NCBI RefSeq assembly: GCF_000526675.1
Contig: NZ_JAGN01000009.1
Location: forward strand, 1 to 43,489
Source: Atopobacter phocae ATCC BAA-285
GTDB taxonomy: Bacteria > Bacillota > Bacilli > Lactobacillales > Aerococcaceae
Direction of reading: 5' to 3'
Length of the DNA stretch: 43,489 bases
Shown: piece after piece, positions 1 through 43,489 of the stretch
Numbering within the stretch: the stretch's first letter is position 1
How the letters are laid out: each line of letters starts with the position of its first letter
Notes under the pieces: generated by a model
The model's database searches: none
What the model was told of the DNA's origin: nothing
What the model saw: only the letters and a program-made list of their open reading frames with translations
Translations under genes and position numbers: made by a program

Positions 1-135
1 CAATCGGTTAATTGGCGCTGTCCTGATGGACACACATGACGAATGGCTCAGTTCTACAAGAAAGTATATCAAGTTTAACCAGTAAGAGAGTATAGAACAT
101 TGTATAGTATTTTACACAAGATTATGGACTTGACT
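1..135 (+). mobile_element. Right end of an IS256-family insertion sequence (cut by window edge)
   Basis: The window opens inside the last codons of a transposase. About 25 bases after its stop lies TTTTACACAAGATTATGGAC (about 110-129) followed by TTGACT. This closely resembles the right terminal inverted repeat of IS256-type elements, which in that orientation reads TTTTACACAATTATACGGAC. The left end and the target-site duplication lie outside the window, so it cannot be told whether the element interrupts a gene. The distance from the presumed IS end to the next gene is only about 125 bases. Confidence 0.8.
2..85 (+). CDS. IS256-family transposase, C-terminal fragment (5' end outside window)
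   Basis: The open frame from base 2 to the TAA at 83-85 encodes 27 residues, NRLIGAVLMDTHDEWLSS and then TRKYIKFNQ. This is the C-terminal pattern of IS256/mutator-type DDE transposases, in which R-L-(I/V)-G-A-(L/V)-L-M is followed by a short acidic stretch, E-W and a final Y-I. The catalytic residues lie upstream of the window. The fragment is truncated only by the window edge, so nothing suggests the gene is broken. Confidence 0.75.
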   Translation, partial: NRLIGAVLMDTHDEWLSSTRKYIKFNQ

Positions 136-260
136 AATGAACGTATAGTAAAAAAGTAAACTATTACAATAAGAAATAGAGGATGGGATGCGTTATGTTC
201 GGAATAGTTGAGGTTCTACCAAGTCGTTAAGGATACACTACAAATTATAAAGGTGGAAAA

Positions 261-1028
261 ATGATAACTATTCAAATTAAAAAGTTAAGAAAAGAGTTTG
301 TCAATCAACAGGATCGTTTTGTCGCAGTTGATGATGTATCTTTTCAATTAAAATCAGGCAAAGTACTTGCCTTACTCGGGCCAAATGGTGCGGGTAAAAC
401 AACGATTGTACAGATGATTGCGGGCTATTTACAACCCACTAGTGGAGAAATAATGATTGATGATGTGGCATTAACCCCTAAAAATCGTCAACAATTTCCT
501 ATGGGTGTGGTATTTGGTGGAGAACTAGGTTTTTATGGTAATGCAACCGCAAAAGATAATTTAGTTTTCTTCGCTAATCTGAAAAAGATTCCACGGAAAC
601 AACTTCATGAGGAAGTAGATCGCGTGTTAGACTTAGTGGAATTAGCAAATGTCAAAAATAAGCGTGTTAATGAATTTTCAAGAGGAATGCGTCAACGTCT
701 TCATATTGCACGCGCTTTGTTAAATCGCCCTAAAATTATTTTACTAGATGAGCCAACTAATGGTTTAGATGTTGAGATGGCACGTCATATTAGAGAGTTA
801 GTGAAAGCATTAGCTGAGCGTGAGCAAATTGCGATTTTGTTAACCAGTCATATGATGTCAGAAATAGAATTTTTATCCGATCGTATTTTATTAATCGGTG
901 CAGGTAAGATTTACCATGAAGGAACGGTGGAATCTATTATCCAGCTTTCAGGTGTCAAAGCAATTGATCGACCGGCAACATTAGAAGAGTCCTATTTAGC
1001 CCTTGCTGAGCAATTGAAAAGGAGATAG
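261..1028 (+). CDS. ABC-2 type exporter, ATP-binding subunit
   Basis: This 255-residue nucleotide-binding subunit should energise the two membrane proteins encoded just after it. Visible motifs are Walker A GPNGAGKTT (about residue 40), the signature FSRGMRQRLHIA (a common ABC-2 variant of LSGGQ), Walker B IILLDEPTNGLD and the H-loop LLTSHMMSE. The start ATG is preceded by AAAGGTGG at 7 bases. The next ATG begins 3 bases after the stop codon, so the three genes form an operon. The NatA/CcmA-like sequence suggests export of a peptide, ion or drug. No precursor-peptide or immunity gene is visible to identify the substrate. The region upstream is occupied by an IS end, so the native promoter may be lost or replaced. 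Confidence 0.88.
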   Translation: MITIQIKKLRKEFVNQQDRFVAVDDVSFQLKSGKVLALLGPNGAGKTTIVQMIAGYLQPTSGEIMIDDVALTPKNRQQFPMGVVFGGELGFYGNATAKDNLVFFANLKKIPRKQLHEEVDRVLDLVELANVKNKRVNEFSRGMRQRLHIARALLNRPKIILLDEPTNGLDVEMARHIRELVKALAEREQIAILLTSHMMSEIEFLSDRILLIGAGKIYHEGTVESIIQLSGVKAIDRPATLEESYLALAEQLKRR

Positions 1029-1031
1029 CCG

Positions 1032-1778
1032 ATGATTCGAATGAGTGCATTAATAGGATTTCATCTCAGACAATATAGTAGAAATAGTTACTTCATTATG
1101 AATGTACTACTAGCTACTGTGTCTTTAGTGTTATTTCAATACTTGGCTGCATCCGTTTATCACGAAAGCATCACAGAAGTCGCATGGATACGAGCAGGAA
1201 TTTTTGGCTTATGGGCATCCGGGACGACGGCTGCCGGGATAGTCGGTATGCAAAAATGGCAAGGTACATTACTTTATTTAATTAATAATCCTTTAAGTGA
1301 TTATGTCTCTTTAGTAGCGTTAGTTGTACCAGCAGCAACGTTTGGCTTGTTAAGTTTTCCGATTGCATATGGGGTCTGTCTGATGCTTGGTGTGACAAAT
1401 ATGATCTTGACAGCATATCAATTGATATTTATTTTGTTATTATGGATAGGAGCAACAATTCTTGATTTGTGCATTGCATCGTTATTTATTTTGACGAAAG
1501 ATGCGATCATTTATGAGACAATAATTGAATTACCGTTACTTATTTTTTCAGGTTTGTTTACCTTACCAGCATTTATGATGCGAATAGTTGATGTATTGGA
1601 GTGGATCATTCCAATTTCCTTGCCTATACAGTGGCTATTACAACAAGAAAGTTTTTCATTTAATTCTTTTCTACGCTACGTGATAAGTAATTTAATGATG
1701 TTAACAATTAGTTTCTTTGTTACAAGAAGAATTATTGAGGTAGCCAAACAAACCGGACAGTTTGGGGGGCTATCATGA
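1032..1778 (+). CDS. ABC-2 type exporter permease subunit 1
   Basis: A 248-residue, very hydrophobic protein with about six predicted membrane segments and a charged N-terminus (MIRMSALIGFHLRQYSRNS), the usual start of ABC-2 permeases. It overlaps the next permease by 4 bases, so the two are translationally coupled and probably form a heterodimer on the ATPase encoded upstream. The small permeases (about 240 residues) resemble those of bacteriocin-immunity (LanE/LanG-like) and antibiotic exporters in size. That similarity is architectural only. Substrate unknown. Confidence 0.75.
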   Translation: MIRMSALIGFHLRQYSRNSYFIMNVLLATVSLVLFQYLAASVYHESITEVAWIRAGIFGLWASGTTAAGIVGMQKWQGTLLYLINNPLSDYVSLVALVVPAATFGLLSFPIAYGVCLMLGVTNMILTAYQLIFILLLWIGATILDLCIASLFILTKDAIIYETIIELPLLIFSGLFTLPAFMMRIVDVLEWIIPISLPIQWLLQQESFSFNSFLRYVISNLMMLTISFFVTRRIIEVAKQTGQFGGLS

Positions 1779-2488
1779 GCGTAATAATTAAATCACTCCC
1801 TTATTTTAATCAGCTTAAAACGTTTGTGTTATATTTTTTGATATTACCCATTTTCCAAGCCCTATTATACGTTTTAATTGCTCAAGATTATATCGGTGAG
1901 AACACACAACACATTATGACGGCTTCGATTATTTTATCGGGTGCGACGATGTCATTAAATATGATAACTAGTTTATTTGTCGGGGATATTAGTCGAGGAA
2001 TTGCTCAACTGATTGCAGTAGATTATCCGTATTCTATGTATTACTGGGGAACGCGATTCTTCGTCTGTTTCATCAGCTCGTACGTATTAGTCCTAATTAA
2101 TGGCAGTATATTTTATCTGTTAAATTTAGTACATTTTAGCTTTATTTTATGGTTAGCTCCAATTTGTATTATAAGTGGGCTTATCATGGGGCTGTGCGGA
2201 TGTTTTTTATCTTGGGGATACTCTAATATTTACTTTTGGTCCAATTTTTTCTCGTCATGTGTCGTATTATTTGGTGGAGCTATTGGAGCAGTTTCTCAGT
2301 ATCCAGCAGTGTTTAAATGGGTGAGCTATCTCTTTCCAATGGGACAACTATTAGAAGTTGTACACGGCTATCCAATCGATGTAATCGGTGTAACGATTAA
2401 TTTATTCGTGTGGACGGTATTGACGCTTGGCACATATCACTATCAATTAAAGCGAATTACAAAGAAGAATCACCACGGATTATTTTGA
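1775..2488 (+). CDS. ABC-2 type exporter permease subunit 2
   Basis: A 237-residue membrane protein with about six hydrophobic segments. Its ATG lies within the last codons of the preceding permease (ATGA overlap). It shares overall layout with that neighbour but is clearly divergent, consistent with a heterodimeric ABC-2 channel. The operon ends here, with a hairpin beginning two bases after the stop. No lipoprotein or regulator gene is attached, so the inducing signal and the exported molecule cannot be inferred. Confidence 0.75.
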   Translation: MSVIIKSLPYFNQLKTFVLYFLILPIFQALLYVLIAQDYIGENTQHIMTASIILSGATMSLNMITSLFVGDISRGIAQLIAVDYPYSMYYWGTRFFVCFISSYVLVLINGSIFYLLNLVHFSFILWLAPICIISGLIMGLCGCFLSWGYSNIYFWSNFFSSCVVLFGGAIGAVSQYPAVFKWVSYLFPMGQLLEVVHGYPIDVIGVTINLFVWTVLTLGTYHYQLKRITKKNHHGLF

Positions 2489-2490
2489 CA

Positions 2491-2519
2491 AAATCACTTC
2501 CTTCGTGGAGTGATTTTTT
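2491..2519 (+). terminator. Rho-independent terminator of the exporter operon
   Basis: AAATCACTTCC and GGAGTGATTT form a stem with one bulged base around a TTCGT loop, followed by a T run. It ends only about 35 bases before the start of the next gene, so the following mutS2-like gene probably depends on readthrough or on a promoter inside the exporter operon. Confidence 0.7.
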
Positions 2520-2555
2520 CATGTTCAGGTGGGAGAAAAGGGCAAGGAGAATTAT

Positions 2556-4451
2556 ATGACAAATGAGTTATACCAAACGATTGATTTTGAACAAATTCGA
2601 TCGAACGTGAAGCAATATGCAATATCGGGATATGCTAAAAAAGAAATCGAATCGAGACAACCCTCACCACACTTAAATGTAGTTGAAAAACGTTTAGATG
2701 AAACAGGAGAAGCTCTTACATTATTAAATCGTCATTTAGTGATGCCGTTCATGGGGTTAACAGATATTGAACGTTTGACAGAAAAAGTCGAAAAAGGATT
2801 CGTATTAAGTCCAAGTGAACTGATCGCATACGCTGATTTTTTAAGAAGTATTCGATTGATTAAGCAATTTTTGATGAAACATGAATGGTTAGTGCCACGC
2901 TTAGCAACGTACGCAACTAGTTTGGGCGATTTTAGTGCAATTGAACGAGATATTGACGAAAAAGTCATAAACAATCAAATTCGTGATGAAGCGAGTAAAG
3001 AGTTAAAGAAAACGAGACAACGGTTAGATCGAGTGGAAGATGAAATTAATCAAAAATTGAAAAAGTTTTTAAAAGATAGTCGTTACAAGGAGTATATTCA
3101 AGAGCGAATCGTCGTTCAAAAGCAAGAACGTTATACCGTACCGATTAAACATTCTTATAAAAATAAAGTTCCCGGTCAAATAATAGAAGAATCGAGTAAG
3201 GGATTAACAGTTTATATTGAACCAGACGTCATACAAGCATTGACGGAAGAACGAGTGATGCTTAAAGAAATAGAAAGTACCGAAGAATTTTATATTTTAT
3301 CCTTATTAACTGGTGAGATAGGAATGGAATTGGAACGCTTGCATCAAATGATTGAAATTATAGTGGAGTTTGATGTGATTTTTGCTCGTGCAAAATATGC
3401 ACGTGAAATTGACGGACGACGTGTTTCTGTCAATAAAAATGAATACATTAAGCTCGTACAAGCGAAACATCCATTACTCGGTCAACAGGCGGTTCCTCTT
3501 TCGCTTGAAATGGGACAAGACTATCGCGTCTTAATGATTACAGGGGCTAATGCAGGTGGAAAAACAGTCGTCTTAAAAACAGTGGCGTTATTGACGGTGA
3601 TGACTATGTATGGATTATTTATCCCATGTGATGAAGCAAGTCATATCGCTGTAATGGATCATGTGTTTGCAAGCATTGGCGATCAACAAAGTTTAGAGAA
3701 TTCGCTCAGTACTTTTTCGGGTCACTTAAAACAAATGTCGACTATTTTAAGACAAAGTACTCGTCATACTTTAATCGTTTTGGATGAAATAGGAAGTGGA
3801 ACAGATCCAAGGCAAGGTGCTGGGTTAGCCGTTGCTATAATTAATGCACTTTATCAAAGCGGAGCAATTGTATTCGCCTCAACACATTACGGAGAGTTAA
3901 AAGAATATGCCCGTTTACATGCTGATTTCGAAACGGCAGCGATGGATTTTAACTTAACAACACTTCAACCAACTTATCGCTTACTGATTGGTCAATCGGG
4001 CGAAAGCTATGCTTTTTGGTTAGCAGAGAAGATGGGAGTATTACCACAAGTGATTGAGGAAGCACAATCGTTTGTTTTAAATAATCAATACCCTCTTGAA
4101 GTACATCCGTTTGAACATAAACAGAAAAAAGAACCCGAAAAAGAGCACATCGCGTATCAAAAAGGAGACAAAGTTTGGGCTAATGATCTAAAAAAAGAAG
4201 GCATTATTTACGAAGTGAATTCGATGCAACGAATGGCTCATGTTTTTATTGATCAACAGATGCATGAAGTGCCACTTAAACGCCTTCAATTATTGTTAAC
4301 CGCTAAAGAACTTTATCCAGCAGGCTACAATTTAGACTTATTATTTGTGACCAATTACGATCAATATAAATTGGAAAAAGATTTATTGCGTGGTTCAAAA
4401 AAAGCATGGAAACAGTTAAAAAAGAAAGGACACTACTTGGAAGAACAATAA
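2556..4451 (+). CDS. MutS2-like ATPase lacking the Smr domain
   Basis: Start chosen at ATG 2556 because AAGGAGA lies 5 bases upstream; a GTG at 2529 is in frame but has no good ribosome site. The product is 631 residues. It has the MutS core and clamp region, Walker A TGANAGGKT (residues 329-337), Walker B VLDEIGSGTD (about 408-417) and the MutS2-typical ASTHYGELKEYA. A KOW-like segment (about 534-581) follows. The protein then ends with about 50 residues in place of the roughly 80-residue Smr nuclease domain of canonical MutS2 (about 780 residues). MutS2 proteins act in recombination control and, in Bacillus, on collided ribosomes. A form without Smr could bind but would lack Smr-dependent cleavage. 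Old records call such proteins mannonate oxidoreductase, a misannotation. Confidence 0.85.
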   Translation: MTNELYQTIDFEQIRSNVKQYAISGYAKKEIESRQPSPHLNVVEKRLDETGEALTLLNRHLVMPFMGLTDIERLTEKVEKGFVLSPSELIAYADFLRSIRLIKQFLMKHEWLVPRLATYATSLGDFSAIERDIDEKVINNQIRDEASKELKKTRQRLDRVEDEINQKLKKFLKDSRYKEYIQERIVVQKQERYTVPIKHSYKNKVPGQIIEESSKGLTVYIEPDVIQALTEERVMLKEIESTEEFYILSLLTGEIGMELERLHQMIEIIVEFDVIFARAKYAREIDGRRVSVNKNEYIKLVQAKHPLLGQQAVPLSLEMGQDYRVLMITGANAGGKTVVLKTVALLTVMTMYGLFIPCDEASHIAVMDHVFASIGDQQSLENSLSTFSGHLKQMSTILRQSTRHTLIVLDEIGSGTDPRQGAGLAVAIINALYQSGAIVFASTHYGELKEYARLHADFETAAMDFNLTTLQPTYRLLIGQSGESYAFWLAEKMGVLPQVIEEAQSFVLNNQYPLEVHPFEHKQKKEPEKEHIAYQKGDKVWANDLKKEGIIYEVNSMQRMAHVFIDQQMHEVPLKRLQLLLTAKELYPAGYNLDLLFVTNYDQYKLEKDLLRGSKKAWKQLKKKGHYLEEQ

Positions 4452-4523
4452 TTTCTTATGAGAAAAGTATCGTTATGAATTGACCGTGTTATTCTGAGAA
4501 AAATAAGCTATAATAGAAAGACA

Positions 4524-4550
4524 AAAAGGAGAGCATCTGCATCTCCTTTT
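4524..4550 (+). terminator. Hairpin after the mutS2-like gene, possible weak terminator
   Basis: AAAAGGAGA (4524-4532) pairs perfectly with TCTCCTTTT (4542-4550) across a 9-base loop. Only four T residues end the right arm and no longer T tract follows, so termination may be inefficient. The flanking 4452-4675 stretch holds no other feature I can support. Confidence 0.45.
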
Positions 4551-4675
4551 CATTATGTCAAAATGAACAAATGGAAGCTGAAAAAAGTAGTGTCTGTTTG
4601 TAAAGATTGACCATCGATGAGTAAAGTATCGCAAATGAATTAAACAATCATAGAAAAATGGGGAAGGATACAAAC

Positions 4676-5350
4676 ATGATTTGGATATTATTGTTGACAG
4701 CATGGGCGGGGTATATAAATAGTTTAGCACTACTTACATTTTCTAGAACCGTTTCACACCATTCGGGAAATTTAACGAACTTAGGAATAACGATAGGAAC
4801 AGGTGATGACTTATGGACGATTATACAACTATTGGGCATCGTTTTATCTTATGTCAGTGGAGCAATTAGTTCTGAAATTATATTTGGTCGATTGACACGT
4901 GATCGACGACACTTGTCTAAACGATTGAGTAGTATTCTCGTTTTAATCGGAATCGGATTTATTGGGTTAGCGCGTGGCGAATCCCAGTTAGCTTTTATTA
5001 TGTATTTTGCCTTTTTGATGGGGGGACAAAATGGTTATAGCTTGCAAGTCTATAATAAATTGGTTCGTACAACGCATATGACCGGGTACTTAACGGATGT
5101 GGGAATTTTAATTGGACAATGGATACTAGAAAAACGGACGAATGTACCGCTGTTGTGCTTTTATATAGCGAGTTTAATGTTGTTCGTCATGGGAGCAGCT
5201 GGAGCGGTCGTCGTTTCCCAAATCGTTGGATGGGAAGATCACGTTCTGTTAATTGCAATCGGCTATATCATATCAGGTCTCTTATTAGCGATTCGAACAA
5301 TGCAAGTCGTGGGATTAAAGACATCAAAGAAAGAAGCGAATAATCAATGA
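4676..5350 (+). CDS. YoaK/DUF1275 family membrane protein
   Basis: Start chosen at ATG 4676, which has GGAAGGA about 8 bases upstream; an in-frame ATG at 4658 lacks a ribosome site. The product is 224 residues with about six membrane segments. The family pattern is clear: an early G-Y-I-N-S segment, then SHHSGNLTNLG (family consensus TGNLV.LG), a central QNGYSLQVYNKLVRTTHMTG, and a TDVG/IGQW turn. DUF1275 proteins have no established biochemical function. The stop overlaps the start of the asparaginase gene, so the two are translationally coupled and could be functionally linked, for example in handling the amino acid or its product. That link is inference. Confidence 0.82.
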   Translation: MIWILLLTAWAGYINSLALLTFSRTVSHHSGNLTNLGITIGTGDDLWTIIQLLGIVLSYVSGAISSEIIFGRLTRDRRHLSKRLSSILVLIGIGFIGLARGESQLAFIMYFAFLMGGQNGYSLQVYNKLVRTTHMTGYLTDVGILIGQWILEKRTNVPLLCFYIASLMLFVMGAAGAVVVSQIVGWEDHVLLIAIGYIISGLLLAIRTMQVVGLKTSKKEANNQ

Positions 5351-6309
5351 AAAAAATATTAATCATTAATACAGGTGGCACCATTGCTATGAATGCCGAC
5401 TTAACAACAGGAAAAGTCTCTCCCGTTAGCGATAATCCGTTATCCCGTGAAGCACATGTGTTTAGTCATTTTGCGGATTTAACGGTGGAAAATATGATGA
5501 ATATTCCGTCGCCACATGTCACAGAAAAAGAAATGGATGAACTGAGTCGATTCATTCAAAAACGGGCGACATCGTTTGACGGTATCGTGATTACACATGG
5601 CACAGACACTTTAGAAGAAACGGCTTATTTTCTAGATTTAACGTTAGATGTTTCGATTCCGGTTGTCGTTACAGGAGCTATGCGTTCAATTAATGAAATG
5701 GGATCAGATGGACTGTCCAATTTAAGAAGCGCGATTATTGTAGCGCGTGATGATGCTTCTCGACACAAAGGGGTTCTCGTTGTTATGAATGAAGAAATTC
5801 ATGCAGCGAAATACGTGACCAAAACACATACGACTAATTTAGCGACCTTTCAAACGCCTACTTTTGGACCCATTGGTTTATTATCTAAAAACCAAGTGTT
5901 GTATTTTCAAAAAATGTTACACCGAGATCACTTCACGTTACATGCATTAGATCAACGCGTCGCACTCCTTAAAATGTATGCGGGCATGACGCCAGATTTA
6001 ATTGACGCTGTTGGTGCGTTAGGCTTTTCCGGGCTAGTCATTGAAGGACTTGGCGCTGGAAATGTACCATTGCAAGTGGCTCCTGCTGTGATGCGCCTAA
6101 TTGAACAAGGCGTTGCGGTAGTAATGGTGTCTCGTGCATTTAATGGGATTACAGAAGATGTATATGATTACGAAGGTGGTGGAAAACGACTTAAACAAGC
6201 TGGTGTGATTTTCACGCAGGGAATGAGTGGCGTGAAAGCGCGAATTAAACTATTTGCGCTATTAAACAGTGATACACCGCATAATCTATCTGACGCATTT
6301 GATTGCTAA
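5347..6309 (+). CDS. ansA: L-asparaginase, type I (cytoplasmic)
   Basis: A 320-residue asparaginase that hydrolyses L-asparagine to aspartate and ammonia. The N-terminal NTGGTIAM carries the first catalytic threonine (residues 9 and 12 are candidates). The second signature, THGTDTLEETAYF, lies at about residues 83-95 with Thr86-Asp87. GAMRSINEMGSDGLSNL also matches the family. There is no signal peptide, so it acts in the cytosol. Its ATG overlaps the stop of the DUF1275 gene (ATGA) and there is no independent promoter space, so it is expressed from the upstream gene. A strong terminator follows. Confidence 0.9.
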   Translation: MKKILIINTGGTIAMNADLTTGKVSPVSDNPLSREAHVFSHFADLTVENMMNIPSPHVTEKEMDELSRFIQKRATSFDGIVITHGTDTLEETAYFLDLTLDVSIPVVVTGAMRSINEMGSDGLSNLRSAIIVARDDASRHKGVLVVMNEEIHAAKYVTKTHTTNLATFQTPTFGPIGLLSKNQVLYFQKMLHRDHFTLHALDQRVALLKMYAGMTPDLIDAVGALGFSGLVIEGLGAGNVPLQVAPAVMRLIEQGVAVVMVSRAFNGITEDVYDYEGGGKRLKQAGVIFTQGMSGVKARIKLFALLNSDTPHNLSDAFDC

Positions 6310-6318
6310 TTGAATATA

Positions 6319-6350
6319 AAAAACTTCATCGGAAAAGATGAAGTTTTTTT
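6319..6350 (+). terminator. Rho-independent terminator after ansA
   Basis: AAAAACTTCATC and GATGAAGTTTTT form a 12-bp stem with loop GGAAAA, followed by more T residues. The next promoter starts only about 10 bases further on. Confidence 0.88.
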
Positions 6351-6360
6351 ATTTATATTA

Positions 6361-6389
6361 TTGACAAAATAAAAAATATGATTTAATAT
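6361..6389 (+). promoter_or_regulatory. Consensus sigma-A promoter of the GntR-ABC operon
   Basis: TTGACA (6361-6366), a 17-base spacer and TAATAT (6384-6389). The predicted transcription start (about 6396) lies at the left edge of a perfect palindrome, so a repressor bound there would block initiation directly. Confidence 0.85.
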
Positions 6390-6396
6390 GTTCATA

Positions 6397-6420
6397 GGTT
6401 AGTTAGTTAACTAACTAACC
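6397..6420 (+). promoter_or_regulatory. 24-bp perfect palindrome, probable operator for the GntR/YtrA regulator
   Basis: The left half GGTTAGTTAGTT is followed directly by its exact reverse complement. The site is built from repeated GTTA/TAAC tetramers and begins 7 bases after the -10 box. YtrA-type regulators usually repress their own ABC operon from such a site, and the regulator is the first gene of this transcript. The match of protein to site is inferred from position only. Confidence 0.7.
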
Positions 6421-6552
6421 ACTAAACTAAATAACGCATGAAGATGAAAAAATGTTTGATACAATTCATAGTAACTGATAAGGAGTGTTGTAAATGAACT
6501 TCAATTAATAAAATTTTTCAAACTAAAAATATCTCTAGAAAGAGGTGAGCCT

Positions 6553-6912
6553 ATGTCGAATTTGCCTGTATATTTGCAAATTGCCGAACAAATTGAGAAC
6601 GATATATTGAATGGTTATTTAAAACCTGACGAGCAAGTTCCATCAACAAACGAATTTTCTAAAATGTTGAAAGTGAATCCTGCAACAGCAGGAAAAGGAC
6701 TATCTGCACTAGTAGACGAAGGTATTCTTTACAAAAAACGTGGTATCGGCATGTTTGTTTTACCTGACGCAGAAGAACGCATCCGAACTAAACGACGTGA
6801 AACATTTATTCAAAAAACATTACCACAATTTATTAAAGAAGTGAAACGACTACAATTCAATCATGATGAACTATTAAAACGGATAAGGAGTGAATTAGAT
6901 GTTAATAATTAA
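6553..6912 (+). CDS. GntR family regulator, YtrA subfamily
   Basis: A 119-residue protein. Residues 1-70 form the winged helix-turn-helix of GntR proteins: VYLQIAEQIENDILNGYLKPDEQVPSTNEFSKMLKVNPATAGKGLSALVDEGIL in the family pattern, of which the helix-turn-helix core is about residues 31-55. The C-terminus is only about 45 residues, too short for a ligand-binding domain, which is typical of the YtrA subfamily. These repress ABC operons and often respond to cell-wall antibiotics or osmotic signals. AGAGGTGAG lies upstream of the ATG. The end overlaps the ATPase gene by 14 bases, so the two proteins should be made together. The likely target is the palindrome at its own promoter. Confidence 0.87.
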   Translation: MSNLPVYLQIAEQIENDILNGYLKPDEQVPSTNEFSKMLKVNPATAGKGLSALVDEGILYKKRGIGMFVLPDAEERIRTKRRETFIQKTLPQFIKEVKRLQFNHDELLKRIRSELDVNN

Positions 6913-7765
6913 AAATATTGAAAAGAAATATGGAAAGAAGCAAGTGTTAAAAAATATTACGACTTATTTGTCAGATGAAGTAGGTATTTATGGGTTACTG
7001 GGTCGAAACGGTGCCGGAAAAACAACGTTATTAAAAATGATTTGTAATCAAATTCCGATAAAAACAGGAGATATTTTGATAAATAATGAATCGGTAAAGG
7101 GATTCACTAACTTACATACGACTTATTGTTTAGTAGGCAATGGGTTAAGCACTAAAAATGATTTATTGAATCGAAAAATTGCTGAGCTCTTTACTAGCAT
7201 GGAAATTGTTTATGATGACTTTGATCGACCATACGCAGAATACTTACTTAATCAATTTAATTTACAACCACATTTAAAATACACGAAATTATCAAAAGGA
7301 AATAAAACAGTGGTAGAAAATATTATCGGATTAGCGAGTCGATCAGCAGTGACCATCTTTGATGAGCCAACAGCAGGATTAGATTCAGTCAATCGTGAGC
7401 GATTCTTTAAAGAGCTAATGGAAGACTACGAAAAACATCCGCGTCTATTCATTATTTCAACCCATTTAATCGATGAAGTAGAGAACTATTTAACTCACGT
7501 CTTGATGTTAATTGATGGACAAATAAAAATGAACGCACCAATTGAAAACATTCAAAGTAAAGCACTACGTATTACCGGCTTAGAACAAGTCGAGGGACGT
7601 ATTCTCAGTCAAAGCCATTTCATGGGCAAACCATCCTATGATGTTTTTACTTCTTATACAGATGAAGAATTACAAACAATGGAAGAAAATGGGGCAACGA
7701 TTACTCGTCTATCTTTACAACAGTTATTCAATCGGATGGTAGAAAGAGAGGATTTATATGTATAA
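6899..7765 (+). CDS. ABC transporter ATP-binding protein, YtrB-like
   Basis: A 288-residue ATPase. Walker A is GLLGRNGAGKTTLLKM (near residue 38). The signature is degenerate (LSKGNKTVVENI). Walker B VTIFDEPTAGLD and the H-loop FIISTHLIDEVEN are intact, so ATP hydrolysis is plausible. The gene begins inside the regulator gene and overlaps the following membrane-protein gene by 8 bases. GntR plus ATPase plus a small permease is the layout of YtrAB-type systems. In relatives these respond to peptide antibiotics or envelope stress. The substrate here is unknown. Confidence 0.85.
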   Translation: MLIIKNIEKKYGKKQVLKNITTYLSDEVGIYGLLGRNGAGKTTLLKMICNQIPIKTGDILINNESVKGFTNLHTTYCLVGNGLSTKNDLLNRKIAELFTSMEIVYDDFDRPYAEYLLNQFNLQPHLKYTKLSKGNKTVVENIIGLASRSAVTIFDEPTAGLDSVNRERFFKELMEDYEKHPRLFIISTHLIDEVENYLTHVLMLIDGQIKMNAPIENIQSKALRITGLEQVEGRILSQSHFMGKPSYDVFTSYTDEELQTMEENGATITRLSLQQLFNRMVEREDLYV

Positions 7766-8471
7766 AACATTTCAATTATCAAACATTTATTTAAAAAGAA
7801 CAGTTCTTTTCATAAGTAAAATGTGTGGAATCTGCATGTTGATTGCCTTAATTTTAGGAATTGCTACTTATTTCAATCAAAAAGAATTAGCCATTGAATA
7901 TATGCAATCGATAAACGTACAAGACTATATTAGAGTGATGTTAATAGCGCTATATTCGGTAGTAGTCTTCACTTTTATAGTGTTACCTGGAGGATTTGCT
8001 AGTTATATGTATGATACATTGATTCGCTTTAGTCATAAACGTTTATCTTATTTCATTCAAATACAAATCATTATACTATTATATGCATTTATCCTTTATT
8101 TACTCCCTATATTGTTTGATTATATCAATAGTACATTTTTAAGCAGTGTTAATATCATGCTTTATGATCATGTGAAATATGACGCATCATTTAGTCAATT
8201 CGTCGAAAACGTTAGATTCTTGTTATTGGTGAATGTCGTAGGGCATATCTATTATCGTTGGGGAATAAAAGGAATAATTACTGGATTTGTGGTAATGAGC
8301 ATCTTATACATTGGATGGGATTTTATGATTAAATCATATTTTCCATTCCATCAATTATTTATTCAAATCGAAAATCTATTAGAACACTTTTCATGGCTTT
8401 TAGGGTGCATTACACTGGGAATACTTGAATGTCTAAATTATTGGCTAGTTATGACAACTGAGTTAGAATAA
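7758..8471 (+). CDS. Membrane permease of the GntR-linked ABC system
   Basis: A 237-residue hydrophobic protein with about six membrane segments and a basic N-terminus. I recognise no specific family motif. Its position as last gene of a tightly overlapping operon, with no other permease nearby, makes it the probable membrane partner of the preceding ATPase, forming a homodimeric channel. A strong terminator follows. Function of the complex is inferred from context alone. Confidence 0.7.
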   Translation: MYKTFQLSNIYLKRTVLFISKMCGICMLIALILGIATYFNQKELAIEYMQSINVQDYIRVMLIALYSVVVFTFIVLPGGFASYMYDTLIRFSHKRLSYFIQIQIIILLYAFILYLLPILFDYINSTFLSSVNIMLYDHVKYDASFSQFVENVRFLLLVNVVGHIYYRWGIKGIITGFVVMSILYIGWDFMIKSYFPFHQLFIQIENLLEHFSWLLGCITLGILECLNYWLVMTTELE

Positions 8472-8484
8472 CGACTAAAAAACA

Positions 8485-8524
8485 AAAAACCACTCCAACG
8501 TATGAACATGGGAGTGGTTTTTTT
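8485..8524. terminator. Bidirectional terminator between the ABC operon and uppP
   Basis: AAAACCACTCC pairs with GGAGTGGTTTT and both flanks are T-rich when read in their own direction. It lies between two convergent genes and can serve both. Confidence 0.85.
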
Positions 8525-8535
8525 AAAGGAGAATA

Positions 8536-9357
8536 TTATAAAAATTGAAATGAAACTAAGACAATAATGCCAAGTACAATGCGATACCAAGCAAAGGCTT
8601 TGAAGTCATTTCGCTTAATATAAGTGAGTAAGAAGTTGACAGCAATTAATGACACGATAAAGGCGACAAGGGAGCCAACACCTAACATGCCAAGTTCTGT
8701 GCCCGTAAAATGAAACCCGAATTTCCGAACTTTTAGCAAACTAGCTCCAAACATAACGGGCACGCTCAAGAAGAAAGAAAACTCCGTTGCTACAAAGCGG
8801 CTTGTACCAAGTAATAATCCGCCTAAAATAGTCGCACCACTGCGACTCGTTCCGGGGATTAAAGCAAGGGATTGGAAACACCCAATCAGAAAAGCTGTTT
8901 TATAATCTAAGTCTTCGAGTGCTTGAATGCGTTCATTGGTTATTTGATGTTTTTGTTCAATGATTAGGAAGAAAATACCATATACAATTAACATAATTGC
9001 TACGACCACATAATTAAACAAATAACGATCCATCCAGTCATCCAAAAGCAAGCCAAGAACCGCTGCAGGAAGACAGCCAATAATGATTTTACCCCACATC
9101 TGCCATGTTTGTTTCTTTTCGATAGCACTCTTAGTTGAATTAAAAGGATTCAACTTTTGGTAAAATACGAGCATGACAGCTAATATAGCACCCAATTGAA
9201 TCACCACTAAGAACATTTCTTCAAAATCAGGAGTCATAGGCAATTTCACTAATTCATTAAATAAAATCATATGACCCGTTGAACTGACCGGCAACCATTC
9301 TGTGATTCCTTCAATCAGTCCAATTAAAATAATTTTTAACCATTCGATTAATTGCAT
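8536..9357 (-). CDS. uppP: Undecaprenyl-diphosphatase (UppP/BacA)
   Basis: A 273-residue integral membrane enzyme that dephosphorylates undecaprenyl diphosphate, recycling the lipid carrier for peptidoglycan and other wall polymers; higher dosage gives bacitracin resistance. Both active-site signatures are present: GLIEGITEWLPVSSTGHM near the N-terminus and PGTSRSGATILGG in the second half, with hydrophobic helices spread over the whole length. GAAAGGTGATTTA precedes the ATG on the minus strand. The upstream region contains a short dyad (ATACTG-TAT-CAGTAT, 9391-9405) overlapping a possible -10 (TATACT), so regulation is possible. It stands alone, transcribed against its left neighbour. Confidence 0.95.
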   Translation of the reverse strand: MQLIEWLKIILIGLIEGITEWLPVSSTGHMILFNELVKLPMTPDFEEMFLVVIQLGAILAVMLVFYQKLNPFNSTKSAIEKKQTWQMWGKIIIGCLPAAVLGLLLDDWMDRYLFNYVVVAIMLIVYGIFFLIIEQKHQITNERIQALEDLDYKTAFLIGCFQSLALIPGTSRSGATILGGLLLGTSRFVATEFSFFLSVPVMFGASLLKVRKFGFHFTGTELGMLGVGSLVAFIVSLIAVNFLLTYIKRNDFKAFAWYRIVLGIIVLVSFQFL

Positions 9358-9441
9358 TAAATCACCTTTCTATTTCTATTCAATATATAAATACTGTATC
9401 AGTATAGCTAAAAATAGATGAACGGTCTATAAATTGATGAT

Positions 9442-9463
9442 TTCTTAATATGTTTATTAAGAA
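9442..9463. repeat. Inverted repeat between uppP and the EIIA gene
   Basis: TTCTTAAT-ATGTTT-ATTAAGAA gives 8-bp perfect arms in the divergent uppP/EIIA intergenic space. It has no T tract and could be a regulator site. No known operator is recognised, and the base composition makes chance occurrence possible. Confidence 0.35.
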
Positions 9464-9516
9464 TAGAAGACAAAGCTGTAATCTAATTAAAACACCAATA
9501 ACAGTTGAATGAAATA

Positions 9517-9525
9517 TGTTAGAAT
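9517..9525 (+). promoter_or_regulatory. Extended -10 promoter of the EIIA gene
   Basis: TG-T-TAGAAT forms an extended -10 element 38 bases before the ATG. No good -35 hexamer lies at the right distance, as is usual for extended -10 promoters. The ribosome site AAAGGAG follows at 9549. Confidence 0.5.
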
Positions 9526-9562
9526 ATAAGCAAGAACGATAAGTAGTAAAGGAGCCGATAAA

Positions 9563-10075
9563 ATGTTTAATCTATTTAAGAAAAAGAATGACCCCCCTCG
9601 TGTTCATACAGAAGATACTTTATACGCTGTCGCTAACGGCCAGTTGATTGCCATTACCGATGTAAATGATCCAGTCTTTTCAGAAAAAATGATGGGCGAT
9701 GGCTATGCGGTACAACCAATTGATGGTCACGTGTATTCGCCTGTTCATGGAACGGTAACGAATGTTTTTCCAACTAAACATGCAATCGGTATCGAAACAC
9801 CAAGTGGTTTAGAAATTTTAATCCATATTGGTATTGATACGGTGGAGTTAGAAGGAGGCCCTTTTGCAAGTGCAGTTTCAGAAGGGGATACAGTCACTCC
9901 GGAAACACTCTTATCAACCGTCGATTTAAGCGCATTACACGCAGCGGATAAAGCAACAGACGTCATTGTCATCATAACGAACATGAAGCAAGTGGTTGAC
10001 TTAACAATTGAGACAAATCAAGTCGTCCAAGCCAGTCAGGTCATTGGTCACGTAACGAGTTTAGCAAAAGAATAG
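9563..10075 (+). CDS. crr: PTS glucose-type EIIA protein, stand-alone
   Basis: A 170-residue single-domain EIIA of the glucose family, which passes phosphate from HPr to a membrane EIICB. The phosphorylated histidine is His88 in EILIHIGIDTVEL and the supporting histidine is His73 in FPTKHAIGIE. VYSPVHGTVTNVF is the family N-terminal core. It lacks fused IIB or IIC domains and no PTS permease gene is nearby, so it must serve permeases encoded elsewhere, as YpqE-type proteins may do in Bacillus. It is monocistronic, with its own promoter and a strong terminator. Confidence 0.93.
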   Translation: MFNLFKKKNDPPRVHTEDTLYAVANGQLIAITDVNDPVFSEKMMGDGYAVQPIDGHVYSPVHGTVTNVFPTKHAIGIETPSGLEILIHIGIDTVELEGGPFASAVSEGDTVTPETLLSTVDLSALHAADKATDVIVIITNMKQVVDLTIETNQVVQASQVIGHVTSLAKE

Positions 10076-10076
10076 A

Positions 10077-10119
10077 AAAAAGCATCGACATGCATATTAA
10101 AGCAGGTCGATGCTTTTAA
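10077..10119 (+). terminator. Terminator after the EIIA gene
   Basis: AAAAGCATCGAC (10077-10088) pairs with GTCGATGCTTTT (10106-10117). The stem starts a few bases after the stop and also faces the convergent lactonase gene. Confidence 0.85.
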
Positions 10120-10136
10120 AGAATGGCCCAAAAAAG

Positions 10137-11171
10137 TTAGTCCATGAGTGGTAAGACGCATACATTCTCAGGGATGGGTATATTAGATTCAATGAACCTT
10201 AAATGCCCCGTTTGTTGATCGCGTTGGAATAAGGTGACGAATCCATGTTGATGACCGCAAATTAAGTAATCATCTGTCCGATTTAAATTAAAATCACGTG
10301 GAAAATGGCCGCGTGTTGAAACGGTCTCAAGTGGAGTTAAATTTAATCCATCTAGAGAAATTTCATACGACACAATGGCATCTTGCCCACGATTAGAGCA
10401 ATACAAATGTTGCCCGTTTTTGGATAGGCGAATGGCTGCCGAACTATTAAAGTCAGTCCAATCATCAGGTAGAGTAGTGACTGAATCTACTTGCGTAAAT
10501 GTTCCAGTTTCAGCATCATAACGCAACACGTCAATGGTTGCTGTCAATTCATTCATTAAATAAGCAACCGATTCAACCGGATGAAAGACTAAATGACGTG
10601 GCCCACTACCTGGTAAGGCGTTATATGTTTGCGCACGTTCCAGTTGTTGCCCGTCAATGCGATACGTAGTAACTTGATCTGTCCCTAAATCACAGACGCA
10701 TAGAAATTTACCGACTGGATCCATTTGCGCATAATGAACATGCGCACTTTCTTGATTGGGATGCGGGCCATGTCCGGTGTGGTGGACTTCATCGATTAAA
10801 GTTAACTGTCCTGCTTCACTCAGTTGCAACATACTTAAAATGCCGTCGTGATAGTTCGTCGTAAATATGAGACGACGGGTCGCGTCGACCGAAACATAAG
10901 CTGGGACGTTAGGGGTGTAGCCGAGCTGATCAACTATCGTATAACCGGTTTGATCCGCAGAAGGAGCGAGCACAGCAACTCCACCTTCGCCATGAATCAA
11001 TCCCACAGAAACAATCCAAGGCGTACCAGGCACAGCCGCTAAGTAAGTGGGATTGGTTAAAGGACAAGCGACTTGTATGGCTTCGATCTGATTCGTTGCA
11101 GGGTTCAATACCGCTTCATAAATACCTTGACTAGATTCTCGAGTGTATGTCCCAAATAAAATGCGTTCCAT
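10137..11171 (-). CDS. Lactonase family protein, 7-bladed beta-propeller (6-phosphogluconolactonase-like)
   Basis: A start at 11171 (MERILFG) is preferred because the ribosome site AAAGGAGA sits 7 bases upstream. The ATG at 11177 would leave almost no spacing. The 344-residue product begins with the family opening ILFGTYTR.SSQGIYE. It carries repeated propeller-blade patterns, including GPHPNQESAHVHYAQ, GSGPRHLVFHP and HFPRDFNL, the conserved histidine/asparagine motifs of the YkgB/Pgl lactonase group. The probable reaction is hydrolysis of 6-phosphogluconolactone in the oxidative pentose phosphate pathway. Substrate range in this family is broad and the neighbours give no support, so the specific substrate is uncertain. 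Confidence 0.85.
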   Translation of the reverse strand: MERILFGTYTRESSQGIYEAVLNPATNQIEAIQVACPLTNPTYLAAVPGTPWIVSVGLIHGEGGVAVLAPSADQTGYTIVDQLGYTPNVPAYVSVDATRRLIFTTNYHDGILSMLQLSEAGQLTLIDEVHHTGHGPHPNQESAHVHYAQMDPVGKFLCVCDLGTDQVTTYRIDGQQLERAQTYNALPGSGPRHLVFHPVESVAYLMNELTATIDVLRYDAETGTFTQVDSVTTLPDDWTDFNSSAAIRLSKNGQHLYCSNRGQDAIVSYEISLDGLNLTPLETVSTRGHFPRDFNLNRTDDYLICGHQHGFVTLFQRDQQTGHLRFIESNIPIPENVCVLPLMD

Positions 11172-11393
11172 AAACATTCTCCTTTATCTCGCAATGAGTG
11201 TCTTTTAATTAGTGTACACCAGTTAACGAAAGAAATACAATGGAACACCTATTCAATCGGGTCATTATATTTTTCGTTTTTTTGAACGAAATAGTAGCAA
11301 TGAACCATGAATTAGCGTACAATCTAGCGTATATCCATCGGGGAATTCAATCAGAATTTCCTAAATTAACCGAAATAATAAAGAAAAGAAGTG

Positions 11394-12557
11394 ATGACAG
11401 AAATGGAAGACAAACAATTAAAGAAACAACGGACGAAATCCATGTTCTGGTACTGGTTTTTGAATAATAAAATGGTCGCCGTCCTATTAGTTATTTTATT
11501 AATAATGATTAATATCTTATTGCTCCAACGTATTAGTGGCATTTTTTCACCTATTGGTAGTTTCTTTAGTATTATCGCACTACCTGTTATTATGGCGGGC
11601 GTCGTTTTTTACATCGTCAATCCGCTCTACCAATTACTATTACGCAAAAATGTGAAAGACCTATACGCTATTTGGATTGTTTTTGCGATTATCGCCTTAG
11701 TATTTATTACGATGTTTTCTTACTTAATCCCTATGTTAAAAACGCAAATTACCGACTTCATTAACAGTTGGCCGAATTATTACGATTCTTTTGTAAACGA
11801 AATTAATAACGTATTGAAAAACGATTGGTTATTATCGATTCAACCTCAATTGAATCAAATGAATGAAAAATTAACAGCGAATTTAAGTCAACGCTTAAAT
11901 GGTATTTTAAATGTAACGGTTAACTCGATTGGAAATATTGTTGGCGTGGTGACCGAAACAGTGATTGGCATTATTACGATGCCGATTGTCCTATTTTATC
12001 TTTTAAGAGATCAAGATCGAATTGTTCCAAAAACGGTCAAAGTGTTTCCAACGAGAGTGCGTCAACCGATAGCACGTGTCTTAAAAGATATGAACATGCA
12101 AATTAGTCAATACATTCGTGGTCAATTAACCGTTGCGTTCTTTGTAGCCGTGATGTTTGCGATAGGTTATTTAATTATCGATTTAAAATACGGTATTGTA
12201 ATTGCTATCTTTGCTGGAATTATGAATATCGTGCCATATTTAGGAAGTTTCATCGGAATGGTGCCAGCAATCGTTATCGCATTGGTGACGTCACCGATTA
12301 TGTTAGTGAAAGTATTAGTAGTTTTCATGATTGAACAAACACTTGAAGGACGAATCATTTCACCGCTCGTATTAGGTAGTAGCTTGAAGATTCATCCGTT
12401 AACCATTCTATTTATCTTATTAGCTGCTGGAAAAGTGTTCGGCTTCGCCGGACTATTATTAGGTATCCCAGGTTATGCAGTTGGTAAAGTGTTAATCGTT
12501 TCTATCTTTGAATGGTATAAGAAATATTCTAATGCTTATGAAGAAGATAACCTATAG
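11394..12557 (+). CDS. AI-2E family (PerM/TqsA-like) membrane transporter
   Basis: A 387-residue protein with seven to eight hydrophobic segments and the family signatures: an early double hydrophobic block, a soluble stretch around residues 110-170, GQLTVAFFVAVMFAIGYLI, GIMNIVPYLGSFIGMVPA and a C-terminal EGRIISPLVLGSSLKIHPL. The family includes exporters of autoinducer-2 and Na+/H+ antiporters, so the name does not fix the substrate. GTG 11391 and ATG 11394 are adjacent possible starts with a weak AAGAAAAG ribosome site. The 216 bases upstream, shared with the divergent lactonase gene, hold no promoter I can support. Confidence 0.85.
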   Translation: MTEMEDKQLKKQRTKSMFWYWFLNNKMVAVLLVILLIMINILLLQRISGIFSPIGSFFSIIALPVIMAGVVFYIVNPLYQLLLRKNVKDLYAIWIVFAIIALVFITMFSYLIPMLKTQITDFINSWPNYYDSFVNEINNVLKNDWLLSIQPQLNQMNEKLTANLSQRLNGILNVTVNSIGNIVGVVTETVIGIITMPIVLFYLLRDQDRIVPKTVKVFPTRVRQPIARVLKDMNMQISQYIRGQLTVAFFVAVMFAIGYLIIDLKYGIVIAIFAGIMNIVPYLGSFIGMVPAIVIALVTSPIMLVKVLVVFMIEQTLEGRIISPLVLGSSLKIHPLTILFILLAAGKVFGFAGLLLGIPGYAVGKVLIVSIFEWYKKYSNAYEEDNL

Positions 12558-12593
12558 AAATTGTTCATCAACTAAAATTTAATTATTAATTCA

Positions 12594-12632
12594 AAAAACG
12601 TTCATTTGTATTTTCAAGTGAACGTTTTTTAT
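12594..12632 (+). terminator. Terminator after the AI-2E family gene
   Basis: AAAAACGTTCATTT and AAGTGAACGTTTTT pair over about 14 bases (one G-T pair) and a T run follows. Confidence 0.85.
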
Positions 12633-12855
12633 GTGGATACATTAAGACTAAGTGAAAAAATGAATAAAAAATAAGAGGAACAACCTCGTTTATTCATTCC
12701 GAGTTGTTTAATAAATTATTGTCGAGAAAATTTTGGTTATAATTACAACAAAATAACTGATTAAACAAAAATTAAAAAATAAGAAAGTAAATTTCATAAA
12801 GTCATAATAATTGAATATATGTAAATAAAGCACTTTCTAATTATATTTACACTGT

Positions 12856-12901
12856 TTTTAATCGTATTAACAGTATAAACGAACATATATAACGATTAAA
12901 A
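12856..12901. repeat. 10-bp inverted repeat, possible paired operator
   Basis: TTTTAATCGT (12856-12865) and its exact reverse complement ACGATTAAAA (12892-12901) are separated by 26 bases. The centre lies about 100 bases before the -35 box of the YSIRK gene, so it could hold a dimeric regulator or a DNA loop. No known operator is recognised. Confidence 0.4.
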
Positions 12902-12980
12902 GGTATGAAAGCGATTGTTAATAAAACAATGGCACATTTATTAAAAAATACTTTATTTGTTAAAATTTACATAAAAAATA

Positions 12981-13009
12981 TTGACAGCATTTGCCTTAAA
13001 ATATATATT
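12981..13009 (+). promoter_or_regulatory. Promoter of the first YSIRK gene
   Basis: TTGACA (12981-12986), 17-base spacer, TATATT (13004-13009). Box sequences and spacing are identical to those of the two other YSIRK genes downstream. The 5' leader runs to GAAGGAG before the ATG at 13064. Confidence 0.85.
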
Positions 13010-13063
13010 GAACGTGTAAAGAATAATTTTTTTACTTGTATTTGATTTGAAGGAGAAATTAAT

Positions 13064-14014
13064 ATGAAAAAACAAACAGGCACACAACCAAAGTACAGCT
13101 TAAAAAAAATAGGAGTGCATGTTGTATCTTGTCTTATTGGAATGACATTATTTAGTCCAATAAGCCACATGGTGCACGCAGATATGTCAGAAATATCTGC
13201 AGAGTCAAGTCATACAAATAGTTATTATTATATGAATATGTTATCAGAAGAAAAAGTATTAACTGATAAAAAAACAGGTGTACAAGTTGTCTTACAAGCA
13301 ACTGAAAAAGTTAATATCGAACAAGTCCAAGTGACTAAAGGTACTACAAATGGCGTGTATGATATTCAATTAATTGATAAAAATGGACATAGCGTTAATC
13401 CAGCGATAGCAGTAAAAGTTGTACTTCCTGTTGAAGCAGGTAAAAAAGCAGTTAAAGTTGTCAACTTATTAGAAGGTCAAGATAAGTCGCTATCATTTGG
13501 TGAAGACGATCAGACAGTAGATTTCTTTACGAAACAATTAGGTAAGTTCTATGTAGAGTATGCAGATGGATCAAATCAATTAAATAAATCGGATTTAGAA
13601 AACGAATCAACACCAGATGCTCCGAAAGATGAAGAAAAAAATGTACCAATGCCACATGCACCTAAAACAGAAGAGCATACATCAGGGATGTTGTCAGAAG
13701 AAAAAGAATTAGAAGATAAAACAACAGGAGTGAAAGTAGTCTTACAAGCTACTGAACGTGCAGATATTGAAGCAATCAAAGTTACGCGTGATGAATCAAC
13801 AGGTGTGTACGATATTCAATTGGTTAATAAAGAAGGACATGAAGTTCACCCAGCCATTGCAGTTAAAGTAATTCTTCCAGTAGAAAAAGAGAAAAAAGTC
13901 GATCAAATAATAAAAGAAAATGACCATCGCTCATTATCATTCGGTGAAGAAGATCATACTGTGGATTTCTTTACGAAACAATTAGGCAAGTTCCGCATCG
14001 AATATAAAAAATAA
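13064..14014 (+). CDS. Secreted YSIRK-signal protein with duplicated domain and no cell-wall anchor
   Basis: A 316-residue protein with a YSIRK-type signal peptide (YSLKKIGVHVVSCLIG, residues 11-26) and likely cleavage after Ala39 (MVHA|D). Residues 59-167 and 209-314 are two copies of one roughly 107-residue domain. Each opens with MLSEEK, contains TGV.VVLQAT and GVYDIQL, then PAIAVKV.LPVE, and closes with TVDFFTKQLGKF. They are joined by a charged Pro/Lys/Glu linker. The domain pattern recalls beta-sandwich repeats in streptococcal surface proteins; function unknown. No LPXTG, membrane anchor or extra frame carrying one follows, so it is predicted to be released or held non-covalently. It has its own promoter and terminator. 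Confidence 0.8.
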   Translation: MKKQTGTQPKYSLKKIGVHVVSCLIGMTLFSPISHMVHADMSEISAESSHTNSYYYMNMLSEEKVLTDKKTGVQVVLQATEKVNIEQVQVTKGTTNGVYDIQLIDKNGHSVNPAIAVKVVLPVEAGKKAVKVVNLLEGQDKSLSFGEDDQTVDFFTKQLGKFYVEYADGSNQLNKSDLENESTPDAPKDEEKNVPMPHAPKTEEHTSGMLSEEKELEDKTTGVKVVLQATERADIEAIKVTRDESTGVYDIQLVNKEGHEVHPAIAVKVILPVEKEKKVDQIIKENDHRSLSFGEEDHTVDFFTKQLGKFRIEYKK

Positions 14015-14139
14015 TCAAATATGAACTAAAAGTGATTATGTTTAATAAAAACCCCTTTGAATAATCACTAAATGTAATTTTTTAGTTAAAAGTACGAATA
14101 AAAATGGAAAATAACTAAAAAATAAATATTCATTTCATC

Positions 14140-14187
14140 ACAAGACATACAGTTCCTATTCAAGGGTACGTTGTATGTCTTGTTTTA
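14140..14187 (+). terminator. Terminator after the first YSIRK gene
   Basis: ACAAGACATACA (14140-14151) pairs perfectly with TGTATGTCTTGT (14172-14183), followed by TTT. It lies 125 bases after the stop. The rest of 14015-14430 is A-rich non-coding DNA and the next promoter. Confidence 0.75.
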
Positions 14188-14285
14188 TATTAAAAAAACA
14201 TTTAAAACATAATAAAAAACAAAAAAAGGATAAAAATAAGCGAAAAAGAATAAAAAAATTGGTGAAAATGAGAAAAAAATGAATT

Positions 14286-14367
14286 TATGACAACTATATG
14301 ACAAAACGATTTAAATTACATTTTATACTGAAAATTTATTGACACTAAGCTATTGGAAGCATATATT
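14286..14367 (+). promoter_or_regulatory. Promoter of the second YSIRK gene with upstream direct repeats
   Basis: TTGACA (14339-14344), 17-base spacer, TATATT (14362-14367). Upstream, TATGACAA occurs twice (14286-14293 and 14297-14304), an exact 8-base direct repeat with an 11-base period ending 34 bases before the -35 box. That is the spacing of a response-regulator dimer on one face of the helix. The whole stretch from about 14278 aligns with the region before the third YSIRK promoter. Confidence 0.75.
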
Positions 14368-14430
14368 TAACTAGAAAATATGGGTTAGCTACTACTCCCA
14401 TATATAAATAATTTTACGGAGGAAAAACTC

Positions 14431-16488
14431 ATGAATAACATTCAAAAACAGCCTAAATATACAATCAAGAAATTAAGTATCGGCGTTGCTTCATGCTTAA
14501 TCGGTTTCGCATTCTTCGAACCAATTAGTGGAACAGTGCATGCGGAGGAAGAAACAGTTCTAACAGATAAAGCACATTCTTTAGAATCAGTTACAGAAAC
14601 TAAAATGTTTGATTTGGATGGAAACAATATAGAGTACAAACAAGACAAACAATTAGATGAATCAGAAAGATATGCAGACGAACAAAATAATATCGAAATA
14701 AATAAAATTGATTTAAATGCAGATGAAAAATCACCCGCAGTAAATGTCTTAGGCAAATATATTAACGAAAATTCCATTCAAAACTTTCAAAAGAATTATG
14801 AAAACAGTACGTCTAATAATCCGATGTACGATTCTGAATTAAAAGCCTTGCTTTCAGAAGCAACTAGCGCAATAAAAGACAAAGATCCTATGAACATGAT
14901 TTGGAAAATAAAAAGTATCGTAGCAAAATATCGGTTAGATGTTATTAGCGAAGATTTAGATAATTATTTGAATAAAATTGATAATAAAGAATTTATATTA
15001 GAAAAATCGAAACAAGAATTAAACAAAAACTTATTAGAAGCAAAAGATAAAGTAAATGTTTTGAAGAGTGCTTCTGATGCTCTAAATACTATTAAAAATG
15101 ATAACTACAAAGATTTTATACAAAAGCATAAAACGGTAGTAAGTAAAAATGTAGAAGTTTTAAACGAAAATTTAAGATTTAGAGAAAACATTGAACATAA
15201 TTTAGCGGATATAAAAGCAAAGGAAATTAATGATATCTCACAAAAAGCAGTTGATATTTTGGATAAAGTGGGCACTCATACTAATAAAAGAGAGATTAAT
15301 GATTTAGTTTTTAAAATCGCAAAAAATTTGGAAGCTAAAGCTACTAATGAAAATTTAAAAGAACTTTTAAAATTAACGAATGAATTAGAAAAATTAATTG
15401 AATCCTCAAAAGAAATTTCTGAGCCTAAAAAAGAAGATTTGAATAAAGAAAAAGAAGAAGCAGCAAGAGTAATTAATAATGCATTGCAAGAAAAATTAAA
15501 AGCAATTAGTGAAGATAAAAGATATACAAAAGAAGAAAGAACAAATATCAATAAAATTTTAAATGATTATGCAACATCAAATATTGAAAAGATACAAAAA
15601 GAATCGGATGAAAAAGAGATTATTAAACTAAAAAATGAAGTAGTAAATGATGTTACACATTATGAAGGTGCACCATTCTCAAAACCGGATGCAAAAGAAT
15701 CAATTAAAAATCAACAAAATATCCGTATAGGAGAAATAAAAAAACAAACAAATGTAACCGCAGATCAAATTGATCAAGCGATTGAATTAGTTAATAAAGC
15801 TGCAGAAAAAGCGAATAAAGAAATTGAAGATGCTGATACGGATGAGAATGTTGAACATGCAAAGGCAGAGGGATTATATGCTATTCAAAAAATTAACGCA
15901 GCTAATCAACCAAAGGTGAAACCAGATGTGAAACAACCTGAAGGTAAAACACCTGACAAGAAACAACCAGCGCCTAAGAAAGAGCAACAAAAAGAAGTAA
16001 TCCCTGGATTAAAATTACAACCAGCGCCTAAAAAAGAACAACCAAAAGAAGTAATCCCTGGATTAAAATTACAACCAGCACCTAAAAAAGAACAACAAAA
16101 AGAAGTCATTCCAGGATTAAAATTACAACCAGCGCCTAAGAAAGAACAACAAAAAGAAGTCATTCCAGGATTGAAATTACAACCAGCACCAAAAACTGAA
16201 GATAAAAAACAAGATGGAATGAAACCAGAAGCACCAAAAGCTGATATGGAAAAAGAAAAACATGAAACACCTAAAGTGGATGGTAAACAAGAAAACAAAC
16301 CAAATATGCCTTTAGACAAACATACTAAAGAATCAAAAGAAAACAAAGAAGCTAAACCAGAAATGAAGAAAGAAAATAAAGCTTCATTACCACAAACAGG
16401 TGAAGTAGTATCATTTGGCACTGCAGCGATGGCTGTTCTTACAGGTTTAGGATTAGCTATTCCAGGATTCAAACGTAAAGACCAATAA
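14431..16488 (+). CDS. LPXTG-anchored surface protein with YSIRK signal, DUF1542-like and 18-residue repeats
   Basis: A 685-residue wall-anchored adhesin-type protein. Residues 1-38 are a YSIRK signal peptide (YTIKKLSIGVASCLIG, cleavage after VHA). Residues 40-340 are charged and helical, of unknown fold. About 342-410 and 420-490 follow the DUF1542 helical repeat pattern (for example ending AKAEGLYAIQKI). From residue 513 come four units of an 18-residue repeat, PAPKKEQQKEVIPGLKLQ. A Lys/Glu/Pro-rich wall-spanning tail ends in LPQTG at residue 653, a hydrophobic segment and FKRKDQ, so sortase A should link it to peptidoglycan. GGAGG precedes the ATG. Its repeats and promoter are shared with the next gene, indicating tandem duplication. 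Ligand unknown. Confidence 0.9.
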   Translation: MNNIQKQPKYTIKKLSIGVASCLIGFAFFEPISGTVHAEEETVLTDKAHSLESVTETKMFDLDGNNIEYKQDKQLDESERYADEQNNIEINKIDLNADEKSPAVNVLGKYINENSIQNFQKNYENSTSNNPMYDSELKALLSEATSAIKDKDPMNMIWKIKSIVAKYRLDVISEDLDNYLNKIDNKEFILEKSKQELNKNLLEAKDKVNVLKSASDALNTIKNDNYKDFIQKHKTVVSKNVEVLNENLRFRENIEHNLADIKAKEINDISQKAVDILDKVGTHTNKREINDLVFKIAKNLEAKATNENLKELLKLTNELEKLIESSKEISEPKKEDLNKEKEEAARVINNALQEKLKAISEDKRYTKEERTNINKILNDYATSNIEKIQKESDEKEIIKLKNEVVNDVTHYEGAPFSKPDAKESIKNQQNIRIGEIKKQTNVTADQIDQAIELVNKAAEKANKEIEDADTDENVEHAKAEGLYAIQKINAANQPKVKPDVKQPEGKTPDKKQPAPKKEQQKEVIPGLKLQPAPKKEQPKEVIPGLKLQPAPKKEQQKEVIPGLKLQPAPKKEQQKEVIPGLKLQPAPKTEDKKQDGMKPEAPKADMEKEKHETPKVDGKQENKPNMPLDKHTKESKENKEAKPEMKKENKASLPQTGEVVSFGTAAMAVLTGLGLAIPGFKRKDQ
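15967..16182 (+). repeat. Four tandem 54-bp units encoding an 18-residue Pro/Lys repeat
   Basis: Units start at 15967, 16021, 16075 and 16129, each PAPKKEQ(Q/P)KEVIPGLKLQ. A degenerate fifth start (PAPKTED) follows. Units differ by only a few synonymous bases, so copy number may change by slippage or recombination. The same unit, with KQPE in place of QQKE, occurs in the next gene. Confidence 0.95.
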
Positions 16489-16519
16489 TTGATTCAAATA
16501 AAACAAGTGCTTAATATCG

Positions 16520-16556
16520 ATAAGGAACTCAATTGATGAGTTCCTTATTTTTTTTA
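16520..16556 (+). terminator. Terminator after the second YSIRK gene
   Basis: ATAAGGAACTCA (16520-16531) pairs perfectly with TGAGTTCCTTAT (16537-16548) and is followed by a long T run. Confidence 0.92.
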
Positions 16557-16797
16557 TAGATAAAAATAAGTAGTATGAGTAGTCATTAAATGTTTACGAA
16601 TTTTATTTTAATAAAATTAGTAAAATAAAATTACAAAAAACAAAAGAAATAGACATTAAATTTTTATAGAAACTTGAAGAAAAATTTTTCATAATTAAAT
16701 TTATTGTTTGTTTTGATTAATAAAAAGCTTGAAATATACTCGTTAAATAAGAAGAATATGATAAAAAAAGAAAAGATAAATGAAAGATAAATGAGTT

Positions 16798-16880
16798 TGT
16801 AACAACTTTATTACATTTTATCTTTATTTATGTTTTTATACTAAAAAAATATTGACATCTATTATTCTAAAGCATATATT
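16798..16880 (+). promoter_or_regulatory. Promoter of the third YSIRK gene with upstream repeats
   Basis: TTGACA (16852-16857), 17-base spacer, TATATT (16875-16880). Upstream, TGTAACAA and TATTACAT-like halves (16798 and 16809) have the same 11-base period as the pair before the second YSIRK gene. The 68 bases from 16790 to the -35 align with 67 bases at that gene. The remainder of 16489-16950 is A/T-rich with nothing else supportable. Confidence 0.75.
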
Positions 16881-16950
16881 TAATTAGCTAAAAAAACTAA
16901 AAAAGATAAAGATTAAATTATTTTAGAATTATTACGTGGAGGATAGAATA

Positions 16951-18389
16951 ATGAACATGAATACACATAAACAACCGAAATACACGATAAAAAAATTAAG
17001 TGTTGGCGTAGCTTCGTGCTTAATTGGTTTTACGCTATTTGGACCAATTAGTGGAACTGTGCATGCAGATGATGTTGAAATGACAACTACTTTAAATCCT
17101 GAAGTGAATACACTAGAAAAAGTAGATCGACTAAAAGACACTGCAGAACAGGATAACAAAAAAGCAGCCAATGAAGACCAAGAGAAAAATAATACGATAG
17201 TAGAACAAAATGAAATGGAATCGGAAGATATTGAGCAAAAAAATTCAACAGTGAATGAGGATTATGAAGAGCCTGAAGAAGAGGAAATTCTTTCTGAAGA
17301 GGATCAACAGAAATTAAATAACATAAAACAGAAAGCTAAAGAAGCTAATTTAGATGTAAATGGTAATGAAAACCCAAAGAAAATTAACGAAGAAATTACA
17401 AAGTTATTAGACGATGTTGAAAAAGAATTTAAAAGACTTTATCCTCATATAAGAATTAATTTTGGTATATATACAGAAAACATGAAAGATTTGAAGGGAA
17501 AGGTAACGGATTCTTCTAGTATACTTGGAAAAGGAAATGCTCTAAAATTCGCAAAAAGTAAAGTGTTAGAATTGAAACTTAGAATTGTACAAAAAGAACT
17601 TAAGGGATATTTAGGGAAACATAGTGCCCAACAGTAGCAAATTATGATATTGCTTTATTAAAAGTAATTCAAGAAGATACTAAAAAACTAAGAGCACTTC
17701 TCCCTTCTGAACAAGAAATGGGAGAAATGCCTCAAAATCAAAATCCAAAAGTCATTCCAGGATTAAAATTACAACCAGCGCCGAAGAAAGAAAAACAGCC
17801 AGAAGTTATTCCAGGATTAAAATTACAACCAGCGCCGAAGAAAGAAAAACAACCAGAAGTCATTCCAGGATTAAAAATACAACCAGCACCGAAAAAAGAA
17901 AAACAGCCAGAAGTTATTCCAGGAATGAAATTACAACCAGCGCCGAAAAAAGAAAAACAGCCAGAAGTTATTCCAGGAATGAAATTACAACCAGCGCCGA
18001 AAAAAGAAAAACAACCAGAAGTCATTCCAGGAATGAAATTACAACTAGCGCCGAAGAAAGAAAAACAGCCAGAAGTGATCCCAGGATTAAAATTACAACC
18101 AGCACCAAAATCAGAAACAAAAGAAGAAACACCAAAAATGCCTGAACTTGCACCGAAAAAATCGGATGACAGTAAACCTAATAATCGCAATATGAACAAA
18201 AAAGAAAACAAACCAAAAGCTCCAGAAGCTAAAGGTCATATGCAAGCAGAACAGCCAAAAGCAAGCACCACTCAAAAACAAGCGACGCTTCCTCAAACAG
18301 GTGAAGAAGTTTCGTTAACAACCGCATTGGTCGCAATGCTTGCTGGATTAGGATTGGTCATTCCAGGATTCAAACGCGAAGAAAAATAA
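16951..18389 (+). pseudogene. Frameshifted YSIRK/LPXTG surface protein gene
   Basis: From ATG 16951 (GGAGGA 7 bases upstream) a frame encodes a YSIRK signal peptide and a charged helical region, stopping at 17637 after 228 residues. The other half continues one frame away, open from 17625. It encodes VANYDIALLKVIQEDTKKL, six 18-residue repeats and a sorting signal (LPQTGEEVSLTTALVAMLAG, then FKREEK). Adding one base at the CCC run at 17627-17629 joins them into a 479-residue protein with the same plan as its left neighbour. So either a single C was lost or the sequence has an error there. As written, the head would be secreted without an anchor and the tail would not be exported. The joined helical part resembles residues 110-180 of the neighbour. 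Confidence 0.85.
17775..18098 (+). repeat. Six tandem 54-bp units encoding an 18-residue Pro/Lys repeat
   Basis: Units begin every 54 bases from 17775 to 18045, encoding PAPKKEKQPEVIPG(L/M)K(L/I)Q; the sixth begins with Leu instead of Pro. A half unit (KVIPGLKLQ) precedes them. They are nearly identical at the DNA level and closely related to the four units in the upstream gene. Confidence 0.95.
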
Positions 18390-18442
18390 TCACATAGATT
18401 TGTCAATTGATGAACGTTGTAAATAACTAACTTAAACACCCC

Positions 18443-18478
18443 AAGGACTGTCGGACTATTCCGATAGTCCTTTTTTGT
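18443..18478 (+). terminator. Terminator after the third YSIRK gene
   Basis: AAGGACTGTCGG pairs with CCGATAGTCCTT (one G-T pair) around ACTATT, followed by six T residues. Confidence 0.88.
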
Positions 18479-18481
18479 ATC

Positions 18482-18522
18482 AAAAAAGACAGCTGCTTTA
18501 CTCATGAGTAAAGGAACTGTCG
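18482..18522 (-). terminator. Terminator of the murT-gatD operon
   Basis: Read on the minus strand, GACAGTTCCTTTACT and AGTAAAGCAGCTGTC pair around CATG (18488-18522) with one internal mismatch, and a TTTTTT tract follows. It lies just after the gatD stop. Confidence 0.85.
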
Positions 18523-18528
18523 TAAAAA

Positions 18529-19215
18529 TTAATCATTTGTTTGTGTGGAAGATGATTCGTCCTGTTGACGTTTTTCGAGAATTAAATCAATGATATGTTC
18601 AGCAAGAGCTTCATTGCGAACAAGCATCGGTCCGTGGAAATATGAGCCAAATACATTTTTATAGCGCATTCCTTCGGTTTGGTCGGTCCCGTTGTTTCCA
18701 TAACCTGTTTCAACATGGCCAAGTGGTTGAACGCCTTCTCCTAAATAAGTATGGCCGGCGTGATTTTCATAACCGATATAAGATTCTCCTGTAACAGGAT
18801 CTTTAATCGTCACATCGCCCACTAGACGATGACTTTGATTCGCGCTTTCGGTAAAGTAATTAATTAATTGAGCGCCTTTAATTTTATCGCCAGCTGGGGT
18901 AGTGTAATACTCACCAAGTAATTGGTAGCCACCGCAAATGGCTAAGAGGACGCCGTCGTTTTCGATATATTTTTGTAACTCATCACGTTTGTGGCCAAGA
19001 TGGTTCGCTACCACTTGTTGTTCGAAGTCCTGTCCTCCGCCAAAAAAGATGAAGTCGTACTGATCACTCGAGAAATCTTCTTCTAATGAGTTAATATCAA
19101 TCGTATAAGGAATACCGCGTTTCTTTAAAAGATGTGCTAGCATCAGCACATTGCCGTAATCCCCATATGTGTTCAATAAGTTACCATATAAATGGCCAAT
19201 TCGAATGGGTTTCAT
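18529..19215 (-). CDS. gatD: Lipid II isoglutaminyl synthase, glutaminase subunit GatD
   Basis: A 228-residue class I-type glutamine amidotransferase of the CobB/CobQ-like group. It frees ammonia from glutamine for MurT to amidate the second-position D-glutamate of lipid II. The nucleophile is Cys94 in LAICGGYQLLG. His194 in SYFHGPML is the expected catalytic histidine, and the N-terminal GHLYGNLLNTYGDYGN is typical of GatD. Its start lies 4 bases after the murT stop, so the two are co-translated and form the heterodimer known from staphylococci and pneumococci. The short acidic Ser/Thr/Gln tail is not conserved. Confidence 0.95.
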   Translation of the reverse strand: MKPIRIGHLYGNLLNTYGDYGNVLMLAHLLKKRGIPYTIDINSLEEDFSSDQYDFIFFGGGQDFEQQVVANHLGHKRDELQKYIENDGVLLAICGGYQLLGEYYTTPAGDKIKGAQLINYFTESANQSHRLVGDVTIKDPVTGESYIGYENHAGHTYLGEGVQPLGHVETGYGNNGTDQTEGMRYKNVFGSYFHGPMLVRNEALAEHIIDLILEKRQQDESSSTQTND

Positions 19216-19219
19216 TGTA

Positions 19220-20560
19220 TCACTCCTTAATGAAGCCTTGTTGGATGAGCGTCTTGCGTAAATCTAACATGGCAGTATAGGTTGCTAGCACGTGCACTTG
19301 TTTAGTATCAACCGCACTAATCGCAGCAGGTAATTGAGTTAAGTCTGACACATAAACTAATTGTGATTCATCAAAGCCGGCTACGAGTAACCGTTTCTTC
19401 ATCTCGTCTGCTTTCATACCACCATATAAGACGCGTTGAATACCTTTTTCTTTGAAGATTTCATAATGACCGTCCCAAATCCAACTCACATCTTGCCCGT
19501 CAGCATAGTTATTGTTCAACAGACAAACTAGTGTATATGGATCAGGTTCGTTAGTTAATAGGTCAATTACTTGATTCACACCGACAGGATTTTTCGTTAA
19601 ATTAATTAGCACGTTTTTGTCATCGATATGAATGGCTTCTTGACGACCAAAAATGCGTTTAGCTCGGTTAAATCCGGCTTTAATTGATTCAGGCGAAGCA
19701 CCTAGGAAACGTGCTAAAGAATAAGCCGCTAAAGCATTATAAATATTGTACATACCACCAATATTTAATTGGAAAGTATGGCCATCAATCGCAAAGTCAG
19801 ATTGATTAATCGTTAACGTGTCAACTGATGTAACGGCATAATCTAGTGCAGGACGTTTGAAGTCACCTGTACGACAATAGTAATCGCCTAAGTTGCTATA
19901 TGTATTTAAATAGTAATGTAATAAATGATGGCAAATCGGACAGAGCACACCGTCAGTATTTGGATCAAGCGCTACATCTTCTTGAGGTGGCAAGTGATTA
20001 AACCCAAAAAATTGATACGGATTGTCTAAACGATTCGCATTAAAAATAGGCGAGTCGCCATTCGCGATAATCGTTGCAACCGGTGCATTTTTAGCCCCAT
20101 CTAACATCATTTGGTAAACGGAATATATTTCACCGTAACGATCCATTTGATCACGGAATAAGTTAGTAAAGACAATAGCTTTTGGTTTAATGACGGCGGT
20201 AACTTTGTTTAATGTGGCTTCATCAATTTCCAATACGGCAATTTTACGTGCGCCTTTTGGAGCGCGATCTGCTAAAAACGTACTGACAATCCCTTGTAGC
20301 ATGTTCGCTCCCGTTGGATTCGTTAAAATGTGGTCGTATTGGTCACGCAATGCTTCAACGGTTAAAGCGGTCGTTAATGTTTTCCCATTAGTTCCCGTAA
20401 TCATCACAACGTCATAATCGGCAGTAATGGCTTGAAAAACGGTAGGGTCAATTTTCTGAGCAAGTTGTCCAGGAAAGCTCGATCCGCCGTTGGTTAATCG
20501 TTTCAGCACACGTTGGCTGAGTCGTGCGATTGAAATCGCAAGTTGCTGTCTAATAGTCAA
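19220..20560 (-). CDS. murT: Lipid II isoglutaminyl synthase, Mur ligase subunit MurT
   Basis: A 446-residue Mur-ligase-like enzyme that activates lipid II D-glutamate with ATP for amidation by GatD-derived ammonia. The P-loop is MITGTNGKTLTT (about residues 53-64) and the C-terminal DUF1727 region contains the MurT-typical VLINLTKNPVGVNQV. The start is TTG at 20560, with a perfect AAGGAGG 8 bases upstream; no ATG is near. A Zn-ribbon insertion has Cys207, Cys210 and Cys229, but the usual fourth cysteine position reads Gly (CRTG before DFKRP). MurT is first in the operon. Confidence 0.94.
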   Translation of the reverse strand: MTIRQQLAISIARLSQRVLKRLTNGGSSFPGQLAQKIDPTVFQAITADYDVVMITGTNGKTLTTALTVEALRDQYDHILTNPTGANMLQGIVSTFLADRAPKGARKIAVLEIDEATLNKVTAVIKPKAIVFTNLFRDQMDRYGEIYSVYQMMLDGAKNAPVATIIANGDSPIFNANRLDNPYQFFGFNHLPPQEDVALDPNTDGVLCPICHHLLHYYLNTYSNLGDYYCRTGDFKRPALDYAVTSVDTLTINQSDFAIDGHTFQLNIGGMYNIYNALAAYSLARFLGASPESIKAGFNRAKRIFGRQEAIHIDDKNVLINLTKNPVGVNQVIDLLTNEPDPYTLVCLLNNNYADGQDVSWIWDGHYEIFKEKGIQRVLYGGMKADEMKKRLLVAGFDESQLVYVSDLTQLPAAISAVDTKQVHVLATYTAMLDLRKTLIQQGFIKE

Positions 20561-20626
20561 GAGTGTTCCTCCTTGTCAATCGAATGATGCACTTTATTCA
20601 TAGCGACGAATCGTCTGAATAGAAGT

Positions 20627-20673
20627 ATATGATTAGTTATCATATCATAAATGGAGGGCAAAGAGAGAGTCAA
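20627..20673 (-). promoter_or_regulatory. murT: Promoter of murT-gatD with an overlapping dyad
   Basis: On the minus strand TTGACT (20673-20668), an 18-base spacer and TATGAT (20649-20644). A dyad, ATATGAT-TAGTT-ATCATAT (20627-20645), overlaps the edge of the -10 box and the predicted start site, a position suited to a repressor. Confidence 0.65.
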
Positions 20674-20731
20674 GTGAACACTTTATAAGAAGTTTTATAA
20701 AATAGTGAAAAACGATTAATGAAAATATTAG

Positions 20732-20760
20732 TTGAATGTTTCTGTCCGTACACATAAAAT
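20732..20760 (+). promoter_or_regulatory. tdk: Promoter of tdk
   Basis: TTGAAT (20732-20737), 17-base spacer, TAAAAT (20755-20760), 34 bases before the ATG of tdk. It is likely to drive the following prfA cluster as well. Confidence 0.7.
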
Positions 20761-20794
20761 GAGTAAGATGACTTTATCAAGAGGAGGAATTATT

Positions 20795-21388
20795 ATGGCG
20801 CAGTTATACTTTAAGTACGGAGCAATGAACAGTGGGAAATCCATTGATATTTTGAAGGTTGCTCATAACTACGAAGAACAAAATAAGAAAGTGGTGTTAA
20901 TGACGAGTGCCATCGATACACGGACAAAAGTCGGTGAAATTTCGAGTCGTATTGGCTTGCGACGTGATGCGCATGTCATTGAAGATGATACAAATATTTT
21001 TGAAATCGTGAAAAATCTACCCGGTCCAATTTATTGTGTATTGCTCGATGAAGCTCAATTTTTATCACAAGCGCACGTGCATCAATTAATGCAAATTGTG
21101 GATGAATTAGACATCCCCGTGATGGCTTATGGATTGAAAAATGACTTCCAAAACAAATTATTTGAAGGAAGCCGTGAATTGCTATTGCAAGCGGATAAGA
21201 TTGAAGAAATGAAGACTATCTGTTGGTTCTGTCACAAAAAAGCGACAATGAACTTACGTTTAAGTGATGGTCGTCCAGTGTACACAGGGGAACAAATTCA
21301 AATCGGTGGGAATGAAAGTTATTGGCCAGTTTGCCGCAAACATTACAATAATCCCCCATTAAATCACGCGGGACAAGTGGAACTATAA
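20795..21388 (+). CDS. tdk: Thymidine kinase
   Basis: Start at ATG 20795, after AGAGGAGGA; the frame extends upstream into the promoter and those codons are not used. The 197-residue product phosphorylates thymidine in the salvage pathway. Walker A is GAMNSGKS (about residues 9-16), Walker B is VLLDEAQFL, and the Zn-binding lasso has CWFC and CRKH. The size and domain order match bacterial type II kinases. The tdk-prfA-prmC order is conserved widely in Firmicutes. Confidence 0.95.
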
Positions 21389-21444
21389 GTAATAATTAGT
21401 TTATAATAGACTTAAATAAAACCAAACGATTGAAAGGAGTAGTT

Positions 21445-22521
21445 ATGTACGATCAACTAGATACATTTATTATACGACATAATGAGTTAAACGAATTAAT
21501 GAGTGATCCATCCGTTATTACAGATACGAAGCGTTTCATGGCGTTATCTAAAGAAGAGGCCAATTTACGTCCGAAAGTTGAAAAGTTTAAACGTTATCAA
21601 ACGGTTGTTACTGAAATAGAAGAGGCAGAAGAAATCTTAAGTGATTCAAACGATCCAGACATGATTGACATGGCGAAGGAAGAGTTGAGTGAACTTAAAG
21701 CAGAACGTGAAACCCTTCAAGAAGAAATTAAGTTATTACTGTTGCCAGAAGATCCTAACGATTCAAAAAATACGATTATGGAAATTCGTGGTGCAGCGGG
21801 TGGCGATGAAGCCCAATTATTTGCGGGTGATTTATATAATATGTACCAACGCTATGCAGAGAAGCAAGGTTGGAAGGTTGAAGTTTTAGATGCGAACATC
21901 ACAGGAATCGGTGGTTACAAAGAAATTATTTTAATGATTACTGGGGATAAAGTTTACTCTAAATTAAAATATGAATCAGGAGCGCATCGTGTACAACGTG
22001 TCCCAGCAACAGAAAGTCAAGGGCGTGTACACACATCAACAGCGACCGTTGTAGTTATGCCAGAAGCGGAAGAAGTTGAAATTGATATTGACGAAAACGA
22101 CATTCGTGTGGATATTTACCACGCATCAGGAGCGGGTGGACAGCACGTTAATAAGACGGCATCTGCTGTTCGTTTAACGCATTTACCAACAGGAATTGTG
22201 GTGGCGATGCAAGATGAACGGTCACAGTTGAAAAACCGTGAAAAAGCGATGAAAGTTCTACGTGCGCGAGTGTATGATGCGCGTCTACAAGAAAGTCAAT
22301 CAGCTTATGATCAAGAACGGAAGTCGGCTGTTGGAACGGGGGATCGTTCGGAACGGATTCGGACATACAACTATCCACAAAGTCGTGTCACTGATCACCG
22401 CATCAACTTAACGTTACAAAAATTAGATCAAATTTTAAATGGTAACTTAGATGAAATCGTCGATGCGTTAATTTTAGCGGATCAAACAGCGAAGTTAGAA
22501 GATATGAATAAAAATGGCTAA
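21445..22521 (+). CDS. prfA: Peptide chain release factor 1
   Basis: A 358-residue class I release factor reading UAA and UAG. ATG 21445 follows GAAAGGAG; a TTG at 21430 lies within that ribosome site and is not used. The codon-recognition motif is PAT (residues 187-189), which marks RF1 rather than RF2. The peptidyl-hydrolysis loop is [12 protein letters not shown], with GGQ at 231-233. The gene overlaps prmC by 8 bases; PrmC methylates the glutamine of that GGQ motif. The joint translation of enzyme and substrate is conserved. Confidence 0.97.
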
Positions 22522-23410
22522 AACAGTGCAACCAACTTATCGTCAAGGCGAGCAATATGTGCGAGAACAACTTGATCCGCAAGTTGTGACCGATGACCCA
22601 ACAGCCCTTTATCGCTATCAACTGTTCTTAACGCATCAATGGTCCTTAACCGATTACGTGCAACATGTGGACGAGGAGATGCCAGCGACTGAATGGGAGC
22701 AACTGAAAAAACTCGTTCGTCGGTTAAATGCGTATGAACCACTCCAATACATTGTCGAACGGGCGTATTTTTACGACCGTTTTTGGCACGTCGATCAGCG
22801 GGTACTAATTCCACGACCGGAAACAGAAGGATTAGTGGATCAAGCGCGTCAATTCATTGAACGTGCACCTGACAAGGCGCTTCGAATGGCTGATATCGGA
22901 ACGGGAAGTGGAATTATCGGCCTAACATTGAAACGGTTGTATCCTACGTTGGATGTCGTGTTAACAGATGTGTCATCGGATGCGTTGGCAGTCGCTCAGA
23001 TGAATGCGACGGACCACCAATTAGAAGTAACGATGCGGCAAGGTTCATTATTAGAAGCATTATCAGTAGATGAAGTACAGGCGTTGGATATCATTGTGTC
23101 TAATCCGCCGTATATTGCCTTCAGTGAACAAACGGTAATGGACGAGTCAGTCAAACGTTACGAACCTCAATTGGCATTATATGCTCAGCAAGAGGGACTT
23201 GCTTTATACGAAACGTTATTTCGACAAGTAAAGGCAGCCCATGTTACACCTACCATTTTGTTAGAATGTGGGTATCGACAAGGAACGGCTATTCAACAAT
23301 TAGCACATGGACATTTGCCAAACTGGGATGTGACGATTGTACCAGACGAACAAGGACATGACCGCATCATTATAATTGAACCGAAACAATCAGTAGCAGA
23401 TGAGCAATAA
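22514..23410 (+). CDS. prmC: Release-factor glutamine methyltransferase PrmC
   Basis: A 298-residue SAM-dependent methyltransferase that N5-methylates the GGQ glutamine of RF1 and RF2. An N-terminal helical substrate-binding domain (about 1-95) is followed by the Rossmann domain with the SAM loop [10 protein letters not shown] (127-136) and the active-site NPPY (197-200). It starts within the end of prfA, and the next gene begins a few bases after its stop. Confidence 0.95.
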
Positions 23411-23422
23411 GAGGTGAGAGAG

Positions 23423-24424
23423 ATGAAACAGGCAATGATTTTAAACGTGACGGATGCGACGTTACAACAAGCAGCCAGCGCATTAAAACAAGGGGAATTA
23501 GTAGCATTTCCTACCGAGACCGTATACGGCTTAGGTGCCATCGTCTCCAATACAGATGCGATTGAACGCGTGTTTGAAGCAAAAGGACGCTCGCGCACGA
23601 ATCCTGTGAATTTAACGGTCGCTTCTAAAGAAATGGCCCAAGCGTATGTTCATCCACTCGACGAAAAAACAGAACAATTGATGGCTGCTTTTTGGCCGGG
23701 ACCATTAACGCTAGTGTTAAAACGGCGGATGGATCGAGTGCCTAATATAGTGACTGCAGGACAAGACACGGTCGCTTTACGCATGCCGAAACAGTCGGAT
23801 ACGCTGCGGTTAATTGAATATGTAGGCGAACCGATTGTCGGGCCTAGTGCGAATACGAGTGGTCGACCAAGCCCTACATTAGCGACGCATGTAGCGCATG
23901 ATTTGGGGGAGCAAGTAACTTATATTTTAGATGGGGGACAATCAGCGTTAGGAATTGAATCAACGATTATTGACCTATCGAGTGATCGACCAGTCATTTT
24001 ACGCGTAGGCGAAATTACACGTGAAGCCATTGAATCAGTTATTGGGCCAATTGAAGTCAATCAAGCCCAAGCGCCAGCAAGTCAACGACCGCACTATCAA
24101 CCGGATACACCAGTTTATCGGTTGAAAGGAACAGCGGAAGATATCGTCCAACAACTACATAAATGTTCAAATCGACAAATCGCACTCGCTCTACCGGAGG
24201 AATTATTTAACGTCTTGGAAAACTCTGGACAAATTGACGCACGGTTGTATAATATGGGAGCAACTGTGAAAACGTATAAGCAACAATTATACAATATTTT
24301 ACGACAAGTGGATGAAGAATCTTTCGATGCAATTATTCTATATGAAGTTGAAGAAACCGCAGAATCAAGCAGTTTAGTTCAACGTATACGATTAATTAGC
24401 GAATCATTTTTAAACCTTCCTTAA
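23423..24424 (+). CDS. ywlC: L-threonylcarbamoyladenylate synthase (Sua5/YwlC)
   Basis: ATG 23423 is preferred over the GTG at 23414, which lies inside the likely ribosome site GAGGTGAGAG. The 333-residue protein makes threonylcarbamoyl-AMP from threonine, bicarbonate and ATP, the first step of tRNA t6A37 formation. The YrdC domain (about 1-205) shows FPTETVYGLGA, a KGRSRTNP motif, WPGPLTLVLK and GPSANTSGRPSPT. A linker and a smaller C-terminal Sua5 domain follow (about 230-333). KGRSRTNPVNL differs from the commoner KGRP..NPL pattern but keeps the Lys and Arg. It is last in the prfA-prmC cluster; glyA, often next in relatives, is absent. Confidence 0.94.
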   Translation: MKQAMILNVTDATLQQAASALKQGELVAFPTETVYGLGAIVSNTDAIERVFEAKGRSRTNPVNLTVASKEMAQAYVHPLDEKTEQLMAAFWPGPLTLVLKRRMDRVPNIVTAGQDTVALRMPKQSDTLRLIEYVGEPIVGPSANTSGRPSPTLATHVAHDLGEQVTYILDGGQSALGIESTIIDLSSDRPVILRVGEITREAIESVIGPIEVNQAQAPASQRPHYQPDTPVYRLKGTAEDIVQQLHKCSNRQIALALPEELFNVLENSGQIDARLYNMGATVKTYKQQLYNILRQVDEESFDAIILYEVEETAESSSLVQRIRLISESFLNLP

Positions 24425-24550
24425 AATACTGGTAATTGTTTCATATTTTCAGTAAAATGTAAATCAAACGGTGTTTTATTCCTATATATATGAAAAGGAC
24501 ACCACCAATCAAGTGCAGCAATGTGCTTAATCACAAAGGAGGCCAATAGG

Positions 24551-25201
24551 ATGAATGAATTGAATGTGGAAAACTTTCATGTGTTAGATCACCCATTGAT
24601 TCAACACAAGTTGACGATCATTCGACAAAAAGATTGTGGAACGAAAGAGTTCCGTGAAGTAGTGGACGAAATTTCGATGTTAATGGCATACGAAGTCAGT
24701 CGTGACTTACCGTTGTCAGAGGTGGAGATTGAAACGCCACTAACAAAAAGTGTTCAAAAGCAATTATCTGGAAAGAAAGTTGCTGTTATTCCTATTTTGA
24801 GAGCTGGGATTGGGATGGTTGACGGAATATTGAAGTTAATTCCGGCAGCACGTGTCGGCCATGTCGGGTTATACCGCGACCATGATACGTTACAACCAAT
24901 CGAGTATTTTGTGAAATTGCCAAAGGATATCGCAGAGCGTCGTCTATTTGTTGTTGATCCAATGTTAGCAACAGGTGGTTCAGCTGTTGCAGCGATTGAT
25001 GCCCTCATTAAACGCGGTGCAGATCCAAAGGCGATTAGTTTCTGTTGTTTAGTCGCAGCTCCAGAAGGCGTTCAAGTCCTACATGACGCCCACCCTGAAG
25101 TGAAAATTATCACTGCTGCATTAGATGATGGATTGAATGAAGATTCTTACATTGTTCCAGGTCTAGGCGACGCAGGGGATCGTCTGTTTGGGACAAAATA
25201 A
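24551..25201 (+). CDS. upp: Uracil phosphoribosyltransferase
   Basis: Start at ATG 24551, 8 bases after a perfect AAAGGAGG; the frame upstream of it is not used. The 216-residue enzyme converts uracil and PRPP to [25 protein letters not shown] is the family N-terminus (about residues 12-33), the PRPP loop is [10 protein letters not shown], and the uracil-binding end is [11 protein letters not shown]. The 126 bases ahead hold only weak promoter-like sequence. The gene is separated from the ATP synthase operon by a structured intergenic region. Confidence 0.97.
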
Positions 25202-25214
25202 AAAATAACGTCAA

Positions 25215-25322
25215 GTAAGTACCCACTTACAAGACAAAGTAGTCATCGAACGCTGACTATTGCCATGAAAATATGACAATAACGAGGCCTTGGATTCCCT
25301 GTTCTAAGGCTTTTTAATTTTT
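25215..25322 (+). terminator. Run of four hairpins between upp and atpB, ending in a terminator
   Basis: In order: GTAAGT-ACCC-ACTTAC (25215-25230), TAGTCA-N8-TGACTA (25240-25259), ATTGCCAT-N6-ATGACAAT with one mismatch (25259-25280), and GCCTTGGA pairing with TCTAAGGC with one mismatch (about 25287-25310), followed by TTTTTAATTTTTT. The last is a credible rho-independent terminator 34 bases before the atpB ATG. If the atp operon is transcribed through it, it could act as an attenuator. Confidence 0.6.
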
Positions 25323-25343
25323 TATAGAGATGGGGTGAAGTAA

Positions 25344-26057
25344 ATGGAAAAATCGTACGTTTTTACGTGGTTTGGAATTGAATTTAGCGCAAATGTATTA
25401 CTCGCTAGTTTTTCTAGTGTGGTCATTATTTTCTTAATTTGTTTTTTACTGTCTCGTCGCATTGAACTCATTCCAAAACGGGCGCAAGCAGCATTAGAAA
25501 TGCTAGTAGAGTTCACTAATGGAATTGTAGGGAATACAATGGATGATGAGCATGGTAAAGAATATCGACTCTTTACATTCACATTGTTCTTATATATTGC
25601 AGTGTGTAACATCATTGGTTTATCAATGATTATTGTTCACGATGAATACTCTTTCTGGGGTAGTCCGACCGCTAGTGCCATTGTATGTTTAGGTTTATCA
25701 GCAATGGTTATCCTATTATCGCATTACAAAGCGAGTGAAAAATTAGGAACAAAAACGTATATTCGTGTCGCTTATTTCGAACCTGTAAAATTCATGTTCC
25801 CAATTAAGTTAATCGAAGAATTTACAAACACGTTAACGCTAGGGTTGCGTCTTTACGGTAATATTTACGCCGGTGAGATTTTGCTAACCTTACTTGCGAT
25901 GTTAGCAACGAGTCATGGGCTGTTTTCGGGTGTTCTAACCGTACCGCTAACCATGATATGGATTGCCTTTTCAATCTTTATCGGGATGATTCAAGCATTC
26001 GTATTCGCAACATTATCGAATGTCTACATTTCGCATAAAATTGTCTTGGAACATTAG
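25344..26057 (+). CDS. atpB: ATP synthase Fo subunit a
   Basis: A 237-residue membrane subunit forming the proton half-channels next to the c-ring. The essential arginine lies in the conserved segment LTLGLRLYGNIYAGE, and FIGMIQAFVFATLSNVYI is the family C-terminal helix. GATGGGGTGAAG precedes the ATG. It is the first gene of the eight-gene operon; an atpI gene is not present ahead of it. Confidence 0.96.
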   Translation: MEKSYVFTWFGIEFSANVLLASFSSVVIIFLICFLLSRRIELIPKRAQAALEMLVEFTNGIVGNTMDDEHGKEYRLFTFTLFLYIAVCNIIGLSMIIVHDEYSFWGSPTASAIVCLGLSAMVILLSHYKASEKLGTKTYIRVAYFEPVKFMFPIKLIEEFTNTLTLGLRLYGNIYAGEILLTLLAMLATSHGLFSGVLTVPLTMIWIAFSIFIGMIQAFVFATLSNVYISHKIVLEH

Positions 26058-26114
26058 AAACAAACGAAGAAACAACAAAACTATAAATTAAAACGTGGAA
26101 GGAAGTATAAAAAA

Positions 26115-26333
26115 ATGATATATATTGCTGCTGCTATTGCTGTTGGATGTGCTGCCTTGGCTGCCTCTTACGGAAACCAAGCTGTTATGAAGAAAACTAT
26201 TGAGGCGATGACACGTCAACCAGAAATGAAAGATTATTTCCGCATGAACATGTTTATCAGTGTTGGGTTAATCGAAGCTGTTCCAATTATTGCTGTGGTG
26301 TTTGGCTTCTTACTAATTCTTTTATTCAGATAA
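26115..26333 (+). CDS. atpE: ATP synthase Fo subunit c
   Basis: A 72-residue hairpin protein that forms the rotor ring. The ion-binding carboxylate is Glu54 ([12 protein letters not shown]) and the polar loop is TRQPE. The first helix, usually GxGxGxG (GAGIGNG in Bacillus), here reads AASYGNQ at residues 16-22. Thus three of the four packing glycines are Ala, Ser and Gln. Such positions affect helix spacing and ring size in other species. No sodium-type ligand set is evident, so proton coupling is likely. GGAAGG precedes the ATG. Confidence 0.96.
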
Positions 26334-26375
26334 TGATCAAAAGTTAGCAAACAAACTTGAAGAAGGAGGATGCGT

Positions 26376-26876
26376 ATGTTAGCTGCCGCAGCATTTGGAA
26401 TTGCAGTCGGCGATCTATTAGCCATTGCAATTTCGTTTATATTACTCATGTTTCTGTTAGGAAAGTTCGTGTGGCAACCTCTAACAGAGAAGATGGATGA
26501 AAGGTCAAAAATCATTCAAGACGCGATTGACAGTGCGAAAGAAAAAGATCGTTCCGCACAAATTGCAGAAGAAGAAGCACGTCTTCATATTCGTGAAGCA
26601 AAAGAAGAAGCGCAAGCTATTTATCAGCGCGCACGTGAAGCGGCTGAAGATTTAGAAAAAAATGCAAAAGCACGTATTGAAGCGATGACGCAACAAATGA
26701 AACGTGAAGCAGAACGCGAAATTCAATACAATAAAGAAAAAACGATGCAAGATCTACAAACCGAAGTGGGCCAATTAGCTGTACAACTTGCTCAACAAAT
26801 TTTACAAAAAGGTTTATCTGCTTCAGACCATAAAGAATTGATTGACAAGTTCATCGAAGGAATTGATGAAGTATGA
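26376..26876 (+). CDS. atpF: ATP synthase Fo subunit b
   Basis: ATG 26376 has better spacing from AAGGAGG than ATG 26370, which touches the ribosome site. The 166-residue stator protein has one N-terminal membrane helix (about residues 10-32) followed by a long charged coiled coil rich in Ala/Glu/Lys/Arg (about 40-150), which reaches F1 and binds the delta subunit. It overlaps atpH by 4 bases, matching the physical b-delta contact. Confidence 0.95.
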   Translation: MLAAAAFGIAVGDLLAIAISFILLMFLLGKFVWQPLTEKMDERSKIIQDAIDSAKEKDRSAQIAEEEARLHIREAKEEAQAIYQRAREAAEDLEKNAKARIEAMTQQMKREAEREIQYNKEKTMQDLQTEVGQLAVQLAQQILQKGLSASDHKELIDKFIEGIDEV

Positions 26877-27400
26877 GACATACATTAGCAGTTCGTCGTG
26901 AAGTCGCAGCTTTTTATGGGGAAATGGTCACTCAAGGAAAAGCTGAAACCATCTATGACGACGTTGTTAAATTAAGAAAAGGGATTGCGAATTTAAATAA
27001 ATTCGATCAAGCCATGGTAGTCGATCGTATACCGGCAGAAGAAAAAGTCGCCTTTTTAAAAGAAACAATGCGAGAGTTAGACAATAGCTGGGTGGATTTC
27101 TTTATCGAAATGGCTTACGCTTATGAATTCAAATATTTATCGTTAATTATTAACAGCTATATCGATAATTATGAGCGCAATTTATTAACCATCGAATCGG
27201 TTGTATTATTAACCGACAAAGAAATTGAAACCATTCAACGTAAAATTGAGCATCGTCTAAATCATCGTTTTAATCACATCAATCACGTCTTAAATCAAGA
27301 TCTTCTCGGGGGCGTCTTAGTGCGTTCACGCGATTATTTATTAGACGGGACATTATTGAAAGACTTAAACGATATTAAACGGTCATTAAATCGAAATTAA
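26873..27400 (+). CDS. atpH: ATP synthase F1 subunit delta
   Basis: A 175-residue OSCP-type subunit joining the b stalk to the top of F1. The N-terminal six-helix domain is followed by the conserved C-terminal end NQDLLGGVLVRSRDYLLDGTLLKDLNDIK. The start codon lies within the end of atpF. Divergent in sequence, as usual for this subunit, but position and C-terminus make the call firm. Confidence 0.94.
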   Translation: MRHTLAVRREVAAFYGEMVTQGKAETIYDDVVKLRKGIANLNKFDQAMVVDRIPAEEKVAFLKETMRELDNSWVDFFIEMAYAYEFKYLSLIINSYIDNYERNLLTIESVVLLTDKEIETIQRKIEHRLNHRFNHINHVLNQDLLGGVLVRSRDYLLDGTLLKDLNDIKRSLNRN

Positions 27401-27414
27401 CGGGGTGATAAGGA

Positions 27415-29004
27415 TTGGAAAAAGAAACAATGAACACACAAGACAAAATGTCCTTAAACACCGATTCTAGTGACGCTACAATTCAATCAGAAAATGAACA
27501 AATCCTTGATCAAATGCGCGACTCAGTAGTCGATGAAATTTCTGACAAAGTTGCTGCATTTGAAAGTCAATATCTTATCGAAGAAGTCGGTGAGGTAACC
27601 TATGTTGGTGATGGAATTGCACGTGTTGTCGGATTGACGAACGTAATGAGTGGAGAACTTGTTCTGTTTAGTAATGGTGTTAAAGGTATGGCTCAAAACT
27701 TAGAAACACATGAAGTCGGGGTAATTATCTTCGGTGATTACCATAATATTCATGAAGGCGATATCGTAAAACAAACCGGTAAAATTCTTGAAGTACCTGT
27801 TGGCAATCAAATGCTCGGACGTGTAGTTGATGCATTAGGGAACCCAATTGATGGACGTGGCCCAATCAAAACATCACGTACACGACCAGTAGAACATCCA
27901 GCGCCGGGTATTATGGATCGTCAATCAGTGACAGAATCCTTAGCAACCGGACAAAAAGCAATCGACGCGTTAGTTCCAATTGGACGCGGGCAACGGGAAT
28001 TAATTATCGGAGACCGTAAAACAGGAAAAACAACGATTGCGATTGATGCCATTTTAAATCAAAAAGGTAAAGATACGCTTTGTATTTACGTAGCGATCGG
28101 ACAAAAAGAATCAACCGTTCGCCAAATTATGCAAACGTTAGTCCGTCATGGTGCTATGGAATATACAACGATTGTATCAGCCGGAGCAAGTGAACCGAGC
28201 CCCATGCTATATATTGCACCTTATGCTGCAACAGCAATTGGTGAAGAATGGATGCACGATGGTAAACATGTATTAATTGTGTACGATGATTTATCCAAAC
28301 AAGCGGCAGCCTATCGTGAAATTTCCTTGCTATTGAGACGCCCACCAGGACGGGAAGCTTACCCAGGGGACGTATTCTACTTACATTCACGTTTATTAGA
28401 GCGTGCAGCGAAGTTAAGTGATAAATTGGGTGGTGGCTCATTAACTGCCTTACCAATTGTAGAAACACAAGCTGGAGATATTTCAGCTTATATTCCAACT
28501 AACGTTATTTCCATTACAGACGGTCAAATCTTCTTACAAAGTGATTTATTCTTCTCCGGTGTACGGCCAGCGATTTCAGCCGGATTATCCGTATCACGTG
28601 TGGGGGGAGCAGCCCAAATTAAAGCGATGAAGCAAGTGTCAGGGACATTGCGGATTGACTTAGCAAGCTATCGTGAGTTAGAAAGTTTTTCACAATTCGG
28701 TTCGGACTTAGACGAAGCGACTCAACAAAAACTAAACCGTGGAAAACGGACGGTGGAAGTGTTAAAACAAGGGGCGCACAAGCCACTACCTGTTGAATAT
28801 CAAGTCGTTATTCTATTCGCTTTAGCGCATGGTGCATTGGACGATATTCCAATTGAACGTTTAGCAGAATACGAACGTGGCTTATATGAATACATGGAAA
28901 CGCAACATAAAATTTTATTAGAAGATATTCGTACAACAGGCAATTTACCAGACGAAGAACAATTCTTCCACGCTGTTTACGATTTTAATGATCAATTCAA
29001 ATAA
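27415..29004 (+). CDS. atpA: ATP synthase F1 subunit alpha
   Basis: A 529-residue nucleotide-binding subunit (about 502 in most bacteria). The start appears to be TTG 27415, after GGGGTGATAAGGA. Internal ATGs at 27430 and 27448 remain possible. About 30 extra charged residues precede the conserved region that runs into [11 protein letters not shown]. Walker A is GDRKTGKTT, and the arginine-finger region [10 protein letters not shown] is intact. Regulatory or artefactual origin of the N-terminal extension cannot be decided by eye. Confidence 0.96.
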
Positions 29005-29022
29005 TAGAAAGGGTGAGACGAA

Positions 29023-29967
29023 GTGAGTGCATCGTTAACGGACATCCAAAAACGGATTGATTCAACCCAAAAAACGAGTCATATTACAAGCGCCATGCAA
29101 ATGGTTTCCGCTTCTAAATTAGTTCGTTCGGAAGCAACTGTACGTCAATACGAGAAATATGCACAACAAATTCGATCAATGGTAACTCATCTAGTCTATG
29201 CAAACATTGATGAATTGTTATTGAAGTCGGATACGAGTGTTGATGAAACGAATGATCAAGCGGTTCTGAACTACTTAGATTATCACGACATGTTAATTAT
29301 GCGTGAGGTGAAGAAAACAGCTTATCTCGTCATTGCATCAGATCAAGGGTTAGCCGGATCTTACAACAGTTCCATTTTTGCTTCAACCCTTGAAATGTTG
29401 AAGCGTGACCATCAATCCAAAGACGAATTTCTATTGATTTGTATCGGTGAGACTGCATCGAAGTTCTTTAGTAAAGAAGGCTACGACATTTTATATGAAA
29501 TGAGTGGCATTAGTGATTATCCAACGTTTGAGGAAGTGAAAGTCATCGTCCAACAAACGGTGAATTTATATCGTGAAGAAGCATTTGATGAATTGTACGT
29601 TTGTTACAACCATCATGTGAACGCGATTGTGTCTAACTTTCGCGTAGAGAAAATGTTGCCATTAGTGGATGTGGAACGAACAGATGAACCATCGCCTTAC
29701 GACGTTGAATTCTTATTAGAACCATCGAAAGAAGCGATTTTGGAGCAGTTAATTCCACAATATGCAGAAAGCTTGATTTACGGAGCAATTTTAGATGCGA
29801 AAGCAGCTGAACATGCTAGCCGTATGACTGCCATGCGTGGAGCGACAGATAATGCGCGCGATTTAATCAGCCGTCTGACGCAAGAACGGAATAGAAAACG
29901 TCAAGCACAAATCACACAAGAAATTACAGAAATAGTTGGTGGCGCGGAAGCGTTAAAAGAACGATAG
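29023..29967 (+). CDS. atpG: ATP synthase F1 subunit gamma
   Basis: A 314-residue central shaft protein, longer than the usual 285 because of an insertion near residues 70-100, as in other Lactobacillales. It begins at GTG 29023 after AAAGGGTGAG. The N-terminal helix DIQKRIDSTQKTSHITSAMQMVSASK and the C-terminal helix ASRMTAMRGATDNARDLI are the conserved coiled coil that turns inside the alpha-beta ring. IASDQGLAGSYN is the family core motif. Confidence 0.95.
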   Translation: MSASLTDIQKRIDSTQKTSHITSAMQMVSASKLVRSEATVRQYEKYAQQIRSMVTHLVYANIDELLLKSDTSVDETNDQAVLNYLDYHDMLIMREVKKTAYLVIASDQGLAGSYNSSIFASTLEMLKRDHQSKDEFLLICIGETASKFFSKEGYDILYEMSGISDYPTFEEVKVIVQQTVNLYREEAFDELYVCYNHHVNAIVSNFRVEKMLPLVDVERTDEPSPYDVEFLLEPSKEAILEQLIPQYAESLIYGAILDAKAAEHASRMTAMRGATDNARDLISRLTQERNRKRQAQITQEITEIVGGAEALKER

Positions 29968-31476
<1,509 letters not shown>

Positions 31477-31498
31477 TAGAAAGGTGTGAAGACGTATA

Positions 31499-31927
31499 AT
31501 GGAGCAAGATATACTATTAGATGTGTTAGTAACCACACCAGAAGGCGTTCGTTATGAACATCATGCGACTTCCGTTACGGTACCAACCATTGAAGGGCCG
31601 TATACTTTCTTACGAAATCATACGCCAATTATTATGCCATTAAAAATCGGTGCCGTTCGCGTTCGTCGGACATTTGATGATGAGACATCATCCGATTACA
31701 TTGCGATTTCGAGTGGTATCGTAGAAGTGTCTGATAACGTCGTCAATATTGTCGTGAATACCGCTGAACGGGCGCGCGATATTGACATTAGTCGTGCAGA
31801 AGATGCACGGATTCGTGCGGAAGAATTACTGGCACAACAGGATATTTCATCGAATGAAATGCAACGAGTTCGAATTGCATTGAATAAAGCCATTAACCGG
31901 ATTGGGGTAGCGGATCATAAACGCTAA
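31499..31927 (+). CDS. atpC: ATP synthase F1 subunit epsilon
   Basis: A 142-residue subunit with an N-terminal beta-sandwich (about 1-88, including VPTIEGPYTFLRNHTPIIMPL) and a C-terminal helical hairpin (about 92-140) that can block rotation and limit ATP hydrolysis. It is last in the operon. The initiating ATG follows AAAGGTGTGAAG. A strong bidirectional terminator follows. Confidence 0.95.
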   Translation: MEQDILLDVLVTTPEGVRYEHHATSVTVPTIEGPYTFLRNHTPIIMPLKIGAVRVRRTFDDETSSDYIAISSGIVEVSDNVVNIVVNTAERARDIDISRAEDARIRAEELLAQQDISSNEMQRVRIALNKAINRIGVADHKR

Positions 31928-31948
31928 TTTTTTACCCATTCGATAACT

Positions 31949-31987
31949 AAAAAACTTCTTATCATGTTATATGATAAGAAGTTTTTT
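31949..31987. terminator. Bidirectional terminator between atpC and nagB
   Basis: AAAAAACTTCTTATCAT and ATGATAAGAAGTTTTTT form a perfect 17-bp stem with loop GTTAT. T tracts exist on both strands, so it serves the convergent atp operon and nagB. Confidence 0.95.
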
Positions 31988-31999
31988 ATTGGATGAAAT

Positions 32000-32698
32000 T
32001 TAGACTAATGAGGCAGCAGCTTCATCGACAATGACGGTAACGTCAGCATGACTTTGTAAGATGGTCGAAGGAATGTCTGCACTCGGATGAGCTTTGAATA
32101 AGTCGTGAATCGCTTGCGCTTTTTTCTCGCCAAATGCAAGTAAAACAATTTGTTTAGCCGACATAATGGATGACAAGCCCATCGAATAAGCGTAACGAGG
32201 TACATCTTCTTCTTTTTCGAAGAAACGTTTATTGGCGTTAATTGTCGATTCGGTTAATTGCACTTTATGTGTCCGAGAATTAAAAGGCGTACCTGGTTCG
32301 TTAAAGGCAATATGACCATTTTCACCAATACCTAAAATTTGGACATCAACAGGGTGCGCTTCTAAAATACTTTCGTAATGTTCAATTTCACTTGCTTCAT
32401 CATTTAGTCCGTTGGGTACGAATGATTCTTTAAATGGTTTATGGTCGAATAATTTATGTTGCATGTAATATTGATAACTTTGTGGGTCATCTTTGCCTAA
32501 CCCGACATATTCATCTAAATTGACCGAATAAGAATCAGTAAAATCTAAATCGCTATCGATAAAAAGTTGATAAAGTGGTTCAGGTGTTGAACCAGTAGCT
32601 AGACCGAAAACAGTTGCTCCATTTTCTTTTGCTTCACGAATTAATTCAAAGGCTGCTTGTGATGCTTCAGCCGCTGTTGGTTTAACAATCAATTGCAT
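32000..32698 (-). CDS. nagB: Glucosamine-6-phosphate deaminase
   Basis: A 232-residue enzyme that converts glucosamine-6-phosphate to fructose-6-phosphate and ammonia, feeding amino sugars into glycolysis. Motifs are GLATGSTPEPLYQLF, the catalytic NLDEYVGL and LGIGENGHIAFNEPG. It is the short Firmicutes form, without the allosteric C-terminus of the enterobacterial enzyme. GGGGAGG precedes the ATG on the minus strand. It is monocistronic here; nagA is not adjacent. Confidence 0.96.
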   Translation of the reverse strand: MQLIVKPTAAEASQAAFELIREAKENGATVFGLATGSTPEPLYQLFIDSDLDFTDSYSVNLDEYVGLGKDDPQSYQYYMQHKLFDHKPFKESFVPNGLNDEASEIEHYESILEAHPVDVQILGIGENGHIAFNEPGTPFNSRTHKVQLTESTINANKRFFEKEEDVPRYAYSMGLSSIMSAKQIVLLAFGEKKAQAIHDLFKAHPSADIPSTILQSHADVTVIVDEAAASLV

Positions 32699-32729
32699 CG
32701 TGTCGTCCTCCCCATTTGTTTATACTTTT

Positions 32730-32758
32730 ATTGTATGTTAAAACAAGAGGAATGCCAA
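32730..32758 (-). promoter_or_regulatory. nagB: Promoter of nagB
   Basis: Minus strand: TTGGCA (32758-32753), 17-base spacer, TACAAT (32735-32730). The start site would lie about 25 bases before the ATG. No clear operator or cre site is seen. The remaining bases to 33028 are non-coding, and I see no convincing promoter there for the rightward gene. Confidence 0.7.
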
Positions 32759-33028
32759 TCAAATTGAGTCGAAAGAACCGGAAGAGAAAATATTCTTTAA
32801 AAACATTGTTATATCAACTAAAAAGATAGATTTTACAAAAGTACAAACATATCATTTGGCGTATAACAAATAGTGAATGAAAAGATTTAGCACGGACGAA
32901 AGAACTAATAGGAATGATTGACAATAATTCAGTGTGAAACAGGGACTTTTTAGTCAAAATGCTATTCAAAAACCAAGGAGTATAGTATCATTAATTTATG
33001 TGAAAAAAGTAATGAAAGGAGGGTAACT

Positions 33029-34264
33029 GTGCGCCAAAAAGCAATAATTTTTATAAAAAAAGACGCTTACGCTAATATTTTACAAGCAATCATTCGAGTC
33101 ATCAGTGAAACCATTGAATGGCCCATTCGCATCCAATTAGTGGATCATGACACGTTTCAACGCTTTGAAAAAGATGGCATTTACTTAACATCAACGACCA
33201 CTGCCAATCACGTGCATAATGGTCGAGTCCAAAAAGTAGATGTCACTCAATCAGCTTTAAAACGTTTATTAGAGCCGTTCAAACCGCTCATTGCGAAAGA
33301 AGTCAGTATTATTGGATATAATGACTTGACCGAAGTCTTATTTGACGATTTGTGTGCACAAAATGTTCGACATATTCATGTTTTTTGTGAACAAGGGGGC
33401 TCAATGACCCATTCAAATGATCAAATTATTTATCATGAATTAAATGAATGGAAGACTATTCAAACCGATTTCTTTATTCAAACACAAGCAGTTGAATTAG
33501 GCGCGATGCAAAATGAAGCTGTGCAAGCGCATTTGAGAACATATCAAGGAATCAGTGATTTAAGCCGAATGATCGCTCGTCCTACTTGGTTAGGCGACGT
33601 TCCGTTTCAAAATCAACTAGATTGGCTCATTCATTTGACGATTGCGCAAACCGAAGTATATTTGAATCATCGCATTCAAAAGCCATTGCGAGATAAAATT
33701 TGCCATGAACTAATTGATGCCGATCCAGCGAACGATTCGATTTTTCTAGTAGGATTACCTGCTGTTGGGAAGTCATCGGTAGGAACTCAGTTAGCGAAAC
33801 AATTGAATTATCATTTCGTCGACTTAGATAAAGAAATGATTAAACGCACGGGCTTATCCATTACACAACTTTATGATCAAGATGAACAAGCATATCGTGA
33901 TTTAGAAAGTGAATTACTTCGTGAATATGGTCGCTTGAAACGCACCGTTGTTTCAACGGGGAATGGTGTCGTGCTACGCAAAGAAAATCGCGACTACTTA
34001 GCACGATCGTTTGTCATTCATTTAGATCGACCACAAAAATTAATGAACTATGGCGTGTCGACGCGCAACCGTCCACTATTAAGAGGCAATCCAGGCGTCA
34101 TTAAAAAGATGCGACGTGAACGGGCATTTTACTACTATTCCATTAGTAATTGTCGCGTGATGAATTACAAACGCCTTCGAACCGCCCAAATTTTGACGCA
34201 TTTAATGAAACGGCGAAATGACATGCATGCTTACATGCGTGAAGCATTGAGTCAATTACGTTAA
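33029..34264 (+). CDS. Shikimate kinase-like protein with an uncharacterised N-terminal half
   Basis: A 411-residue protein starting at GTG 33029 after AAAGGAGGG. Residues 237-400 are a shikimate-kinase-like P-loop domain: GLPAVGKSS (242-250), DLD (265-267), Arg290 in DEQAYRDLE, STGNGVV (309-315) and STRNRPLL. Shikimate kinases are about 170 residues and have GGG where this protein has GNG. Residues 1-230 have no obvious domain. Part of them (NGRVQKVDVTQSALKRLL, then EVSIIGYNDLTEVLFDDL) weakly follows the shikimate dehydrogenase nucleotide-binding domain, without its substrate domain. No aro genes are near. It may be a diverged shikimate-pathway fusion or a kinase with another substrate. Confidence 0.7.
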   Translation: MRQKAIIFIKKDAYANILQAIIRVISETIEWPIRIQLVDHDTFQRFEKDGIYLTSTTTANHVHNGRVQKVDVTQSALKRLLEPFKPLIAKEVSIIGYNDLTEVLFDDLCAQNVRHIHVFCEQGGSMTHSNDQIIYHELNEWKTIQTDFFIQTQAVELGAMQNEAVQAHLRTYQGISDLSRMIARPTWLGDVPFQNQLDWLIHLTIAQTEVYLNHRIQKPLRDKICHELIDADPANDSIFLVGLPAVGKSSVGTQLAKQLNYHFVDLDKEMIKRTGLSITQLYDQDEQAYRDLESELLREYGRLKRTVVSTGNGVVLRKENRDYLARSFVIHLDRPQKLMNYGVSTRNRPLLRGNPGVIKKMRRERAFYYYSISNCRVMNYKRLRTAQILTHLMKRRNDMHAYMREALSQLR

Positions 34265-34302
34265 TCTGTGTGTAGAATCGATGGACAGGAAAGGAGGACC
34301 AC

Positions 34303-36132
34303 ATGCCTGTTTATCAAAATGTTGAATGGATCAATCAGAAGTTAGACTTGCTTCCCACATTGCCAGGTTGTTACTTGATGCGTAGTGAAGATGAAACCAT
34401 TATTTATATTGGTAAGGCGAAAAATTTAAGAAATCGGGTCCGCTCCTATTTCCGTGCAGAACATACAGGCAAAACGAAACGACTCGTTCAAGAAATTCAT
34501 CATTTCGAAACCATCATTACACAAACCGATAAAGAAGCTTTACTGTTGGAAATTAGTTTGATTCAAAAATATCAGCCGAAGTACAATATTCGTTTAAAAG
34601 ACGGGTCCATGTATCCTTATTTGAAGATTACGAATGAACGCGATCCGCAATTAGTCATTACAAGTCAGGTCGAACAAGATGGGGGGCATTATTTTGGCCC
34701 TTATCCTAACGTGTATGCAGCAAGTGAGACGCAACAATTTATTCAAAAGTTATATCCTCTACGCCGTTGTGGCAAAAATGAACCACGAGCTTGTTTTTAT
34801 TACCACATTGGTCAATGTATTGGATGTTGTGACCACGAAGTATCACCAGAAGAGTATAAAGCTCAAATTCGACGGATTTCACGCTTTCTGAATGGAGAAG
34901 TTGATGAAGTAAAACAAACGCTCACACAGAAGATGGAAGCCGCTGCAGAAGCATTGGAATTTGAACGAGCAGCTGAATATCGGGACCAAATTGAACATAT
35001 TAAACAAACGGTCGAACGTCAAGATATTTTATCGCTAGATTATACGAATCGTGATGTCTTTAATTACGATGTCAAACGAGGCTATATGTCGATTCAAGTA
35101 TTTTTATTGCGTCAGTCAACTGTTATTAAACGCGAAACGGCCATTTTTCCGTTATACGATACACCAGAAGAAGAATTTCTAGCGTTTATCTTAATGTTCT
35201 ATCAACAGCAGAATCACATTTTACCGAAAGAAATTCTATTACCGCATACGGTCGATCAAACATTAATTGAAGAAACATTAAATGTTAAAGTGTTGCAGCC
35301 GCAACGAGGAAAGAAAAAACGTTTATTAGATTTAGCGAAGCAAAATAGTCATATTGCCTTGAATGAGCAATTAACGATTGAAGACCGTAAAGCGTTACGG
35401 ACGATTCATGCGAGTGATCAATTGGCTGACGCGCTCGGGTTACCTCATGTGAACGTCATTGAAGCATTCGACCATTCGCATATACAAGGGGCATATCCGG
35501 TAAGCGGAATGGTTGTCTACGAAAAAGGCAAACCGAATAAAAAAGCCTATCGAAAATACCACATCAAAACAGTGAAGCAAGCGGATGAATTTAAAACAAC
35601 GCAAGAAGTCATTCGTCGGCGCTACAGTCGCTTATTGAAAGAGAAAAAACCTTTACCCGATTTGATTATGATGGATGGGGGAATCATTCAAATACGAGCA
35701 GCGCGCGAAGTCATTGAAGACGAACTAGGCTTACGCATACCTGTTGCAGGGATGGTGAAAAATGATAAGCACCAAACAGCATCGTTAATCTTCGGTGAGC
35801 CGTTAGAAGAAGTTCTTTTAGAACCTAATGCCCCAGCATTTCAACTCGTTCAACGCATTCAAGAGGAAGTCCACCGTTTTGCGATTTCCTTTCACCGACA
35901 AACTCGGACGAAATCTAGCTTTGCTTCAGATTTGGAGCGAATCGAAGGCGTTGGTACTAAAACACGGATGAAATTGTATCAAACATTTAAAACACGCGAT
36001 GCTATGGAAAACGCAACAGTGGATGATTTTGTCGCTTTAGGCATTAATCGTCCAACGAGCGAGCGATTAGTCAGCTATTTCCAAGTTCAACGAGCAAATC
36101 GTGCGATAAAAAAACAAATAGAACGTCCATAA
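34303..36132 (+). CDS. uvrC: Excinuclease ABC subunit C
   Basis: A 609-residue nuclease that makes both incisions in nucleotide excision repair. The N-terminal GIY-YIG domain shows LPGCYLMRSEDETIIYIGKA (about 18-37). The cysteine set C..C...C..CC near residues 159-177 (RRCGKNEPRACFYYHIGQCIGCC pattern) matches the UvrC Fe-S site. A UVR motif (EALEFERAAEYRDQIEHI), the RNase H-like nuclease domain (EAFDHSHIQG) and two C-terminal helix-hairpin-helix motifs follow. The ATG sits after AAAGGAGG. It begins 38 bases after the kinase-like gene and is probably co-transcribed. Confidence 0.96.
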   Translation: MPVYQNVEWINQKLDLLPTLPGCYLMRSEDETIIYIGKAKNLRNRVRSYFRAEHTGKTKRLVQEIHHFETIITQTDKEALLLEISLIQKYQPKYNIRLKDGSMYPYLKITNERDPQLVITSQVEQDGGHYFGPYPNVYAASETQQFIQKLYPLRRCGKNEPRACFYYHIGQCIGCCDHEVSPEEYKAQIRRISRFLNGEVDEVKQTLTQKMEAAAEALEFERAAEYRDQIEHIKQTVERQDILSLDYTNRDVFNYDVKRGYMSIQVFLLRQSTVIKRETAIFPLYDTPEEEFLAFILMFYQQQNHILPKEILLPHTVDQTLIEETLNVKVLQPQRGKKKRLLDLAKQNSHIALNEQLTIEDRKALRTIHASDQLADALGLPHVNVIEAFDHSHIQGAYPVSGMVVYEKGKPNKKAYRKYHIKTVKQADEFKTTQEVIRRRYSRLLKEKKPLPDLIMMDGGIIQIRAAREVIEDELGLRIPVAGMVKNDKHQTASLIFGEPLEEVLLEPNAPAFQLVQRIQEEVHRFAISFHRQTRTKSSFASDLERIEGVGTKTRMKLYQTFKTRDAMENATVDDFVALGINRPTSERLVSYFQVQRANRAIKKQIERP

Positions 36133-36177
36133 AAGTATAATGTCAATAACCCTTAACTATTATAAAAGGAGTAACAT

Positions 36178-36912
36178 ATGACTAAAACTCAATTCACTAA
36201 TTTAAACAATGAACCTAAAAGCACCCATATAAAATATACGATATTATATTTATTCAGTTTACTAATCTTACCGTTTGTCGTCTCATTGCTACCCCTTGGC
36301 GACTTAACGATTTTGCTAGCTAGCACAACTTTATTCGTGAGCTTGTTCGGTGGAATATATCTGTATCGCCACACCTTAATGAATGATCTAAAAGCTTTAA
36401 AAGGACACTGGTTAAAAGTTTTCGGAGCTATCCTCCTTGCTTTTGTTCTGCGAATCATTCTGACGCAAATTGCAATATTGATTTTTGGTGTACGAGAATC
36501 CGCTAATCAAGAATCCATTGAACAACTTGCTTCGAAAATTCCGATGGTCGTATATGCCGCGTTACTTGTGATTGCTGCACCAGTTGCGGAAGAACTATTC
36601 TTTCGTGAAGTGATACTGCATAATGCCAAAACGCCTGCCAAAAAATGGGGGCTCGGTCTATTATCGGTTCTATTATTTGCAGGAGTGCACGTCATTGCCG
36701 ATCCACCAACTATTGTGCTGTTTATTCCATTAGCTCTACCAATCGTTTTAATTTATTTCTATTTTGAACGGAATGTCGTCGTATCAATTTTGACCCATCT
36801 ATTTTTTAACTTCATTGCTTTCTTAATGATTTTGGTTCAAATGTCCAATCCCGAAGCGTTTGAACAATTGCAGAAACAAGCTGAAGGCTTCATTACATTT
36901 TGGATGTCATAA
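36178..36912 (+). CDS. CPBP family intramembrane metalloprotease
   Basis: A 244-residue membrane protein with about seven hydrophobic segments and the complete CPBP/Abi signature: EELFFREV (EExxxR), FAGVH (FxxxH) and HLFFN (HxxxN). These glutamate and histidine residues form the presumed metal-dependent active site. Family members process CAAX proteins in eukaryotes. Bacterial relatives are linked to bacteriocin immunity or to processing of membrane peptides. No bacteriocin gene is adjacent. GGAGTAACAT leads to the ATG. Confidence 0.87.
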   Translation: MTKTQFTNLNNEPKSTHIKYTILYLFSLLILPFVVSLLPLGDLTILLASTTLFVSLFGGIYLYRHTLMNDLKALKGHWLKVFGAILLAFVLRIILTQIAILIFGVRESANQESIEQLASKIPMVVYAALLVIAAPVAEELFFREVILHNAKTPAKKWGLGLLSVLLFAGVHVIADPPTIVLFIPLALPIVLIYFYFERNVVVSILTHLFFNFIAFLMILVQMSNPEAFEQLQKQAEGFITFWMS

Positions 36913-36943
36913 GTAATAAGTTTGTAAATTTTTACTAATAAAA

Positions 36944-36995
36944 TTGCACAATTCAATCAAATATGCTAGTATATCAATTGATAAATTCTATCAAT
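36944..36995 (+). promoter_or_regulatory. Promoter and dyad before the OppA-like gene
   Basis: TTGCAC (36944-36949), 17-base spacer, TAGTAT (36967-36972), then a dyad ATTGATA-N5-TATCAAT (36977-36995) that covers the predicted start site. A further half site (GTTGATAGAATTC) lies about 15 bases on. The arrangement suggests repression by an unidentified dimeric regulator. Confidence 0.6.
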
Positions 36996-37053
36996 AGGCA
37001 GTGGAATGTTGATAGAATTCAAAATAAGACACACATTTTTTGGAGGTAAAAAA

Positions 37054-38829
37054 ATGAATAGTATGTTAAAAAAAGCTGTTCCAGTATTCGCATCGGCTTT
37101 ATTATTAGCAGCATGCGGTGGCGGATCAAAAGACAGTAAATCAAATGGTGAAGGCGCTAAATTAGTCGAATTTCAGCAAGTTCTTGAACAAGACGGTGAA
37201 GCGATTAAAGGTGGCGAATTAAAAGTAGCTTTAGTATCTGATTCACCAATTACAGGTATTTTCAACAATGTATTATACAGTGCTAATCCTGATTCGCAAG
37301 TTTTAAACTATACAGCAGGTGCAATCTTTTCTGTTGATAACAACTTCCGTTTTACAAATGACGGATTTGGTAAATTTGAAACAGATGAAGAAGCAAAAAC
37401 AGTAAAAGTAACATTCCCTAAAGATGCTAAATGGTCAGACGGCGAACCAATGACGATTGATGATTACATTTTCACACATGAATTCATCGCGAACAAAGAT
37501 TATCCTGGTATTCGCTACCCTAACTATGTCGGGGACGTTGAAGGTGCTGAAGAATACCATAATGGATCAGCATCAAACATCTCTGGAATTGAAAAAATTG
37601 ATGATCAAACAGTTATTTTACACTACAAAGATATGACACCTTCTATCTTCATCGCAGGTGGTTCGTTATTGAATATGGTGATTCCAAAACACATTTTCGA
37701 AGGCATTCCAATGGATCAAGTCATGGAAAGTGACTTTGTACGTAAACATCCAGTTGATTTTGGACCATTTAAAATCGATACATCTGTAGCAGGTGAATCA
37801 GTTACATTAGTTCCAAACGAATACTACTGGAACGGCAAAGCGAAAATTGACCGTGTCATTATTGAAGTGGTTTCAAGTAAAAACATTGTATCAGAAATGG
37901 AAAATGGTAATTATGATATTGCTGATATGCCAGCTGATCAATATGCAAACTACAAAGATGCATCAAACATGACAATCTTAGGAACACAAGATTTAGCATA
38001 TACTTACATTGGATTTAAGTTAGGAAAATGGGACAATGCGAAAAGTGAAGTTGTCACTGATCCAAATGCAAAAATGGCTGACAAAAAATTACGTCAAGCA
38101 ATGGCTTATGCAGTAGATAATGATAAAATTGCTGAAAAATTCTATGAAGGCACACGTGTTGGTGCAAACAGCTTAATCCCTCCAGTATTTGATGTGAATA
38201 ATGGACAAGAAGGCTACCATCAAGATATTGAAAAAGCAAATCAATTATTAGATGAAGCAGGTTACAAATATGCTAAAGAAGGCGATGAATTCCGTAAAGA
38301 TAAAGACGGTAATGATTTAGTCATCAACTATGCAACAATGGCTGGTGGAGACAATGCTGAAACATTAGCACAAGCTTACATTCAATGGTGGCATGATATT
38401 GGATTGAACGTTAAATTAACAACAGGACGTCCAATTGAATTTAACTCATTCTATGACAAATTGATTGCTGATGATTCAGAAATCGATGTATTCCAAGCAG
38501 CATGGGGAACAGGTGCCGATCCAAACCCAACAGGATTATACGGACCTAAAGCAGCCTTCAACTATACACGTTTCTCTACTGACGAACATACTAAGTTATT
38601 AGAAGCAATTGATTCAAAAGAATCATTCGACGATAAATATCGTAAAGAAGCATTCGATAAATGGCAAAAATATGCACATGATGAAGCGTTTGTTATTCCG
38701 ACATTGTTCAGAACAAACATTACAGCTGTAAATAATCGTGTGAAAAATTACTCAGTAGAATTAAACTCTCTACCAAGTAAATTTAGTCTAAACCAATTAG
38801 AATTATTATCAGACCAACGTATGAAATAA
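37054..38829 (+). CDS. oppA: Oligopeptide-binding lipoprotein, OppA type (SBP family 5)
   Basis: Start at ATG 37054 after TGGAGG. The 591-residue protein has a lipoprotein signal with lipobox LLAAC (Cys about residue 21) and a Gly/Ser linker, so it is anchored outside the membrane. Family 5 features include WSDGEPMTIDDYIFTHEF, the middle VVSSKNIVSEMENGNYDIADM and AAWGTGADPNPTGLYG. It should capture peptides for an Opp permease, but no oppBCDF genes are next to it. It must therefore share a transporter encoded elsewhere or act as a peptide sensor. It has its own regulated-looking promoter and a terminator. Confidence 0.92.
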   Translation: MNSMLKKAVPVFASALLLAACGGGSKDSKSNGEGAKLVEFQQVLEQDGEAIKGGELKVALVSDSPITGIFNNVLYSANPDSQVLNYTAGAIFSVDNNFRFTNDGFGKFETDEEAKTVKVTFPKDAKWSDGEPMTIDDYIFTHEFIANKDYPGIRYPNYVGDVEGAEEYHNGSASNISGIEKIDDQTVILHYKDMTPSIFIAGGSLLNMVIPKHIFEGIPMDQVMESDFVRKHPVDFGPFKIDTSVAGESVTLVPNEYYWNGKAKIDRVIIEVVSSKNIVSEMENGNYDIADMPADQYANYKDASNMTILGTQDLAYTYIGFKLGKWDNAKSEVVTDPNAKMADKKLRQAMAYAVDNDKIAEKFYEGTRVGANSLIPPVFDVNNGQEGYHQDIEKANQLLDEAGYKYAKEGDEFRKDKDGNDLVINYATMAGGDNAETLAQAYIQWWHDIGLNVKLTTGRPIEFNSFYDKLIADDSEIDVFQAAWGTGADPNPTGLYGPKAAFNYTRFSTDEHTKLLEAIDSKESFDDKYRKEAFDKWQKYAHDEAFVIPTLFRTNITAVNNRVKNYSVELNSLPSKFSLNQLELLSDQRMK

Positions 38830-38852
38830 TTCAATTACTGAATGAACTAACC

Positions 38853-38888
38853 AAAAAGACAACTCCTTATGCGGAGTTGTCTTTTTTG
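38853..38888. terminator. Terminator shared by oppA and the ComK-like gene
   Basis: AAAAAGACAACTCC and GGAGTTGTCTTTTT form a 14-bp stem. The right arm (38873-38886) lies inside the last codons of the convergent ComK-like gene, whose stop is in the loop. The structure is U-rich on both strands. Confidence 0.88.
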
Positions 38889-39721
38889 AATGGACAAGGA
38901 TAAGTCATATGGCGACGAATAATATTGAATAATTGATTGAAGCGATGTTTTTTAGGGTTAAAACGTTGTTCAATTTTATTTAATGCATTAGTAATAAAAG
39001 GATCATCATTCAATTCGTGTTCACGAAGTTGTTCTAATAATAATCGTTTGAAATAACTCCCCAAAGGTAATGTCCTCAATAAAGGATTATCGATTGGGTT
39101 AGTCTTTAGTGGAGGAAAATATTTATTAATAATGGAATTAGGGAAACGTTTTGACTGCATAATTTGAATCTCATTCAACAAAGAAGCAAGAATAAAACTA
39201 TGTGCTTGACGCAATTCATCAATTCGATTCAATATGGCACTGAACGTTCGATCCCCAATTTGGAAAGATATCATTCGACGACAACAAGTAAAGACGTCTG
39301 TTATCCCATTTTCGAAGGATAAATGCATCCCATGATGCAAACCCAACCAATGTGGATATTTAGAGTTCGTGCTAGTTATTGGTAAGAATACTAAGTCCCC
39401 ATGAATATAGGGCATGCGATAAGATCGCTTACATATTTCGCGATTAACATTCAGCATTAAATGATAAGGAATCCCTATATTCGAACAGACGACTTCGAAT
39501 ATATTCATGGTGTTCAAGCGAAATCGTTGAACCGAACCATTAGCGAGTAAAACGAGCGATTCATTATTGCTATAATGAAGAATCGCCACAACAGATAATG
39601 AACACAAATTAGAAATACAACCAATCGTAGCAGTTCTAATGAGTTGTTGTAAACATTGAGTTGAATCAACATTGATTGGCTGAAAAAGTGAAAGTTCTTC
39701 TGAAAAATTACGAACGATCAA
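38867..39721 (-). CDS. ComK-like competence regulator, extended form
   Basis: Start is TTG 39721, with GGGAGG 8 bases upstream. The product is 284 residues. Residues about 40-172 follow the ComK pattern: IFEVVCSNIGIPYHLML, then MPYIHGDLVFLPITSTNSKYPHW (ComK has PPI, then IFLFPTLSSTRPQCGW), a conserved W followed by HH, LSFENG (ComK TFSNG) and FSAILNRIDELRQ. ComK activates the DNA-uptake genes in Bacillus and is usually about 190 residues. The N-terminal 40 and C-terminal 110 residues here are extra. The upstream DNA has one AAAA-N5-TTTT box (39827-39839), the ComK half site, but in a very A/T-rich context. Similarity is by eye and remote, so a diverged function is possible. Confidence 0.68.
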   Translation of the reverse strand: MIVRNFSEELSLFQPINVDSTQCLQQLIRTATIGCISNLCSLSVVAILHYSNNESLVLLANGSVQRFRLNTMNIFEVVCSNIGIPYHLMLNVNREICKRSYRMPYIHGDLVFLPITSTNSKYPHWLGLHHGMHLSFENGITDVFTCCRRMISFQIGDRTFSAILNRIDELRQAHSFILASLLNEIQIMQSKRFPNSIINKYFPPLKTNPIDNPLLRTLPLGSYFKRLLLEQLREHELNDDPFITNALNKIEQRFNPKKHRFNQLFNIIRRHMTYPCPFKKDNSA

Positions 39722-40060
39722 ATTAAAAACCTCCCATATGATAAAATATTCACAAATTATCTATTACGATTATATTATATGAAATTAAAAAATAAATCAA
39801 TAGAAATATCAACAGATTTATGAGCCAAAATGTTGTTTTTTATAAATATTATTAGTAATTTTTTTAAAAAACGTAAAATATATCACGATAGGCTATTACA
39901 CATGAAATATCTTGTTAACGTGATAAAGTGATTCAGTCAACTGCTGATGAATTCACAAGCATTCGCTTGCAGACTTTTAATGACATGACTTTTAGTTTTG
40001 TGTCATTCATTATATAATAGACAAGACAGTGAAAAAAATAGATATAGTAAGGACTGACAA
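39722..40060. other. Divergent intergenic region between the ComK-like and nucleotidyltransferase genes
   Basis: A 339-base non-coding stretch. It holds a ComK-type AT box on the left, a short hairpin CAAGC-ATTC-GCTTG (39956-39969), an IR AATGACA...TGTCATT (39979-39985 and 40001-40007), and a -10 TATAAT (40013-40018) for the rightward gene whose -35 is poor. The IR overlaps the -35 position, so an activator or repressor may act there. Confidence 0.55.
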
Positions 40061-40063
40061 TTG

Positions 40064-40987
40064 ATGACAAGATCTAATCAACAAGAACCTATCCTATTAA
40101 TTATGGCAGCAGGAATGGGAAGTCGTTATGGCGGATTGAAACAGATTGATCGCCTAACAGATTACGGAGAAACACTTTTACATTTTTCAATGTTTGATGC
40201 CATGCGAGCAGGATTTAAACGAATTGTTTTAGTTATTAAACCAGAATTTCAGGAAGCGTTTGATGAAATATTTGCTCGTGACACGTTGCCATTTGATTTG
40301 CAATATGCGTATCAGCATATGGAAAATCTGCCGGAAGGATTAGTCGTTCCAGAAAATCGTGAGAAACCATGGGGAACAGCTCATGCGGTGTGGAGTGCTA
40401 AAGATTTAATTGATGCACCGTTTGTTGTTTTAAATGCAGACGATTATTATGGTCGAGAGGCCTTTGAGATGATTTATCGTTATTTAACACAAGAGCAACA
40501 GCCGAAAGAATATGCAATGATTGGCTATCAAATTACCCAAACTTTATCCGATAATGGAACGGTTTCACGTGGTATTTGTCAAGTGGATGATGCACATTAT
40601 TTAGTAGGAATTGAAGAACAAACAGCCATCGAAGCAGTAAATGGTGAGGTACGTTATTGGACGGATGAAACGACTTATCAAACGATTGATTCGGATGTGT
40701 TAGTTTCTATGAACTTTTGGGCATTTTCTAAAGACTTTATGTTACGCATTGAAGAAGGATTTGTCGATTTCTTTGAACAAAAAGTAAAGAATAATCCATT
40801 AAAAGCAGAATATTTCTTACCGACCGTTGTGGAAGACGAGTTGAATCAAGGTGTTCGTGTGAAAGTTCTACCAACCGATACTAAATGGTTTGGTGTTACG
40901 TATAAAGAAGATCGGGAGCAAGTGATTCATCAAATTAATCGCTTGAAAGCAACAGGTCATTATCCCGAACGATTATTTCAGCAGTAA
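40064..40987 (+). CDS. Nucleotidyltransferase family protein (sugar-1-phosphate type)
   Basis: A 307-residue enzyme with the nucleotidyltransferase core: LIMAAGMGSRYGGLKQID at the N-terminus (the NTP loop and Lys), PWGTAHAVWSA, and the metal-binding LNADDYYG. Such proteins join a sugar phosphate or phosphocholine-like group to a nucleotide; the exact substrate cannot be read. AAGGA lies 7 bases before TTG 40061 and 10 before ATG 40064, so either could start the protein. It is followed by the ABC ATPase after 41 bases, probably as one transcript. Confidence 0.8.
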   Translation: MTRSNQQEPILLIMAAGMGSRYGGLKQIDRLTDYGETLLHFSMFDAMRAGFKRIVLVIKPEFQEAFDEIFARDTLPFDLQYAYQHMENLPEGLVVPENREKPWGTAHAVWSAKDLIDAPFVVLNADDYYGREAFEMIYRYLTQEQQPKEYAMIGYQITQTLSDNGTVSRGICQVDDAHYLVGIEEQTAIEAVNGEVRYWTDETTYQTIDSDVLVSMNFWAFSKDFMLRIEEGFVDFFEQKVKNNPLKAEYFLPTVVEDELNQGVRVKVLPTDTKWFGVTYKEDREQVIHQINRLKATGHYPERLFQQ

Positions 40988-41028
40988 ACGAACTAGTTGA
41001 TGACAACTGACGTAATAAGGAGCGAACG

Positions 41029-41757
41029 ATGATGCAATCGATTCATTTAAAAGACGTAACGTATACAATTCAACAACAACCAATTATCCACGAGCTATCA
41101 TTAAACATTCATGCTGGGGACTGGGTTGACATCACGGGGACAAAAGGTGCCGGTAAAACCACATTATTACATCTAATGATTGGCGGATTGCAACCGGATC
41201 AAGGAACAGTTGAATTACTAGGACAACCAACGTCGCCAAAACAACCAAGTATTTTACGCCAGATTGGGTATGTGCCAGAGCAAGCCGATATACGTGCAAC
41301 CCTTTCAGCACTTGAATATTTAGCAGTAGTAGCGGGGATGTATGGCATTGAAGAGAAACCAGCCCGTCATCAAGCACTGACATGGTTAACAGAAATGAAT
41401 CTCGAAGAAGTGATGATGCAGCCACTTGCTCGATTGAATGACACACAACAATTAAAAGTGATGATAGCGGCTAGCCTAATTCACAATCCTAATGTTATTT
41501 TATGGGACAATGTATTTGCACGTCTTGATCAATCAACGAGTAAATGGTTAGTCGTATTGTTACAACAATTGATCCAACAAGAAAAAACGGTAATTACTAC
41601 GAGTGAACAACCACTTATCGGATGTACCCGACTAATCACCTTTGAACACGGAATGATAATTCAAGAGGACCATCAGAACGATGAGCAAATAAATCAGTCA
41701 AGTGCTAATATAAGAGCAAAAGTTCAACGAATGATTGAAATAATGCAACCCATATAA
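41029..41757 (+). CDS. Degenerate ABC-type ATPase without a permease
   Basis: A 242-residue ABC-domain protein. Walker A is intact (GTKGAGKTT), but the signature reads LNDTQ instead of LSGGQ, Walker B reads VILWDNVFARLD (Asn where the catalytic Glu should be), and the H-loop histidine is missing (ITTSEQP). It could bind ATP but is not expected to hydrolyse it normally. No membrane partner is adjacent, and the C-terminal 25 residues are polar. The first ATG of a tandem pair has AAGGAG at a good distance. It sits between a nucleotidyltransferase and rlmN. Role unknown. Confidence 0.8.
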   Translation: MMQSIHLKDVTYTIQQQPIIHELSLNIHAGDWVDITGTKGAGKTTLLHLMIGGLQPDQGTVELLGQPTSPKQPSILRQIGYVPEQADIRATLSALEYLAVVAGMYGIEEKPARHQALTWLTEMNLEEVMMQPLARLNDTQQLKVMIAASLIHNPNVILWDNVFARLDQSTSKWLVVLLQQLIQQEKTVITTSEQPLIGCTRLITFEHGMIIQEDHQNDEQINQSSANIRAKVQRMIEIMQPI

Positions 41758-41833
41758 TGAATCCAATACTAGTTAATGAAGCGTGTAAAACAAAATATGA
41801 ATGAAAATAAAGCAAGTAATGAGGAGAATAACC

Positions 41834-43042
41834 GTGAAAGAAGTAACAACAAATGAGGCAGAGAACAAAGTGCTTTCGATCAATATCGATGAAACAATGC
41901 GCATCCAACAAGCCAATCCTGCCGTTAAACCAAAAGAAATGGATACGCGCCAATCCATATATGACTTAAATCGTAGTGACCTAGAAGCATGGTTCATTGA
42001 ACGAGGCGATAAAAAATTCCGTGCGACACAAGTATGGGATTGGTTATATAGCAAACGGGTGAAATCTTTTGCCGAAATGACAAATTTAAAGAAAGAAACG
42101 ATTGAAGAATTGTCAAAAACGTTCCAATTCAGTCCATTAAAAGAAATTATCGTTCAACGTGCTGCAGATAAAACAACGAAGTATCTCTTCCAAATGAATG
42201 ATCATTTAATGATTGAAACGGTTTTGATGTACCACGATTACGGACTATCTGTTTGTGTAACAAGTCAAGTAGGCTGTAATATTGGCTGTACATTTTGTGC
42301 TAGCGGTCTAATCAAAAAACAACGCGATTTAACAGCTGGGGAAATTGTTGCTCAAATTATGGCGATTCAACATGGGTTAGATGAAGCGGGGGAAGGTGAA
42401 CGAGTGAGTCATATTGTCGTGATGGGAATTGGCGAACCGTTCGATAATTATGACAATGTGATGCAATTCTTACGAGTAGTGAACGATGACAAAGGCTTGG
42501 CCATTGGAGCCCGTCACATTACCGTGTCAACGAGTGGATTAGCACCAAAAATTCGTGAATTCGCAACAAATGGATTGCAAGTTAATTTGGCGATTTCTTT
42601 GCACGCACCAAATAATGAAGTACGTAGTTCAATTATGCGCATAAATAATAAATATCCAATTGAAGAATTGATGGATGCCATTCAGTTCTATTTAGAGCAA
42701 ACAAATCGTCGTGTGACTTTTGAATACATTATGTTAAATGATGTGAACGATCGCGTCGAACACGCGAAACAATTAGTTCAACTCTTAGCACCGATTCGTA
42801 AATTAGCTTACGTGAACTTGATTCCTTATAATCCAGTGGCGGATAATGATTACAAACGTTCAACAAAAGAAGCCGTCACTGCATTTTATGACACATTAAT
42901 CAAAGGGAAAATCAATTGCGTTGTCCGTAGAGAATTTGGAACAGAAATTGATGCAGCATGTGGTCAATTACGAAGTAACGAAATGAAACGTCGCAGCCGT
43001 GAAGAACGATTAAAAGAACGCGAAAGACGGATGAACAAATAA
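41834..43042 (+). CDS. rlmN: 23S rRNA/tRNA (adenine-C2) methyltransferase RlmN
   Basis: Start chosen at GTG 41834 because GAGGAG lies 7 bases upstream; an ATG at 41801 has none. The 402-residue radical-SAM enzyme methylates A2503 of 23S rRNA and A37 of some tRNAs. The Fe-S cysteines are Cys148, Cys152 and Cys155 ([13 protein letters not shown]). [10 protein letters not shown] and the C-terminal [15 protein letters not shown] hold the residues for methyl transfer. The N-terminus is about 40 residues longer than usual. It may be co-transcribed with the two genes ahead. A terminator follows. Confidence 0.95.
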
Positions 43043-43071
43043 TATATAGAGATTAATTATAGGAATGAAAT

Positions 43072-43122
43072 AAACATCGTGCTACCTTTCTTAAGAACTG
43101 GAAAGATTGTACGATGTTTTTC
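43072..43122 (+). terminator. Terminator after rlmN
   Basis: AAACATCGT and ACGATGTTT pair as the outer stem, with CTTTC/GAAAG continuing inside after an internal loop, then TTTT. Confidence 0.75.
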
Positions 43123-43170
43123 GTTATGCACGTATATTATAAAAATAAAAAAGAGACTTGCTTAATCAAG

Positions 43171-43489
43171 TGAACTGCTCCCTGTCAAGTAGACAGGTAA
43201 AAAAATAAATTTTATGCACCTATGGTTTTTCATCCATAGGTGTTTTTTTATGCTGGAATAGCTAAACCCATCTTTAATGTGATTCGTTTAGTGTTAAAGA
43301 AATGAATATATTGATCAATATCTTTTGTTAAACTTTCAAATGTATCATATTTATTTAAATAATATAATTCTGATTTGAGCATGCCAAAAAAGTTTTCCAT
43401 TGGACCATTATCGATACATTTTCCTACACGTGACATACTTTGAATGGCTTGGTGATCCTTAATAAATTGAGCGAATGCATGAGAGGTAT
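43171..43489 (-). mobile_element. IS3-family (IS150-like group) insertion sequence, 3' end (cut by window edge)
   Basis: TGAACTGCTCCCTGTCAAGT (43171-43190) followed by AGACAGGTA begins with the TG of an IS3-family end and has the usual GC-richer terminal repeat. The transposase reads away from it on the minus strand. A stem CACCTATGG/CCATAGGTG (43217-43225 and 43234-43242), with T tracts, lies between the terminal repeat and the orf end and should block transcription entering from rlmN. The other end is outside the window. Confidence 0.78.
43248..43489 (-). CDS. IS3-family transposase OrfB, C-terminal fragment (5' end outside window)
   Basis: Read on the minus strand the frame is open from the window edge: SHAFAQFIKDHQAIQSMSR, then VGKCIDNGPMENFFGMLKSE, where the glutamate of MENFF.LKSE is the E of the DDE motif. 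DQYIHFFNTKRITLKMGLAIPA closes it. In relatives the end runs on as YN.KR...LKGL(S/T)P.E(Y/F), so the last residues are slightly short and divergent. Product is the integrase core of an IS150-type element. The part upstream of SHAF is not in the window. Confidence 0.82.
   Translation of the reverse strand, partial: TSHAFAQFIKDHQAIQSMSRVGKCIDNGPMENFFGMLKSELYYLNKYDTFESLTKDIDQYIHFFNTKRITLKMGLAIPA

Follow-up and report, generated by a model that had tools for sequence, protein, structure and literature searches.

A candidate WalR-responsive promoter block shared by two tandem YSIRK surface-protein genes in Atopobacter phocae

The DNA consensus reported for WalR (VicR/YycF) is TGTWAH-N5-TGTWAH, and a study of S. 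mutans refines it to TGTWAHA-N4-TGTWAHA (PMC4168254). For S. aureus it is described that WalR sites situated 5' of the -35 box go together with activation, and that their orientation has no significant effect (PMC10746227). YSIRK proteins are described as trafficking to the septum (PMC13104630; PMC3595261). The S. mutans gene wapE encodes a protein with a YSIRK signal and has a VicR consensus in its promoter, which was bound by purified VicR in gel shifts, and its authors propose that division is coordinated with surface biogenesis (PMC3595261). The locus described here resembles wapE in joining a YSIRK-signal gene to a VicR consensus in the promoter, and since wapE is a direct precedent, YSIRK genes under WalR would not be the first of their kind. 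The two systems differ in that wapE is one gene while two tandem paralogs with a common block are found here, in that VicR binding was shown for wapE while it is predicted here, and in that wapE is reported to be additionally repressed by CovR (PMC3595261). S. mutans wapA also offers a likeness, as a reverse-strand TGTTAT-N5-TGTTAT before this gene for a wall-associated protein is described as a VicR-protected site of high affinity; wapA, however, encodes a different protein (PMC4168254).

The window, i.e. the whole stretch of 43,489 nucleotides that was analysed, is the entire contig C9 of a 1.67 Mb genome in 82 contigs. It contains three plus-strand surface-protein genes flanked by an AI-2E-type transporter gene and gatD-murT. 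GatD was compared with 56 loci, which come mostly from Leuconostoc, Fructobacillus and Weissella, and the highest identity was 50%. The features of the locus are:

12981..13009, plus strand: sigma-A promoter TTGACA-N17-TATATT (exact string) before the 13064 gene, the third one and without WalR-like repeat
13064..14014, plus strand: diverged YSIRK-like (YSLKK) secreted protein; no Pfam match and no LPXTG seen
14272..14338, plus strand: control block copy 1, before the 14431 gene (alignment to copy 2)
14286..14303, minus strand: candidate WalR-like box TGTCATA-N4-TGTCATA (relaxed pattern TGTNAY-N5-TGTNAY; matrix score 9.1, rank 8 of 86,944)
14339..14367, plus strand: sigma-A promoter TTGACA-N17-TATATT (exact string) before the 14431 gene
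14431..16488, plus strand: YSIRK surface protein of 685 aa with DUF1542, 18-residue repeats and LPQTG (Pfam, translation)
16784..16851, plus strand: control block copy 2 (alignment to copy 1)
16798..16815, minus strand: candidate WalR box TGTAATA-N4-TGTTACA (no deviation from the published consensus; matrix score 11.4, rank 2 of 86,944)
16852..16880, plus strand: sigma-A promoter TTGACA-N17-TATATT (exact string) before the 16951 gene
16951..17637, plus strand: first ORF of a YSIRK gene, its N-terminal part (PF04650, 38.5 bits)
17718..18389, plus strand: downstream ORF in another frame, with identical 18-residue repeats and LPXTG anchor (PF00746, 26.2 bits)

The YSIRK-type signal peptide (PF04650) scores above its cut-off in the proteins of both the 14431 gene (31.6 bits, together with PF07564) and the 16951 gene. 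LPQTG is visible in the translation of the former, which has no Pfam anchor match at 0.001, and the PF00746 match to an LPXTG anchor is confined to the separate frame 17718-18389. The frame of the third gene is broken between 17637 and 17718, and its first frame shows stops past 17637; either the gene itself is broken or there is a sequence error. A 54-base tandem repeat encodes the 18-residue unit of the 14431 gene, and it is common to both anchored genes (15963-16195 and 17745-18117), the unit being identical. A scan gave terminator-like hairpins after the second and the third gene. By eye, AAGACATACA and TGTATGTCTT form an inverted repeat at 14142-14181, 3' of the 13064 gene, with a T-rich run after it; this possible terminator is absent from the scan list. 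An Rfam scan of the whole window matched nothing.

The original prediction described identical boxes (TTGACA, 17 bp, TATATT) at 14339 and 16852, and these are indeed exact at both places as well as at 12981. Genome-wide there are six occurrences of this string and none of the reversed pattern, and five of the six precede YSIRK-type genes: the three in the window, one in contig C44, and one in contig C4 before a diverged YSIRK-like gene. The sixth (C18:16691) precedes another apparently secreted protein, and the YSIRK genes of C18 and C60 have TTGACT-N17-TATATT instead. TTTTATAC followed by an A-rich run is found just 5' of the -35 at 14324-14338, at 16836-16851 and in the C4 promoter (L112), and could be an UP element.

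It was further claimed that the DNA upstream of the 14339 and 16852 promoters can be aligned, and this holds: copy 1 and copy 2 of the block are identical at 45/67 positions with one gap, and none of 5000 shuffles did as well. The similarity is limited to the block; neither the 67 bases farther upstream (343/2000 shuffles as good) nor the 5'UTRs of the two genes (152/2000 shuffles as good) show significant similarity. The region at 12981 aligns weakly, with 1282/5000 shuffles as good against copy 1 and 154/5000 against copy 2. A third copy of the block lies outside the window, before the YSIRK gene of C44. It matches copy 1 at 46/67 positions without gaps (0/5000 shuffles as good) and copy 2 at 41/63 with nine gap columns (19/5000 shuffles as good, for the 67-68-base block), while copy 2 and C44 compared over a longer 90-base stretch gave a p of 0.13, which is not significant (300 shuffles). 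The pairing of the two window blocks is confirmed, but the tighter relative of the block at 14278 is the C44 copy. A sequence model built from the three copies found no further strong copy in the genome among the 150 of 762 initial candidates that were scored, and the next-best matches had E values of 0.05 (12928-13012) and 0.06 (C39:11015, inside an ORF on the other strand). Just 5' of the second WalR box, an exact tandem repeat AAAGATAAATG with an 11-base unit was seen by eye at 16772-16793.

A block of this kind may also be a leftover of duplication, in which the promoter was copied along with the signal-peptide segment. The similarity would then be due to common descent and not to a functional regulator site, and transcription would be set by the strong core promoter alone. 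The signal-peptide segments of the 14431 and 16951 genes are also alike (90/111 bases), the C44 copy retains the block but not the half-sites, which are degenerate there, and the YSIRK core promoters agree with the consensus at 11 of 12 positions, all of which fits such an origin. However, the block has stayed alike between two flanks that have diverged, and the half-sites agree with the consensus of a known regulator in orientation as well as in helical phase; this explanation is regarded as unlikely.

When it comes to the repeats themselves, the exact 8-base repeat that had been noticed at an 11-base step is present, TATGACAA being found at 14286-14293 and again at 14297-14304. Genome-wide, TATGACAANNNTATGACAA without mismatch is confined to this one site, and two mismatches add two more places (control 2). 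The second site reads TGTAACAA (16798-16805) and TATTACAT (16809-16816) on the plus strand. It had been taken for a degenerate form of the same layout; the 11-base step is indeed the same, but on the minus strand 16798-16815 is the better WalR match of the two. In the hexamer test with TGTWAH-N5-TGTWAH the second site is exact (16799-16815, minus strand), while the first (14287-14303) reads TGTCAT-N5-TGTCAT with C in place of W in each half. With this one mismatch per half the first site falls outside the strict consensus, and it is therefore called WalR-like. Both halves of both sites have A at the seventh base, in agreement with the S. mutans refinement. The original suggestion of a response regulator is supported, since direct repeats spaced by one helical turn suit a regulator of the OmpR type, and reading the minus strand narrows the match to WalR/VicR. 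The gene behind the 12981 promoter has the same boxes and, as predicted, no such repeats, the best upstream matrix score being 5.3.

The matrix was trained on 20 pcsB boxes of relatives and was used to score 86,944 places in the window. With scores of 11.4 and 9.1, the two sites are far below the pcsB boxes, which range from 18.7 to 24.3, and close to a site before the organism's own M23 gene (11.9); scores as high are also reached at unrelated places of the window (12.1 and 11.0). Among 5000 shuffles of 14200-14338, 1.6% contained an exact 8-mer at step 11 and 29% one at any step from 8 to 30; for 14278-14338, the shares were 0.4% and 8.5% (also 5000 shuffles). The exact repeat by itself is thus only mildly unusual. 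For TGTNAH-N5-TGTNAH, tested on four stretches, the frequency among shuffles was 0.7-1.8% (5000 per stretch). Throughout the genome, exact TGTWAH-N5-TGTWAH has 20 matches against 43 for the reversed pattern, and relaxed TGTNAY-N5-TGTNAY has 19 against 19, so neither is enriched; as 11 of the 20 exact matches moreover lie inside ORFs, the WalR motif by itself is weak evidence. The lack of enrichment fits repeats that arose by chance in A+T-rich DNA, and so does the frequency of exact 8-mers at step 8 to 30 in the two longer upstream regions, where 29% and 38% of the shuffles contain one. Chance is nevertheless considered very improbable, since two homologous promoters retain the pattern at nearly the same distance from the -35 (35 and 36 bases), and since the seven-base form TGTNAYA-N4-TGTNAYA was seen in at most 0.02% of shuffles, albeit in a form picked after both sites had been seen.

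The genome encodes WalR (NF040534, 408.7 bits against a cut-off of 340). The best match of the adjoining kinase is WalK, with 557.8 bits against a cut-off of 725 for a protein that is cut at 460 aa by the end of the locus. For three of the nine intergenic exact matches to the WalR consensus, the gene that follows encodes a protein with NlpC/P60 + CC_PcsB, M23 + CC_PcsB or Amidase_3, and for a fourth a YSIRK protein; among the other five are matches before a pstS-like gene and before genes that have no obvious connection with the wall. One exact match lies within a gene end, 5' of the gene of a LysM-3D protein. The gap from box to -10 is 48 bases in the pcsB-type gene, 47 in the Amidase_3 gene and 52 in the M23 gene (42 with an alternative hexamer), and no clear -10 was found after the box of the LysM-3D and pstS-like genes. 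A YkyA-type lipoprotein gene (C6:18950) was rejected as support; it has TGTCAT halves, but these are 238 bases upstream, in the gene's own orientation, and have a matrix score of 2.5.

Seven OmpR-type DNA-binding regulators are found in the genome, and one of the PhoB/PhoP type lies beside phosphate-system genes, so another regulator of this kind might use the repeats. The PhoP box consists of TTWACA repeats, and the plus-strand sites of the window resemble it. Upstream of the pstS-like gene (G000:C27:19289, L188), TGTAAA-N5-TGTAAA fits both the WalR consensus and this PhoP box; the site has a matrix score of 10.7, and its fit to the WalR pattern also speaks for a PhoP-type regulator. Against the TTWACA hexamer, however, there is one mismatch per half at 16798-16815 and two in the first site, while the WalR match is exact at 16798-16815 and the seventh base fits in each half of both sites. 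Judged by the PhoP consensus, PhoP is held to be a less likely binder than WalR, and use of the repeats by any other OmpR-type regulator is improbable.

For comparison with WalR, the best match to the organism's own PcsB-type protein was taken from 22 of 23 related genomes searched. G024 (L235, a C-terminal match only) and the second or weaker matches L237-L243 were left out; L224, L226 and L236 are perhaps not true pcsB counterparts and were kept in the denominator of 22, and the start of L221 was placed too far inside the gene. An upstream TGTNAH-N5-TGTNAH, oriented opposite to the gene, is found in 20/22 of these pcsB-type genes, and in 19 of the 20 the distance from the box to the -10 hexamer of TGnTAnnnT is exactly 48 bases. 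The WalR-controlled pcsB promoters of the relatives are like the YSIRK promoters in the box, in its orientation to the gene and in the helical face relative to the -10. The YSIRK boxes sit 35 and 36 bases 5' of the -35, with gaps to the -10 of 58 and 59 bases, and are thus on the same face of the helix as the pcsB boxes, one turn farther out. The type of promoter differs, since those of pcsB combine an extended -10 with the lack of a near-consensus -35; their best -35/-10 pairs match 6-9 of 12 positions, against 11 in the YSIRK promoters. No description of the fixed pcsB geometry or of the one-turn shift was met in the literature searched, though these searches were aimed elsewhere. The pcsB upstreams L214-L223, L225 and L227-L234 also have a conserved TACGAATTGA-like stretch after the box, the start of which is in phase with a third, degenerate half-site at an 11-base step.

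The expectation that the repeats would recur at other YSIRK promoters was not borne out. TGTNAH at an 11-base step was found in 0/38 upstream regions from YSIRK genes of relatives (8 genomes), a set in which the starts were placed by script, some of them probably wrongly, and which leaves out the streptococcal genomes G015 and G020 with nine YSIRK genes each. The best matrix score among these upstreams, 11.7 (G003_L056), is no better than that of chance places in the window. In the genome itself only two of the eight upstreams tested have the box; the upstream of a ninth gene, in C4, which is outside the set of 46 upstreams, has nothing above 5.8. The repeats are not intact in the closest paralogous block, that of C44, which scores 2.1 at the homologous place. 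In the C18 YSIRK promoter, inspection by eye showed two half-sites with a step of 9, which were left uncounted. The 75 other genomes of the family contain no close counterparts of these YSIRK genes, the best E value being 4.0e-9, while the organism's own six members score 4.7e-25 or better against a profile that was built from them; the conservation test in relatives is weak for this reason. Among named relatives of the YSIRK genes there were 42 pattern matches, of which tblastn confirmed none. Closely similar DNA, noted by eye, lies just 5' of YSIRK genes in three genomes (L115, in C60, and L052 and L055 of relatives) and is perhaps an end of a mobile element.

The preferred reading is that WalR activates the two genes for septum-targeted YSIRK proteins together with the division hydrolases. 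A WalR dimer would bind the two minus-strand half-sites one helical turn apart, which lie 35-36 bases 5' of the -35 and some 80 bases from where transcription probably starts. The bound dimer would switch on the near-consensus sigma-A promoter. The two wall-anchored YSIRK proteins would in this way share division-linked control with PcsB-type peptidoglycan hydrolases. That WalR binds here, that it activates and does not repress, where transcription starts and that there is a physiological coupling are all predictions; activation of both genes is assumed by analogy with the S. aureus sites 5' of the -35. Joint control with septal hydrolases makes sense because YSIRK proteins go to the septum. 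The reading builds on the sequence match, the conserved module, the presence of WalR with a WalK-type kinase and the pcsB box of relatives at a fixed distance, and it is considered moderately probable. Confidence was held at this level because of the 38 negative upstreams of relatives, the two positives among eight own ones, the low C4 score, the degenerate C44 half-sites, and a strong core promoter that might suffice. The more specific proposal of a lineage-specific duplicated module, where a WalR box one turn beyond the pcsB position is combined with a consensus -35 and couples the supply of YSIRK proteins to the division hydrolases that open the septal wall at their place of export, is put forward more tentatively, at somewhat below even confidence.

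A two-gene WalR module is a sensible and largely ordinary extension of the known regulon. The 48-base gap of the pcsB promoters as compared to 58 and 59 bases here would give a direct handle on the roles of helical phase and of a consensus -35 in activation by WalR. If the reading is true, WalR in this lineage governs the supply of septum-targeted surface proteins besides that of wall hydrolases, and the two genes would add to the case of wapE.
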